From the NCBI RefSeq assembly GCF_000759775.1, contig NZ_BBMY01000001.1, positions 1 to 64,000 on the forward strand: a stretch of 64,000 bases of DNA. The letters are read 5' to 3'. This stretch comes from Escherichia albertii NBRC 107761 = DSM 17582. GTDB taxonomy: Bacteria; Pseudomonadota; Gammaproteobacteria; Enterobacterales; Enterobacteriaceae. The stretch's first letter is position 1, and the number at the start of each line of letters is the position of its first letter. Shown here piece by piece: positions 1 to 64,000 of the stretch. Under the pieces are notes generated by a model, which saw nothing but the letters and a program-made list of their open reading frames with translations, made no database searches and was not told where the DNA came from. The position numbers and the translations under genes are program-made.

Positions 1-204
1 AATACGAATTCCTTCCATCACCTTTTCCCACAATGCCGTGGTGGCAGGTGTCGCTTCGGCGAGGAAAGATTCATCACCTTCATATGGCGTATAGTTATGT
101 TGAATAAAATCGCGGACATTAATTTCATCTTTCCAGTCCGTACCTTTAAAGCCAAGCCATGCGTTGGCGTACAGCTTATCGCTGGTATCAATATCTACCT
201 TCAT
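1..204 (-). CDS. tdcE: 2-ketobutyrate formate-lyase / pyruvate formate-lyase TdcE, N-terminal part
   Basis: Only the first 68 codons lie in the window; the gene continues beyond base 1. The start is the ATG whose complement is at 202-204, and the reading frame is open to the window edge with the N-terminus MKVDIDTSDKLYADAWLGF typical of TdcE. The family is a glycyl-radical enzyme that splits 2-ketobutyrate (or pyruvate) with CoA into propionyl-CoA (acetyl-CoA) and formate in the cytoplasm. It lies 33 bases downstream of tdcD on the same strand, so it is the next gene of the tdc operon. The catalytic cysteines and C-terminal glycyl-radical loop are outside the window and cannot be checked. Confidence 0.9.
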   Translation of the reverse strand, partial: MKVDIDTSDKLYANAWLGFKGTDWKDEINVRDFIQHNYTPYEGDESFLAEATPATTALWEKVMEGIRI

Positions 205-237
205 GGAAAATAATCTCTCTACAATACTTCAACTAAA

Positions 238-1446
238 TTATGCAAATTCTGCGGGAGCGTTAACTTTGCCTAAATGAATAGCATCTAACGCAATCATTTT
301 TTCTTCATTTGTCGGAATAACGGCACAAGTTACGCGGGCATTTTCGCTGGAAATAATTCGTTCGCCATAAGCATTAGAGCGATTATTTAAATCCTCATCA
401 ATCTCTACACCTAATACGGCTAAATGCTCCATAACCAATCGACGAATTAAATTTGAATTTTCCCCTATTCCTCCGGTGAATATAATGCCATCCAACCGAT
501 GTAACGAAGCGGCATGTCCGGCAATATGGCGAGCAATACGGTGAACAAAGGTTTTAATTGCCAGTTGCGCGCGTTCGTGACCTTCATGCCAGGCTTTTTC
601 CAGAACACGTAAATCTGAAGAAAGACCGGAAATACCTAATAATCCCGACTCTTTATTCACTACACGTTCCAGGTCACTCAGACTTTGACGGGTTTGGCTC
701 GCCACCCAGGACATTGCGCCGAAATCAACATCACCACTGCGCGTGCCCATCATCAAGCCTTCCAGCGGCGTCATACCCATCGACGTATCCACGCTCTGAC
801 CGTTACGAACTGCGCAGATTGACGCGCCATTGCCAAGATGCGCCACAACCAGGCCAGAGTCATCTTCCGCCAGCTCCAGCAGCGAATGGGCGCGCTGAGA
901 AACATAACGGTGCGACGTGCCGTGGAAACCATAACGACGCACACCTAACTCTTCGTAATATTTCCACGGCAGACCGTATAAATAAGCCTCTGGCGCCATT
1001 GTCTGGTGGAAACTGGTATCAAATACCGCCACTTGAGTGACGCCCGGGAATAATTGCTGCGCCGATTCAATACCACTTAAATTGGCGTAATTATGTAGTG
1101 GTGCTAATGGAGAAACACGACGGATATTATCAATGACTTCATCGGTAATAATGACGGACTCAGTAAAAATACTGCCGCCGTGGGCGATGCGGTGGCTAAT
1201 TAAGGCCACACTGTCATTTAAATTCCGTTTTTCCAGTTCAAATGCAATTGCCTTCAACGCACCTTCGTAGCTGTGGAGAGCCAGCTTAGCTGGCTCTCCT
1301 CCATTTACGGACAAGAATGCATTTTCCGAATTAATACCGTCGGCAATACCTGACATTAATACTTCACAATCACAGGCATCCAGTACGGAAAATTTAATTG
1401 AAGACGAACCACAGTTAATAACCAAGACAACCGGAAATTCATTCAT
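238..1446 (-). CDS. tdcD: Propionate/acetate kinase TdcD
   Basis: This 402-residue protein belongs to the acetate kinase (acetokinase) family. It transfers phosphate from propionyl phosphate to ADP, the ATP-yielding last step of anaerobic threonine breakdown. The family phosphate-binding signature NCGSSSIK is near residues 11-18, and the second signature [10 protein letters not shown] and the glycine-rich FTGGIGEN segment near the C-terminus are both present. An upstream in-frame ATG would add four residues, but MNEFPVVL is the usual start. It sits between tdcC and tdcE in the operon order C-D-E. There is no sign of damage. Confidence 0.96.
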
Positions 1447-1471
1447 CTCTTTTCTCATCCTGAATTACGGA

Positions 1472-2806
<1,335 letters not shown>

Positions 2807-2824
2807 CTATCCTCAACGAGATAA

Positions 2825-3814
2825 TTAAGCGTCAACGAAACCGGTGATTTGAGAGACGCGAGAAAGATCGATATTTCCGCCGGAAATAATACTGACGGTT
2901 TTTCTGTTTTGAATATATTGGTCCAATTTACCGCTTAATAATGCAGCACATGCCAGAGCGCCAGCGCCTTCGGTGACGACTTTATTACGCTGAATTAAAG
3001 CAATCATGCTGTTTCTGATTTCATCTTCGCTAACCAGTACAATGTCATCGACTAATTCACGAACGATTTCGTAAGTTAAATTACCCGGGCGGGCGACATC
3101 ACAACCATCCGCCAGGGTGCCGGTAGTTCGGTGCGTGGTTATTTCTCCAGAGTGGAAAGATGCCGCCATGCCGTGAACGTTTTCTGACTGCACACCAATA
3201 ACGCGGATAGTTGGATTAATAGATTTAATCGCCACCGCAATACCAGCAATTAAACCGCCGCCGCCGATTGGTACAATCACGTTATCAACATCATAGAGAT
3301 CTTCCATAATTTCCAGACCAATGGTTCCCTGGCCGGCAATGACTTTCGGATCATCATAAGGAGGAATAAAGATGCGACCTTCCGTTTCGACAATTTCGCT
3401 TACTTTAGCGATAGTGTCGTTGAAGTTGTCACCGTGCAGCACCACTTCAGCAGAGTAATCGCACGTTGCCGCGACTTTAGATTTTGGCGCACCTTTCGGC
3501 ATCACCACTTTACCGTTGATCCCAAGCATTGCGCAGGAGAGTGAAACCCCTTGTGCGTGATTGCCTGCGGAACACGCCACCACGCCTTTGCGTTTTTCTG
3601 CATCAGTAAGTGAACTTAATTTGTTAAATGCGCCACGAATTTTAAAAGAGCCAGTACGTTGCATGTTTTCAAATTTCAGGAATATTTCACCTTTGCAACG
3701 TTCACTAAAATAGTTAGAGCGAGGCATGCCTGTTTTATAAATTCGCCCAGCCAGACGTTGTTTTGCTTCAATAATGTCATCAATAGCAACCGGCAGATCG
3801 TATGTAATATGCAT
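2825..3814 (-). CDS. tdcB: Catabolic threonine dehydratase TdcB
   Basis: This 329-residue PLP-dependent fold-type II enzyme deaminates L-threonine to 2-ketobutyrate and ammonia (and serine to pyruvate), the first step of the pathway. The PLP lysine is Lys58 in the motif [11 protein letters not shown], and the phosphate-binding glycine loop GGGGLIAG is present near residue 185. It is the short, catabolic type: the C-terminal regulatory domain of biosynthetic IlvA is absent, and in the family AMP activates the enzyme. It lies just upstream of tdcC and 98 bases downstream of tdcA. Confidence 0.97.
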
Positions 3815-3912
3815 TATAAAACCTCTTAACCTAGATTAAATATGTAGGTAACCGTAACCGACACCCGAAAAACAGACAGGTGGATTATTTATGCTTAAGA
3901 AAAAATAAATAT

Positions 3913-4851
3913 CTAACCAACTTCTATTAATTGCCTTCGTCGACACCCATTATAAGATGAATATTCTTTGGCTAATTCCACCAAAACCGATGCTGCTTTT
4001 TTAATACGATAATTTTTTGACCATACCGCGGCATATCGCGCTACAGGCAATGTTTCTTCAACAGGAATAGTAATAAATTGATTAGAACCAAAAGGCGAAG
4101 TCATATCACAAGGAATTACAGTTAAGAAATCAGCATTGAGAACAAGATTATATATTGTTACAACTGAATCGGTTTTAACGATGTTTTCAATACTGATGCC
4201 ATTTCTTTGTAATGTAGTAAGAAGCTCGCTGTAGTATCCCATATTCGTCTGCGGCAACACCCACTGTTCATTCTTTAATGACTCCAGTGTGGTGGTGCCG
4301 ATGCATGTTCGGGACTTGCTGGCCACCAGAACAAACTCTGACTCAAACAGCGGCTCAACATGCAAATCCTGAAGTTTCATTTCTGCACTCAACGTACCAA
4401 TCGCAAAGTCCAGACGCCCATCACGGATTGCGGGTAAGAATGAAGACAATTGCGCTTCATACATTGAAACCTGCGCTTTCGGGAACACCTCTTTGAATTT
4501 GCTGAGCATTCCTGACATAAAAGTGAAGCCAATCAACGAAGGAAAGCCAAATGAAACTTCAACAATAGCCTCAGAGGACATTCCGCTAATTTCATTAACC
4601 ATATTTTTCATTTCACGGGTAATGGATTCGGAGCGTGAGAGCAATAATTGACCAGCAGGTGTTAACGTTACGCCAGTATTTTTCCGCACCACTAATTCCA
4701 CACCAAAATAATCTTCAATATCATTAATGATTTTACTGACAGCAGGTTGAGTTAGCCCTAACTCTTTTGCAGCCGAGCCGATAGAGCCACTTCTGATGAC
4801 TTCCTGAAAGATCACCAGATGTTGCGTTTTAGGAAGAAGAATAGTGCTCAT
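3913..4851 (-). CDS. tdcA: LysR-type activator TdcA of the tdc operon
   Basis: This 312-residue LysR-family regulator has an N-terminal winged helix-turn-helix at about residues 15-60 (segment SAAKELGLTQPAVSKI) and a C-terminal periplasmic-binding-like effector domain. As the first gene of the operon it is known to activate its own operon with CRP, FNR and IHF under anaerobic, catabolite-derepressed conditions. The upstream region here carries a clear CRP site (4915-4930). Length and position are normal. Confidence 0.95.
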   Translation of the reverse strand: MSTILLPKTQHLVIFQEVIRSGSIGSAAKELGLTQPAVSKIINDIEDYFGVELVVRKNTGVTLTPAGQLLLSRSESITREMKNMVNEISGMSSEAIVEVSFGFPSLIGFTFMSGMLSKFKEVFPKAQVSMYEAQLSSFLPAIRDGRLDFAIGTLSAEMKLQDLHVEPLFESEFVLVASKSRTCIGTTTLESLKNEQWVLPQTNMGYYSELLTTLQRNGISIENIVKTDSVVTIYNLVLNADFLTVIPCDMTSPFGSNQFITIPVEETLPVARYAAVWSKNYRIKKAASVLVELAKEYSSYNGCRRRQLIEVG

Positions 4852-4886
4852 AGCAACCTACGTTAATTACCTCATTGACGGCATGG

Positions 4887-4892
4887 AGTGTA
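4887..4892 (-). promoter_or_regulatory. Probable -10 box of the tdcA promoter
   Basis: On the minus strand this reads TACACT. Its distance to the CRP site centre (about 4922.5) puts that centre near -42 relative to a start site at about 4880, the class II activator arrangement. No good -35 box is visible, as expected for a CRP-dependent promoter. Confidence 0.6.
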
Positions 4893-4914
4893 CCAAATTG
4901 AAATCGACAGGATA

Positions 4915-4930
4915 TGTGCGACCACTCACA
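4915..4930 (-). promoter_or_regulatory. CRP-binding site of the tdc operon
   Basis: The 16-mer TGTGCGACCACTCACA matches the CRP consensus TGTGA-N6-TCACA at 9 of 10 informative bases. It lies about 42 bases upstream of the inferred tdcA transcription start. CRP dependence of tdc is established for E. coli. Confidence 0.8.
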
Positions 4931-5331
4931 AATTATCTTTCAATTGTTTTCCAGGTATCTTTTAAAACCAATAAACACATTAAATATCAATGAGTTATAA
5001 ACATAAAATCAGCATAAACCCTGATTTTTATCAAAGAAACAAGGAGGGATAACCATATTTTATGGCGATAACAACACATTTTATATGGCTTATTAAAAAA
5101 GTACTCTGCGATGATATTTCAAGCAATTACTGTGTATTTCACAAGCAAACTTTAAGTTAAATTTAATAAGCAAGTTATCAACTTTTACTATAAATAAATC
5201 ATTTCTACGGATAAATAATGCGCCGCATCACATTTTTTTACGCTATTTGTTGGTCGCACAACATTTATTTTATCAATACAACAAACAATTCATCACAACA
5301 GGTAAACACATGAAACACCCCATCAACATCC
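4931..5331. other. AT-rich upstream regulatory region between tdcA and the tdcR-like ORF
   Basis: About 400 bases without an open gene and strongly AT-rich. In E. coli this region is known to hold IHF- and TdcR/TdcA-related control sites, but I cannot place single sites reliably by eye. An ATG at 5310 opens only a 24-codon frame. Confidence 0.4.
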
Positions 5332-5544
5332 ATGTTTTCCGCCATAACAGAACGTCATTTTGTGAATGCAATCGTTTTTCATAATTTTTTCCTTTCTTCT
5401 GACTACCGAATAGCATTTTGTGTTGAGGATCACAAAACTAATAATTGCTGCCAGAAACCATATGCCGAAAAGGAGAACACAAGGGTAGCTGAAGTCACAC
5501 TCCGCATCGTCAAGGTCACGAAGTTTTTTATCCGTTTACGCTAA
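5332..5544 (+). CDS. tdcR: Possible TdcR, small activator divergent from tdcA
   Basis: This 70-codon ORF is on the plus strand, divergent from tdcA and about 480 bases upstream of it. That agrees with the known place of tdcR, a small activator (about 70 residues in the original description) needed for full tdc expression. An in-frame stop at 5311 means 5332 is the first possible ATG. The product is basic and cysteine-containing, with no motif I recognise. The assignment rests on position, strand and size; it could be a chance ORF, and there is no convincing Shine-Dalgarno sequence. Confidence 0.45.
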   Translation: MFSAITERHFVNAIVFHNFFLSSDYRIAFCVEDHKTNNCCQKPYAEKENTRVAEVTLRIVKVTKFFIRLR

Positions 5545-5830
5545 TGCTGGTAAGTGAGCATTTTTCTGACCGTTCTCCCCCACCAATGCAAACACATAGT
5601 TACAATAATAATAAAGTCATTGATTATTGGTCGGTAAAAATAAAGTTTGCGGAGATAATCTCAGCGTATGATGTTATTGAAAATAACGTGGGGCTTAATA
5701 ACATGGATAATTCATATATTAAATATATATGAATTATGATTGCAATTCTTATCCAGGCATGGATGAACATAATGGATGTTATATTTATTTTTCATTATTC
5801 TCATATTAATTGTTGACAAATTGCGCGTTG
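5545..5830. other. Intergenic stretch where yhaB and yhaC are expected but absent
   Basis: No convincing gene. In K-12 the genes yhaB and yhaC stand between tdcR and rnpB (from memory); here only about 425 bases separate the tdcR-like ORF from rnpB, and no fragment of either gene is recognised. The 62-codon frame at 5544-5732 has neither a recognisable motif nor a good ribosome-binding site. Confidence 0.4.
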
Positions 5831-5833
5831 TTC

Positions 5834-5870
5834 ATGCCGGATGCGGTGTGAACGTCTTATCCGGCATGCA
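5834..5870. repeat. REP (repetitive extragenic palindromic) element
   Basis: An imperfect palindrome: GCCGGATGCGG on the left is paired with CTTATCCGGC on the right. This is the common E. coli REP sequence between convergent transcription units. Confidence 0.75.
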
Positions 5871-5930
5871 AAATATTTCTTTTGGATATAGCGTGTGGAC
5901 AGTCATTCATCCTCTTGCACGCCAAAAGCA

Positions 5931-5960
5931 AAAACCCGCCAGCTTACACTGGCGGGTTTT
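5931..5960 (-). terminator. Rho-independent terminator of rnpB
   Basis: A stem of AAAACCCGCCAG and CTGGCGGGTTTT encloses a six-base loop. On the minus strand it is followed by a T-rich run, ten bases beyond the mature 3' end of rnpB. Confidence 0.9.
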
Positions 5961-5969
5961 CGTTAAAAC

Positions 5970-6346
<377 letters not shown>

Positions 6347-6353
6347 GGCGTGC

Positions 6354-6381
6354 AGTATAGAGGGTTTGCACGCCCTTGTCA
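6354..6381 (-). promoter_or_regulatory. rnpB promoter (sigma70)
   Basis: On the minus strand, -35 TGACAA (6376-6381) and -10 TATACT (6354-6359) are separated by 16 bases, with the mature rnpB 5' end seven bases beyond the -10 box. The -35 box overlaps the garK stop codon at 6379-6381. Confidence 0.85.
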
Positions 6382-7524
6382 CCCCGCGTTGCGCATTCCA
6401 ATCGCCAGTGTCGCGGCGATATTACGCGAAGCACGGTAAATATTGTCATAAGCCCCACGGAAAGCTTCATCCAGCGTAACAACGCTGTTCAATACGCTGA
6501 ATACAGCATCAATGCCATGTTGATGTACAACAGCGACATCGTTCGTCAGGCTACCTGCAATACCAATTACCGGTTTATGGTACTTCTTCGCCACGCTCGC
6601 CACTCCAACAGGCACCTTGCCGTGTATGCTCTGGCTATCGATGCGCCCCTCTCCGGTGATCACCAACGTACAATCATGAATGTGCTCTTCCAGATTCAGC
6701 GCCGCGGTAACAATTTCAATACCGCTTTTTAGCTCTGCCCCGAGAAACGCCATCAACGCCGCCCCCATACCGCCCGCCGCGCCCGCACCAGGCACATCCT
6801 TCACATCAACATGGAGAGATTTTTTGATGACATCAGCATAATGAGAGAGATTCTTGTCCAGCTCGACAATGGTCGCTTCGCTCGCTCCCTTTTGTGGGCC
6901 AAAGATACGCGAAGCACCACTATCGCCCACCAGCGGGTTGGTGACATCACAGGCTACGCGGATCGTACAATCCTTTAAACGCGGGTCGAGGCCGGAAATA
7001 TCAATCGTGTTCAGGGTATTAAGGCTGCCGCCGCCAAAGCCTATTTCATTGCCATTGGCATCGCTTAGCTTCGCCCCCAATGCCTGCACCATGCCTGCAC
7101 CGCCATCATTGGTGGCGCTGCCGCCAATGCCAATAATGATACTGGTCGCGCCGCTCTCCAGCGCCTGTAGGATAAGCTCACCAGTGCCACGTGAAGTGGT
7201 CACCAGCGGATCTCGCTTTTCTGGAGGTACCAACGCCAGCCCACTGGCTGCGGCCATTTCGATAAACGCCGTTTTGCCGTCGCCAGAAATCCCCCAACTG
7301 GCCTTCACTTTCTCGCCCAATGGCCCGGTAACCCACGCCTGACGCTCAGCGCCTTGAGTGGCGGCAATCATCGCCTCTACTGTCCCTTCCCCTCCGTCAG
7401 CAACTGGAACAGAAACGTACCGCGCATCAGGAAAAATTTCCCGAAATCCTTTTTCTATCGCCTGTGCGACCTCGCTGGCAGATAAACTTTCTTTATAAGA
7501 GTCTGGAGCGATTACGATTTTCAT
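6379..7524 (-). CDS. garK: Glycerate 2-kinase GarK
   Basis: This 381-residue glycerate kinase (GckA/GlxK family) phosphorylates D-glycerate to 2-phosphoglycerate, the last step of galactarate/glucarate breakdown. The N-terminus MKIVIAPDSYKESLSA and the loop GIGGSATNDGGAGM, both typical of the family, fix the identity. An upstream in-frame ATG would add 46 residues that cross the garR-garK spacer hairpin, so I start at 7524. It is last in the garPLRK operon, and its 3' end carries the rnpB promoter. Confidence 0.95.
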   Translation of the reverse strand: MKIVIAPDSYKESLSASEVAQAIEKGFREIFPDARYVSVPVADGGEGTVEAMIAATQGAERQAWVTGPLGEKVKASWGISGDGKTAFIEMAAASGLALVPPEKRDPLVTTSRGTGELILQALESGATSIIIGIGGSATNDGGAGMVQALGAKLSDANGNEIGFGGGSLNTLNTIDISGLDPRLKDCTIRVACDVTNPLVGDSGASRIFGPQKGASEATIVELDKNLSHYADVIKKSLHVDVKDVPGAGAAGGMGAALMAFLGAELKSGIEIVTAALNLEEHIHDCTLVITGEGRIDSQSIHGKVPVGVASVAKKYHKPVIGIAGSLTNDVAVVHQHGIDAVFSVLNSVVTLDEAFRGAYDNIYRASRNIAATLAIGMRNAG

Positions 7525-7580
7525 ACCTTTGCCTGTTACCACATGACGCCGGAGGGCGTTTCTCTTATCGGCCTGAATTC

Positions 7581-7613
7581 CGTGCCCGGATAGCAATACG
7601 CCATCCGGGCACG
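7581..7613. repeat. Inverted repeat between garR and garK
   Basis: The arms CGTGCCCGGA and TCCGGGCACG flank a 13-base loop in the 95-base spacer between the two genes. It resembles a REP/BIME-type hairpin and could stabilise the upstream mRNA. There is no T-tract, so it is not an obvious terminator. Confidence 0.6.
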
Positions 7614-7619
7614 ACATCA

Positions 7620-8504
7620 TCAACGAGTGACTTCGATTTTTGCCAGTTTTTCGTAGTAGCACACCAGGGCGCTATGGTCCGCCGTTCCTGAACCATCGGC
7701 ACGCAGCGCCTGCATCATCTCCATGACCGCTGCTGTCAACGGCAGTTGTGCGCCCACACCATGGGAAGTATCCAGCGCGTTTGCCAGGTCTTTAATATGC
7801 AAATCAATACGAACCCCTGGTTTAAAATTCCTGTCCATAACCATTGGCGCTTTCGCATCCAGAACGGTACTCCCCGCCAGCCCACCACGAATTGCCTGAT
7901 AAACCAGATCCGGGTTAACGCCCGCTTTGGCCGCCAGCGTTAATGCTTCTGACATCGCTGCAATATTCAACGCAACAATGACCTGGTTTGCCAGTTTGGT
8001 GACGTTACCCGCACCGATTTCACCGGTATGCACCACGGACCCCGCCATCGATTTCATCAAATCATAGTATTTGTCGAAAATAGCCTTATCGCCACCTACC
8101 ATCACTGACAAAGTGCCATCGATCGCTTTCGGTTCGCCGCCGCTCACCGGGGCGTCCAGCATATCAATACCTTTCGCTTTCAGTGCTTCGCTGATTTCAC
8201 GACTTGCCAGCGGAGCGATTGAACTCATATCGATCAATACCGTGCCCGGTTTGGCGCCATCAATGATGCCATTTTCCCCCAGCGCCACCTCTTTTACATG
8301 CGGGGAGTTTGGCAGCATGGTAATAATGACATCGCACTGTTCAGCAATCGCTTTAGCCGTAGAGGCTGTTTCTGCACCTGCGGCAATCACTTCAGCAATC
8401 GCTTCAGGATTACGGTCAGAAACCACCAGCGAGTAACCCGCTTTCAGAAGGTTTTTACTCATTGGTTTACCCATAATACCCAGGCCAATAAAACCCACTT
8501 TCAT
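7620..8504 (-). CDS. garR: Tartronate semialdehyde reductase GarR
   Basis: This 294-residue beta-hydroxyacid dehydrogenase reduces tartronate semialdehyde to D-glycerate with NAD(P)H. The Rossmann motif GFIGLGIMGKPM is at residues 4-15, and the substrate-binding DAPVSGG and catalytic-lysine segment GAGNVTKLANQ are present. Two further in-frame ATGs lie upstream (8510 and 8519). I keep the start at MKVGF as in K-12, although the 8510 ATG has slightly better spacing to the purine-rich AGAGAG. It sits between garL and garK in the operon. Confidence 0.94.
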   Translation of the reverse strand: MKVGFIGLGIMGKPMSKNLLKAGYSLVVSDRNPEAIAEVIAAGAETASTAKAIAEQCDVIITMLPNSPHVKEVALGENGIIDGAKPGTVLIDMSSIAPLASREISEALKAKGIDMLDAPVSGGEPKAIDGTLSVMVGGDKAIFDKYYDLMKSMAGSVVHTGEIGAGNVTKLANQVIVALNIAAMSEALTLAAKAGVNPDLVYQAIRGGLAGSTVLDAKAPMVMDRNFKPGVRIDLHIKDLANALDTSHGVGAQLPLTAAVMEMMQALRADGSGTADHSALVCYYEKLAKIEVTR

Positions 8505-8539
8505 CGTCATATCAATCATCTCTCTTGTTGCGGCGGTGG

Positions 8540-9310
8540 TTATTTTTTAAAGGTATCTGCCAGTTTCTGGGTGGCAGAGCGGAACATGCCGAGATCGCTA
8601 CCGACGGCCACAAACGTCGCCCCCCATTCCAGATAACGACGAGCATCAGCTTCAACAGGCGCAAGGATGCCGCAGGGCTTACCGTAAGCTTTGGCGCGAT
8701 TAAAAATATGCTGAATGGCGTTTTGTACTTCCGGGTGTAAGGCATTACCGAGATGGCCTAATGCTGCCGCCAGATCGCTGGGACCGACGAAGATGCCATC
8801 TACGCCTTCGGTCGCAGCGATGGTATCGACATTATCTACGCCTTGCTGGCTTTCAATTTGCACCAGAATAGTGATGTTCTTATTCGACTGGACGAAGTAA
8901 TCCGCCACGGTGCCAAACATATTGGCGCGATGAGAAACAGAGACGCCACGGATACCTTCCGGCGGATAACGCGTCGACGCCACCGCCTGCTCTGCTTCCT
9001 CTTCCGTTTCCACAAATGGGATCAGAAAGTTATAAAAACCGATATCCAGAAGACGCTTAATCATCACCGGTTCGTTGGTCGGCACCCGTACCACTGGCGC
9101 GCTGGCACTGCCTTTCAGGGCCATCAATTGTGGAATGAACGTCGAGATATCATTTGGCGCATGTTCCCCATCAAGCACCAGCCAGTCAAAGCCGGCCAGG
9201 CCCAGAACTTCTGTGCTAATAGGATTAGAGAGCGCTGACCAGCAGCCAATCTGCACCTGTTTCGCGGCCAATGCGGCTTTGAATTTATTGGGGAAAATAT
9301 TGTTATTCAT
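8540..9310 (-). CDS. garL: 5-keto-4-deoxy-D-glucarate aldolase GarL
   Basis: This 256-residue protein of the HpcH/HpaI class II aldolase family cleaves 5-keto-4-deoxy-D-glucarate (or 2-keto-3-deoxy-glucarate) to pyruvate and tartronate semialdehyde, with Mg2+. Family motifs include [13 protein letters not shown] near residues 42-54, the metal-binding segment [13 protein letters not shown] and the [14 protein letters not shown] loop. It is 15 bases downstream of garP and upstream of garR, in pathway order. Several residues differ from the K-12 protein as I remember it, all at non-catalytic places. Confidence 0.95.
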
Positions 9311-9325
9311 CGCTTATACCTTCGC

Positions 9326-10660
9326 TTATTTCTGCAATTCCATTCGTTTAATGTCGCCAACCACAAAGAGGTAGCAGACCATCGCCATCAGCGCCGAACA
9401 TCCGACAAAGACCAGAGCCGCATTGAAGGAGTGCAATTCACTCACCAGATAACCAATCACCAGGGGAGTGACGATGGAAGCAACATTGCCAAAGACGTTA
9501 AATACGCCGCCGCAGAGGCCAATAATCTCTTTCGGCGCGGTATCGGAAATCACCGGCCACCCCAGCGCGCCAAAACCTTTGCCAAAAAAAGCCAGCGCCA
9601 TCAGCATGATTACCAGCGTGGTGTTGTTGGTGTAGTTACATAAGATGATGGTGGAAGCCAGCAGCATACCCAGCACAATCGGTAACTTACGCGCCAGAGT
9701 CAGAGAAGCGCCGCGTTTGATCAAATAATCCGAAAAGACACCGCCGAGTACGCCGCCGGCAAAACCACACAATGCCGGAATCGACGCGACCAGTCCCACT
9801 TTCAGAATCGACATCCCCTTTTCCTGCACCAGATAAATCGGGAACCAGGTCAGGAAAAACCAGGTGATGGTGTTGATAAAATATTGTCCGAAAAATACTC
9901 CCAACATCATGCGGTTAGAGAGCAATTGCTTGATGTAATGCAGCCTGGGACCACTTACCGTCGCACTGCCCGGCTTTTTGTGATCCATATCGACCACCGC
10001 GCCATTTTCAGAGATAAACTTCAGCTCTTCCGCTGAAATACGCGGGTGCTCTGTCGGGTTATGAATTAACTTGACCCACAACGCCGTTAGCACAAAACCA
10101 ATTCCTCCCATGACGGTAAAAACATGTTCCCAGCCCCAGGCGAAGGTCAGCCACCCCAACAGCGGCGAGAAAAGCGCCAGAGAGAAATATTGCGCCGAGT
10201 TAAAGATAGCGGAGGCGGTTCCCCGTTCTTTCGTCGGGAACCAGGCAGCCACAATACGGGCGTTAGCGGGGAAGGAAGGTGCTTCCGAGAACCCCAGCAT
10301 AAAGCGCATAAAAAACATCGAGATACCTGCCCAGGTCAGCGGGAACATATCGACAAAGCCTTGCAGGAAGGTGAACAGCGACCAGAAAAAGAGGCTGTAA
10401 GTGTAAACTCTCTTCGATCCAAACTTATCAAGCAACCAGCCGCCAGGGATCTGCATCAGCAGGTAGGCCCAACCAAAAGCGGAGAAAATATAGCCCATTG
10501 AAACCGTGCTTAATTGCAGTTCTTTTGCCACTTCAGTACCGGCAATCGACAGCGTTGCACGATCGGCATAGTTAACAGCGGTCACAATAAAAATAATAAG
10601 TAATATTAAATAGCGTGTATGTACGCCTTTCTTTTTTTCTTCCACGGTGTCCAGAATCAT
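9326..10660 (-). CDS. garP: Galactarate/glucarate/glycerate transporter GarP
   Basis: This 444-residue major-facilitator protein of the anion:cation symporter (hexuronate transporter-like) family has about twelve membrane segments. The MFS motif between TM2 and TM3 appears as GGWLLDKFGSKRVYT. It imports D-galactarate and D-glucarate. An extended frame to 10786 would add a 42-residue AT-rich hydrophobic extension. The start MILDTVEEKK at 10660, followed by a short charged segment and the first helix, is the normal one. It is the first gene of garPLRK, divergent from garD. Confidence 0.95.
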   Translation of the reverse strand: MILDTVEEKKKGVHTRYLILLIIFIVTAVNYADRATLSIAGTEVAKELQLSTVSMGYIFSAFGWAYLLMQIPGGWLLDKFGSKRVYTYSLFFWSLFTFLQGFVDMFPLTWAGISMFFMRFMLGFSEAPSFPANARIVAAWFPTKERGTASAIFNSAQYFSLALFSPLLGWLTFAWGWEHVFTVMGGIGFVLTALWVKLIHNPTEHPRISAEELKFISENGAVVDMDHKKPGSATVSGPRLHYIKQLLSNRMMLGVFFGQYFINTITWFFLTWFPIYLVQEKGMSILKVGLVASIPALCGFAGGVLGGVFSDYLIKRGASLTLARKLPIVLGMLLASTIILCNYTNNTTLVIMLMALAFFGKGFGALGWPVISDTAPKEIIGLCGGVFNVFGNVASIVTPLVIGYLVSELHSFNAALVFVGCSALMAMVCYLFVVGDIKRMELQK

Positions 10661-11030
10661 TCTATTTACCTCGGGTACTGGTGTTAATTTTATTATTATT
10701 TGATGAGTGTCATGTATAAGCCTCATTAATATTTCGAGCATAATGAAGTCGTGAATTAGTATAAGTAACAGGAGAATAATAATCATTGTGCATTTGCTAA
10801 TTTAATTAATGTTATTTAAATATTATTTTGAGCAAATGCACATGACACTGCGCGCTAAGGCACAGATTGATATATCACTCAGGCGACAAGCGTTGCTATA
10901 ACTAAAATGATTGATATCGATCACATTTATGCAGTCAAACTCCTGACATTCTAAATTCACCTTACGTTATTTTTTTATTAAATGAGCCACGATACTCATT
11001 TTAATATCCCTGGCTGGAGAATATTGCACA
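10661..11030. promoter_or_regulatory. Divergent garP/garD control region
   Basis: This 370-base AT-rich spacer lies between divergent operons. In E. coli both are activated by CdaR, whose site I cannot recognise by eye. A CRP-like site is visible at 10910-10925. No other gene is seen. Confidence 0.6.
10910..10925. promoter_or_regulatory. Possible CRP site between garP and garD
   Basis: ATTGATATCGATCACA, followed by TTT, matches the consensus right half TCACA fully and the left half TGTGA at three of five bases. A sugar-acid operon is a plausible CRP target; this is an inference from the motif only. Confidence 0.4.
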
Positions 11031-12602
11031 ATGGCCAACATCAAAATTAGACAAACAACACCGACTGCGTTTTATATAAAAGTACACGACACAGATAATG
11101 TCGCGATCATTGTTAATGATAATGGCCTTAAAGCAGGAACATGTTTCCCGGATGGTCTGGAATTAATTGAACATATTCCCCGGGGGCATAAAGTCGCATT
11201 AGTAGATATTCCGGCTAATGGCGAAATCATTCGTTATGGCGAAGTGATTGGTTATGCCGTGCGTGCAATCCTCCGCGGAAGCTGGATCGACGAATCGATG
11301 GTGATATTGCCGGAAGCTCCGCCATTACATACGCTACCGCTGGCAACCAAAGTGCCAGCCCCCTTACCGCCGCTGGAAGGGTACACCTTTGAGGGCTATC
11401 GCAATGCCGATGGTAGCGTCGGCAGCAAAAACCTGCTTGGAATCACCACCAGCGTCCACTGTGTCGCAGGTGTGGTGGATTACGTAGTGAAAATCATTGA
11501 GCGTGATCTACTGCCGAAATACCCGAACGTCGATGGCGTAGTAGGACTGAATCACCTGTACGGTTGTGGCGTAGCGATTAATGCTCCGGCGGCAGTGATA
11601 CCCATTCGCACCATTCACAATATTTCGCTTAACCCAAACTTTGGCGGCGAAGTGATGGTAATTGGTCTGGGATGCGAAAAATTGCAACCTGAGCGCCTGC
11701 TGGCTGGAACGGAAGATGTACCAGCCATTTCACAGGAAAATGCCAGTATTATCAGCTTACAGGATGAAAAGCATGTCGGTTTTCAGTCGATGGTCGAGGA
11801 TATTTTGCAGGTTGCCGAGCGCCACCTGCACAAGTTGAATCAACGCCAGCGAGAAACCTGTCCGGCTTCAGAACTGGTGGTTGGTATGCAGTGCGGCGGC
11901 AGCGACGCGTTTTCTGGCGTGACAGCAAATCCGGCAGTGGGCTACGCATCTGATCTACTGGTGCGCTGCGGTGCAACTGTGATGTTCTCGGAAGTAACGG
12001 AAGTACGTGACGCGATTCATTTGCTGACACCGCGCGCCGTTAACGAAGAGGTCGGCAAGCGTCTGCTGGAAGAGATGGAATGGTACGATAACTACCTCAA
12101 TATGGGGAAAACCGACCGCAGCGCCAACCCTTCGCCCGGTAATAAAAAGGGCGGCCTGGCAAACGTGGTGGAGAAAGCACTCGGCTCCATTGCGAAATCA
12201 GGCAAAAGCGCCATTGTTGAAGTATTGTCACCTGGTCAACGCCCGACTAAGCGCGGATTAATTTACGCCGCCACGCCTGCCAGCGATTTTGTCTGCGGCA
12301 CACAGCAAGTGGCTTCAGGAATTACCGTGCAAGTGTTTACGACAGATCGCGGCACGCCATACGGCCTGATGGCGGTGCCGGTGATTAAAATGGCGACTCG
12401 CACAGAGCTGGCGAACCGCTGGTTTGACTTAATGGATATCAACGCAGGCACCATCGCCACCGGCAAAGAAACCATCGAAGAGGTCGGCTGGAAACTGTTC
12501 CACTTTATTCTCGACGTCGCCAGCGGGAAGAAGAAAACCTTCTCGGATCAATGGGGACTGCATAACCAACTGGCGGTGTTTAACCCGGCACCGGTGACCT
12601 GA
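11031..12602 (+). CDS. garD: Galactarate dehydratase GarD
   Basis: This 523-residue enzyme of the UxaA/GarD family dehydrates D-galactarate to 5-keto-4-deoxy-D-glucarate, the entry step of the pathway, with an Fe2+ cofactor. The N-terminal SAF-like domain (about residues 1-95) is followed by the catalytic region with NHLYGCG near 173-179 and [10 protein letters not shown] near 286-295. It is divergent from garP and single, followed by its own terminator. Confidence 0.96.
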
Positions 12603-12623
12603 TTTCTTTTGGAACGTCCCTCG

Positions 12624-12653
12624 CAAAACATGGCCTTAGTGCCATGTTTTTAT
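12624..12653 (+). terminator. Terminator of garD
   Basis: The stem AAAACATGGC / GCCATGTTTT, with a short TTAGT loop and a trailing T-rich TATTGTTT, follows the garD stop by about 20 bases. Confidence 0.85.
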
Positions 12654-12679
12654 TGTTTAAAGTCCACACATCCATTAAT

Positions 12680-12714
12680 AATGCATTTGCATTACCTTAG
12701 TTCAAGCTTATAAT
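12680..12714 (+). promoter_or_regulatory. prlF-yhaV promoter with overlapping palindrome
   Basis: A candidate -35 TTGCAT (12687-12692) and a perfect -10 TATAAT (12709-12714) are 16 bases apart. The inverted repeat AATGCA-TT-TGCATT (12680-12693) overlaps the -35 box and is a plausible operator for autorepression by PrlF or PrlF-YhaV, which is known for this pair. The palindrome as operator is inferred. Confidence 0.55.
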
Positions 12715-12750
12715 TTGAGCAGAAAACAGGCTGTAAAAGGACAGTAAATA

Positions 12751-13086
12751 ATGCCCGCTAATGCTCGCTCTAACGCTGTACTGACCACTGAATCAAAGGT
12801 CACGATACGCGGACAAACAACTATCCCCGCGCCAGTGCGTGAGGCCTTAAAACTGAAGCCAGGCCTGGACAGCATTCATTACGAAATTCTGCCTGGTGGG
12901 CAAGTATTTATGTGCCGACTGGGAGATGAACAGGAGGATCATACTATGAATGTATTTTTGCGTTTTCTGGATGCAGATATCCAGAACAACCCGCAAAAAA
13001 CTCGTCCATTCGACATTCAACAAGGAAAGAAACTTGTCGCTGGCATGGACGTCAACATTGACGATGAGATTGGCGACGACGAATAA
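12751..13086 (+). CDS. prlF: Antitoxin PrlF (SohA) of the PrlF-YhaV pair
   Basis: This 111-residue protein has an N-terminal AbrB-type swapped-hairpin DNA-binding domain (about residues 12-60, including VTIRGQTTIPAPVREAL) and an acidic C-terminal tail (NIDDEIGDDE) that in the family binds the toxin. It neutralises YhaV and represses the operon. It was first known from mutations suppressing export defects. The stop codon overlaps the yhaV start by one base, the usual coupling of a type II toxin-antitoxin operon. An AAGGACAG ribosome-binding site precedes the ATG. Confidence 0.94.
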   Translation: MPANARSNAVLTTESKVTIRGQTTIPAPVREALKLKPGLDSIHYEILPGGQVFMCRLGDEQEDHTMNVFLRFLDADIQNNPQKTRPFDIQQGKKLVAGMDVNIDDEIGDDE

Positions 13087-13550
13087 TGGATTTTCCACAA
13101 AGGGTTAATGGTTGGGCGCTATATGCTCATCCCTGTTTTCAGGAAACCTACGATGCTTTAGTTGCCGAAGTCGAGGCATTAAAGGGAAAAGATCCTGAAA
13201 ATTATCAGAGAAAAGCTGCCACAAAGTTATTGGCGGTGGTCCATAAAGTGATTGAGGAGCATATCACGGTCAATCCATCATCACCGGCATTCCGTCATGG
13301 CAAGTCGTTAGGCTCAGGGAAAAATAAAGACTGGTCACGGGTAAAATTTGGTGCTGGTCGCTATCGTCTCTTCTTTCGTTACAGTGAAAAAGAGAAAGTC
13401 ATCATTCTGGGATGGATGAACGATGAAAACACACTGCGCACCTACGGTAAAAAAACAGATGCCTATACAGTATTCAGCAAAATGTTAAAAAGAGGACATC
13501 CTCCTGCCGACTGGGAAACCCTCACCCAAGAGACAGAAGAAAAGCATTGA
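13086..13550 (+). CDS. yhaV: Toxin YhaV, RelE-like mRNA interferase
   Basis: This 154-residue toxin of the PrlF-YhaV module is known as a ribosome-dependent ribonuclease that slows growth. The C-terminal half has the RelE-like strand pattern FGAGRYRLFFRYSEKEKVIILGWMNDE, here at about residues 90-116, with the basic residues expected in the active site. The start ATG overlaps the last base of prlF (TAATG), so translation is coupled. The gene is full length and appears functional. Confidence 0.93.
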   Translation: MDFPQRVNGWALYAHPCFQETYDALVAEVEALKGKDPENYQRKAATKLLAVVHKVIEEHITVNPSSPAFRHGKSLGSGKNKDWSRVKFGAGRYRLFFRYSEKEKVIILGWMNDENTLRTYGKKTDAYTVFSKMLKRGHPPADWETLTQETEEKH

Positions 13551-13562
13551 TGGTGTTCACAA

Positions 13563-13597
13563 TGCCCGCCAAACGCATTGGTGTTGACCAGCGGGCA
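13563..13597. terminator. Hairpin between convergent yhaV and agaR
   Basis: The inverted repeat TGCCCGC (13563-13569) / GCGGGCA (13591-13597) with a 21-base loop stands between the two stop codons. It is followed by CCCTTTCT on the plus strand. A weak bidirectional terminator is likely. Confidence 0.45.
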
Positions 13598-13604
13598 CCC
13601 TTTC

Positions 13605-14414
13605 TCACTCTCCGACCAGAATCACCTCAATCCCAGCCTTTCGCAGTCCTTCCAGACTATCCGCAGGAATGCCTTCATCAACAATGATCATATCGATCCG
13701 CTGGGTATCGATGATTTTATGTAGGCTGGATCGGTTGAACTTACTGGAATCGGTGACCACGATGATCCGTTCCGCGACTTCGCACATCCGCCGATTTAAA
13801 CGTGCTTCATCTTCATTGTGCGTGCTGACGCCACGCTCCAGATCGATAGCATCTACGCCGAGAAATAACATATCGAAGTGATAATTTTGCAGCGATTGCT
13901 CCGCCTGATCGCCGTAAAAAGATTGCGACTGACGGCGCAGATGCCCGCCGGTCATCAGGAGCTCAACGCCTTCCGCTTCCAGCAAAGCATTGGCCACGTT
14001 CATACCGTTGGTCATGGCAATGACGTCGGTGTGCTTGCGCATCAAACGAGCAATCTCAAAAGTAGTGGTTCCTGAGTCAAGAATGATGCGATGACCCGGT
14101 TGAATTAACTCGACGGCTGCCTTTGCAACGCTACGTTTCATCGCGATATTCAACGCACTTTTATCTTCCACCGAAGGCTCGAGCGAGGGCGTATTACTGT
14201 CGCAGATCAACGCGCCGCCGTAGGCACGCACAGCGATCCCCTGTTTTTCCAGGAATGCAAGATCGTTGCGGATCGTCACCGTAGAAACACCAAATAATGC
14301 CGACAGATCATTAACCTGCACGCTACCTTGCTGGCGTAGTCGTTGAATGATCTGCTCTCGTCGTTCGCTGGTGCCCGTTACTCGCTTCTCGCCTGCAGCG
14401 TCGGTATTGCTCAT
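13605..14414 (-). CDS. agaR: DeoR-family repressor AgaR
   Basis: This 269-residue DeoR/GlpR-type regulator has an N-terminal helix-turn-helix (about residues 20-55, with [16 protein letters not shown]) and a C-terminal sugar-phosphate-binding domain of the DeoRC type ([11 protein letters not shown] near 115). It represses the aga/kba operons until an amino-sugar phosphate binds. It is divergent from kbaZ, and the 248-base spacer holds several TTTCGTTT-type operator motifs matching the known AgaR recognition pattern. Confidence 0.94.
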
Positions 14415-14432
14415 AGTAAGTCCTTTCGTAAA

Positions 14433-14458
14433 ACTTTCGTTTTATTTCGTTTCGTCTA
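14433..14458. promoter_or_regulatory. AgaR operator near agaR
   Basis: A T-rich segment contains three spaced TTTCG elements (ACTTTCGTTTTATTTCGTTT and beyond) just upstream of agaR. The pattern resembles the described AgaR consensus of repeated TTTCRTTT; autoregulation is inferred. Confidence 0.6.
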
Positions 14459-14546
14459 TTAACGCCTTTCTATTAAGCAAATGCAAGCCCACATCGCCCG
14501 GTGGCGCAAGCTGCTATCGTTTCAGTTGCTTTCATTATGTTTCTTT

Positions 14547-14562
14547 TGTGAATCAGATCAGA
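14547..14562 (+). promoter_or_regulatory. CRP site upstream of kbaZ
   Basis: TGTGAATCAGATCAGA matches TGTGA-N6-TCACA at nine of ten informative positions. CRP control of the aga operons is plausible for a PTS sugar cluster. Confidence 0.65.
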
Positions 14563-14570
14563 AAACCATT

Positions 14571-14634
14571 ACCTTTCGTTTTATTTTTATCTCACCATGA
14601 CGCAGTATCAATTGAAACAAAACGAAAGATTGAT
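14571..14634. promoter_or_regulatory. AgaR operators near kbaZ
   Basis: Two motif clusters: ACCTTTCGTTTTATTTTTATC at 14571-14591, and the inverted form GAAACAAAACGAAAGATTG at about 14613-14631. They flank the probable kbaZ promoter and fit the AgaR TTTCGTTT pattern. The exact footprints are not determined here. Confidence 0.6.
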
Positions 14635-14662
14635 ATCGCAGTAATCTGAACTGGAGAGGAAA

Positions 14663-15943
14663 GTGAAACATCTGACAGAAATGGTGAGACAGCACAAAGC
14701 GGGCAAAACAAAGGGGATTTATGCCGTTTGTTCCGCGCATCCGCTGGTGCTGGAAGCAGCAATCCGCTACGCCTGCGCAAACCACACGCCGCTACTGATT
14801 GAAGCGACCTCCAACCAGGTGGACCAGTTCGGCGGTTATACCGGAATGACGCCCGCCGATTTTCACGGCTTCGTTTGCCAACTCGCCGACTCGCTGCATT
14901 TCCCACAGGACGCGTTGATTTTGGGTGGCGATCATCTTGGCCCTAACCGCTGGCAAAACTTGCCTGCCGCTCAGGCCATGGCTAATGCCGATGATTTGAT
15001 TAAAAGCTACGTCGCGGCGGGATTCAAAAAAATCCATCTCGATTGCAGTATGTCTTGTCAGGACGATCCGGTTCCCTTAACCGATGACATCGTGGCTGAG
15101 CGCGCTGCCCGTCTGGCGAAAGTGGCGGAAGAAACCTGTCGTGAACACTTTGGCGAAGCCGATCTGGTGTATGTCATTGGTACTGAAGTTCCGGTGCCCG
15201 GCGGCGCGCATGAAACCTTAAACGAACTGGCGGTCACCACACCGGATGCCTCCCGCGCCACGCTGGAAGCCCATCGTCACGCCTTTGAAAAGCAGGGGCT
15301 GAACGCCATCTGGCCGCGCATTATTGCGCTGGTCGTGCAGCCTGGCGTCGAATTCGATCACACCAATGTTATTGATTACCAGCCAGCAAAAGCGACCGCC
15401 TTAAGCCAGATGGTCGAAAACTATGAAACGCTGATTTTCGAAGCTCACTCCACCGATTATCAAACGCCGCAGTCACTGCGCCAGTTGGTGATTGACCACT
15501 TTGCCATTCTGAAAGTTGGCCCGGCGCTGACTTTCGCCCTGCGTGAGGCTCTGTTTTCTCTGGCGGCGATTGAAGAAGAACTGGTGTCGGCAAAAGCCTG
15601 TTCCGGTCTACGCCAGGTACTGGAAAACGTGATGCTCGACCGCCCGGAATACTGGCAAAGCCACTACCACGGAGACGGCAACGCGCGTCGTCTGGCACGC
15701 GGTTACAGCTACTCGGATCGCGTACGCTACTACTGGCCAGACAGCCAGATTGATGACGCTTTCGCTCATCTGGTCCGCAATCTGGCGGATGCGCCTATTC
15801 CGCTGCCGCTCATCAGCCAGTATCTGCCGCTGCAATACGTGAAGGTTCGATCCGGCGAGCTACAGCCAACGCCACGGGAACTCATTATCAACCATATTCA
15901 GGACATCCTGGCGCAGTACCACGCCGCCTGTGCAGGCCAATAA
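14663..15943 (+). CDS. kbaZ: Tagatose-1,6-bisphosphate aldolase subunit KbaZ
   Basis: This 426-residue protein of the GatZ/KbaZ family is the non-catalytic partner needed for full activity and stability of aldolase KbaY. It resembles a class II aldolase fold but is regarded as a chaperone-like subunit. The start is GTG preceded by GGAGAGGA. Features include [12 protein letters not shown] and the family segment [12 protein letters not shown]. It is the first gene of kbaZ-agaVWEFA and lies 22 bases before agaV. Confidence 0.95.
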
Positions 15944-15965
15944 CCAAAACAACGAGGAACACGCT

Positions 15966-16439
15966 ATGCCAAATATTGTTTTAAGCCGGATTGATGAACG
16001 CTTGATTCACGGTCAGGTCGGCGTTCAGTGGGTCGGATTTGCGGGGGCAAATCTGGTGCTGGTAGCCAATGATGAAGTTGCCGAAGATCCGGTACAACAA
16101 AACCTGATGGAAATGGTGCTGGCAGAGGGGATCGCCGTACGTTTCTGGTCGCTGCAAAAAGTCATCGACAACATCCACCGCGCCGCCGATCGGCAGAAAA
16201 TCCTGCTGGTTTGTAAAACACCTGCCGATTTCCTGACGCTGGTTAAAGGTGGCGTTCCGGTGAGTCGCATTAACGTTGGCAATATGCACTACGCCAATGG
16301 CAAGCAACAAATCGCCAAAACGGTTTCTGTGGATGCAGGCGATATCGCGGCATTTAACGATCTGAAAGCCGCTGGGGTGGAATGCTTCGTTCAGGGCGTT
16401 CCAACAGAACCTGCTGTGGACCTCTTTAAATTACTTTGA
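15966..16439 (+). CDS. agaV: N-acetylgalactosamine PTS EIIB component AgaV
   Basis: This 157-residue EIIB domain of the mannose-family PTS accepts phosphate from EIIA and passes it to N-acetylgalactosamine during uptake. The active-site histidine is in the N-terminal motif RIDERLIHGQVGVQW (His at about residue 13). An upstream in-frame ATG overlapping kbaZ would add 12 residues; the ATG at 15966 with GAGGA eight bases before is preferred. It is part of the AgaVWEF transporter and paralogous to AgaB in this cluster. Confidence 0.95.
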   Translation: MPNIVLSRIDERLIHGQVGVQWVGFAGANLVLVANDEVAEDPVQQNLMEMVLAEGIAVRFWSLQKVIDNIHRAADRQKILLVCKTPADFLTLVKGGVPVSRINVGNMHYANGKQQIAKTVSVDAGDIAAFNDLKAAGVECFVQGVPTEPAVDLFKLL

Positions 16440-16449
16440 GGGAATCATC

Positions 16450-17229
16450 ATGGAAATTAGTCTGTTGCAGGCATTCGCGTTAGGCATTCTCGCCTTTATC
16501 GCTGGCCTGGATATGTTTAACGGTTTAACCCATATGCACCGCCCGGTGGTCCTCGGTCCGTTAGTCGGGCTGATACTTGGCGATCTGCATACCGGTATTT
16601 TAACCGGCGGTACGCTGGAACTGGTATGGATGGGGCTGGCTCCGCTGGCGGGCGCACAACCGCCTAACGTCATTATCGGCACCATTGTCGGCACGGCGTT
16701 TGCCATTACCACAGGTGTGAAGCCGGATGTTGCTGTCGGGGTCGCCGTACCTTTCGCGGTTGCGGTACAGATGGGGATTACCTTCCTGTTCTCGGTGATG
16801 TCTGGCGTGATGTCCCGCTGTGACCGGATGGCGGAGAATGCCGATACGCGCGGCATTGAACGCGTGAACTATCTGGCGCTGCTGGCGCTTGGCATCTTCT
16901 ACTTTCTCTGCGCTTTTCTGCCGATCTATTTCGGTGCAGAACACGCAAAAACCATTATTGATGTCCTGCCGCAACGCTTAATCGACGGCCTCGGCGTCGC
17001 AGGCGGCATCATGCCAGCCATCGGTTTTGCCGTACTGCTGAAAATCATGATGAAAAACGTCTACATCCCTTACTTCATCCTGGGCTTTGTTGCCGCCGCC
17101 TGGCTCAAGCTACCGGTGCTGGCTATTGCTGCCGCCGCACTGGCGATGGCGCTGATCGACCTGCTGCGTAAATCTCCTGAACCGACTCAACCTGCGGCAC
17201 AGAAAGAGGAATTTGAAGATGGCATCTAA
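16450..17229 (+). CDS. agaW: N-acetylgalactosamine PTS EIIC component AgaW, full length
   Basis: This 259-residue membrane protein of the mannose-family EIIC type has several hydrophobic helices and the signature segment GTLELVWMGLAPLAGAQPPN, which is family-typical. With AgaE it forms the sugar channel. From memory, K-12 carries a truncated agaW fused by a deletion that removed agaE, agaF and part of agaA; here the gene is complete and runs into agaE with an 11-base overlap. Its function is therefore likely retained. Confidence 0.94.
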   Translation: MEISLLQAFALGILAFIAGLDMFNGLTHMHRPVVLGPLVGLILGDLHTGILTGGTLELVWMGLAPLAGAQPPNVIIGTIVGTAFAITTGVKPDVAVGVAVPFAVAVQMGITFLFSVMSGVMSRCDRMAENADTRGIERVNYLALLALGIFYFLCAFLPIYFGAEHAKTIIDVLPQRLIDGLGVAGGIMPAIGFAVLLKIMMKNVYIPYFILGFVAAAWLKLPVLAIAAAALAMALIDLLRKSPEPTQPAAQKEEFEDGI

Positions 17230-18097
17230 CCAAACCACCCTGCCGAATGTCAGCGAAAACGAAGAAACGCTGCTGACTGGCGTCAATGAAAACGTGTATG
17301 AAGATCAGAGCATTGGCGCGGAGCTGACGAAAAAAGATATCAACCGTGTCGCCTGGCGTTCCATGCTGTTGCAGGCTTCTTTTAACTACGAACATATGCA
17401 GGCTTCCGGCTGGCTGTACGGTCTGCTGCCGGCTCTGAAAAAGATCCACACCAATAAACGCGACCTGGCGCGCGCCATGAAAGGACATATGGGCTTCTTC
17501 AATACCCATCCGTTTCTGGTGACGTTTGTTATCGGCATTATCCTCGCGATGGAGCGTTCTAAGCAGGATGTAAACAGTATTCAGAGCACCAAAATTGCCG
17601 TCGGCGCGCCGCTCGGCGGGATTGGTGATGCGATGTTCTGGCTGACGCTGCTGCCGATTTGTGGCGGGATAGGCGCAAGCCTCGCACTACAAGGCTCTAT
17701 TCTTGGCGCGGTCGTATTTATTGTGCTGTTCAACGTGGTGCATCTCGGTTTGCGTTTTGGTCTTGCGCATTACGCGTATCGAATGGGCGTCGCCGCAATC
17801 CCGCTGATTAAAGCGAACACCAAAAAAGTGGATCATGCGGCGTCTATCGTTGGGATGACGGTGATCGGCGCACTGGTAGCGACCTATGTCCGTTTAAGCA
17901 CCACGCTGGAAATTACGGCTGGCGATGCTGTGGTGAAATTGCAGGCTGACGTTATCGACAAACTGATGCCAGCCTTCTTACCGCTGGTCTATACCCTGAC
18001 GATGTTCTGGCTGGTACGTCGCGGCTGGAGTCCGCTGCGTCTGATTGCCGTCACCGTGGTCCTCGGCATCGTCGGTAAATTCTGTCATTTCCTTTAA
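17219..18097 (+). CDS. agaE: N-acetylgalactosamine PTS EIID component AgaE
   Basis: This 292-residue mannose-family EIID protein has a long soluble N-terminal part with FNYEHMQASGWLYGLLP and NTHPFLVTFVIGI, characteristic of EIID, and C-terminal membrane segments. It pairs with AgaW for N-acetylgalactosamine uptake. A TTG at 17213 is also in frame, but the ATG at 17219 follows AAGAGGA at better spacing. The gene is missing from K-12 (from memory) and intact here. Confidence 0.94.
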   Translation: MASNQTTLPNVSENEETLLTGVNENVYEDQSIGAELTKKDINRVAWRSMLLQASFNYEHMQASGWLYGLLPALKKIHTNKRDLARAMKGHMGFFNTHPFLVTFVIGIILAMERSKQDVNSIQSTKIAVGAPLGGIGDAMFWLTLLPICGGIGASLALQGSILGAVVFIVLFNVVHLGLRFGLAHYAYRMGVAAIPLIKANTKKVDHAASIVGMTVIGALVATYVRLSTTLEITAGDAVVKLQADVIDKLMPAFLPLVYTLTMFWLVRRGWSPLRLIAVTVVLGIVGKFCHFL

Positions 18098-18114
18098 ATA
18101 CAACGAGGTAATAG

Positions 18115-18549
18115 ATGTTAAGTATTATTTTGACAGGGCATGGCGGATTTGCCAGCGGCATGGAAAAAGCAATGAAGCAAATTCTCGGCGAGCAGTCGCA
18201 GTTTATCGCGATCGATTTCCCGGAAACCTCAAGTACCGCATTACTGACTTCGCAGCTTGAAGAAGCCATCGCCCAACTGGATTGTGAAGACGGCATTGTT
18301 TTTCTGACGGATTTGTTGGGCGGCACACCGTTTCGCGCGGCTTCAACGCTGGCAATGCAAAAACCGGGCTGTGAAGTGATCACCGGCACCAATTTACAAC
18401 TGTTACTCGAAATGGTGCTGGAACGCGAAGGATTAAGCGGTGAAGAATTCCGTGTACAAGCGCTGGAGTGCGGACACCGTGGGCTGACCAGTCTGGTGGA
18501 CGAGTTAGGTCGCTGCCATGAAGAATGCCCGGTCGAGGAAGGAATATGA
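18115..18549 (+). CDS. agaF: PTS EIIA component AgaF
   Basis: This 144-residue EIIA of the mannose family takes phosphate from HPr. The phosphorylated histidine is His9 in ILTGHGGFASGM, and the conserved FLTDLLGGTPF is at about residues 63-73. It serves AgaVWE and is thought also to serve AgaBCD, which has no EIIA gene of its own. The stop overlaps the agaA start (ATGA), so the two are translationally coupled. Confidence 0.95.
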   Translation: MLSIILTGHGGFASGMEKAMKQILGEQSQFIAIDFPETSSTALLTSQLEEAIAQLDCEDGIVFLTDLLGGTPFRAASTLAMQKPGCEVITGTNLQLLLEMVLEREGLSGEEFRVQALECGHRGLTSLVDELGRCHEECPVEEGI

Positions 18550-19685
18550 CACACGTTCTGCGCGCCAGAAGGCTGCTGACTGAAGAGGGCTGGCTCGATG
18601 ACCATCAGCTGCGTATTGCTGACGGTGTGATCGCGGCAATCGAACCGATCCCCGTAGGTGTAACCGAACGCGATGCGGAGCTGCTCTGCCCCGCTTATAT
18701 CGATACTCATGTACACGGCGGTGCGGGCGTTGATGTGATGGATGATGCGCCGGATGCGCTCGACAAGCTGGCAATGCACAAAGCGCGCGAAGGCGTCGGC
18801 AGTTGGTTGCCGACGACCGTAACCGCGCCACTCAATGACATTCATACGGCGCTGGAACGTATCGCACAACGTTGCCAACGTGGCGGGCCAGGCGCACAGG
18901 TGCTGGGGAGTTATCTCGAAGGACCGTACTTCACGCCGCAGAATAAAGGCGCGCATCCGCCGGAGCTGTTCCGCGAGCTGGAGATTGCCGAACTGGATCA
19001 ACTGATTGCCGTTTCTCAGCACACCTTGCGCGTGGTAGCGCTGGCACCAGAAAAAACGGGGGCATTGCAGGCCATCCGCCATCTTAATCAGCAAAACGTA
19101 CGGGTGATGCTGGGGCATAGCGCGGCGACCTGGCAACAAACCTGCGCCGCATTTGACGCTGGTGCAGACGGCCTGGTGCATTGCTATAACGGGATGACAG
19201 GTTTACATCACCGCGAACCGGGAATGATTGGCGCGGGGTTAACGGACAAACGCGCCTGGCTGGAGCTGATTGCCGATGGTCATCATGTGCATCCGGCGGC
19301 GATGTCGCTGTGCTGTTGCTGTGCGAAAGAGAGGATCGTACTGATCACTGACGCGATGCAGGCCGCCGGGATGCCAGATGGTCGTTATACATTATGCGGT
19401 GAGGAGGTGCAGATGCACGACGGTATTGTACGCACCGCGTCTGGTGGACTGGCGGGCAGCACGCTGTCTGTCGATGCGGCGGTACGGAATATGGTCGAGC
19501 TGACAGGTGTGACGCCAGCAGAGGCGATTCATATGGCATCGCTACATCCGGCGCGAATGCTGGGTATGGATGATGTTCTCGGATCGCTAAAACCAGGGAA
19601 ACGCGCCAGCATTATCGCTCTGGATAGCGGATTGCATGTGCAACAAGTCTGGATTCAGGGCCAATTAGCTTCAGGAGTATTGTAA
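18546..19685 (+). CDS. agaA: N-acetylgalactosamine-6-phosphate deacetylase AgaA
   Basis: This 379-residue NagA-type amidohydrolase removes acetate from N-acetylgalactosamine-6-phosphate. The metal motif DTHVHGG starts at residue 53; EGPYF, VMLGHSAA and the catalytic-aspartate segment LITDAMQAAG are all in place. The start overlaps the agaF stop. A cysteine-rich SLCCCCAKER segment is unusual-looking but lies outside the metal site. The protein is complete here, whereas K-12 keeps only a truncated version (from memory). Confidence 0.95.
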   Translation: MTHVLRARRLLTEEGWLDDHQLRIADGVIAAIEPIPVGVTERDAELLCPAYIDTHVHGGAGVDVMDDAPDALDKLAMHKAREGVGSWLPTTVTAPLNDIHTALERIAQRCQRGGPGAQVLGSYLEGPYFTPQNKGAHPPELFRELEIAELDQLIAVSQHTLRVVALAPEKTGALQAIRHLNQQNVRVMLGHSAATWQQTCAAFDAGADGLVHCYNGMTGLHHREPGMIGAGLTDKRAWLELIADGHHVHPAAMSLCCCCAKERIVLITDAMQAAGMPDGRYTLCGEEVQMHDGIVRTASGGLAGSTLSVDAAVRNMVELTGVTPAEAIHMASLHPARMLGMDDVLGSLKPGKRASIIALDSGLHVQQVWIQGQLASGVL

Positions 19686-19689
19686 ATTT

Positions 19690-19716
19690 GGGAGTGTTGG
19701 AATTTATAACACTCCC
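19690..19716. terminator. Bidirectional terminator between agaA and the acfC-like gene
   Basis: The stem GGGAGTGTT / AACACTCCC around a nine-base loop stands between two convergent genes. It ends the kbaZ-agaVWEFA transcript and separates it from the insert. Confidence 0.75.
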
Positions 19717-19727
19717 TGTCTTTATAT

Positions 19728-20489
19728 TTATGGGGTGCCCTTTTTGACCCAGCCATATTTTTCGAATGCTGGTGCTGCTTCATCAGAATGCAGCCATGCA
19801 GCAAACTGGCGGGTTTCAGCATCCGCATCCTGGCGTACGGCAATATTCATATCACGCCAGATAACATAATCCGGCGCTATCTCTACCACATCACCAATAC
19901 CGGGGTTACTGGCTGCCCAGTCAGCCCAGGTTATCCAGACATCAGCATCTGGCTGATTTTCCAGCGCTTTACGTGCTGTTCCACTGTTGGGCGCATACAG
20001 AATAATATTCTTGCGAATACCGGCTATGGTTTCAATATTCCCCTTACGCCCGGCAATATCTTCCCAAACACCGGTGCCAGATGTATTACTGGTTCCGCCA
20101 CCATCATTGACGATAATACCAATACCAGGCCTGGTCAGATCGTCAATCCCTTGAATGTTTTTAGGATTGCCTTTCTTTACCAGTAAAATACTTTTACGCA
20201 GGTAAAGAGGTTGAATATCCTTTTCGCTGAATCTGTCTTTATGATCACGGACGATAGCCAAAGCAGACTGCTCGGAAGCACCAAACAGAATATCAGCGTT
20301 TTGTCTGGCTTCTTCATTCCACTTCTTCTGTGGCCCGTAATGAACATTTACCGTAACACCGGTTTTCCTGGTGTAAAGATTAGCGGCATCCAGCAACGCT
20401 GTATGCGGGCCACCAGGCCCATACAAATTGATATCTGCATATGCAGCAGAAGATAGAAAGATTAAAACGCCAGCCAGTGTTTTTTTCAT
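19728..20489 (-). CDS. AcfC-like periplasmic substrate-binding protein
   Basis: This 253-residue protein has a cleavable signal peptide (MKKTLAGVLIFLSSAAYA, cut after residue 18) and no membrane anchor. The remainder has the pattern of type 2 periplasmic binding proteins of the sulfate/molybdate group (NLYGPGGPHTALLDAANLYT near the N-terminus, PNSGTARKAL in the middle). I relate it to AcfC, an accessory colonization factor of Vibrio cholerae with the same fold. No transporter genes adjoin it, so it is an orphan binding protein whose ligand is unknown. It is not part of the K-12 aga cluster. The AcfC name is from memory of the family. Confidence 0.7.
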   Translation of the reverse strand: MKKTLAGVLIFLSSAAYADINLYGPGGPHTALLDAANLYTRKTGVTVNVHYGPQKKWNEEARQNADILFGASEQSALAIVRDHKDRFSEKDIQPLYLRKSILLVKKGNPKNIQGIDDLTRPGIGIIVNDGGGTSNTSGTGVWEDIAGRKGNIETIAGIRKNIILYAPNSGTARKALENQPDADVWITWADWAASNPGIGDVVEIAPDYVIWRDMNIAVRQDADAETRQFAAWLHSDEAAPAFEKYGWVKKGTP

Positions 20490-21344
20490 AAATAACTCCT
20501 GTAGTTACATAATGCATTGAAATCATAACCAAACCAAACAACATGCCAACACTCATTACATAATTTTAAAAATCATTCATTTTGTTACACAAAATATTAA
20601 AGGTGCGGATCGGGATGAAATCTTTCATCGCCCACCAGAAGGAATACCTGGTGGTAAGTAGCAATGAGTTCATGGAGGTATGTGGAAGATAAAGAAGGAG
20701 CGACAGGTTACTGGTTCCGGGGAAAATGCGAATACTTGAAGGTGTGATGTATAAGGATAATGAAGACGAGTGCATCGGCGGTTACTGAAGGTCGCTTCAC
20801 TGAAGCCAGATGTGTTTGATAGATCTGCAGGGGAGCTATCGTTGGTCAGAACAGAACCTGATACATGAGCCACTTGCGACGGGGCCAACCCGGACTTTCC
20901 GCAAGGAATTTACGTCCTGAATCAGAGAAAATAAGCAAAATAAAGCCATCATGGTGTAAATCATTCGTGAGTAATCAACAAAAGCGATGATATTGTGCAT
21001 GTATCCCAGCACGAAATAAAATCGTAACAAAGTATTTTTTCTTTTTACGCACCAACGCCCCGTTATTTAAATTTTATCATTTAATTTATTCGGAATTGCC
21101 TGTGAGATGATTTCCTGAGTTGTTTCATTGGAAACGAATAGAAACAATCTATTAAAGTTGCTTTATTATCTGTCGCTGATGAATATGCAGAAAAAAATGG
21201 ACAATGCTAATCCAGCAGTGGGATTTAACATTGTCGCAGTTAACCATTTATTTTGAAAGGCAACTGAATACTGTAGTGGCGTTGTAGACCTTTTAACGTA
21301 ACACAGAATTCTGTACGCTTTCAGGAAACCGGAACTACTCGTCT
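20490..21344. other. Gene-free stretch with decayed coding-like sequence
   Basis: These 855 bases contain no complete gene. Between about 20600 and 20930 all frames are broken, but plus-strand fragments look protein-like in two frames, and two neat hairpins (20618-20633, and 20632-20654 with CCACCAG / CTGGTGG) are present. It may be a decayed gene or mobile element. I could not assign it to a family. Confidence 0.35.
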
Positions 21345-21812
21345 TTATGGCTGAATGTTTTTCTGGACGAATTGCTCCAGTTTTTTCAACACGTGTACTG
21401 AATCCATATCAAGACCATAACGTTTGAGCTCTTCTGCAGAATGATAGCTGACATTCACCTGTCCATCAGGGCGCTGGCTGATGAGAACGCGGAAAGGTAA
21501 ATCCAGCGCAAGTTCCGGGTGAGCTATCATCAAGGGCGTTCCCGCTCTGGGGTTACCAAATACCAGAACAGTCGTGGGGGGCATTGTAAGCCCGGCACCA
21601 TGAGCTGCCTTTGCATGATCAAATTCGCCAAATAAGACCAGTCCGTTATCTGAAATTGCTTTGATCAGACGTTCCCTGGTCTGTTGATAATCGAATGCAC
21701 TCTGAGATGTAATCAACATATGTGTACCATTTTCACTTGAGTGAGCCAAAGGCACAAATGCCAATAGCAATGCAGATATTAGAAAAAACGACTTCAGAAC
21801 TTTCTTCATCAT
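21345..21812 (-). CDS. Exported DUF302-domain protein
   Basis: This 155-residue protein has an N-terminal signal peptide (hydrophobic core LISALLLAFVPLAHS at residues 12-26) and a DUF302 domain at about residues 50-125. The family pattern GLVLFGEFDHAKAAHGAGL is followed by PPTTVLVFGNPRAGTPLM. The function of DUF302 is not established. The second ATG (codon 2) is an equally possible start; AGGGGAG precedes both. The gene is single, on the same strand as the acfC-like gene but about 850 bases upstream of it, and is foreign to the K-12 aga cluster. Confidence 0.75.
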   Translation of the reverse strand: MMKKVLKSFFLISALLLAFVPLAHSSENGTHMLITSQSAFDYQQTRERLIKAISDNGLVLFGEFDHAKAAHGAGLTMPPTTVLVFGNPRAGTPLMIAHPELALDLPFRVLISQRPDGQVNVSYHSAEELKRYGLDMDSVHVLKKLEQFVQKNIQP

Positions 21813-22443
21813 CTCCCCTTATTTATAGAGCCCCAAAAAGGTTGGTTATCGATATCTGGTCGTTTTATCTGGCTGGCCTTTTCTGAAGCGCTAAAGCGCC
21901 CTCTTTTTACAACCCAACCATCCAAATAAACAACCACCAACATAGTTATTATTTAACACTGACAGACATTACTGCAAGTATATCGGTTTTCCCCATTTAA
22001 TATTTATTGATAAAGGAATCATATTATAAAGACAGTAAGATGACATTATAGTATCAGGAGATATATATCGGTGTTCATTGAAGATGCCCGGTTTGGTTGT
22101 ACCAGAGGAATCATCTGAGGCCGCCCGGATTGCCCACCACACGGTCTTTTTCATAGTGTCGTCTATCACAATACCGACTTTACGAATCTCAGCCAGGTAA
22201 GCGAAGAACGTCGACAGACTGGCACAAGTTCGACAGCCAGAGCCTGCAACTGTTTTTCGACCATACCGCAACCTGGTTTTGATGTTGGATTGAACACATC
22301 AAAAGCAGACACTTACACAATCTTACGTACAGCTCTCTGTATGTTCTCCTTTTTCCTTCCCTTATCTTTTCTTTCAACGATCACAAATTTCACTTCATTT
22401 CTTTCTTAAGCATTTAGGTTTCAATTCCTTTTATATAGATTTT
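21813..22443. other. Spacer between the DUF302 gene and agaS operators
   Basis: No intact gene. On the minus strand around 22270-22060 there are two overlapping broken frames with protein-like content, one starting MVEKQLQALAVEL and another containing FAYLAEIRKVGIV. They recall small lambdoid-phage Ea-type proteins, but the match is weak. The rest appears non-coding. Confidence 0.3.
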
Positions 22444-22490
22444 AACAAACGAAAGACATCACTAAGTGAAACGAAAGGCAAGCGAAAGAT
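22444..22490. promoter_or_regulatory. AgaR operators upstream of agaS
   Basis: Three CGAAAG motifs (AACAAACGAAAGACAT at 22444-22459, then GAAACGAAAGGCAAGCGAAAG within 22468-22488) lie 40-90 bases before the agaS start. They match the AgaR sites near kbaZ in inverted orientation, supporting a separate AgaR-controlled promoter for agaS-kbaY-agaBCDI. Confidence 0.65.
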
Positions 22491-22531
22491 ACTGCGCCTG
22501 CAGTCCAGTTCATCAGACTAAGGATTGAGTT

Positions 22532-23686
22532 ATGCCAGAAAATTACACCCCTGCTGTCGCAACTACCGGCACATGGACTGAAGAAGAAATCCGCCAACAG
22601 CCTCGCGCCTGGATCCGTTCTCTCGTCAACATTGACGCGTTACGCTCCGCGATTGATAACTTCCTTCAACCATTACTGCGCAAAGAGAACCTGCGGATCA
22701 TCCTGACCGGCGCCGGAACCTCGGCATTTATCGGCGACATCATCGCACCGTGGCTTGCCAGCCATACTGGCAAAAACTTCAGCGCCGTACCGACCACCGA
22801 TCTGGTTACCAATCCAATGGATTACCTGAATCCAGCCCATCCATTGTTGCTTATCTCCTTTGGCCGTTCTGGCAATAGCCCGGAAAGCGTCGCCGCCGTA
22901 GAACTGGCAAATCAGTTTGTACCGGAGTGCTATCACCTGCCGATCACCTGCAACGAAGCGGGCGCGCTCTATCAAAACGCGATCAACAGCAATAATGCAT
23001 TTGCCCTGCTGATGCCCGCAGAAACGCACGATCGCGGCTTTGCGATGACCAGCAGTATTACCACCATGATGACCAGCTGCCTCGCGGTTTTCGCACCTGA
23101 GATGATCAACAGCCAGACCTTCCGCGACGTGGCGGATCGTTGCCAGACGATCCTGACCTCTCTGGGCGATTTCAGCGAAGGCGTGTTTGGTTACGCGTCG
23201 TGGAAACGGGTCGTTTATCTCGGCAGCGGTGGCTTACAGGGCGCGGCACGCGAGTCGGCGCTGAAGGTACTGGAACTGACGGCGGGTAAGCTGGCAGCCT
23301 TTTATGATTCCCCAACCGGATTCCGTCATGGCCCAAAATCACTGGTCGATGGTGAAACACTGGTGGTGGTGTTTGTCTCCAGCCACCCTTACACCCGTCA
23401 GTATGATCTTGATCTGCTGGCAGAACTCCGCCGCGATAACCAGGCGATGCGCGTAATCGCCATCGCCGCGGAAAGCAACGACGTTATCGCCGCTGGCCCA
23501 CATATTATCCTGCCCCCCTCCCGTCACTTTATCGACGTTGAGCAAGCATTTTGCTTCCTGATGTACGCCCAGACGTTTGCACTGATGCAGTCGCTACATA
23601 TGGGCAATACACCGGATTCCCCATCAGCCAGTGGCACCGTAAACCGCGTGGTGCAAGGCGTCATTATTCATCCGTGGCAGGCATAA
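22532..23686 (+). CDS. agaS: Galactosamine-6-phosphate deaminase/isomerase AgaS
   Basis: This 384-residue protein with two SIS (sugar isomerase) domains has ILTGAGTSAFIGD and SFGRSGNSPESVAA in the first and YLGSGGLQGAARESALKVLELTAG in the second. It is the deaminase that turns galactosamine-6-phosphate into tagatose-6-phosphate, as shown genetically in E. coli. It is the first gene of the second aga operon, 12 bases ahead of kbaY, with AgaR sites upstream. Full length. Confidence 0.95.
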   Translation: MPENYTPAVATTGTWTEEEIRQQPRAWIRSLVNIDALRSAIDNFLQPLLRKENLRIILTGAGTSAFIGDIIAPWLASHTGKNFSAVPTTDLVTNPMDYLNPAHPLLLISFGRSGNSPESVAAVELANQFVPECYHLPITCNEAGALYQNAINSNNAFALLMPAETHDRGFAMTSSITTMMTSCLAVFAPEMINSQTFRDVADRCQTILTSLGDFSEGVFGYASWKRVVYLGSGGLQGAARESALKVLELTAGKLAAFYDSPTGFRHGPKSLVDGETLVVVFVSSHPYTRQYDLDLLAELRRDNQAMRVIAIAAESNDVIAAGPHIILPPSRHFIDVEQAFCFLMYAQTFALMQSLHMGNTPDSPSASGTVNRVVQGVIIHPWQA

Positions 23687-24559
<873 letters not shown>

Positions 24560-24723
24560 TCATTAATTTAATAATATTTATTCACAGGTGCTGCCCGATT
24601 AATATCGGGTAGTGCATTAATGGTAAAGGAGATGGCTAAATTTAATAAATACATCCGTACAATGCCACAACAATAATATATTTAAAAAATCTATATAATC
24701 AATTTTTATGGCGAGGATTAAAA

Positions 24724-25200
24724 ATGAGCAGTCCAAATATTCTCTTAACCCGTATTGATAACCGTCTGGTTCACGGCCAGGTTGGCGTGACCTGGACATC
24801 CACCATCGGTGCGAATCTGCTGGTGGTTGTAGACGATGTTGTCGCTAACGATGATATTCAACAGAAACTGATGGGTATTACCGCGGAAACCTACGGCTTT
24901 GGCATTCGTTTTTTTACTATTGAAAAAACCATTAACGTCATCGGCAAAGCTGCGCCGCATCAGAAAATATTTCTGATTTGCCGTACGCCGCAGACGGTAC
25001 GTAAACTGATAGAAGGCGGTCTTGATCTGAAAGATGTCAACGTCGGCAATATGCATTTCTCGGAAGGGAAAACACAAATCAGCAGTAGAGTTTATGTCGA
25101 TGAGCAGGATCTCACAGATTTACGTTTTATTAAACGACGCGGCGTGAATGTTTTTATTCAGGACGTCCCTGGCTCTCAAAAAGAGCAAATTCCTGACTAA
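24724..25200 (+). CDS. agaB: Galactosamine PTS EIIB component AgaB
   Basis: This 158-residue mannose-family EIIB is a paralogue of AgaV; the phosphohistidine motif is LTRIDNRLVHGQVGVTW near the N-terminus. With AgaC and AgaD it forms the galactosamine-specific transporter. It lies 164 bases after kbaY, a gap without a gene. Because agaD downstream is frameshifted, AgaB probably has no working membrane partner complex in this strain. Confidence 0.94.
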   Translation: MSSPNILLTRIDNRLVHGQVGVTWTSTIGANLLVVVDDVVANDDIQQKLMGITAETYGFGIRFFTIEKTINVIGKAAPHQKIFLICRTPQTVRKLIEGGLDLKDVNVGNMHFSEGKTQISSRVYVDEQDLTDLRFIKRRGVNVFIQDVPGSQKEQIPD

Positions 25201-25238
25201 CGTCGCCATCGCCTTAATATTCGTTTGAGGTAATAAAA

Positions 25239-26042
25239 ATGCATGAAATAACTCTTCTTCAGGGGCTCTCCCTGGCGGCGTTAGTTTTCTTTCTGGGGAT
25301 TGATTTTTGGCTGGAAGCCTTATTTTTATTCCGACCGATAATCGTTTGTACTCTTACTGGCACTATTCTTGGTGATATTCAGACGGGTTTAATTACCGGC
25401 GGTCTGACAGAACTGGCTTTCGCCGGGTTAACCCCTGCCGGCGGCGTTCAACCGCCCAACCCGATTATGGCGGGTCTGATGACCACCGTCATTGCGTGGT
25501 CTACGGGCGTCGATGCCAAAACGGCAATTGGTCTTGGTCTGCCGTTTAGTCTGTTAATGCAGTACGTCATTCTGTTCTTCTATTCGGCATTCTCATTATT
25601 TATGAGCAAAGCCGATAAATACGCGAAAGAGGCGGATACAGCAGCGTTTACCCGACTTAACTGGATAACGATGCTGATTGTTGCCTCTTCGTATGTGGTG
25701 ATTGCGTTTCTCTGTACTTACCTGGCGCAAGGCGCGATGCAGGCACTGGTGAAAGCAATGCCGGCCTGGTTGACTCACGGCTTTGAAGTGGCTGGCGGTA
25801 TTTTACCTGCCGTCGGTTTTGGTCTGCTGCTGCGCGTGATGTTCAAAGCGCAATACATCCCTTATCTGATCGCCGGTTTCCTGTTTATTTGCTACATCCA
25901 GGTCAGCAATTTGTTACCTGTTGCCGTACTGGGCGCAGGCTTTGCCGTGTATGAGTTTTTCAACGCGAAATCCCGGCAACAAGTGCAACCGCAGCCCGTT
26001 GCCAGTAAAAATGAAGAAGAGGACTACAGCAATGGGATCTGA
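25239..26042 (+). CDS. agaC: Galactosamine PTS EIIC component AgaC
   Basis: This 267-residue mannose-family EIIC membrane protein is paralogous to AgaW, with the family segment GGLTELAFAGLTPAGGVQPPNP. It forms the galactosamine channel with AgaD. The GAGGTAAT ribosome site precedes the start, and its end overlaps the agaD start by 11 bases. The frame is intact, in contrast to agaD. Confidence 0.94.
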   Translation: MHEITLLQGLSLAALVFFLGIDFWLEALFLFRPIIVCTLTGTILGDIQTGLITGGLTELAFAGLTPAGGVQPPNPIMAGLMTTVIAWSTGVDAKTAIGLGLPFSLLMQYVILFFYSAFSLFMSKADKYAKEADTAAFTRLNWITMLIVASSYVVIAFLCTYLAQGAMQALVKAMPAWLTHGFEVAGGILPAVGFGLLLRVMFKAQYIPYLIAGFLFICYIQVSNLLPVAVLGAGFAVYEFFNAKSRQQVQPQPVASKNEEEDYSNGI

Positions 26043-26822
26043 AATCAGTAAAAAAGATATCACCCGTCTGGGCTTTCGTTCATCGCTGCTGCAAGCGAGC
26101 TTTAACTACGAAAGGATGCAGGCGGGCGGCTTTACCTGGGCGATGTTGCCGCTCCTGAAAAAGATCTATAAGGACGACAAACCGGGCTTAAGCGCGGCGA
26201 TGAAAGATAATCTGGAATTTATTAACACCCACCCGAATCTGGTCGGGTTCCTGATGGGGTTATTAATTTCAATGGAGGAAAAAGGGAAAACCGCGACACC
26301 ATTAAAGGTCTGAAAGTAGCGCTGTTTGGCCCAATCGCCGGGATTGGCGATGCGATTTTCTGGTTTACCTTGTTGCCGATTATGGCGGGAATTTGCTCAT
26401 CATTTGCCAGCCAGGGAAACCTGCTGGGGCCGATTCTATTTTTCGCCGTTTACCTGCTTATCTTTTTCCTGCGCGTCGGCTGGACCCACGTCGGTTATTC
26501 AGTCGGCGTGAAGGCTATTGATAAAGTGCGAGAGAACTCGCAGATGATTGCTCGTTCGGCAACCATCCCCGGGATCACGGTAATCGGCGGGCTGATCGCT
26601 TCGTATGTGCATATTAACGTGGTGACATCGTTTGCCATCGACAGTACCCACAGCGTCGCGCTGCAGCAGGATTTCTTCGATAAAGTCTTCCCGAATATTT
26701 TACCGATGGCTTACACCCTGTTGATGTACTACTTACTGCGGGTGAAAAAAGCGCATCCAGTACTGTTAATCGGCGTAACGTTTGTGCTTTCCATCGTTTG
26801 TTCCGCATTCGGCATTTTGTAA
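26032..26822 (+). pseudogene. agaD: Galactosamine PTS EIID component AgaD, frameshifted
   Basis: Frame 1 reads a normal EIID N-terminus (MGSEISKKDITRLGF onward) for about 84 residues up to the sequence MEEKG. It then runs out of frame and stops at 26313. The rest of AgaD continues in the next frame from about 26290 to 26822, including VALFGPIAGIGDAIFWFTLL and the normal C-terminus SIVCSAFGIL. The break is at GGG 26284-26286, where K-12, from memory, has GGGG (MEEKGENRDT). A single G deletion therefore explains it. EIID is essential for this PTS type, so galactosamine uptake by AgaBCD should be lost. A sequencing error or slippage at the A/G run cannot be excluded. Confidence 0.85.
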
Positions 26823-27590
26823 ATGGAACGAGGCACTGCGTCTGACGGTGCCTCCTTACTTAAGGAATTTCATCCTGTGCAAACCCTTCAGCAAGTGGAA
26901 AACTATACGGCGTTAAGTGAACTCGCCAGCGAATATTTATTGGACGTGATCTGTAGCAACCCGAATGCCGTGATTTGCCTGGCAACCGGAGCCACGCCAT
27001 TACTGACTTATCGATATCTGGTAGAAAAAATCCACCAGCAGCGCGTTGATATCAGCCATCTCACCTTTGTGAAGCTCGATGAATGGGTAGGCCTGCCATT
27101 AACGATGCCTGGCACCTGCGAAACTTTCCTTCAACAGCATATCGTGCAGCCGCTGGGGCTACGTGAAGATCAGCTCATCAGCTTTCGCTCCGAAGATATT
27201 GATGAGAGCGAGTGTGAACGGGTGACGAACCTGATTGCACGTAAAGGCGGGCTGGATTTATGCGTACTCGGTCTGGGGAAAAACGCTCATCTGGGGCTGA
27301 ACGAACCGGGAGAAAGCCTGCAACCGACCTGCCATATCAGCCAACTCGATGCCAGAACACAGCAACATGAAATGTTAAAAACCGCTGACCACCCGGTGAC
27401 TCAGGGGATCACCTTAGGGCTGAAGGATATTCTCAATGCCCGCGAAGTTTTGCTGCTGGTGACAGGCGAAGAAAAGCAGGATGCGACAGAACGTTTTCTC
27501 ACAGCTAAAGTCTCCACCGCTATCCCTGCTTCGTTTTTATGGCTGCATAACCATTTCACGTGTTTGACTGATGAGATGTGTCGTCGTTAA
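26823..27590 (+). CDS. agaI: NagB-like sugar-phosphate isomerase/deaminase AgaI
   Basis: This 255-residue protein of the glucosamine-6-phosphate deaminase/6-phosphogluconolactonase family contains LATGATPLLTY at about residues 53-63 and KLDEWVGLP near 88-96. Genetic work in E. coli found AgaI dispensable, AgaS being the deaminase. The active-site-type motif reads GLGKNAHLGLNEPG, where I remember glycine in place of the alanine in K-12 and NagB (DGH-type). The C-terminal dozen residues also differ from K-12. It starts at the base after the agaD stop, so it depends on read-in from upstream. Confidence 0.88.
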   Translation: MERGTASDGASLLKEFHPVQTLQQVENYTALSELASEYLLDVICSNPNAVICLATGATPLLTYRYLVEKIHQQRVDISHLTFVKLDEWVGLPLTMPGTCETFLQQHIVQPLGLREDQLISFRSEDIDESECERVTNLIARKGGLDLCVLGLGKNAHLGLNEPGESLQPTCHISQLDARTQQHEMLKTADHPVTQGITLGLKDILNAREVLLLVTGEEKQDATERFLTAKVSTAIPASFLWLHNHFTCLTDEMCRR

Positions 27591-27599
27591 CTCGCCTGC

Positions 27600-27638
27600 T
27601 ACAGGCGTTGCAGCGCTATTCCTGCTGCGACGCCTGTA
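27600..27638. terminator. Large hairpin between convergent agaI and rsmI
   Basis: ACAGGCGTTGCAGC (27601-27614) pairs with GCTGCGACGCCTGT (27624-27637) at 13 of 14 positions, between two stop codons. A bidirectional termination or mRNA-stabilising hairpin is likely, although T-tracts are weak. Confidence 0.6.
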
Positions 27639-27639
27639 A

Positions 27640-28503
27640 TCACTCCCCTTGCTGCTCCAGCGCATACTTATACAGCGCGTTTTTCTTCACGCCGTGAATT
27701 TCTGCTGCCAGCGCCGCTGCTTTTTTCAACGGAAGCTCGGCCTGTAACAGCGCCAGCGTGCGCAGGGCATCGGCGGGTAAGTCTTCTTCCTGTGCTTTAT
27801 GGCCTTCGACAATCAGCACCATTTCGCCTTTGCGACGGTTTTCATCTTCTTTCACCCACGCCAGCAGCTCGCCAACTGGCGCGCCATGAATGGTTTCCCA
27901 GGTTTTGGTTAGCTCACGCGCCAGCACCACGTAGCGGGATTCGCCTAATACCGCGACGATATCTTCCAGGCTATCTAACAGACGGTGGGTAGATTCATAA
28001 AAAATCAGCGTGCGCGGTTCCGCTTCAATGGCTTTTAACGCATCACGGCGACCTTTCGATTTGGCAGGCAGGAAACCTTCATAACAAAAGCGATCTGATG
28101 GCAAACCCGCGGCGCTTAATGCAGTGATGGCAGCACACGGTCCAGGTAGCGGCACCACGCGAATACCCGCTTCACGGCAGGTGCGTACCAGATGATAGCC
28201 CGGATCATTAATCAGCGGCGTTCCGGCATCAGAAACCAGCGCAATGTTTTGCCCTTCTTGCAGCTTAGCCAGTAACGTTTCAGCTTTCTGATGTTCGTTA
28301 TGGTCATGCAAGGCGAACAACCGGGCGTTGATACCAAAATGTTGCAGCAGTAAACCGGTATGGCGTGTATCTTCGGCGGCAATCAGATCAACGGCCTGTA
28401 ACACCTCCAGCGCACGCTGGGTGATATCCGCCAGATTGCCGATCGGTGTCGGTACAATGTAAAGCTGGCCCTGAGAATTATCCGCTGATTGGTGTTGTTT
28501 CAT
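27640..28503 (-). CDS. rsmI: 16S rRNA 2'-O-methyltransferase RsmI (C1402)
   Basis: This 287-residue enzyme of the tetrapyrrole methylase-like SAM family has the N-terminal signature [15 protein letters not shown] at about residues 14-28, and [15 protein letters not shown] plus [17 protein letters not shown] for SAM binding. It methylates the ribose of C1402 in the ribosomal P site. It is divergent from lpoA across a 63-base spacer and convergent with agaI. Confidence 0.96.
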
Positions 28504-28566
28504 TGTGTCGTCCGTATTGCCGATTTAATATTGAGCATTGCGTAAAAAAATATCACTGGATACACT

Positions 28567-30600
28567 ATGGTACCCTCAACATTTTCTCGTTTGAAAGCCG
28601 CGCGTTGTCTGCCTGTTGTTTTGGCAGCCCTGATTTTCGCCGGTTGTGGCACCCATACCCCCGATCAGTCCACTGCCTATATGCAGGGGACGGCACAGGC
28701 AGATTCTGCCTTTTACCTGCAACAGATGCAGCAAAGCTCTGATGATACCAGGATCAACTGGCAATTACTTGCCATTCGTGCACTGGTGAAAGAAGGTAAA
28801 ACCGGACAGGCGGTGGAGTTGTTCAACCAACTACCGCAAGAACTGAACGATACCCAGCGTCGCGAGCAGTCATTGCTGGCCGTAGAAATTAAACTGGCGC
28901 AGAAAGATTTTACTGGCGCGCAAACCTTGCTGGCGAAAATCACACCTGCCGATTTAGAACAAAACCAGCAGGCTCGCTACTGGCAGGCGAAAATCGACGC
29001 CAGCCAGGGCCGTCCTTCCCTTGATTTACTGCGTGCGTTAATTGCTCAGGAACCACTGCTCGGCGCGAAAGAAAAACAGCAGAATATCGACGCCACATGG
29101 CAGGCGCTCTCCTCCATGACTCAGGATCAAGCGAACACGCTGGTGATCAATGCCGATGAAAATATCCTGCAAGGCTGGCTGGATCTGCAGCGTGTCTGGT
29201 TTGATAACCGTAACGATCCCGACATGATGAAAGCCGGCATTGCCGACTGGCAGAAACGTTATCCGAACAACCCGGGCGCGAAAATGTTGCCAACACAGTT
29301 GGTAAACGTAAAAGCGTTTAAACCTGCGTCAACCAATAAAATCGCCCTGCTATTGCCGTTGAATGGTCAGGCCGCGGTATTTGGTCGCACTATTCAGCAA
29401 GGCTTTGAAGCGGCGAAAAATCTTGGTACTCAGCCTGTCGCGGCTCAGGTAGCCGCTGCGCCTGCCACGGACGTAGCAGAACAACCTCAGCCGCAAACCG
29501 TGGATGGCGTTGCCAGCCCGGCGCAAGCTTCAGTTAGCGATCTGACGGGTGAAGAAACTACGCCCCAACCCGCGCCAGTTAGCGCTCCGTCGGCAACCAC
29601 TGCGGCAGTAAGCGCGCCTGCGAATCCGTCTGCAGAACTGAAAATCTACGATACCTCATCACAACCGCTTAGCCAGATCCTCAACCAGGTTCAGCAGGAT
29701 GGCGCAAGCATTGTGGTCGGTCCGCTGCTGAAAAATAACGTTGAAGAGTTGCTGAAGAGCAACACTCCGCTGAACGTGCTGGCGCTGAATCAGCCGGAAA
29801 ATGTCGAAAACCGCGCTAATATCTGTTACTTCGCGCTGTCGCCGGAAGATGAAGCCCGCGATGCGGCGCGCCATATTCATGACCAGGGCAAACAAGCGCC
29901 GCTGGTGCTGATCCCGCGGAGTTCACTGGGCGATCGCGTGGCAAATGCGTTTGCACAAGAGTGGCAGAAACTGGGCGGCGGCACCGTTCTGCAACAAAAA
30001 TTTGGATCCACCAGCGAATTACGCGCGGGTGTTAACGGCGGTTCTGGTATCGCTTTAACAGGTAGTCCAATTGCCACCAGCACCTCCGCTGATACAGGAA
30101 CAACAAGTAATCCGTCACTGCAAACCACACCAACCAGTGATCAATTCACCAATAACGGCGGTCGAGTGGACGCGGTGTATATCGTCGCGACACCGAGCGA
30201 GATCGCCTTTATCAAGCCGATGATCGCCATGCGTAACAGTAGCCAGAGCGGCGCAACGTTATACGCCAGTTCTCGTAGCGCGCAAGGCACCGCAGGCCCG
30301 GATTTCCGTCTGGAAATGGAAGGCTTGCAGTACAGTGAAATCCCCATGCTGGCGGGTAACAATCTGCCATTAATGCAGCAGGCGCTCAGTGCCGTGAACA
30401 ATGACTATTCGCTGGCTCGGATGTATGCAATGGGCGTCGATGCCTGGTCACTGGCAAATCATTTCTCGCAAATGCGCCAGGTTCAGGGTTTTGAAATCAA
30501 CGGTAATACCGGAAGCCTGACGGCTAGCCCGGATTGCGTGATTAACAGGAAGTTATCATGGCTACAGTACCAACAGGGTCAGGTAGTTCCCGCCAGTTAA
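28567..30600 (+). CDS. lpoA: Outer-membrane lipoprotein LpoA, activator of PBP1a
   Basis: This 677-residue lipoprotein has a signal peptide with lipobox FAGC (lipidated Cys27), an N-terminal TPR-like helical domain (about residues 30-255) and a C-terminal periplasmic-binding-like domain. The latter contains the alanine/proline/glutamine/threonine-rich insert typical of enterobacteria (about residues 290-355). It reaches from the outer membrane to stimulate the transpeptidase of PBP1a in peptidoglycan synthesis. Its end overlaps yraN by 43 bases. Confidence 0.96.
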
Positions 30601-30953
30601 CGACTAAACAGACCGGTGATGCGTGGGAAGCCTCCGCGCGTCGCTGGCTGGAAGGCAATGGACTGCGGTTTGTCGCCGCCAACGTGAATGAGCGTGGCGG
30701 CGAAATTGATCTGATAATGCGTGAAGGCCAGACAATCGTTTTTGTCGAGGTGCGTTATCGCCGCTCTGCTTTCTACGGCGGCGCGGCTGCCAGTGTGACC
30801 CGTAGCAAACAACACAAATTATTACAGACTGCCCGCTTGTGGCTCGCGCGTCATAATGGGAGTTTTGATACTGTGGATTGTCGGTTCGATGTGTTAGCCT
30901 TCACCGGGAATGAAGTTGAGTGGATTAAGGACGCCTTTAATAACCACTCATAA
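30558..30953 (+). CDS. yraN: UPF0102 endonuclease-like protein YraN
   Basis: This 131-residue protein of the UPF0102 family has a PD-(D/E)XK nuclease-like core with [22 protein letters not shown] at about residues 47-68, which carries the expected acidic and lysine/arginine pattern. Its cellular role is not established. It starts inside the lpoA 3' end in another frame and is followed by diaA after 19 bases, so all three are likely co-transcribed. Confidence 0.92.
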
Positions 30954-30972
30954 TTAAGGTTTAAGGATTAGC

Positions 30973-31563
30973 GTGCAAGAAAGAATCAAAGCTTGCTTCA
31001 CTGAAAGCATTCAAACTCAAATTGCGGCGGCAGAGGCACTACCGGATGCGATCTCCCGTGCAGCCATGACGCTGGTTCAGTCTCTGCTCAATGGCAACAA
31101 AATTCTCTGTTGTGGTAATGGAACCTCCGCTGCCAACGCACAGCATTTTGCTGCCAGCATGATCAACCGCTTCGAAACGGAGCGACCTAGCTTACCCGCC
31201 ATTGCACTAAATACGGATAATGTTGTCTTAACGGCGATTGCCAACGATCGCTTACATGATGAAGTGTATGCAAAACAAGTTCGGGCGCTGGGACATGCGG
31301 GTGATGTGCTGCTAGCCATTTCTACTCGTGGTAATAGTCGCGATATTGTTAAAGCTGTTGAAGCTGCCGTTACACGTGATATGACCATTGTGGCACTAAC
31401 CGGCTATGACGGCGGTGAACTGGCGGGGCTGTTAGGGCCACAGGACGTGGAAATCCGCATTCCCTCGCATCGTAGCGCTCGCATTCAGGAAATGCATATG
31501 CTGACGGTAAATTGCCTGTGCGATCTGATCGATAACACGCTTTTCCCTCACCAGGATGATTAA
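30973..31563 (+). CDS. diaA: DnaA initiator-associating protein DiaA
   Basis: This 196-residue SIS-domain protein, similar to GmhA, forms homotetramers that bind DnaA and help its assembly at oriC for timely replication initiation. The start is GTG preceded by AAGGATTA. The SIS segment [20 protein letters not shown] is at about residues 41-60, followed by [15 protein letters not shown]. It follows yraN and precedes dolP by nine bases. Confidence 0.95.
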
Positions 31564-31572
31564 GGAGAACAC

Positions 31573-32148
31573 ATGAAGGCATTTTCGCCAATCGCAGTCC
31601 TTATTTCCGCGCTACTATTGCAAGGGTGCGTTGCTGCCGCTGTGGTAGGTACTGCTGCTGTCGGCACCAAAGCGGCGACCGATCCTCGCAGTGTCGGCAC
31701 TCAGGTGGACGACGGTACCCTGGAAGTGCGCGTTAACCGCGCATTGTCGAAGGACGAACAGATTAAGAAAGAAGCGCGCATTAATGTCACGGCGTATCAG
31801 GGTAAAGTTCTGCTGGTTGGGCAGTCGCCAAACTCTGAGCTTTCGGCTCGTGCGAAACAGATTGCCATGGGCGTAGACGGCGCAACCGAAGTGTATAACG
31901 AGATCCGCCAGGGTCAACCAATTGGTCTGGGCGAAGCTTCTAACGATACCTGGATCACCACCAAAGTGCGTTCGCAACTGCTGGCCAGCGACCTGGTGAA
32001 ATCGTCTAACGTGAAAGTCACCACCGAAAACGGCGAAGTGTTCCTGATGGGGCTGGTGACTGAACGCGAAGCAAAAGCGGCGGCCGATATTGCCAGCCGG
32101 GTGAGCGGCGTGAAGCGGGTAACCACGGCGTTTACGTTTATTAAATAA
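31573..32148 (+). CDS. dolP: Outer-membrane BON-domain lipoprotein DolP (YraP)
   Basis: This 191-residue lipoprotein has lipobox LLQGC (Cys19) and two BON domains (about residues 45-115 and 120-191). It binds anionic phospholipid at the division site and supports outer-membrane integrity and the BAM complex. It is the last gene of lpoA-yraN-diaA-dolP, with an AAGGAG ribosome-binding site. It is followed by the 91-base repeat array rather than by yraQ as in K-12. Confidence 0.96.
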   Translation: MKAFSPIAVLISALLLQGCVAAAVVGTAAVGTKAATDPRSVGTQVDDGTLEVRVNRALSKDEQIKKEARINVTAYQGKVLLVGQSPNSELSARAKQIAMGVDGATEVYNEIRQGQPIGLGEASNDTWITTKVRSQLLASDLVKSSNVKVTTENGEVFLMGLVTEREAKAAADIASRVSGVKRVTTAFTFIK

Positions 32149-32160
32149 TCCTCCTTGTCA

Positions 32161-32519
<359 letters not shown>

Positions 32520-32608
32520 TGTTTTTCTTCAGGTCAGAATAACAGCGCCAGACTGCCGACAATCACACCTGCTCCCCTGAAGGCGTAAATATGATGCTCA
32601 CTATCAAT

Positions 32609-33244
<636 letters not shown>

Positions 33245-33286
33245 ATTGCCTCCAGCCCTGTATGTACACTCATGTTTAACTATAGG

Positions 33287-33709
33287 TTACCGTTGCCAAA
33301 CCAGTTTTTTACCAAAACCCAGCGTGTTGTCGGTGAATTTGATTTCATCGAGGCGGATTTCCCAAACTGGAGCTAACAGCATTCTGGCAACAGGAAAGCG
33401 ACGATTATACGCCTGACGCGCGAAGTCGCCTTCTTCGCTTTCCAGTCGACGAATCTCCCCTTTAAACTGCACGCCACGGATTAATGCCACCGTTTTCGGC
33501 TGACCATTTACCGTTCCGGCAACATGAGCTTGTGGGCCGCTCATCTGCGCATGACGCGTTTTTTCTTCTGTCAGAATGTAGAATGCGACTTTCTGCGCAT
33601 CAAAAAGATAAAAGGCATTGGCGCACCAGAGTTCCCCGTCCTGCTGCACGCACCAGGTAACAACATGTTGTTTTGCCAGCCAACGGCTGATGGCGGTGAG
33701 TGTTTCCAT
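33287..33709 (-). CDS. yhbP: UPF0306 flavin-binding-like protein YhbP
   Basis: This 140-residue protein has the split-barrel fold of the pyridoxamine 5'-phosphate oxidase-like group ([18 protein letters not shown] near residues 20-37, then [24 protein letters not shown]). The function is unknown. It ends a few residues earlier than the 147-residue K-12 protein I remember, with a C-terminus FGKKLVWQR. It is probably still folded, since the tail is outside the barrel. Confidence 0.85.
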
Positions 33710-33758
33710 TTCTGTTCTCTTTTATACTGTTGTCTGAACTTAACATGTGATGCATACA

Positions 33759-34061
33759 ATGACCCCCTGGTTCCTTTACTTGATCCGCACCGCTGACAAT
33801 AAGCTTTATACCGGGATAACCACGGATGTTGAACGCCGCTATCAGCAGCATCAAAGCGGTAAAGGAGCAAAAGCACTGCGCGGGAAAGGAGAACTGACAC
33901 TGGCGTTTTCCGCACTGGTTGGCGACCGTTCGCTGGCGCTACGGGCGGAATATCGCGTCAAACAACTGACCAAACGGCAGAAAGAGCGTCTGGTCGCAGA
34001 AGGAACAGGGTTTGCAGAGCTGTTAAACCGTCTACAAACCCCGGAGATTAAAAGCGATTGA
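33759..34061 (+). CDS. yhbQ: GIY-YIG nuclease-like protein YhbQ
   Basis: This 100-residue protein consists of one GIY-YIG domain, with the two motif strands as [18 protein letters not shown] at residues 5-22 and the following [18 protein letters not shown]. Family members are UvrC-N-like nucleases; a DNA-related function is likely but not proven in detail. A start four codons upstream (33747) is possible. It overlaps the 3' end of convergent yhbS by 14 bases. Confidence 0.9.
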
Positions 34062-34551
34062 AGTGATCGTGATACTCAACCAGGCCGGTTACGCCATTCA
34101 GCGCATCATCCGCTAAACGATGTACCAGGAAGGCGCTTTCAGTGCCCGGCCAGCGGCAACGCAGATCGTGATGCGCCGCCAGTTCAAAGCCAAAACGGCT
34201 GTACAGCGCCGGATCGCCCAGCGTCACCACTGCGGCATAGCCGAACTCATTAAGCGAATCGAGTCCTTCATAGACCAGTTGACGCGCCAGCCCTTGCCCG
34301 CGGTATTTTTCATCTACCGCCAGTGGCGCCATACCGACCCATTGCAGGTCTTCGCCCTGCACATCAACCGGACTAAATGCCACATAGCCAATGACCTGAC
34401 CTTCATCATCCGTCGCTACCAGTCCCAGCGTCAGAAAGCCATCTTCACGCAGATCGTGAACCAGCTTTGCTTCCGCATCGCTTTCGAATGAACGACGCAG
34501 CAGGGCATCAATACCCGGCGCATCAATGGGAATTTCTACTCGAATTAGCAT
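34048..34551 (-). CDS. yhbS: GNAT-family acetyltransferase YhbS
   Basis: This 167-residue single GNAT domain has the acetyl-CoA-binding loop in [17 protein letters not shown] at about residues 83-99. The substrate is not firmly established. Its start overlaps the end of ubiT by seven bases, so the two are co-transcribed (ubiT first). The 3' end overlaps yhbQ on the other strand. Confidence 0.9.
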
Positions 34552-35069
34552 GGTTCACCTACCGATGTCTGTTTGGTTTCAGGCGTGGTTTTCATTCCCG
34601 CCTCAACAAAATCTGCCAATTGCAGTAGCATCATACGTAACGCTTTCGGCATTTGCTCCAGTTCAATGGCGTCCATCAGGTTTTTCACATATAACCCCAG
34701 CTCCGTATCACCCTCGATCACCAGCCGGCGCTGGAAGAAGAGTGTATCTGGATCCTGTTTACGCGCTGCAATCATCAGCAGATCGCTGGCATCGGCACTA
34801 AAACTCACATCAGCTTGTGCGTTCTGGCTGACGACCAGTTTGCCGTTCACCACCGAGGTGTACCATTGCAGGTCAATATCACGCACATGAATACTTAACC
34901 AACGACCTTCAAGGAACTCCAGCTCGCCATCGTCCAGCGCCTGGCGGAATTGCCAGCTTAAAATTTGCTCAAGAACCTGGCGTTTAAGCGCAAAGGGCGT
35001 CAGTTTTACCGGTACACTCAACAGAGATGGTCCCAAATGCACAATGCGGGAACGCAGTTTATCCAACAC
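34545..35069 (-). CDS. ubiT: Anaerobic ubiquinone biosynthesis accessory factor UbiT
   Basis: This 174-residue protein has an SCP2 lipid-binding domain (about residues 40-140). It is needed with UbiU and UbiV for oxygen-independent ubiquinone synthesis and probably binds the quinone intermediates. The start is GTG at 35069 with GGGAG nine bases ahead; an upstream ATG would add eight residues. It is divergent from ubiUV. Confidence 0.93.
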   Translation of the reverse strand: MLDKLRSRIVHLGPSLLSVPVKLTPFALKRQVLEQILSWQFRQALDDGELEFLEGRWLSIHVRDIDLQWYTSVVNGKLVVSQNAQADVSFSADASDLLMIAARKQDPDTLFFQRRLVIEGDTELGLYVKNLMDAIELEQMPKALRMMLLQLADFVEAGMKTTPETKQTSVGEPC

Positions 35070-35277
35070 GAGTTTTACTCCCTGCTTCAACAATCGTCCT
35101 ATTTTGCCATATCAGAAAAATAACATAGCGGTATAAATCAACAATTCCATATGAAATTGCTGCTACCACCAATACAACTTTAACTGCCTTAAATCAAAAA
35201 TTGTCGCAGCAAGGTTAACTAAAATCCCAGTTCGTTAACATTTTTGCGCTTTGACAGCGCAACCTTCAGGAAAAATT

Positions 35278-36273
35278 ATGGAGCTGCTCTGCCCTGCCGG
35301 AAATCTCCCGGCGCTTAAGGCGGCCATCGAAAACGGCGCAGATGCTGTTTATATCGGGCTAAAAGATGATACCAATGCCCGTCACTTCGCCGGCCTTAAC
35401 TTTACCGAAAAAAAATTGCAGGAAGCGGTGAGTTTTGTCCATCAACATCGCCGCAAACTTCACATCGCAATTAACACTTTTGCGCACCCGGACGGCTACG
35501 CCCGCTGGCAGCGCGTCGTGGATATGGCGGCGCAACTGGGTGCCGACGCGTTGATCCTTGCCGATCTCGCCATGCTGGAATACGCCGCCGAGCGTTACCC
35601 ACATATTGAACGTCACGTATCGGTGCAGGCTTCAGCGACCAATGAAGAGGCGATTAACTTTTATCATCGCCATTTTGACGTTGCCCGCGTGGTGCTGCCG
35701 CGCGTGTTGTCGATTCATCAGGTGAAACAACTGGCGCGAGTTACCCCTGTTCCACTGGAAGTGTTTGCTTTCGGCAGCCTGTGCATTATGTCGGAGGGCC
35801 GTTGCTATCTGTCGTCATATCTGACGGGTGAGTCACCCAACACCGTGGGCGCGTGTTCCCCAGCTCGTTTCGTTCGCTGGCAACAAACGCCACAGGGACT
35901 GGAATCTCGCCTGAACGAAGTACTGATCGATCGTTATCAGGACGGCGAGAACGCAGGTTATCCGACGTTGTGTAAAGGGCGTTATCTGGTGGACGGCGAG
36001 CGCTATCACGCGCTGGAAGAACCCACCAGTCTCAATACCCTTGAGCTACTGCCGGAGTTAATGGCGGCGAATATCGCTTCGGTGAAAATTGAAGGCCGTC
36101 AGCGTAGCCCGGCGTATGTCAGCCAGGTAGCGAAAGTCTGGCGTCAGGCTATCGATCGTTGTAAGGCCGATCCGCAAAACTTCGTACCACAAAGTGCGTG
36201 GATGGAGACGCTCGGGTCGATGTCCGAAGGCACGCAAACCACCCTTGGCGCGTATCACCGTAAATGGCAGTGA
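35278..36273 (+). CDS. ubiU: Oxygen-independent ubiquinone hydroxylase subunit UbiU
   Basis: This 331-residue U32 'peptidase' family protein forms a heterodimer with UbiV, each with a 4Fe-4S cluster, and hydroxylates ubiquinone precursors anaerobically using prenate as oxygen donor. The N-terminus MELLCPAGNLPALKAAI is typical, and four cluster-type cysteines are spread from GSLCIMSEGRC (about 163-173) to GACSP and PTLCKGRY. A nine-residue upstream extension is possible but less likely. It overlaps no coding of ubiV: the ubiV ATG lies eight bases beyond the stop. Confidence 0.94.
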   Translation: MELLCPAGNLPALKAAIENGADAVYIGLKDDTNARHFAGLNFTEKKLQEAVSFVHQHRRKLHIAINTFAHPDGYARWQRVVDMAAQLGADALILADLAMLEYAAERYPHIERHVSVQASATNEEAINFYHRHFDVARVVLPRVLSIHQVKQLARVTPVPLEVFAFGSLCIMSEGRCYLSSYLTGESPNTVGACSPARFVRWQQTPQGLESRLNEVLIDRYQDGENAGYPTLCKGRYLVDGERYHALEEPTSLNTLELLPELMAANIASVKIEGRQRSPAYVSQVAKVWRQAIDRCKADPQNFVPQSAWMETLGSMSEGTQTTLGAYHRKWQ

Positions 36274-36281
36274 GAAAAGCA

Positions 36282-37160
36282 ATGAAATATTCCTTAGGGC
36301 CGGTACTGTGGTACTGGCCAAAAGAGACGCTGGAAGAATTTTATCAGCAGGCCGCCGCCAGCAGCGCCGACGTGATTTATCTCGGTGAAGCGGTATGCAG
36401 CAAGCGCCGGGCAACCAAAGTTGGCGACTGGCTGGAGATGGCAAAATCACTCGCCGGGAGTGGCAAGCAGATAGTGCTCTCCACGCTGGCGCTGGTGCAG
36501 GCGTCCTCCGAACTGGGCGAACTGAAACGCTATGTAGAGAACGGCGAGTTTCTGATTGAAGCCAGCGATCTCGGCGTGGTGAATATGTGCGCTGAGCGCA
36601 AATTGCCGTTCGTCGCCGGGCACGCGCTGAACTGCTATAACGCGGTGACGCTGAAAATATTACTCAAACAGGGCATGATGCGCTGGTGTATGCCGGTGGA
36701 GCTTTCCCGCGACTGGCTGGTGAATCTGCTTAATCAGTGCGATGAACTGGGCATTCGCAACCAGTTTGAAGTGGAAGTCCTGATCTACGGTCATCTGCCG
36801 CTGGCCTACTCCGCCCGCTGCTTTACGGCACGTTCGGAAGACCGCCCGAAAGATGAGTGTGAAACCTGCTGCATTAAGTATCCGAACGGGCGCAACGTGC
36901 TGTCGCAGGAGAATCAGCAGGTGTTTGTACTCAATGGCATTCAGACCATGAGCGGCTACGTTTACAATCTCGGTAACGATCTGGCATCAATGCAGGGGCT
37001 GGTTGATGTGGTCCGCCTGTCACCGCAGGGTACTGACACTTTCGCGATGCTCGACGCCTTCCGCGCTAATGAAAATGGTGCGGCACCACTCCCGTTGACG
37101 GCAAACAGCGACTGTAACGGCTACTGGCGGCGGCTGGCGGGGCTGGAGCTGCAAGCGTAA
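36282..37160 (+). CDS. ubiV: Oxygen-independent ubiquinone hydroxylase subunit UbiV
   Basis: This 292-residue U32-family partner of UbiU has the cluster-binding cysteines DECETCCIKYPNGRN at about residues 189-203 together with Cys 39 (GEAVCSKRR) and Cys 180 (ARCFTARSED). It is translated directly after ubiU, consistent with a heterodimer. An in-frame start at 36264 overlapping ubiU is possible; the ATG at 36282 gives the usual N-terminus MKYSLGPVLWYWPKE. Confidence 0.94.
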   Translation: MKYSLGPVLWYWPKETLEEFYQQAAASSADVIYLGEAVCSKRRATKVGDWLEMAKSLAGSGKQIVLSTLALVQASSELGELKRYVENGEFLIEASDLGVVNMCAERKLPFVAGHALNCYNAVTLKILLKQGMMRWCMPVELSRDWLVNLLNQCDELGIRNQFEVEVLIYGHLPLAYSARCFTARSEDRPKDECETCCIKYPNGRNVLSQENQQVFVLNGIQTMSGYVYNLGNDLASMQGLVDVVRLSPQGTDTFAMLDAFRANENGAAPLPLTANSDCNGYWRRLAGLELQA

Positions 37161-37168
37161 GCAAATAT

Positions 37169-37435
37169 GCTCGTCATACTTCGAGTTGCATGTGCTGCGT
37201 CTGCGGGTTATTCGGCCCATCCATGGGCCTCACCCCTTACGGGGCCGCTGCAAGCAGCGTTCAAATCCGCTCCATGCGAATTTGTCGTTCACCCCAGTCA
37301 CTTACTTATGTAAGCTCCTGGGGATTCACTCTCTTGTCGCGTTACTCGGCCTGAGGCCTCGCCCTTTCAGGGCCAACGCAAGCGTTGTTCAAAACGCCAC
37401 TGCCGTTTTGTCCTGCAACTCGAATTATTTAGAGC
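37169..37435. repeat. Enlarged ERIC (IRU) element, about 267 bp
   Basis: The outer inverted repeats TTCGAGTTGCA (37180-37190) and TGCAACTCGAA (37414-37424) bound the element. The centre is the ERIC core palindrome CCCCAGTCACTTACTT... ATGTAAGCTCCTGGGG (about 37293-37324), the sequence used for ERIC typing primers. Ordinary ERIC elements are about 127 bp. Here extra segments of roughly 65-75 bp lie on each side of the core, each with its own small inverted repeats (such as GGCCCATCCATGGGCC). It lies between ubiV and yhbW. Confidence 0.8.
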
Positions 37436-37511
37436 ATAGCTCACTTTGTTAACAACTTTAACTACCCTTTAATGCAATATTAAAGATTAATCGGTAACAA
37501 AGTGAGCTGTT

Positions 37512-38519
37512 ATGACTGATAAAACCATTGCGTTTTCGCTACTCGATCTGGCCCCCATCCCCGAAGGTTCTTCAGCGCGGGAAGCGTTCTCTCACTCTCT
37601 CGATCTTGCCCGTCTGGCTGAAAAGCGCGGCTATCATCGCTACTGGCTGGCGGAACACCACAATATGACCGGCATTGCCAGTGCTGCAACGTCGGTGTTG
37701 ATTGGCTATCTGGCGGCGAATACTACCACGCTGCACCTGGGTTCTGGCGGCGTGATGTTGCCGAACCATTCGCCGCTGGTGATTGCCGAGCAGTTCGGCA
37801 CGCTCAATACTCTCTATCCGGGGCGAATCGATTTAGGGCTGGGTCGCGCGCCGGGTAGCGATCAGCGAACAATGATGGCGCTACGTCGTCATATGAGCGG
37901 AGATATTGATAATTTCCCCCGCGATGTCGCAGAGTTGGTGGACTGGTTTGACGCCCGCGATCCCAATCCGCATGTGCGCCCGGTACCGGGCTATGGCGAG
38001 AAAATCCCGGTGTGGTTGTTAGGCTCCAGCCTTTACAGCGCGCAACTGGCGGCGCAGCTTGGTCTGCCGTTTGCGTTTGCCTCACACTTCGCGCCGGATA
38101 TGTTGCTCCAGGCGCTGCATCTTTACCGTAGCAACTTCAAACCGTCGGCACGGCTGGAAAAACCGTACGCGATGGTGTGCATCAATATTATCGCCGCCGA
38201 CAGCAACCGCGACGCTGAGTTTCTTTTTACCTCGATGCAGCAAGCCTTTGTGAAGCTGCGCCGCGGAGAAACCGGGCAACTGCCGCCGCCGATTCAGAAT
38301 ATGGATCAGTTCTGGTCGCCGTCCGAGCAGTATGGCGTACAGCAGTCACTGAGTATGTCGCTGGTGGGCGATAAAGCGAAAGTGCGTCATGGTTTGCAGT
38401 CGATCCTGCGCGAAACTGACGCCGATGAGATTATGGTTAACGGGCAAATTTTCGATCACCAGGCGCGCCTGCATTCGTTTGAACTGGCAATGGACGTGAA
38501 GGAAGAGCTGTTGGGGTAG
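37512..38519 (+). CDS. yhbW: Luciferase-like monooxygenase YhbW
   Basis: This 335-residue protein of the bacterial luciferase-like flavin monooxygenase superfamily has an (alpha/beta)8 barrel, with [20 protein letters not shown] near residues 45-64 and [14 protein letters not shown] at about 107-120. The substrate is unknown. The gene stands alone between the ERIC element and a REP sequence. Confidence 0.92.
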
Positions 38520-38529
38520 TGTATTTTAT

Positions 38530-38632
38530 TTTGTCTGATGCAGCGGGAAGCCTTATCCGGCCCGCCCAATGTAGGCCTGATAAGCGAAGCGCATCAGGCA
38601 TTGTACAGGCAGTAGAAATGTCGGATAAGGTA
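38530..38632. repeat. REP/BIME element between yhbW and mtr
   Basis: Opposed REP halves CCTTATCCGGCC and GTCGGATAAGG flank a central GCCTGATAAGCG..GCGCATCAGGC palindrome, all within the 121-base gap between convergent genes. Confidence 0.8.
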
Positions 38633-38639
38633 CAGTTGA

Positions 38640-39884
38640 TTACTGATACACCGGCAGCAAATTAAAACTCGACAGGATGTGCACCAGTGCGTTGCCCACA
38701 CCAAAGACCAGAATCAGGACAATCATCGGCTTGCCGCCCCAGACACGGAATTTAGGGCTACCAAAGCGTTTACGCGATGCGCGGGCCAGCAGCGCCGGAA
38801 CAATTGCCGCCCAGATGGTAGCGGCTAATCCCGCATAGCCAATGGCATACAGGAACCCATTCGGGAACAGCAGACCGCCAACGACGGGCGGTGCAAAGGT
38901 CAACAGTGCCGTTTTAAAGCGCCCCATTGCCGAATCATCAAAGCCAAACAGATCCGCCAGATAGTCGAACAGACCCAGCGTTACGCCGAGGAACGAACTC
39001 GCCACTGCAAAGTTTGAGAATACGACCAGCAGAAGGTCCAGACTACGGCTGTTCAGCACGCCGCTCAACGCCTGTACCAGCACATCAATATTGCCGCCTT
39101 TCTCCGCAATACCGATAAACTCCGGGCGAGGAATATTCCCCATTGTTGCCAGCAACCAGATGGTATACAGCGCCAGCGCCATTAACGTACCGTACACCAG
39201 ACATTTCACGATAGTTTTCGGATCCTTGCCGTAATATTTCATCAGGCTCGGAACGTTGCCGTGATAGCCAAACGATGCCAGACAAAACGGCAGTGTCATC
39301 AACAGATACGGCGCGTAAGACGCATTGCTTTCCGCGACGTTGAACAATGTCGCAGGCTGTACATGCCCCAGCAGGCTACCGAAAGTGAGGAAGAAGGTAA
39401 TGACTTTCGCCCCCAGCACAATCGCCGTCATGCGGCTGACGGCTTTGGTGCTTAACCACACCACAAACGCTACCAGCAGTGCAAAACCAAAACCTGCCGC
39501 CCGTGCCGGGACGTTGAGCGACATCTCAGAGAAAGTGTGATGAAGAATCGAACCACTGGCGGAAATATAGGCGTAAGTCAGGATATAGAGCACAAAGGCA
39601 ATGGAAATGCCGTTGACTACGTTCCAGCCTTTGCCCAGTAAATCTTTGGTAATGGTGTCAAAGCTCGAACCGATTCGGTAATTCAGGTTAGCTTCCAGGA
39701 TCATCAAGCCGGAATGCAGCATACAAAACCAGGTGAAGATCAGCGCCGCCATCGACCAGAAGAACCACGCACCGGACATGACCACTGGCAGAGAAAACAT
39801 CCCTGCGCCAATAATGGTGCCGCCGATAATCACCACGCCGCCAAGCAGCGACGGTGACGTTTGGGTGGTGGTTAGTGTTGCCAT
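38640..39884 (-). CDS. mtr: Tryptophan-specific H+ symporter Mtr
   Basis: This 414-residue inner-membrane protein of the HAAAP family has about eleven transmembrane helices. The N-terminal segment [21 protein letters not shown] at about residues 13-33 is the family signature. It imports tryptophan. The upstream region carries a TrpR operator, in line with known repression by TrpR and activation by TyrR. Confidence 0.95.
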
Positions 39885-39937
39885 GAGGGCTTCTCTCCAG
39901 TGAAAAATAGTGCGACTGCGTTGTTATGTGTTGCACT

Positions 39938-39955
39938 GTACCAGTACGCGAGTAC
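39938..39955 (-). promoter_or_regulatory. TrpR operator of mtr
   Basis: On the minus strand GTACTCGCGTACTGGTAC is a near-palindrome matching the trp operator consensus GTACTAGTTAACTAGTAC in the outer GTACT/GTAC arms. It lies about 55 bases before the mtr start codon. Confidence 0.8.
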
Positions 39956-39964
39956 AAAAAACAG

Positions 39965-39996
39965 AAAAAAAACCCCGATTGTTAGAATCGGGGCTG
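39965..39996 (-). terminator. Terminator of deaD
   Basis: The stem AGCCCCGATTC / AATCGGGGTT with a following run of eight T's on the minus strand lies about 40 bases beyond the deaD stop. Confidence 0.9.
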
Positions 39997-40037
39997 TATA
40001 TTTTACTTTACGTCAGGTAATAGCGATTTAGTGTGAA

Positions 40038-41921
40038 TTACGCATCGCCACCGAAACGACGGCGACCGGTAGAGTCATCACGACGCGGTGCGCGGCCTTC
40101 ACGACGTTCGCCGCTGAAACGACGACCATCACCACGACCCCCTTCACGGCGTTCACCGCTGAAATTACGACCGCCCTCACGACGCTCACCACCGAAGCCA
40201 CGACCACCGCCACGACGTTCAGTATGCGGCTGTGCATCACCCAACAGTTGCATGTTCATTGGTTTGTTAAGAATGCGAGTACGGGTAAAGTGTTGCAGCA
40301 CTTCACCTGGCATCCCCTTCGGCAGTTCGATAGTGGAGTGAGAAGCAAACAGCTTGATGTTACCGATATAACGGCTGCTAATATCGCCTTCGTTGGCAAT
40401 TGCACCAACGATATGACGAACTTCAACGCCATCATCACGGCCCACTTCAATGCGGTAAAGCTGCATTTCACCAACATCGCGACGTTCACGACGCGGACGA
40501 TCTTCACGGTCGCCACGCGGGCCACGGTCATTACGATCGCGCGGACCACGGTCATCACGGTCACGGAATTCACGACGCGGACGCATCGGCGCATCTGGCG
40601 GCACGATCAGAGTACGTTCACCCTGTACCATTTTCAGCAGTGCGGCTGCCAGAGTTTCGAGATCCAACTCTTCACCTTCCGCAGTCGGCTGAATTTTGCT
40701 CAACAGTGCACGGTATTGATCCAGATCGCTACTTTCCAGTTGCTGCTGTACTTTGGCAGCAAATTTTTCCAGACGGCGTTTGCTCAGCAGTTCTGCGTTA
40801 GGCAGTTCGACTTCTGGAATGGTCAGCTTCATGGTGCGCTCGATGTTGCGCAGCAGACGACGCTCGCGGTTTTCAACGAACAGTAGCGCACGACCCGCAC
40901 GACCCGCACGACCGGTACGACCGATACGGTGAACGTAAGACTCGGAGTCCATCGGGATATCGTAGTTAACCACCAGGCTGATACGCTCAACGTCCAGGCC
41001 ACGGGCCGCAACGTCGGTGGCGATCAGGATGTCCAGACGACCATCTTTCAGACGTTCCAGAGTCTGCTCACGCAGCGCCTGGTTCATATCACCGTTCAGC
41101 GCGGCGCTGTTATAGCCGTTACGTTCCAGGGCTTCAGCCACTTCCAGAGTCGCGTTTTTGGTACGAACGAAAATAATCGCCGCATCAAAATCTTCCGCTT
41201 CCAGGAAACGCACCAGCGCTTCATTTTTACGCATACCCCAGACAGTCCAGTAGCTCTGGCTGATGTCAGGACGGGTCGTCACGCTGGACTGAATACGCAC
41301 TTCCTGCGGCTCTTTCATAAAGCGACGGGTAATGCGACGGATCGCTTCCGGCATGGTTGCAGAGAACAGAGCGGTCTGATGACCTTCCGGGATCTGCGCC
41401 ATAATGGTTTCCACGTCTTCGATGAAGCCCATACGCAGCATTTCATCAGCTTCATCCAGAACCAGACCGCTCAGTTTAGAGAGGTCCAGAGTGCCACGTT
41501 TCAGGTGGTCCAGCAGACGGCCTGGAGTACCGACAACGATCTGCGGCCCCTGACGCAGGGCACGTAATTGCACGTCATAACGCTGGCCGCCGTACAGAGC
41601 AACCACGTTTACGCCGCGCATGTGTTTAGAGAAATCCGTCATTGCTTCAGCAACCTGTACCGCCAGTTCGCGGGTCGGTGCCAGCACCAGAATCTGTGGC
41701 GCTTTCAGCTCAGGATCAAGATTTTGCAGCAAAGGTAAGGAGAATGCTGCAGTTTTTCCGCTCCCCGTCTGGGCCATACCCAGAACGTCGCGGCCATTCA
41801 GCAGATGTGGAATACACTCCGCCTGAATTGGAGATGGTTTTTCGTAACCCAGATCGTTAAGGGCTTCAAGGATAGGAGCCTTCAGGCCCAGATCTGCAAA
41901 AGTGGTTTCGAATTCAGCCAT
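40038..41921 (-). CDS. deaD: Cold-shock DEAD-box RNA helicase DeaD (CsdA)
   Basis: This 627-residue ATP-dependent RNA helicase assists 50S assembly and mRNA decay at low temperature. It has the Q motif near [10 protein letters not shown], motif I AQTGSGKT (about 50-57), DEAD in [11 protein letters not shown], and [13 protein letters not shown] in the helicase C domain. A dimerisation/RNA-binding domain and an RGG/RRE-rich basic tail follow. It appears two residues shorter than K-12 in that tail. I start at MAEFETTF; the longer frame would include yrbN sequence. Confidence 0.96.
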
Positions 41922-41994
41922 GTAGTACGTGTGCCTCAAAATTAATGGCGGCCAGTCTACATAACTCATCATGAAATTGATCAGCAATTTTCAT
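41914..41994 (-). CDS. yrbN: Small protein YrbN, leader ORF of deaD
   Basis: A 26-codon ORF starting [19 protein letters not shown] and ending VLHG, immediately before and overlapping the deaD start by eight bases in another frame. The same peptide is known in K-12 as an expressed small protein. The overlap suggests translational coupling with deaD. No domain is visible. Confidence 0.85.
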
Positions 41995-42100
41995 TGAAAA
42001 GTGTGAACCGGCTCAAAGTAGGTGTATTAACGAACAACAACGCCCTCACCCGTTAAGGTGATGGCAATCAAAAAAGATTACGGGCTGATGTGTACGTCAG

Positions 42101-42985
42101 CTATTGCTGGTCCGATTCTGCCAGGTCATCTTGGTCCTGGCCCAGGAGCGATAATTCCAACAATGCGTATCGGTGCTCAACAAAGTTATGAACGTTGTTG
42201 GCAACCGCCAGTTTGAACAGTGCCGCAGCGCTGTCCAAATCCCCCAGACTTAGGTAGTACTTACCTAAATAGAAGTTGGTTTCACTGAGATGCTCAGCGA
42301 GCGAGGTGTTATCCGTTGCGTCCGCCTTGAGCCTTTCCATTAACGTTTGTTCGCTAATGTTGCCCAGGTAGAACTCGACAATGTTCCATCCCCACTGTTC
42401 CTTGTCCGATTTTTCGAAGTGTTGCTTCAACACTTCTTTAGCCTGCTTCTCATCGAGCTTCTGCTCGGCAAGATAAAGCCACAGACTACGGAAAGGATCA
42501 TTGGGATCGTCTTGATAAAACGCCAGCAGATCATCTTGCGCTAACCTGGCACGACCGCCGTAATATAATGCGATCCCGCGATTCAAGTGCGCGTAGTTGT
42601 AAGTTGGATCAAGCTCAAGTACAGAATCAAACGCTTCATAGGCAGCATCAAAATTGCCTGCCTGCGTTAAATATATGCCCAAGTAATTGAATACTTCAGG
42701 CATATCCGGTCGGATTGCCAGCGCCTGCGAAAAATCGTTACGCGCTAATGCCCTCAGACCGAGACTATCATACAACACTCCGCGCTCATATAAAAGCTGT
42801 GCGCGTTCGTCATCGGTTAAAGCCCGACTGGCAAGGATCTGTTCCATACGTGCCAGAATCACTTCCTGCTGTAAAGTCGGTTGCAATGGTACTGCGAGGA
42901 CTTCACTTTTACGCCAGGAAATATTACTGCATCCTGCAAGCGTAAGTGCTGTCGCAACGAAACACCAGCGCAAAAAAGGCTTCAT
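42101..42985 (-). CDS. nlpI: Outer-membrane TPR lipoprotein NlpI
   Basis: This 294-residue lipoprotein has lipobox LAGC (Cys19) and several TPR repeats (for example residues 62-95, 96-129 and 130-163, with [16 protein letters not shown]). NlpI is an adaptor that brings protease Prc to the endopeptidase MepS and scaffolds peptidoglycan hydrolases. It lies between pnp and yrbN-deaD, the usual order, and can be read from the pnp transcript. Confidence 0.96.
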
Positions 42986-43056
42986 TTCCCACTCCCGAAG
43001 ACCACGGTTGAATGAACGTCCTGTTCCCGGTTGCTAACAAGGCGTCCAGCCCGGTT

Positions 43057-43084
43057 AAAAGCCCCCCGCCGCAGCGGAGGGCAA
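43057..43084 (-). terminator. Hairpin after pnp
   Basis: On the minus strand TGCCCTCCGCTGCGGCGGGGGGCTTTTAA forms a GC-rich stem with a short T-tract, ten bases beyond the pnp stop. Partial termination or processing before nlpI is likely. Confidence 0.65.
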
Positions 43085-43093
43085 ATGGCAACC

Positions 43094-45229
43094 TTACTCG
43101 CCCTGTTCAGCAACCGGAGCTTCCGGTGCCGCAGCAGGTTGAGACTGCTCAGTCGCTTCTTTAATGCTCAGACGGATACGGCCCTGGCGATCAACTTCCA
43201 GAACTTTAACCGGTACTTCCTGATTCATCTGCAGGTAATCGGTCACTTTCTCAACACGTTTGTCGGCGATTTGAGAAATGTGTACCAGACCTTCTTTACC
43301 GCCGCCGATGGCAACAAATGCGCCAAAGTCAACGATACGGGTCACTTTACCATTGTAGACGCGGCCCACTTCGATTTCCGCAGTGATCTCTTCGATACGA
43401 CGAATCGCGTGTTTCGCTTTTTCGCCGTCGGTCGCTGCAATCTTCACAGTACCATCATCTTCGATTTCGATAGTGGTGCCCGTTTCTTCGGTCAGGGCGC
43501 GGATAACAGAACCGCCTTTACCGATAACGTCTTTGATCTTGTCCGGGTTGATCTTAATGGTATGGATACGCGGAGCAAACTCAGAGATATCGCCGCGCGG
43601 CGCGTTGATCGCCTGTTCCATTACGCCCAAGATATGCAGACGCGCACCTTTAGCCTGGTTCAGCGCAACCTGCATGATCTCTTTGGTGATGCCTTCAATT
43701 TTGATATCCATCTGCAATGCAGAGATACCGTCGCGAGAACCCGCAACTTTGAAGTCCATATCGCCCAGGTGATCTTCGTCGCCCAGAATGTCAGACAGTA
43801 CAACGTAGTTATCGCCTTCTTTCACCAGGCCCATTGCGATACCCGCAACAGCAGCTTTGATCGGCACGCCTGCGTCCATCAGCGCCAGAGACGCGCCGCA
43901 CACAGAAGCCATAGAAGAAGAACCGTTGGATTCGGTAATTTCAGACACTACACGTACGGTGTACGGGAATTTGTCCATATCCGGCATGACGGCCAGCACA
44001 CCGCGTTTCGCCAGACGACCGTGACCAATTTCACGACGCTTCGGAGAACCGACCATGCCGGTTTCACCTACGGAGTACGGAGGGAAGTTGTAGTGGAACA
44101 GGAAGGTGTCGGTACGTTCGCCCATCAGTTCATCAAGAACCTGTGCGTCACGTGCAGTACCCAGCGTTGCGGTAACCAGTGCCTGCGTTTCACCGCGGGT
44201 GAACAGCGCAGAACCGTGAGTACGCGGCAGCACGCCAGTGCGCACATCCAGACCACGGATCATGTCTTTTTCACGACCATCGATACGCGGTTCACCTGCC
44301 AGTACGCGGCTACGAACAACTTTTTTCTCGATAGCGTGCAAAATTTCACCCAGTTCGTTTTCGTCCAGGGTTTCGTCTTCAGCAAGCAGCGTCGCAATGG
44401 TTTCAGATTTGATGACATCAACCTGTGCATAGCGCTCTTGTTTATCGGTGATACGGTAAGCATCGCTCAAGCGAGCTTCAGCCAGTGCAGCAACGCGCGC
44501 GTTCAGCGCTTCGTTTACCGGCTCTGGCTGCCAATCCCAACGCGGTTTACCCGCTTCTTTCACCAGTTCATTGATGTTCTGAATAACAACCTGCTGTTGT
44601 TCATGACCGAACACAACCGCACCCAGCATCTGGTCTTCGCTCAGCAGTTCAGCTTCAGATTCAACCATCAGCACAGCGGCTTCAGTACCGGCAACAACCA
44701 GGTCCAGTTTGCTCTCTTTCAGCTCGTCCTGAGTCGGGTTCAGTACATACTGGTCATTGATGTAACCTACGCGGGCAGCACCAATCGGACCATTGAACGG
44801 AATACCAGACAGAGACAGCGCCGCAGAAGCGCCAATCATCGCAACGATATCCGGGTTAACCTGCGGGTTAACAGAAACCACGGTGGCGATAACCTGAACT
44901 TCGTTGACGAAGCCTTCCGGGAACAGCGGGCGAATCGGGCGGTCAATCAGACGCGCGATCAGCGTTTCGCCTTCGCTTGGGCGGCCTTCACGACGGAAGA
45001 AGCTACCCGGGATACGACCAGCAGCGTAGGTACGCTCCTGATAGTTAACGGTCAGAGGGAAGAAGTCCTGACCTGGTTTGGCTTTTTTCTGACCGACAAC
45101 GGTAACAAATACCGCGGTGTCATCCATGCTAACCATAACAGCGGCAGTAGCCTGACGAGCCATCATGCCGGTTTCCAGAGTGACGGTATGTTGGCCGTAC
45201 TGGAATTTACGAACGATCGGATTAAGCAA
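43094..45229 (-). CDS. pnp: Polynucleotide phosphorylase PNPase
   Basis: This 711-residue trimeric 3'-5' phosphorolytic exoribonuclease is a degradosome component. It has two RNase PH-like domains (the first with [16 protein letters not shown], the second with [16 protein letters not shown] carrying the catalytic aspartates), then a KH domain ([20 protein letters not shown]) and an S1 domain ([18 protein letters not shown]) near the C-terminus. The start is TTG (45227-45229) with AGGAT upstream, as known for E. coli; an ATG-initiated longer frame would run through the RNase III leader hairpin. It follows rpsO. Confidence 0.96.
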
Positions 45230-45301
45230 TGTAATATCCTTTCTCTTTCTTAGACAGTACCTTACGGCACTGGTGTTAATACCCGATCTTCTGCGCATCC
45301 T

Positions 45302-45359
45302 CGCGACTAATGACAACCCTAACCCAGCCAGATGTGGGTAAAGCCTCTCATTAGCCGCG
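45302..45359 (-). promoter_or_regulatory. RNase III-processed leader hairpin of pnp
   Basis: The arms CGCGGCTAATGA and TCATTAGTCGCG (minus strand, one mismatch) enclose an inner CCCACATCTGGCTGGGT hairpin in the pnp leader. In E. coli RNase III cuts this stem and PNPase then destabilises its own mRNA; the same structure is present here. Confidence 0.8.
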
Positions 45360-45431
45360 CGAACCTCTGCAACGGAAGATCATTCATAGCAACAATACAT
45401 TAGTTTCCAGTGAATTGCTGCCGTCAGCTTG

Positions 45432-45461
45432 AAAAAAGGGGCCACTCAGGCCCCCTTTTCT
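45432..45461 (-). terminator. Terminator of rpsO
   Basis: AAAAGGGGGCCTGAGTGGCCCCTTTTTTC on the minus strand is a classic GC stem with a T-run about 15 bases after rpsO. Some transcripts are known to read through into pnp. Confidence 0.9.
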
Positions 45462-45475
45462 GAAACTCGCAAGAA

Positions 45476-45787
<312 letters not shown>

Positions 45788-45894
45788 CTAATTCAGCGAT
45801 CCCAGTGTACGTTACGTAAAGTGTTAAACGATCTACGCGACGTTAAGCGGCAGTATTCTACTCGTAGCGACTTGTTATCGCAAGACGGTTAATA

Positions 45895-46839
45895 TTACGC
45901 CGGGTATTCAACCACCAGGCGACGAGGCGCGACGCGACCTTCATCGTCAATTTCGCCCATACCGATAAACTTGCCGTTCTCACCTTCTGTAACGCGAACC
46001 AGTCCTTCCAGCGGCGCACCAGATGTACGAACCGGGTTACCATTTTTGAAGTAAACAGAAGACGTTAGCGGAAGATTAACCACCGGGTAGTCCGAAGCCG
46101 GACTGTCCATTGGCATCAGTAAAGAATCAAGTAACTCCGCAGCAGGAATATCTTGCTGTTCGGCTTGCTCAACCAGTTCACGCAGATGTTCCAGAGTCAC
46201 CATCCGTTCAACCGGATATTTACTCACCGCCAGACGACGCAGGTAAATCACATGCGCGCCACAGCCAAGTTTTTCGCCCAGATCATCAATGATAGTGCGA
46301 ATATAAGTACCCTTTGAGCAGTGAATTTCCAGCTCCAGTTCATTGCCTTCATGGCGAATAAACAGCAACTCATAGACGGTAATCGGGCGTGCTTCACGCG
46401 GGACTTCAATACCCTGACGCGCGTATTCGTACAGTTTTTTGCCCTGATATTTCAGCGCTGAATACATCGAAGGGATCTGTTCAATGTCACCACGGAAGGT
46501 ATCCAGCGCTGCAGCCAGTTGCTCTGCACTAAAGGTTACCGGACGCTCTTCAACGATTTGCCCGTCTGCGTCAGAAGTATCGGTGCGCTGTCCAAGACGC
46601 GCAATAACCCGATAGCGTTTGTCGGAATCCAGCAGATATTGGGAAAATTTCGTCGCTTCCCCGAGGCAAATCGGCAGCATGCCCGTCGCCAGCGGGTCCA
46701 GCGCGCCAGTGTGCCCGGCACGGTTGGCGTTATAAATCCGTTTTACTTTTTGCAACGCATCGTTGCTGGACATACCTTGCGGTTTATCCAGCAACAAAAC
46801 GCCGTTAATGTCGCGACCGCGACGACGAGGACGACTCAT
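45895..46839 (-). CDS. truB: tRNA pseudouridine-55 synthase TruB
   Basis: This 314-residue enzyme makes pseudouridine 55 in the T loop of tRNAs. The catalytic Asp48 is in [14 protein letters not shown]; the [13 protein letters not shown] motif and a C-terminal PUA-like domain follow. Its start overlaps the rbfA stop by one base. It is part of the rimP-nusA-infB-rbfA-truB operon. Confidence 0.97.
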
Positions 46840-47240
46840 TAGTCCTCCTTGCTGTCGTCCGGGTTAACACGACGTTCTTCGTCATGTTTGACCACGCTGG
46901 TCACCAGGTTTGACATACGCATCCCTTCAACCAGTGAGTTATCGTAGAAGAAGGTCAGTTCCGGCACGATACGCAAGCGCATGGCTTTGCCAAGCAGACT
47001 GCGGATGAAACCGGAAGCTTCCTGCAACGCTTTGATGCCCGCTTTAACCGCGTCTTCATCTTTGTCGTTGAGGAAAGTCACATACACTTTGGCATAGGCC
47101 AGGTCACGAGACATTTCGACACCGGAAACGGTGGTCATCATCCCCAGACGAGGGTCTTTAATTTCACGTTGCAGGATGATAGCGATCTCTTTTTGCATTT
47201 CCTGCGCTACGCGCTGTGGGCGACCAAATTCTTTCGCCAT
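46839..47240 (-). CDS. rbfA: Ribosome-binding factor A
   Basis: This 133-residue KH-like protein binds immature 30S subunits and helps 16S rRNA 5'-end maturation, especially in the cold. The start [16 protein letters not shown] is preferred over an ATG ten codons upstream, which would run into the hairpin at 47257-47284. A GGAGAATT ribosome site precedes it. Its stop overlaps the truB start. Confidence 0.97.
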
Positions 47241-47256
47241 AATAAATTCTCCTGAC

Positions 47257-47284
47257 AAAAAAGGGGCCATAAGCCCCTTTTAAA
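47257..47284 (-). terminator. Intra-operon terminator-like hairpin between infB and rbfA
   Basis: On the minus strand AAAAGGGGCTTATGGCCCCTTTTTTG gives a GC stem with a T-run about 20 bases before rbfA. Partial termination or attenuation inside the operon is implied. Confidence 0.75.
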
Positions 47285-47312
47285 ATTAATCTCAGGTGGA
47301 AGGGCTGCTCAC

Positions 47313-47392
47313 ATTGGCCTGATAAGACGCTCCAGCGTCGCATCAAGCAACGGCTGCCGGATGGGGCGTAAATGCCTTATCCGGCTTACAAC
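47313..47392. repeat. REP/BIME pair between infB and rbfA
   Basis: The sequence holds GCCTGATAAGACGC..GCGTCGCATC and GCTGCCGGATGGGGCG..CTTATCCGGC, two opposed REP palindromes in the 160-base infB-rbfA gap. Confidence 0.85.
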
Positions 47393-47402
47393 CCAGACAA
47401 CC

Positions 47403-50075
47403 TTAAGCGATGGTACGCTGAATCTCGATGATTTCGAATACTTCGATCACATCGCCAGTGCGCACGTCGTTGTAGTTCTTAACGCCGATACCACATTCCA
47501 TGCCGTTACGGACTTCGTTAACGTCATCTTTGAAGCGGCGCAGGGACTCCAGCTCGCCTTCGTAGATAACCACGTTGTCGCGCAGAACGCGGATCGGGTT
47601 ATGACGTTTAACCACACCTTCAGTAACCATACAACCTGCAATGGCACCGAATTTCGGTGATTTGAACACGTCACGAACTTCCGCCAGACCGATGATTTCT
47701 TGTTTCAGTTCTGGAGAAAGCATACCGCTCATCGCCGCTTTCACTTCATCGATCAGATTATAGATGACGGAGTAGTAACGCAGATCCAGGCTTTCGGACT
47801 CAATAACTTTACGCGCAGATGCATCAGCACGTACGTTAAAGCCAACCAGAATCGCGTTGGACGCTGCTGCCAGGGTTGCATCGGTTTCGGTGATACCCCC
47901 GACGCCAGAACCGATGATCTTAACTTTCACTTCGTCAGTAGACAGTTTCAGCAAGGAATCGGAAATCGCTTCCACAGAACCCTGAACGTCAGCCTTCAGC
48001 ACGATGTTCACTTCGTGAACTTCACCTTCGGTCATGTTGGCGAACATGTTCTCAAGTTTAGATTTCTGCTGACGCGCCAGTTTAACTTCGCGGAATTTAC
48101 CCTGACGATACAGCGCAACTTCACGTGCTTTCTTCTCGTCACGAACAACGGTCACTTCATCACCTGCAGCCGGAACACCGGACAAGCCCAGGATTTCCAC
48201 CGGAATGGACGGACCTGCTTCCAGCACTTCCTGACCCAGTTCGTTACGCATTGCACGAACACGGCCGTATTCGAAACCACACAGAACGATGTCGCCTTTA
48301 TGCAGCGTACCCTCACGTACCAGAACGGTGGCAACCGGACCACGACCTTTATCAAGGAAGGATTCGATAACCGCGCCGCTCGCCATACCTTTACGTACCG
48401 CTTTCAGTTCCAGCACTTCAGCCTGCAGCAGGATAGCATCCAGCAGTTCATCAATACCGGTACCCGCTTTCGCAGACACGTGTACGAACTGGCTTTCACC
48501 GCCCCACTCTTCCGGCAGGATACCGTACTGGGAGAGTTCGTTCTTAACGCGATCTGGATCGGCTTCTGGTTTGTCGATCTTGTTCACTGCCACCACCACC
48601 GGAACCTGTGCAGCTTTCGCATGCTGGATTGCTTCGATGGTCTGCGGCATTACGCCGTCATCTGCAGCGACAACCAGGACGACGATGTCCGTTGCCTGCG
48701 CACCACGTGCACGCATTGACGTAAATGCGGCGTGCCCCGGGGTGTCCAGGAAGGTGATCATGCCATTTTCAGTTTCAACGTGGTATGCACCGATGTGCTG
48801 GGTAATGCCGCCCGCTTCGCCAGAAGCCACTTTCGTTGAACGAATATAGTCCAGCAGAGAGGTTTTACCGTGGTCAACGTGACCCATGATGGTCACAACC
48901 GGTGCGCGCGGCTCAGCCGCAGCCCCCGTGTCACGGTCGCTCATTACCGCTTCTTCCAGCTCGTTTTCACGACGCAGGATAACTTTGTGACCCATCTCTT
49001 CAGCAACCAGTTGTGCGGTTTCCTGGTCGATGACCTGGTTGATGGTTGCCATTGCGCCCAGCTTCATCATCACTTTGATGACCTGAGAACCTTTAACCGC
49101 CATCTTGTTCGCCAGTTCGCCAACGGTGATGGTTTCGCCGATCACAACGTCACGGTTAACGGCTTGAGCAGGCTTCTGGAAGCCTTGCTGCAGCGAAGAA
49201 CCTTTACGTTTTCCGCCTTTACCGCCACGTACTGCTGCGCGAGCTTCTTCACGATCAGCTTTTGATTCAGCGTGTTTGTTGCCTTTCTTAGGACGCGCAG
49301 CTTTCGCGTTACGACCACGGCCACGACCGCCTTCGACTTCACGATCGCTTTCATCTTCTGCCTGGCGGGCATGTTGAGAAGTAGTAACGTGATAATCGCT
49401 GGAATCTTCAGTCGGTTCTGCGTTATCAGTCCATTTGTTTTCTTCCGCCATACGACGTGCTTCTTCAGCAACACGACGTGCTTCTTCTTCGAGTTTACGA
49501 CGCGCTTCTTCTTCGGCTTTACGCTTGAGCTCTGCAGCTTCCAGCTCACGGCGGGCTTTTTCAGCCTGGGCGGTTTTAGTCATATCGTCTTGTTGATTGC
49601 TCACTTTGTCTTTTTCCGCAGCTTCACGTTTCGCTTGTTCAGCGGCTTCACGTTTAGCTTGTTCTGCGGCCTCACGTTCAGCTTTTTGTTGCGCTTCGCG
49701 TTTGGCCAATTCTTCTGCCTCACGACGGGCTTGCTCTTCCGCTTCACGCTGCGCCTGCTCTTCCGCAGCAAGGCGCTCAGCCTCTTGCGGATCGCGTTTC
49801 ACAAAGGTGCGTTTCTTGCGGACTTCGATTTGTACCGATTTACTTTTTCCACCGGTACCTGGAATGTTAAGGGTGCTGCGCGTTTTACGCTGCAGCGTCA
49901 ATTTGTCCGGCCCCGAATTTTTCTGATTCAGGTGGTCAATTAAAGTCTGTTTCTCTTGCGCGGACACAGAGTCGTCAGCAGACTTCCGGATACCTGCATC
50001 AGCAAATTGCTGTACCAGGCGTTCCACGGAGGTCTGTCGCTCTGCGGCCAGCGTTTTAACGGTTACATCTGTCAT
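47403..50075 (-). CDS. infB: Translation initiation factor IF-2
   Basis: This 890-residue GTPase delivers fMet-tRNA to the 30S subunit. An N-terminal domain and a long charged alanine/glutamate/arginine-rich region (about 100-215) precede the GTPase domain with GHVDHGKT (about 398-405), DTPGHAAF and NKID, and the C-terminal domains with [23 protein letters not shown] at codon 158 (49602-49604, the V of KDKVSNQQ) and ATG at codon 165 are the known internal starts of the shorter forms IF2-2 and IF2-3, and both are kept. It lies 24 bases after nusA. Confidence 0.98.
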
Positions 50076-50099
50076 GCTGTTCCTTCCTGCTACAGTTTA

Positions 50100-51587
50100 T
50101 TACGCTTCGTCACCGAACCAGCAAATATTACGGGCAGCCATAATCAGTGCTCCGGCTTTTTCGTCGGTCAACCCTTCGATATCAGCCAGATCATCAATGC
50201 CCTGTTCGGCGAGATCTTCCAGCGTACAAACGCCACGGGCGGCCAGTTTGAATGCCAAATCACGATCCATCCCTTCAAGGTTCAGCAGATCGTCAGCCGG
50301 TTTATTATCGCCGAGGCTTTCTTCCTGGGCCTGTGCAATGGTGGCCAGTGCATTTTTAGCACGCTCGCGCAGTGCTTCAACAGTCGGCTCATCAAGGCCT
50401 TCAATTTCCAGCAGCTCTTTCATCGGCACATAGGCCAGTTCTTCCAGCGTCGAGAAGCCTTCTTCTACCAGAACAGTAGCGAAGTCTTCGTCAATGTCGA
50501 GATAACGGGTGAAGGTGTCGATTGCTGCGTGCGCTTCCGCCTGATGTTTAGCCTGCAGGTCGTCAACGGTCATTACGTTGAGTTCCCAACCGCTCAGTTG
50601 CGAAGCCAGACGTACGTTCTGACCGTTACGGCCAATTGCCTGCGCCAGGTTACCGGCTTCAACGGCGATATCCATGGTGTGTTTATCTTCATCCACCACG
50701 ATAGAAGCAACGTCTGCCGGTGCCATCGCGTTGATCACGAACTGCGCCGGGTTATCATCCCACAGGACGATATCGATACGCTCACCGCCCAGTTCAGTAG
50801 AAACCGCCTGAACACGCGCGCCACGCATACCTACACAAGCCCCTACCGGATCGATACGTTTATCGTTGGTTTTCACCGCGATTTTCGCACGAGAACCCGG
50901 ATCGCGAGCCGCTGCTTTAATTTCAATCACTTCTTCGCCGATTTCCGGCACTTCAATACGGAACAGTTCGATCAGCATTTCCGGTTTGGAACGAGTCACG
51001 AACAGTTGCGCGCCACGCGCTTCCGGGCGAACGGAATAGAGCACGCCACGAACACGGTCGCCAGGGCGGAAGTTTTCACGCGGCAGCATATCTTCACGCA
51101 GGATCACAGCTTCAGCATTGTTGCCCAGATCCAGAGAGATGTTGTCGCGGTTTACTTTTTTCACCACGCCGGTGATGATTTCACCTTCGTGTTCACGGAA
51201 CTGATCAACCACCATCGCACGTTCAGCTTCACGTACTTTCTGCACGATAACCTGTTTTGCCGTCTGGGTGGTGATACGGTCAAAGGTGACAGATTCAATC
51301 TGATCTTCAACATAATCGCCCAGGTTCAGGCTTTCATCTTCAAAGCGTGCGGCTTCAAGAGTGATTTCTTTGGTCGGCTGTGTAACTTCATCAACAACCA
51401 GCCAGCGGCGGAAAGTGTCAAAATCACCGCTTTTGCGATCGATCTGTACACGGACGTCGATCTCTTGTTCATATTTTTTCTTGGTTGCTGTAGCCAGAGC
51501 GCTTTCCAACGCTTCGAAAATTTTCTCGCGAGGCAGCGCCTTTTCATTGGAGACGGCTTCAACTACAGCCAAAATTTCTTTGTTCAT
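50100..51587 (-). CDS. nusA: Transcription termination/antitermination factor NusA
   Basis: This 495-residue RNA polymerase-associated factor controls pausing, termination and antitermination. The N-terminal polymerase-binding domain (about 1-130), S1 (about 135-200), two KH domains (with [22 protein letters not shown] and [16 protein letters not shown]) and two acidic repeats at the C-terminus (after about 360) are present in order. It follows rimP in the metY-rimP-nusA-infB operon. Confidence 0.98.
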
Positions 51588-51614
51588 CGCGGGCTTTTCA
51601 CCTCATCCAGACTA

Positions 51615-52067
51615 TTAAAAGTGGGGAACCAGGTTCGCCTTCTGGATATTACTCAGCGCGAACACTTCATCTTTACCTTCGACGGTAACTGTGATCATTT
51701 CACCGTCTACTGCTTTGATAACGCCCTGCCATTTACGACGGTTTTGTACCGCCATACGGAGAACCAGAGTCGCCTCTTCTCCGACAAAACGGGCGTAGTG
51801 TTCAGCCGTGAACAGTGGGCGATCGAGACCCGGTGAGGAGACTTCCAGGTTATAAGCAACGGTGATGGGATCTTCAACATCCAACACAGCGCTCACCTGG
51901 TGGCTCACATCAGCACAATCATCAACATTGATGCCATCTTCACTATCAATATAGATGCGCAGTGTGGATGTGCGACCGCGAATAAACTCGATGCCAACCA
52001 GTTCAAAACCCAGGGCCTCAACTGGCGCAGTAATCATCTCTGTTAATTTTTGCTCTAATGTGGACAA
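51615..52067 (-). CDS. rimP: Ribosome maturation factor RimP
   Basis: This 150-residue protein is needed for 30S maturation. The N-terminal alpha/beta domain contains [15 protein letters not shown] and [14 protein letters not shown] (around residues 57-90), followed by an Sm-like C-terminal barrel. The start is TTG (52065-52067) preceded by GGGGGTGGG, as in K-12; four upstream codons in frame are less likely to be translated. It is the first protein gene after metY. Confidence 0.95.
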
Positions 52068-52084
52068 GCCCACCCCCAAGACAT

Positions 52085-52151
52085 AAAAAAAGGGCCTAAA
52101 GCCCAGTTATTCTGTAGTCAGATAACAAAAAACCCCGATAAATCGGGGCTT
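52085..52151 (-). terminator. Two tandem hairpins between metY and rimP
   Basis: On the minus strand, first GCCCCGATTTATCGGGG with TTTTTT (52127-52151), then GGGCTTTAGGCCC with TTTTTTT (52085-52105). Both look like terminators after metY; the second is just 18 bases before the rimP start, suggesting attenuation of the operon. Confidence 0.85.
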
Positions 52152-52273
52152 TATATAACTGAACCCTATAACCGCAACTGCGGTCTGGAGCACTTTCCAG
52201 AAGGATTTTTTCAAATCCCACTACGAAGGCCGAAGTCTTCACAGTATATTTGAAAAAGAACTCTAAGGGAAAG

Positions 52274-52350
<77 letters not shown>

Positions 52351-52442
52351 CCTGAAACGTGGCAAATTCTACTCGTTTTGGGTAAAAAATGCAAATACTG
52401 CTGGGATTTGGTGTACCGAGACGGGACGTAAAATCTGCGGGC

Positions 52443-52472
52443 ATTATAGTGATCTACGCCACATTTTGTCAA
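52443..52472 (-). promoter_or_regulatory. metY-rimP-nusA-infB promoter
   Basis: On the minus strand, consensus TTGACA (52467-52472) and TATAAT (52443-52448) are separated by 18 bases, followed by a GC-rich GCCCGC discriminator, as in stringently controlled stable-RNA promoters. It lies about 90 bases before metY. Confidence 0.85.
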
Positions 52473-52486
52473 CGCTTATTGCTAAT

Positions 52487-54041
<1,555 letters not shown>

Positions 54042-54062
54042 TCGGGAAAGATTCTGTTTAGT

Positions 54063-54087
54063 AGGCCGCGAAAGCGGCCTTTTTATT
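54063..54087 (+). terminator. Terminator of argG
   Basis: AGGCCGC GAAA GCGGCCT followed by TTTTTATTAT, about 22 bases after the argG stop. Confidence 0.93.
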
Positions 54088-54185
54088 ATGTGCGTTGTAG
54101 CCCTGTAAGCCACTTACGCCAACATCACGTATTTCTACTGTCGTCTGATAACGATACGCTTAATAAAGCTATATTTATCAGACGA

Positions 54186-54213
54186 AAAAAAAGACGCTTT
54201 TCAGCGTCTCTTT
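54186..54213 (-). terminator. Terminator of the secG-leuU transcript
   Basis: On the minus strand AGAGACGCTGAAAAGCGTCTTTTTTTT, ten bases beyond the leuU CCA end, is a typical GC stem with a T-run. Confidence 0.92.
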
Positions 54214-54222
54214 TCTGGAATT

Positions 54223-54309
54223 TGGTACCGAGGACGGGACTTGAACCCGTAAGCCCTATTGAGCACTACCACCTCAAGGTAGCGTGTCTACCAATTCCAC
54301 CACCTCGGC
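54223..54309 (-). tRNA. leuU: tRNA-Leu (GAG)
   Basis: This 87-nucleotide class II tRNA begins GCCGAGGTGGTGGAATTG and has anticodon GAG in CCTTGAGGTGG, a long variable arm, a TTCAAGTC T-loop and an encoded CCA. One base in the variable arm (GTGCTCAATAGGGC, K-12 GTGCCCAATAGGGC from memory) turns a C-G into a U-G pair and should be harmless. It follows secG. Confidence 0.98.
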
Positions 54310-54323
54310 ACAGATATTACTTT

Positions 54324-54656
54324 TTAGTTCGGGATATCGCTGGTCGGTTTAGCCGGAGCAGCTGGCTGAGTCTGTTCGGCTTTCGCCGGAGCACTCAGGT
54401 TTTCCCATTCACTACCTTTATTGGTTTTGTTGCTGTTGATGTTACCCAGCACCAGGCTGATGATGAAGAATAACGTTGCCAACAGCGCCGTCATGCGGGT
54501 CATGAAGTTACCAGAACCACTTGAACCAAACAGCGTAGCGGAAGCGCCTGCTCCGAAGGAGGCTCCCATATCAGCGCCTTTACCTTGCTGCAGCATGATC
54601 AGACCAACAAGGCCAATCGCCACAATAAGGAAAACAACTAAAAGAGCTTCGTACAT
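54324..54656 (-). CDS. secG: Preprotein translocase subunit SecG
   Basis: This 110-residue inner-membrane protein has two transmembrane helices (about residues 2-21 and 54-74) and an alanine/proline-rich C-terminal tail. It is the auxiliary subunit of SecYEG that improves protein export. The start is MYEALLVVFLIV; the longer frame upstream adds 16 residues from the glmM-secG spacer and is rejected. It lies 14 bases before leuU. Confidence 0.97.
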   Translation of the reverse strand: MYEALLVVFLIVAIGLVGLIMLQQGKGADMGASFGAGASATLFGSSGSGNFMTRMTALLATLFFIISLVLGNINSNKTNKGSEWENLSAPAKAEQTQPAAPAKPTSDIPN

Positions 54657-54837
54657 AATCAACCTGTTCCTTGCGGAGTTGCCGCGTCCCAATGCTTCAA
54701 CCAATAAAACGGGATTTTTTAATCTTTCCCACTGAAGCGGGTGTGAATACTAACCAAAGCGAATGGCCTTCGCAAGGGCAATTTTACTGCATTGTATCAA
54801 CTGCGGAAAAAAACAGCAAAATCGATATTTTGATAAA

Positions 54838-54868
54838 GGGAAAAGGCGACAATCGCCGCCTTTTTAAT
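54838..54868 (-). terminator. Hairpin after glmM
   Basis: On the minus strand AAAAAGGCGGCGATTGTCGCCTTTTCCC forms a stem around GGCGA/TCGCC with a T-rich end 15 bases beyond the glmM stop, before secG. Confidence 0.7.
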
Positions 54869-54883
54869 CAGTTAGCTATCACA

Positions 54884-56221
54884 TTAAACCGCTTTTACTG
54901 CATCTGCGATACGATGCGCAAATTCAGTCACCTGCGCTTCGTCTTCGCCTTCTACCATTACGCGAATTAACGGCTCGGTACCGGATTTACGCAGCAGCAC
55001 GCGTCCACGGCTCCCCAGTGCCGCTTCAACTTCTGCGGTCACAGCTTTGACTGATTCATGCTCCAGCGGGTCGCCGCTTCCCGCGGTATAACGCACGTTA
55101 ACCAGGATTTGCGGGAACATTTTCATGCCGCTGCAAAGGTCATGCAGACTCATATGATTACGCGCCATCGCCGCCAGCACCTGCAAAGCAGCAACAATGC
55201 CGTCACCTGTGGTCGTTTTATCCAGCAGGATCACGTGACCGGAGTTCTCCGCGCCAATACGCCAGCCTTTTTCCTGCATCTTTTCCAGTACATAGCGGTC
55301 GCCCACTTTTGCGCGAGCAAATGGAATGCCTAACTGTTTCAATGCCAGCTCCAGCCCCATGTTACTCATCAATGTCCCCACCACGCCGCCACGCAGTTGG
55401 CCCTGACGAAGACCTTCGCGCGCAATGATATACATGATCTGATCGCCATCGACTTTATTGCCTTCATGGTCAACCATAATCACGCGGTCGCCGTCGCCGT
55501 CAAAGGCAATGCCGAGATCCGCTTTTTCAGCCAACACGCGCGCCTGTAGCGCACGCACATCTGTCGCCCCCACTTCGGCATTGATGTTTACGCCGTTCGG
55601 CTCACAACCAATGGCAATAACGTTCGCCCCCAGTTCACGCAGCACGTTTGGCGCAATGTGATAAGTCGCGCCGTTTGCACAATCCACGACAATCTTCAGT
55701 TCACTGAGGCTAAGTTCATTCGGGAACGTGGCTTTGCAAAACTCGATATAGCGACCCGCCGCATCAACGATACGGCTGGCTTTACCCAGTTCTGCCGAAT
55801 CAACACAGCTAATCTCTTTTTCCATTTCGGCTTCAATGGCTTCTTCCACCGCGTCCGGCAGTTTGGTGCCGTCGATGGAGAAAAATTTAATGCCGTTATC
55901 GTAAAACGGGTTATGCGATGCAGAAATCACAATCCCGGCCTCTGCGCGGAAAGTACGCGTCAGATAAGCCACTGCCGGTGTCGGCATCGGGCCGGTAAAG
56001 AGCGCAGAAAGGCCCGCTGCCGCCAGCCCCGCTTCCAGTGCTGACTCCAGCATATAGCCAGAAATGCGCGTGTCTTTACCAATAATGATCTTACGGGAGC
56101 CGTGACGTGCCAGAACTTTACCCGCTGCCCAACCCAGCTTAAGCACAAAATCAGGCGTGATCGGCGCATCCCCTACACGACCGCGAATCCCATCGGTACC
56201 GAAATATTTACGATTACTCAT
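54884..56221 (-). CDS. glmM: Phosphoglucosamine mutase GlmM
   Basis: This 445-residue alpha-phosphohexomutase converts glucosamine-6-phosphate to glucosamine-1-phosphate for UDP-GlcNAc, peptidoglycan and LPS. The phosphoserine motif is [14 protein letters not shown] (Ser at about 102), the metal loop AFDGDGDR is at about 239-246, and the C-terminal phosphate-binding [14 protein letters not shown] is near the end. Its start overlaps the folP stop by eight bases. Confidence 0.97.
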
Positions 56222-57062
56222 AGCGTTTGTTTTCCTTTGCGGACAGAGTAGCTTCCACCACTCGCATCGCTTCTACGGTTTCTTTGACGTCATGAACACG
56301 AATAATGTGCGCACCCTGCATTGCTGCAATGACCGCGCAAGCCAGACTACCGCTCAGGCGTTCGGACGGTCCTACGTTCAGCAACTGTCCAATCATCGAT
56401 TTTCGTGACATGCCCACCAACAGCGGCAGGTTGAAATGATGAAATTCAGCCAGGCGCGCCAGTAATGAATAGTTATGGGAGAGATTTTTACCGAAACCGA
56501 ATCCGGGGTCGAGCAACAATTTCTCTTTTGCGATGCCCGCCCGTTCACAGCGTGCTATTTGCTCAATAAAGTAGCGATTTACCTCGGCGAAGACATCGTC
56601 ATATTTAGGTGCTTCCTGCATGGTCTTTGGATTTCCCTGCATATGCATCAGGCAAACCGGTAAACCAGTTTCTGCAGCCGCTTCCAGAGCGCCGGGTTCG
56701 GAAAGGGAACGGATATCGTTAATGATATGAGCGCCCGCTCGCGCTGATTCACGAATAACTTCCGGTTTAGATGTATCAACCGAGATCCAGACTTCAAATC
56801 GTTGAGCAATCGCTTCAACCACCGGAAGAACACGCTGCAACTCTTCTTCAACACTCACTTCCGCAGCCCCTGGACGCGTGGACTCGCCGCCAACGTCAAT
56901 GATCGTCGCACCAGCGTTGATCATCAGATTCGCATGTTTCACCGCATCAATCAGCGAGTTATGCGTGCCGCCATCAGAGAAAGAATCTGGCGTAACGTTG
57001 AGGATCCCCATTACGTGAGGATGGCTGAGGTCCAGTGAAGTGCCCTGGGCAAAGAGTTTCAT
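56214..57062 (-). CDS. folP: Dihydropteroate synthase FolP
   Basis: This 282-residue TIM-barrel enzyme joins p-aminobenzoate and dihydropterin pyrophosphate in folate synthesis and is the target of sulfonamides. Both family signatures are visible: [15 protein letters not shown] (about 18-32) and [15 protein letters not shown] (about 51-65). I see no insertion of the resistance-gene type. The start at 57062 follows GGGATAACACC; a 22-residue upstream extension crosses the ftsH terminator and is rejected. Confidence 0.97.
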
Positions 57063-57090
57063 GGTGTTATCCCTGGTATAAATTGATAAG

Positions 57091-57120
57091 AAAAAACCCC
57101 GGAGCAAGCCCCGGGGTTTT
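57091..57120 (-). terminator. Terminator-like hairpin between ftsH and folP
   Basis: On the minus strand AAAACCCCGGGGCTTGCTCCGGGGTTTTTT is a strong GC stem with a six-T tail, about 30 bases beyond ftsH and 29 bases before the folP start. Confidence 0.88.
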
Positions 57121-57151
57121 CGGTACAAATACAGTCATCTGATGCGGGAAC

Positions 57152-59086
57152 TTACTTGTCGCCTAACTGCTCTGACATGGTGTTACCCGGGTTCGGCGTG
57201 CGCGGTTCATCGACCGGACGCGGCGCCTTTGGGCTACCGTTATCACCAGAATTGTTAGAAGCGCCTGGTTCTTCCCAGCCTGCTGGCGGACGAACATCGC
57301 GACGTGCCATCAGGTCATCGATCTGCGGCGCATCGATGGTCTCATATTTCATGAGCGCATCTTTCATTGCATGCAGGATATCCAGGTTGTCATTCAGCAA
57401 CTGACGCGCACGATTATAGTTACGTTCAATCAGTGACTTCACTTCCTGGTCGATGATACGTGCAGTTTCATCGGACATATGTTTTGCTTTCGCCACGCTA
57501 CGTCCGAGGAATACTTCCCCTTCTTCTTCCGCATACAGCAACGGACCTAATTTCTCAGAGAAGCCCCACTGGGTCACCATGTTACGCGCCAGATTAGTCG
57601 CAACTTTAATGTCGTTTGACGCCCCGGTAGAAACATGTTCAGGACCATAAATGATCTCTTCCGCCAGACGACCACCGTACAACGTAGAAATCTGGCTTTC
57701 CAGTTTCTGACGGCTGGCGCTGATTGCGTCGCCCTCAGGCAGGAAGAAGGTCACACCCAGCGCACGGCCACGTGGGATAATCGTCACTTTGTGCACCGGA
57801 TCGTGTTCCGGTACCAGGCGACCGATAATCGCATGACCAGCCTCGTGGTAAGCAGTCGATTCTTTCTGCGCTTCCGTCATCACCATGGAGCGGCGTTCCG
57901 CGCCCATCATGATTTTGTCTTTCGCTTTCTCAAACTCAACCATCGACACAACGCGTTTGTTGCCACGAGCAGCGAACAGTGCCGCTTCATTCACCAGGTT
58001 CGCCAGGTCCGCACCAGAGAAGCCAGGAGTACCGCGGGCAATGATTGCCGCGTCGATATCGGGTGCCAAAGGTACGCGACGCATATGAACTTTCAGGATC
58101 TGTTCACGACCACGAACATCTGGCAAGCCAACAACAACCTGACGGTCGAAACGGCCAGGACGCAGCAGCGCTGGGTCGAGTACATCAGGACGGTTAGTCG
58201 CGGCGATAACGATGATACCTTCGTTACCTTCGAAGCCGTCCATCTCAACCAGCATCTGGTTCAGGGTCTGTTCACGTTCATCGTGACCACCGCCCAAACC
58301 TGCGCCACGCTGGCGGCCTACGGCGTCGATTTCATCGATAAAGATGATGCACGGTGCCGCTTTTTTCGCCTGTTCGAACATGTCACGTACACGGGATGCA
58401 CCCACACCAACGAACATTTCAACGAAGTCAGAACCGGAGATAGTAAAGAACGGAACTTTCGCTTCGCCTGCAATCGCTTTCGCCAGCAGCGTTTTACCGG
58501 TACCCGGAGGACCAACCATCAGCACGCCTTTCGGGATCTTACCGCCCAGCTTCTGGAAACGGCTCGGCTCACGGAGATACTCAACCAGTTCGGCAACTTC
58601 TTCTTTTGCTTCGTCGCAACCGGCAACGTCAGCAAAGGTCGTTTTTATCTGATCTTCCGTCAGCATACGTGCTTTGCTCTTGCCGAACGACATAGCGCCC
58701 TTACCGCCGCCGCCCTGCATTTGACGCATGAAGAAGATCCAGACACCAATTAGCAACAGCATCGGGAACCAGGAGATGAAGATAGAAGCCAACAGGCTTG
58801 GTTCTTCAGGCGGTTCACCGACAACTTTGACGTTCTTGGTCAGCAGGTTATCCAGTAATTTCGGATCCTGAATCGGAATGTAAGTGGTATAACGGTTACT
58901 ATCTTTCTTGGTAACGTTGATTTCACGTCCGTTGATACGCGCTTCACGAACCTGGTCGTTATTGACCTCTTGTAGGAAGGTAGAGTAATCCACCTTACGG
59001 CCATTAGACTCGCTGGGCCCAAAGCTCTGGAATACTGACATCAGCACAACGGCAATGACCAGCCAGAGTATTAGGTTTTTCGCCAT
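57152..59086 (-). CDS. ftsH: Membrane AAA+ zinc protease FtsH (HflB)
   Basis: This 644-residue hexameric inner-membrane protease degrades sigma32, LpxC, SecY and others. Two N-terminal transmembrane helices (about 5-24 and 98-120) flank a periplasmic domain. They are followed by the AAA+ module (Walker A GPPGTGKT at about 192-199, Walker [14 protein letters not shown]) and zinc motif HEAGH (about 414-418). The C-terminal tail is low in complexity. Three codons upstream (MSD) are in frame; MAKNLILWL is the usual start. It is co-transcribed with rlmE upstream. Confidence 0.97.
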
Positions 59087-59185
59087 GTCACTCAAGGGAT
59101 TAACCTCTTATTACAACTGTGTTAAAAACAGCGTCAGGATACTCTATATCCAGCATCTTTCAAACTTTCGTTTGAAATCTCCCGG

Positions 59186-59815
59186 TTAGGGTTTACGCCC
59201 GGTCGCTACTATATACACTTCCCGCGAACGAGCACGAGAAGAGTCCGGCTTACGAACTTTGACCTTCGTAAACAGGGAGCGAATTTCCCTTAGATACTCA
59301 TCGAAACCTTCGCCCTGGAACACCTTCACAACAAAACTGCCACCTGGCGCCAGAACATCACGACACATTTCTAACGCCAGTTCCACCAAATACATGGCAC
59401 GGGGAATATCCACCGCCGGTGTTCCGCTCATGTTTGGTGCCATATCGGACATGACAACCTGGACTTTACTGTCGCCTACGCGCTCCAGTAATGCTTGCAT
59501 TACCAGTTCATCACGAAAATCGCCCTGAAGAAAGTCCACACCAACGATAGGATCCATAGGTAAAAGATCACAAGCGATGATGCGACCTTTGCCGCCAATT
59601 TGACTGACCACATACTGTGACCAACCACCTGGTGCAGCACCAAGATCGACAACCGTCATCCCCGGTTTAAAGAGTTTGTCACTTTGCTGTATTTCATCAA
59701 GTTTAAACCAGGCACGGGAACGTAACCCTTTTTTCTGCGCCTGTTGAACATATTTATCGCTAAAGTGTTCCTGAAGCCAGCGACTGGAGCTGGCAGAACG
59801 CTTCTTACCTGTCAT
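59186..59815 (-). CDS. rlmE: 23S rRNA 2'-O-methyltransferase RlmE (FtsJ)
   Basis: This 209-residue SAM-dependent enzyme methylates U2552 in the 23S A loop. The SAM motif [15 protein letters not shown] is at about residues 55-69, and the catalytic K-D-K-E set is visible: Lys38 (SRAWFKLDE), Asp124 (SDMAPNMSG), Lys164 ([10 protein letters not shown]) and Glu199 (SREVYIV). It is the first gene of the heat-inducible rlmE-ftsH operon and divergent from yhbY. Confidence 0.97.
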
Positions 59816-59874
59816 TTAACTTTCCCATTGGGATAACTCATCGTAACCAATTGCGTAAATTTTTACGCGCCTAT

Positions 59875-59904
59875 TTGGCGATATATGGGAGATGGCGGTA
59901 GAAT
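59875..59904 (+). promoter_or_regulatory. Probable yhbY promoter
   Basis: TTGGCG (59875-59880) and TAGAAT (59899-59904) are 18 bases apart, 37 bases before the yhbY start. Confidence 0.45.
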
Positions 59905-59940
59905 GACCCGTTTTCAATCCCAACGTAAGCAAAAAATACG

Positions 59941-60234
59941 ATGAATCTGAGTACTAAACAAAAACAGCACCTGAAAGGTCTGGCACATCCGCTCAAGCCG
60001 GTAGTTCTGCTTGGCAGCAATGGTTTGACCGAAGGGGTACTGGCCGAGATTGAACAAGCGTTAGAGCACCATGAACTTATCAAGGTGAAAATCGCCTCGG
60101 AAGATCGCGAAACTAAAACCTTGATCGTGGAAGCTATCGTGCGCGAAACCGGCGCCTGTAACGTACAGGTCATCGGTAAAACGCTGGTGCTTTATCGTCC
60201 AACTAAAGAACGTAAAATCTCGCTGCCGCGCTAA
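59941..60234 (+). CDS. yhbY: CRM-domain ribosome-associated protein YhbY
   Basis: This 97-residue protein is a single CRM (CRS1/YhbY) RNA-binding domain, with LKPVVLLGSNGLTEGVLAEIEQAL at about residues 18-41 including the GxxG loop. It associates with pre-50S particles. It is a single gene divergent from rlmE and convergent with greA. Confidence 0.95.
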   Translation: MNLSTKQKQHLKGLAHPLKPVVLLGSNGLTEGVLAEIEQALEHHELIKVKIASEDRETKTLIVEAIVRETGACNVQVIGKTLVLYRPTKERKISLPR

Positions 60235-60324
60235 GATTATCCTAAAGTTACACACATTTGCTGTGTAAAACGAGGGATTTTCCGCAGACAGGAGAGCAAA
60301 ATGCCACGCTCTGTTCGTTGATAA

Positions 60325-60349
60325 AAGGCCGCATAGCGGCCTTTTTCCT
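60325..60349. terminator. Bidirectional terminator between yhbY and greA
   Basis: AAAGGCCGC ATA GCGGCCTTT with T-runs on both strands, between convergent genes. Confidence 0.9.
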
Positions 60350-60389
60350 TTCTTTACAATACATCAACATCTTGAGTATTGGGTAATTC

Positions 60390-60866
60390 TTACAGGTATT
60401 CCACCTTAACGACTTCAAATTCTACTTCGCCGCCCGGTGTTTTGATGACCACAACATCATCTTCTTCTTTGCCAATCAGCCCACGAGCAATAGGCGAGTT
60501 TACAGAAATCAGGTTCTGCTTAAAGTCAGCTTCGTCGTCGCCAACGATGCGATAAGTCTGCTCTTCGTCAGAATCCAGATTCAACACCGTTACGGTTGCA
60601 CCAAAAATCACACGACCATTATTTGGCATTTTGGTGACATCAATCACCTGCGCGTTCGACAGCTTGGCTTCGATATCTTTGATACGTCCTTCGCAAAAAC
60701 CTTGCTGTTCACGGGCTGCGTGATATTCAGCATTTTCTTTCAGGTCGCCATGCTCGCGCGCTTCAGCGATAGCGGCAATGATTTCAGGACGGCGCACAGA
60801 TTTCAGAAAATCCAGCTCTTCGCGTAATTTTTCAGCGCCACGTAAGGTCATCGGAATAGCTTGCAT
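60390..60866 (-). CDS. greA: Transcript cleavage factor GreA
   Basis: This 158-residue factor enters the RNA polymerase secondary channel and induces cleavage of backtracked RNA. The N-terminal antiparallel coiled coil (about 1-75) carries the acidic tip [15 protein letters not shown] (Asp41 and Glu44); the C-terminal FKBP-like domain has [20 protein letters not shown]. It is divergent from dacB. Confidence 0.97.
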
Positions 60867-60959
60867 TTGTTATACCTCTTGAATATTCCTGATGGGGCAG
60901 GTCTCCACCCACCCCGGCTGTTCGGCATGCCCGGCACAACTCCTCGCCGGGACCAGAAG

Positions 60960-60991
60960 CAAAAAAATACCGACCCGGGAACAGGTCCCAG
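60960..60991 (-). ncRNA. greA leader terminator (GraL-type sRNA 3' end)
   Basis: On the minus strand GGGACCTGTTCCCGGGTCGG followed by TATTTTTTTGC forms an early terminator about 95-125 bases ahead of greA. In E. coli the greA leader yields the short RNA GraL ending at such a hairpin. I see the hairpin but cannot define the 5' end. Confidence 0.55.
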
Positions 60992-61113
60992 GCCAGCTAC
61001 AATTCACATTTTGATAGTCATTTTACCCTGAAGTTCCCGAAGGGTCATCGTTTACTTTATAGGGCGTTGCGCCGTAGTATGACGGCTTGATTCCAGGTTG
61101 TTAGCGCGAGATT

Positions 61114-62547
61114 ATGCGATTTTCCAGATTTATCATCGGACTGACCAGCGGTATAGCGTTCAGTGTTCAGGCCGCGAATGTTGATGAGTACATTACTCAA
61201 CTCCCCGTCGGTGCCAACCTTGCCCTGATGGTGCAAAAAGTCGGCGCTTCTGCCCCTACTATTGATTACCACAGTCAACAGATGGCGCTTCCCGCCAGTA
61301 CACAGAAGGTGATCACTGCGCTGGCGGCATTAATTCAGCTTGGCCCCGATTTTCGTTTTACCACCACGCTGGAAACCAAAGGCAACGTAGAGAACGGTGT
61401 GCTTAAAGGCGACTTAGTCGCACGATTTGGTGCCGATCCGACACTAAAACGTCAGGATCTTCGCAATATGGTCACCGCGTTGAAAAAGTCTGGCGTCACA
61501 CAAATCGATGGCAATGTGCTCGTTGATACTTCTATTTTCGCCAGCCACGATAAAGCCCCCGGCTGGCCGTGGAACGATATGACACAATGCTTTAGCGCTC
61601 CGCCAGCCGCCGCTATTGTCGATCGCAACTGCTTCTCCGTCTCGCTTTACAGCGCACAAAAACCTGGTGATATGGCTTTTATTCGTGTGGCGTCATATTA
61701 CCCCGTTACGATGTTCAGCCAGGTACGAACGCTTCCTCGCGGCTCTGCTGAGGCACAATATTGCGAGCTGGACGTAGTGCCTGGCGACCTGAATCGTTTT
61801 ACGTTGACCGGATGCCTGCCACAACGTTCAGAGCCGCTACCATTGGCTTTCGCCGTGCAGGATGGCGCCAGCTACGCTGGGGCCATCCTGAAAGATGAGC
61901 TAAAGCAGGCGGGTATCACTTATAGCGGCACGTTGCTGCGCCAGACGCAGGTTAATGAACCAGGAACGGTGGTCGCCAGTAAACAATCAGCGCCTTTGCA
62001 CGATCTGCTTAAGATTATGCTGAAAAAGTCGGACAACATGATCGCTGATACAGTTTTCCGCATGATTGGTCATGCGCGCTTCAATGTGCCTGGAACATGG
62101 CGGGCCGGATCGGACGCCGTGCGTCAGATCCTGCGCCAGCAAGCTGGTATCGATATTGGTAACACGATTATTGCCGATGGTTCAGGGCTTTCGCGGCATA
62201 ACCTGATTGCCCCCGCCACCATGATGCAAGTGCTGCAATACATAGCTCAACACGATAATGAACTTAACTTTATCTCCATGCTGCCGCTGGCGGGCTATGA
62301 CGGCTCTTTGCAGTACCGTGCAGGTCTGCATCAGGCAGGTGTGGATGGCAAAGTTTCGGCAAAAACCGGTTCGTTGCAGGGCGTGTATAACCTGGCAGGA
62401 TTCATCACCACAGCAAGTGGGCAACGAATGGCGTTTGTACAATATCTTTCTGGCTATGCAGTAGAACCGGCGGATCAGCGTAATCGCCGTATTCCGTTAG
62501 TGCGTTTTGAAAGCCGTTTGTATAAAGATATTTATCAGAATAATTAG
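61114..62547 (+). CDS. dacB: Penicillin-binding protein 4 (DD-carboxypeptidase/endopeptidase) DacB
   Basis: This 477-residue periplasmic class C PBP has a signal peptide cleaved after residue 20 (SVQAANVDE). The catalytic Ser is in PASTQKVITAL (SxxK at about 62-65), with SDN in MLKKSDNMIADTVF (about 306-308) and KTG in VSAKTGSLQGVYN (about 417-419). A large insert lies between SxxK and SDN, as usual. It trims and cleaves peptidoglycan cross-links and is divergent from greA. Confidence 0.97.
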   Translation: MRFSRFIIGLTSGIAFSVQAANVDEYITQLPVGANLALMVQKVGASAPTIDYHSQQMALPASTQKVITALAALIQLGPDFRFTTTLETKGNVENGVLKGDLVARFGADPTLKRQDLRNMVTALKKSGVTQIDGNVLVDTSIFASHDKAPGWPWNDMTQCFSAPPAAAIVDRNCFSVSLYSAQKPGDMAFIRVASYYPVTMFSQVRTLPRGSAEAQYCELDVVPGDLNRFTLTGCLPQRSEPLPLAFAVQDGASYAGAILKDELKQAGITYSGTLLRQTQVNEPGTVVASKQSAPLHDLLKIMLKKSDNMIADTVFRMIGHARFNVPGTWRAGSDAVRQILRQQAGIDIGNTIIADGSGLSRHNLIAPATMMQVLQYIAQHDNELNFISMLPLAGYDGSLQYRAGLHQAGVDGKVSAKTGSLQGVYNLAGFITTASGQRMAFVQYLSGYAVEPADQRNRRIPLVRFESRLYKDIYQNN

Positions 62548-62556
62548 TCTAAAGAG

Positions 62557-62583
62557 AAACCCCGGCGCATGGCCGGGGTTTCA
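62557..62583. terminator. Terminator between dacB and obgE
   Basis: AAACCCCGGC GCAT GGCCGGGGTTT, ten bases beyond the dacB stop; the stem is symmetrical and may work in both directions. Confidence 0.85.
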
Positions 62584-62609
62584 GATTATTGACAAAGTGC
62601 GCTTTGTTT

Positions 62610-62718
62610 ATGCCGAATGCGGCGTAAACACCTTATCCGACCTACAAAATTATGCAAATTCAATATATTGCCATACTCTGTATGGCCTGATAAGCGTAGC
62701 GCATCAGGCCATTTGTCA
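62610..62718. repeat. REP/BIME element between dacB and obgE
   Basis: Opposed REP motifs: TATGCCGAATGCGGCG..CCTTATCCGAC at 62610-62641 and GGCCTGATAAGCGTAGCGCATCAGGCC at 62685-62711, in the gap between convergent genes. Confidence 0.8.
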
Positions 62719-62725
62719 TCGGTCA

Positions 62726-63913
<1,188 letters not shown>

Positions 63914-64000
63914 TCATTCGCCTGCGCGGGGTTGCGATACCACCGTTGCATGCTTACGTAATCCGCTCCAAATACGATGACCAATGGCGGAATACATCGC
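63914..64000 (-). CDS. yhbE: EamA-family transporter YhbE, C-terminal end only
   Basis: Only the last 28 codons and the stop are in the window: AMYSAIGHRIWSGLRKHAT.. ending PRAGE. The frame is open to the window edge, 15 bases before the obgE start, where yhbE stands in E. coli. YhbE is a predicted drug/metabolite-type inner-membrane permease of unknown substrate; this hydrophilic tail alone does not show it, so the call rests on position and partial recall. Confidence 0.65.
   Translation of the reverse strand, partial: AMYSAIGHRIWSGLRKHATVVSQPRAGE

Follow-up and report, generated by a model that had tools for sequence, protein, structure and literature searches.

A one-base frame break in agaD of an Escherichia genome and the predicted loss of its galactosamine PTS

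Organization of the aga/kba cluster

The window, i.e. the whole 64-kb stretch of DNA analyzed here, corresponds to C235:1-64000 of the genome G000, a draft of 4,422,416 bases in 235 contigs. It carries a 13-gene aga/kba cluster which extends from agaR on the minus strand to the end of agaI and follows the gene order of E. coli C (Table 1). Compared with E. coli C, 12 genes are unbroken and align either at full length or, in the case of agaA and agaI, one residue short. Among them are agaV, agaW, agaE, agaF and agaA, for which the first-pass annotation of the window had likewise assumed an intact state. The exception is agaD, located between agaC and agaI. A tentative pattern for AgaR binding sites gave no match.

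Between agaA and agaS a 2.66-kb insert is found (19686-22346), with a lower G+C content of 0.43 and 0.41 in the two kilobases starting at 20000. Relatives match only the last 175-185 bases of this insert in front of agaS, plus pieces of about 110 bases in the Escherichia genome G005. From the sequence, the promoter region of agaS seems to be kept despite the insert. None of the E. coli records spans 80% of the insert, while 579 match part of it at 80-90%; among five of these that were listed, four are annotated as paa (AcfC family adhesin) and one as a substrate-binding protein. The insert encodes an intact SBP_bac_11 protein of 253 aa (19728-20489, minus strand) and a DUF302 protein (21345-21812, minus strand) whose N-terminus looks signal-like by eye. 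Downstream of agaI follows a gap of about 50 bases (27591-27639), where E. coli C possesses the fimbrial genes yraHIJK between agaI and rsmI; yraH and yraK have no match in the 64-kb window. Further downstream, after dolP, 3.9 copies of a 91-bp unit with 92% matches are present (32161-32516), and ORFs of similar repeats occur at C235:109042 and C234:108164 of the same genome.

Table 1. Features of the aga/kba cluster and broken genes found elsewhere in the genome. Positions without a prefix refer to the window
Feature	Position	Strand	Evidence or state
agaR, cluster repressor, intact	13608..14414	-	269/269 residues
kbaZ, intact	14663..15943	+	426/426 residues
agaV, EIIB of the GalNAc PTS, intact	15966..16439	+	157/157 residues, 99% to E. 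coli C
agaW, EIIC of the GalNAc PTS, intact	16450..17229	+	259/259 residues
agaE, EIID of the GalNAc PTS, intact	17219..18097	+	292/292 residues, 99% to E. coli C
agaF, EIIA common to both PTS, intact	18115..18549	+	144/144 residues, 99%
agaA, deacetylase, intact	18546..19685	+	376/377 residues aligned
agaS, intact	22532..23686	+	384/384 residues
kbaY, intact	23699..24559	+	286/286 residues
agaB, EIIB of the galactosamine PTS, intact	24724..25200	+	NF007288 above cut-off; 158/158 residues
agaC, EIIC of the galactosamine PTS, intact, 267 aa	25239..26042	+	NF007289 above cut-off; 96% to E. coli C, 267/267
agaD, EIID of the galactosamine PTS, frame-broken	26032..26822	+	NF007359 over two frames; tblastn in two pieces
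agaD start frame, 93 aa	26032..26313	+	profile match; tblastn against E. coli C
lesion place, one base fewer than compared copies	26284..26286	+	comparison with other copies
agaD remainder, shifted frame (profile 81-259)	26280..26822	+	first possible starts TTG 26370, ATG 26382
agaI, NagB-like, intact	26823..27590	+	NF007291 above cut-off; 250/251 residues against E. coli C
yadI	L111:5700-6136		one base fewer
gcd	L111 near 9413-9630		about 2.1 kb deleted relative to E. coli
macA	L112:3924-5044		8-bp tandem duplication
aes	L114:18295-19261		one extra base
decR	G000 C231:49323-49928		13-bp deletion against G003
caiB-like gene	G000 C234:108369-109583		in-frame stop at codon 31; 98.5% identical to G003
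yhcG-like gene	C235:92938-93306		G003 match only over the first 122/370 residues; whole in G009
aaeR-like LysR gene	G000 C235:112839-113765	+	in-frame stop at codon 82, else 98-100% identical to G003

The lesion in agaD

Read from the ATG at 26032, the GGG at 26284-26286 is codon 85 of agaD, and the missing base is located there, between a Lys codon and a GAA codon. The start frame yields 93 aa, of which about 84 are native and followed by a short foreign tail that ends at TGA 26311-26313. Positions 1-84 of the AgaD profile NF007359 correspond to residues 5-88 of this product, while in the shifted-frame reading (26280-26819) residues 2-180 correspond to profile positions 81-259 of 259; this second part ends with the stop at 26820-26822. 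Consistently, the best match to the AgaD profile in a six-frame search of the genome covers positions 80-259 at 302 bits. Taken apart, the pieces obtain 137 and 301 bits, and neither frame alone reaches 400 bits, the curated cut-off of NF007359 for the whole protein.

Each of the two pieces by itself appears as ordinary AgaD. With AgaD of E. coli C as query, tblastn gave 92% identity over residues 1-92 and 98% over residues 84-263, and NF007359 is the top-ranking profile for both, above AgaE or ManZ. The profile of the mannose-family EIID, PF03613, is matched with 102 and 194 bits (gathering cut-off 25) over positions 2-84 and 88-265 of 265, split over the two frames. In addition, the structure 6k1h of a mannose PTS contains an EIID chain which the second part matches over residues 7-180. 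Thus the frame switch at this GGG and the otherwise normal halves, both of which had been noticed from the sequence in the first pass, were recovered by profile and alignment.

The assumption that the intact gene should read GGGG at this place was not confirmed. In the ten copies known from the genus the codon is GGA (4), GGG (4) or GGC (2), in each case followed by GAA. Since the codon differs among these copies, the identity of the lost base cannot be named from the sequence, and slippage within a G run would be just one of several possible routes.

agaD in other genomes

Of 11 other Escherichia species genomes searched, ten possess agaD, and all ten copies comprise 792 bp with an open frame and a single terminal stop. 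The comparison with related genomes, which had been suggested in the first pass, thus reveals a frame that is broken relative to ten of ten genus orthologues, as expected for a pseudogene. The only genome of the 11 without a DNA match to agaD is G002. It retains EIID-related matches to the AgaD profile (best E 4.5e-58), and the part of the aga cluster that holds agaD may have been lost there. Among 25 named loci from a collection of contigs, 24 show the motif of the lesion site, each time in frame. Four of these 24 probably come from the genomes G006, G008, G009 and G011 and hence overlap with the genus set.

Within E. coli, 5,224 of 5,426 genomes show a match to agaD. From these we took 60 records at even steps, and 59 of them match over 792 bases, as judged by match span alone. 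In the remaining record (PRO_A-1412-6M-A_ESBL, NZ_CM136169.1) agaD is cut beside IS1. A search with the AgaD profile in a sample of the family revealed at least 14 of 246 genomes, own genome included, above the cut-off. All 14 cover profile positions 1-259 and lack internal stops; below the cut-off of NF007359 the list blends AgaE and other EIID proteins. With 14 of 246 genomes among the matches listed, this suggests that the AgaBCD system is optional in the family.

No second genome of the source species turned up: E. coli records spanning the whole agaD reach identities of at most 96.0%, with records from the same genome possibly left out. A megablast search with 61 bases centered on the lesion found no match, which is no evidence either way, as an exact word of 28 bases was required.

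Age of the lesion

Both parts of agaD were compared separately with ten relatives. The N-terminal part shows 0-2 non-synonymous and 11-15 synonymous differences and the C-terminal part 2-5.5 and 20-50.5, so that dN/dS ranges from 0 to 0.042. No second lesion was found in agaD. Given the low ratios in both parts and the lack of another lesion, the gene has by its sequence kept a signature of purifying selection, and the lesion is either young or absent from the cell.

Other broken genes of the genome

Five 20-kb pieces of the genome are 88-91% identical to the best-ranked E. coli records, and a few E. coli records share short pieces of at least 95% identity with them. The contig of the window shares 91.4-91.5% identity with G009 and G003 over approximately 127-130 kb, and 89-92% with G004-G007 over shorter alignable parts. 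By these identities, the source genome is to be regarded as an Escherichia species separate from E. coli; a distance of this size would suit E. albertii.

Two comparisons were made. One set five whole contigs (464,828 bases) against the matching parts of the closed G003 chromosome, the other set the five 20-kb pieces against annotated E. coli. In the latter, 78 annotated genes were found, with 11 absent genes left uncounted, and 71 of the 78 are intact. Among the seven flagged genes, yadI, macA, aes and gcd are real breaks, and the remaining three reflect genes with LemA/TPM domains that align only in part; from these three, the LemA gene was aligned in detail. Against G003, four further genes are interrupted or shortened, here designated aaeR, caiB, yhcG and decR (Table 1). 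In the reverse direction no gene was recognized as broken in G003, as judged from the result rows.

Over the five contigs, the mechanical flags comprise 27 of 321 G003 ORFs in our genome and 15 of 324 of its ORFs in G003. On the contig of the window, 18 of 164 ORFs common to G003 and G009 are flagged (19 of 164 with the references swapped), compared with 7 of 144 when G003 is the target and 6 of 141 for G009. Such counts of frame breaks are noisy, and most flagged ORFs look antisense or extended. When three flagged ORFs of this contig were aligned, two proved to be intergenic or shadow ORFs and one a real nonsense codon (aaeR). Besides these, yadI, macA, aes, gcd, the LemA gene and decR were aligned, while the other rows were judged by reading frame, stop location and identity, so that broken genes may have been missed on both sides.

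Within 465 kb, agaD, aaeR, caiB, macA, decR, aes and yadI are broken, gcd is mostly deleted relative to E. coli and the yhcG-like gene is cut short. Because the breaks are of mixed kinds, the genome, as judged from these alignments, truly holds young broken genes. However, such a mixture does not prove that the single-base breaks in agaD, yadI and aes are true. On this basis one might tentatively read the agaD lesion as part of a broader and recent reduction of accessory genes in this Escherichia lineage, although we hold this reading to be doubtful. If such decay extended over the whole genome, some dozens of young pseudogenes would be expected, and with them a narrowing way of life.

Predicted phenotype and competing explanations

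The loss of one base affects agaD about one third into the gene. Translation would run out of the AgaD frame at codon 85 and terminate after 93 residues, and the product, with the C-terminal two thirds missing, should be non-functional, while AgaB and AgaC may still be produced. In PTS of the mannose family, IIC and IID jointly form the membrane part and both are required. Because of this joint requirement, uptake of galactosamine via AgaBCD should be lost. The DNA encodes AgaVWE, the common EIIA AgaF and the downstream enzymes in intact form, and we infer from this that the strain would be GalNAc+ GalN-, which is the natural prediction from an intact agaVWEF and agaA beside a broken agaD and agrees with what had been proposed from the sequence before. 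The intact agaA is unnecessary to this argument, since nagA is able to replace it (PMC3668189). Elsewhere in the genome, two other intact EIID genes score above the cut-off of the ManZ family; another PTS might allow galactosamine to enter slowly. Altogether, we consider it likely that agaD was broken recently, that the galactosamine PTS consequently lacks a complete EIID and that the strain grows on N-acetylgalactosamine but not on galactosamine.

This explanation competes with the view that the cell carries the base and an undamaged agaD, the gap being an error of sequencing or assembly. The genome is a draft of many contigs, the difference is a single base adjoining short runs of A and G, and the rest of agaD shows no decay, which fits a sequencing error equally as well as a very recent mutation. 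Furthermore, three breaks of this genome are of the single-base kind that assemblies get wrong, since yadI and aes accompany agaD. On the other hand, few gene frame breaks were recognized in the five contigs, and none other than that of agaD in the 141-kb contig of the window against G003 and G009, where three flagged ORFs were aligned. Several breaks, namely the 13-bp deletion, the 8-bp duplication and the nonsense codons, are no slips of base calling, and the intact state need not be a run of G, with GGA or GGC in six of the ten relatives. The survey of frame breaks thus leans towards real decay, as far as sequence comparison can tell. We regard an assembly error as rather improbable and a true break of agaD in the cell as likely.

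Another conceivable explanation is that the break is bridged, either by a -1 ribosomal shift near 26284 or by an internal restart, so that some AgaD is still made. By eye, an A-rich stretch precedes the lesion, and the stop at 26311 follows it at a distance of 27 bases within which a shift would help. However, judged by the rule X XXY YYZ for slippery heptamers, no heptamer with good re-pairing of both tRNAs was seen by eye, and the runs of A near the lesion are only 5 and 4 long, which is short for slippage of the transcript. The ten copies of the genus are in one frame, so there is no conserved shift, and for these reasons a programmed frameshift or slippage was rejected on the sequence. A restart at TTG 26370 or ATG 26382 would yield 146-150 residues and miss about the first 113 of 263. 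Bridging in any form is therefore very improbable.

Known losses of the galactosamine PTS

The genes agaBCD serve galactosamine uptake (PMC3668189). In the O157:H7 strains EDL933 and Sakai, codon 8 of agaC is an amber codon and the phenotype is Gam-, with EDL933 described as Aga+ Gam- (PMC3668189). We found the amber stop in one O157:H7 record (NZ_CP038423.1, L109), in which agaI in addition carries a stop at codon 72. The case presented here resembles that of O157:H7 in that a point lesion hits one membrane subunit, beside a GalNAc PTS that works there according to the same report. It differs by affecting EIID instead of EIIC, and by a frameshift instead of a nonsense codon. The Aga+ Gam- state is reported for O157:H7, whereas it is only predicted for our strain, and agaI is intact here. 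In E. coli, agaI is dispensable for growth on either sugar while agaS is required for both (PMC3668189).

K-12 had been cited as having the opposite kind of lesion, a contrast which the literature does not support. K-12 is Aga- Gam- (PMC3668189), with a 2.3-kb deletion in the aga cluster (PMC3668189, PMC9628945, PMC3032704) by which agaF is lost (PMC9628945, PMC3032704). As the IIA encoded by agaF is common to both PTS in E. coli (PMC12118421), this deletion disables both of them. K-12 thus shares with our strain the loss of PTS parts within the aga cluster, but in contrast to it lacks the GalNAc EIID together with the common EIIA gene. Consequently, of the claim that the two PTS are inactivated independently in different lineages, the independent loss of the galactosamine PTS stands and was already in print for O157:H7 (PMC3668189), while the part built on K-12 fails.

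Two further cases are comparable. In PRO_A-1412-6M-A_ESBL agaD itself is lost as well, yet by truncation beside IS1; agaI, yraH and yraI are not annotated there, and the usher gene is reduced to its end. The O157:H7 spinach outbreak of 2006 provides another point lesion in one of the PTS genes, as agaF carries Gly91Ser there (PMC3668189, PMC4809568); unlike the agaD lesion, it is a missense change in the common EIIA and leads to Aga-. Among the papers listed by our literature search, none describes a disrupted agaD in a comparable strain.

With O157:H7, the literature already contains a lineage that lost the galactosamine PTS independently, and the agaD case is an ordinary one. The point it adds is small, as both the inactivation by a point lesion and the Aga+ Gam- phenotype have been published for that lineage: outside E. 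coli, another Escherichia species would have lost this PTS independently. In practice, metabolic models built from this genome should not credit AgaBCD.
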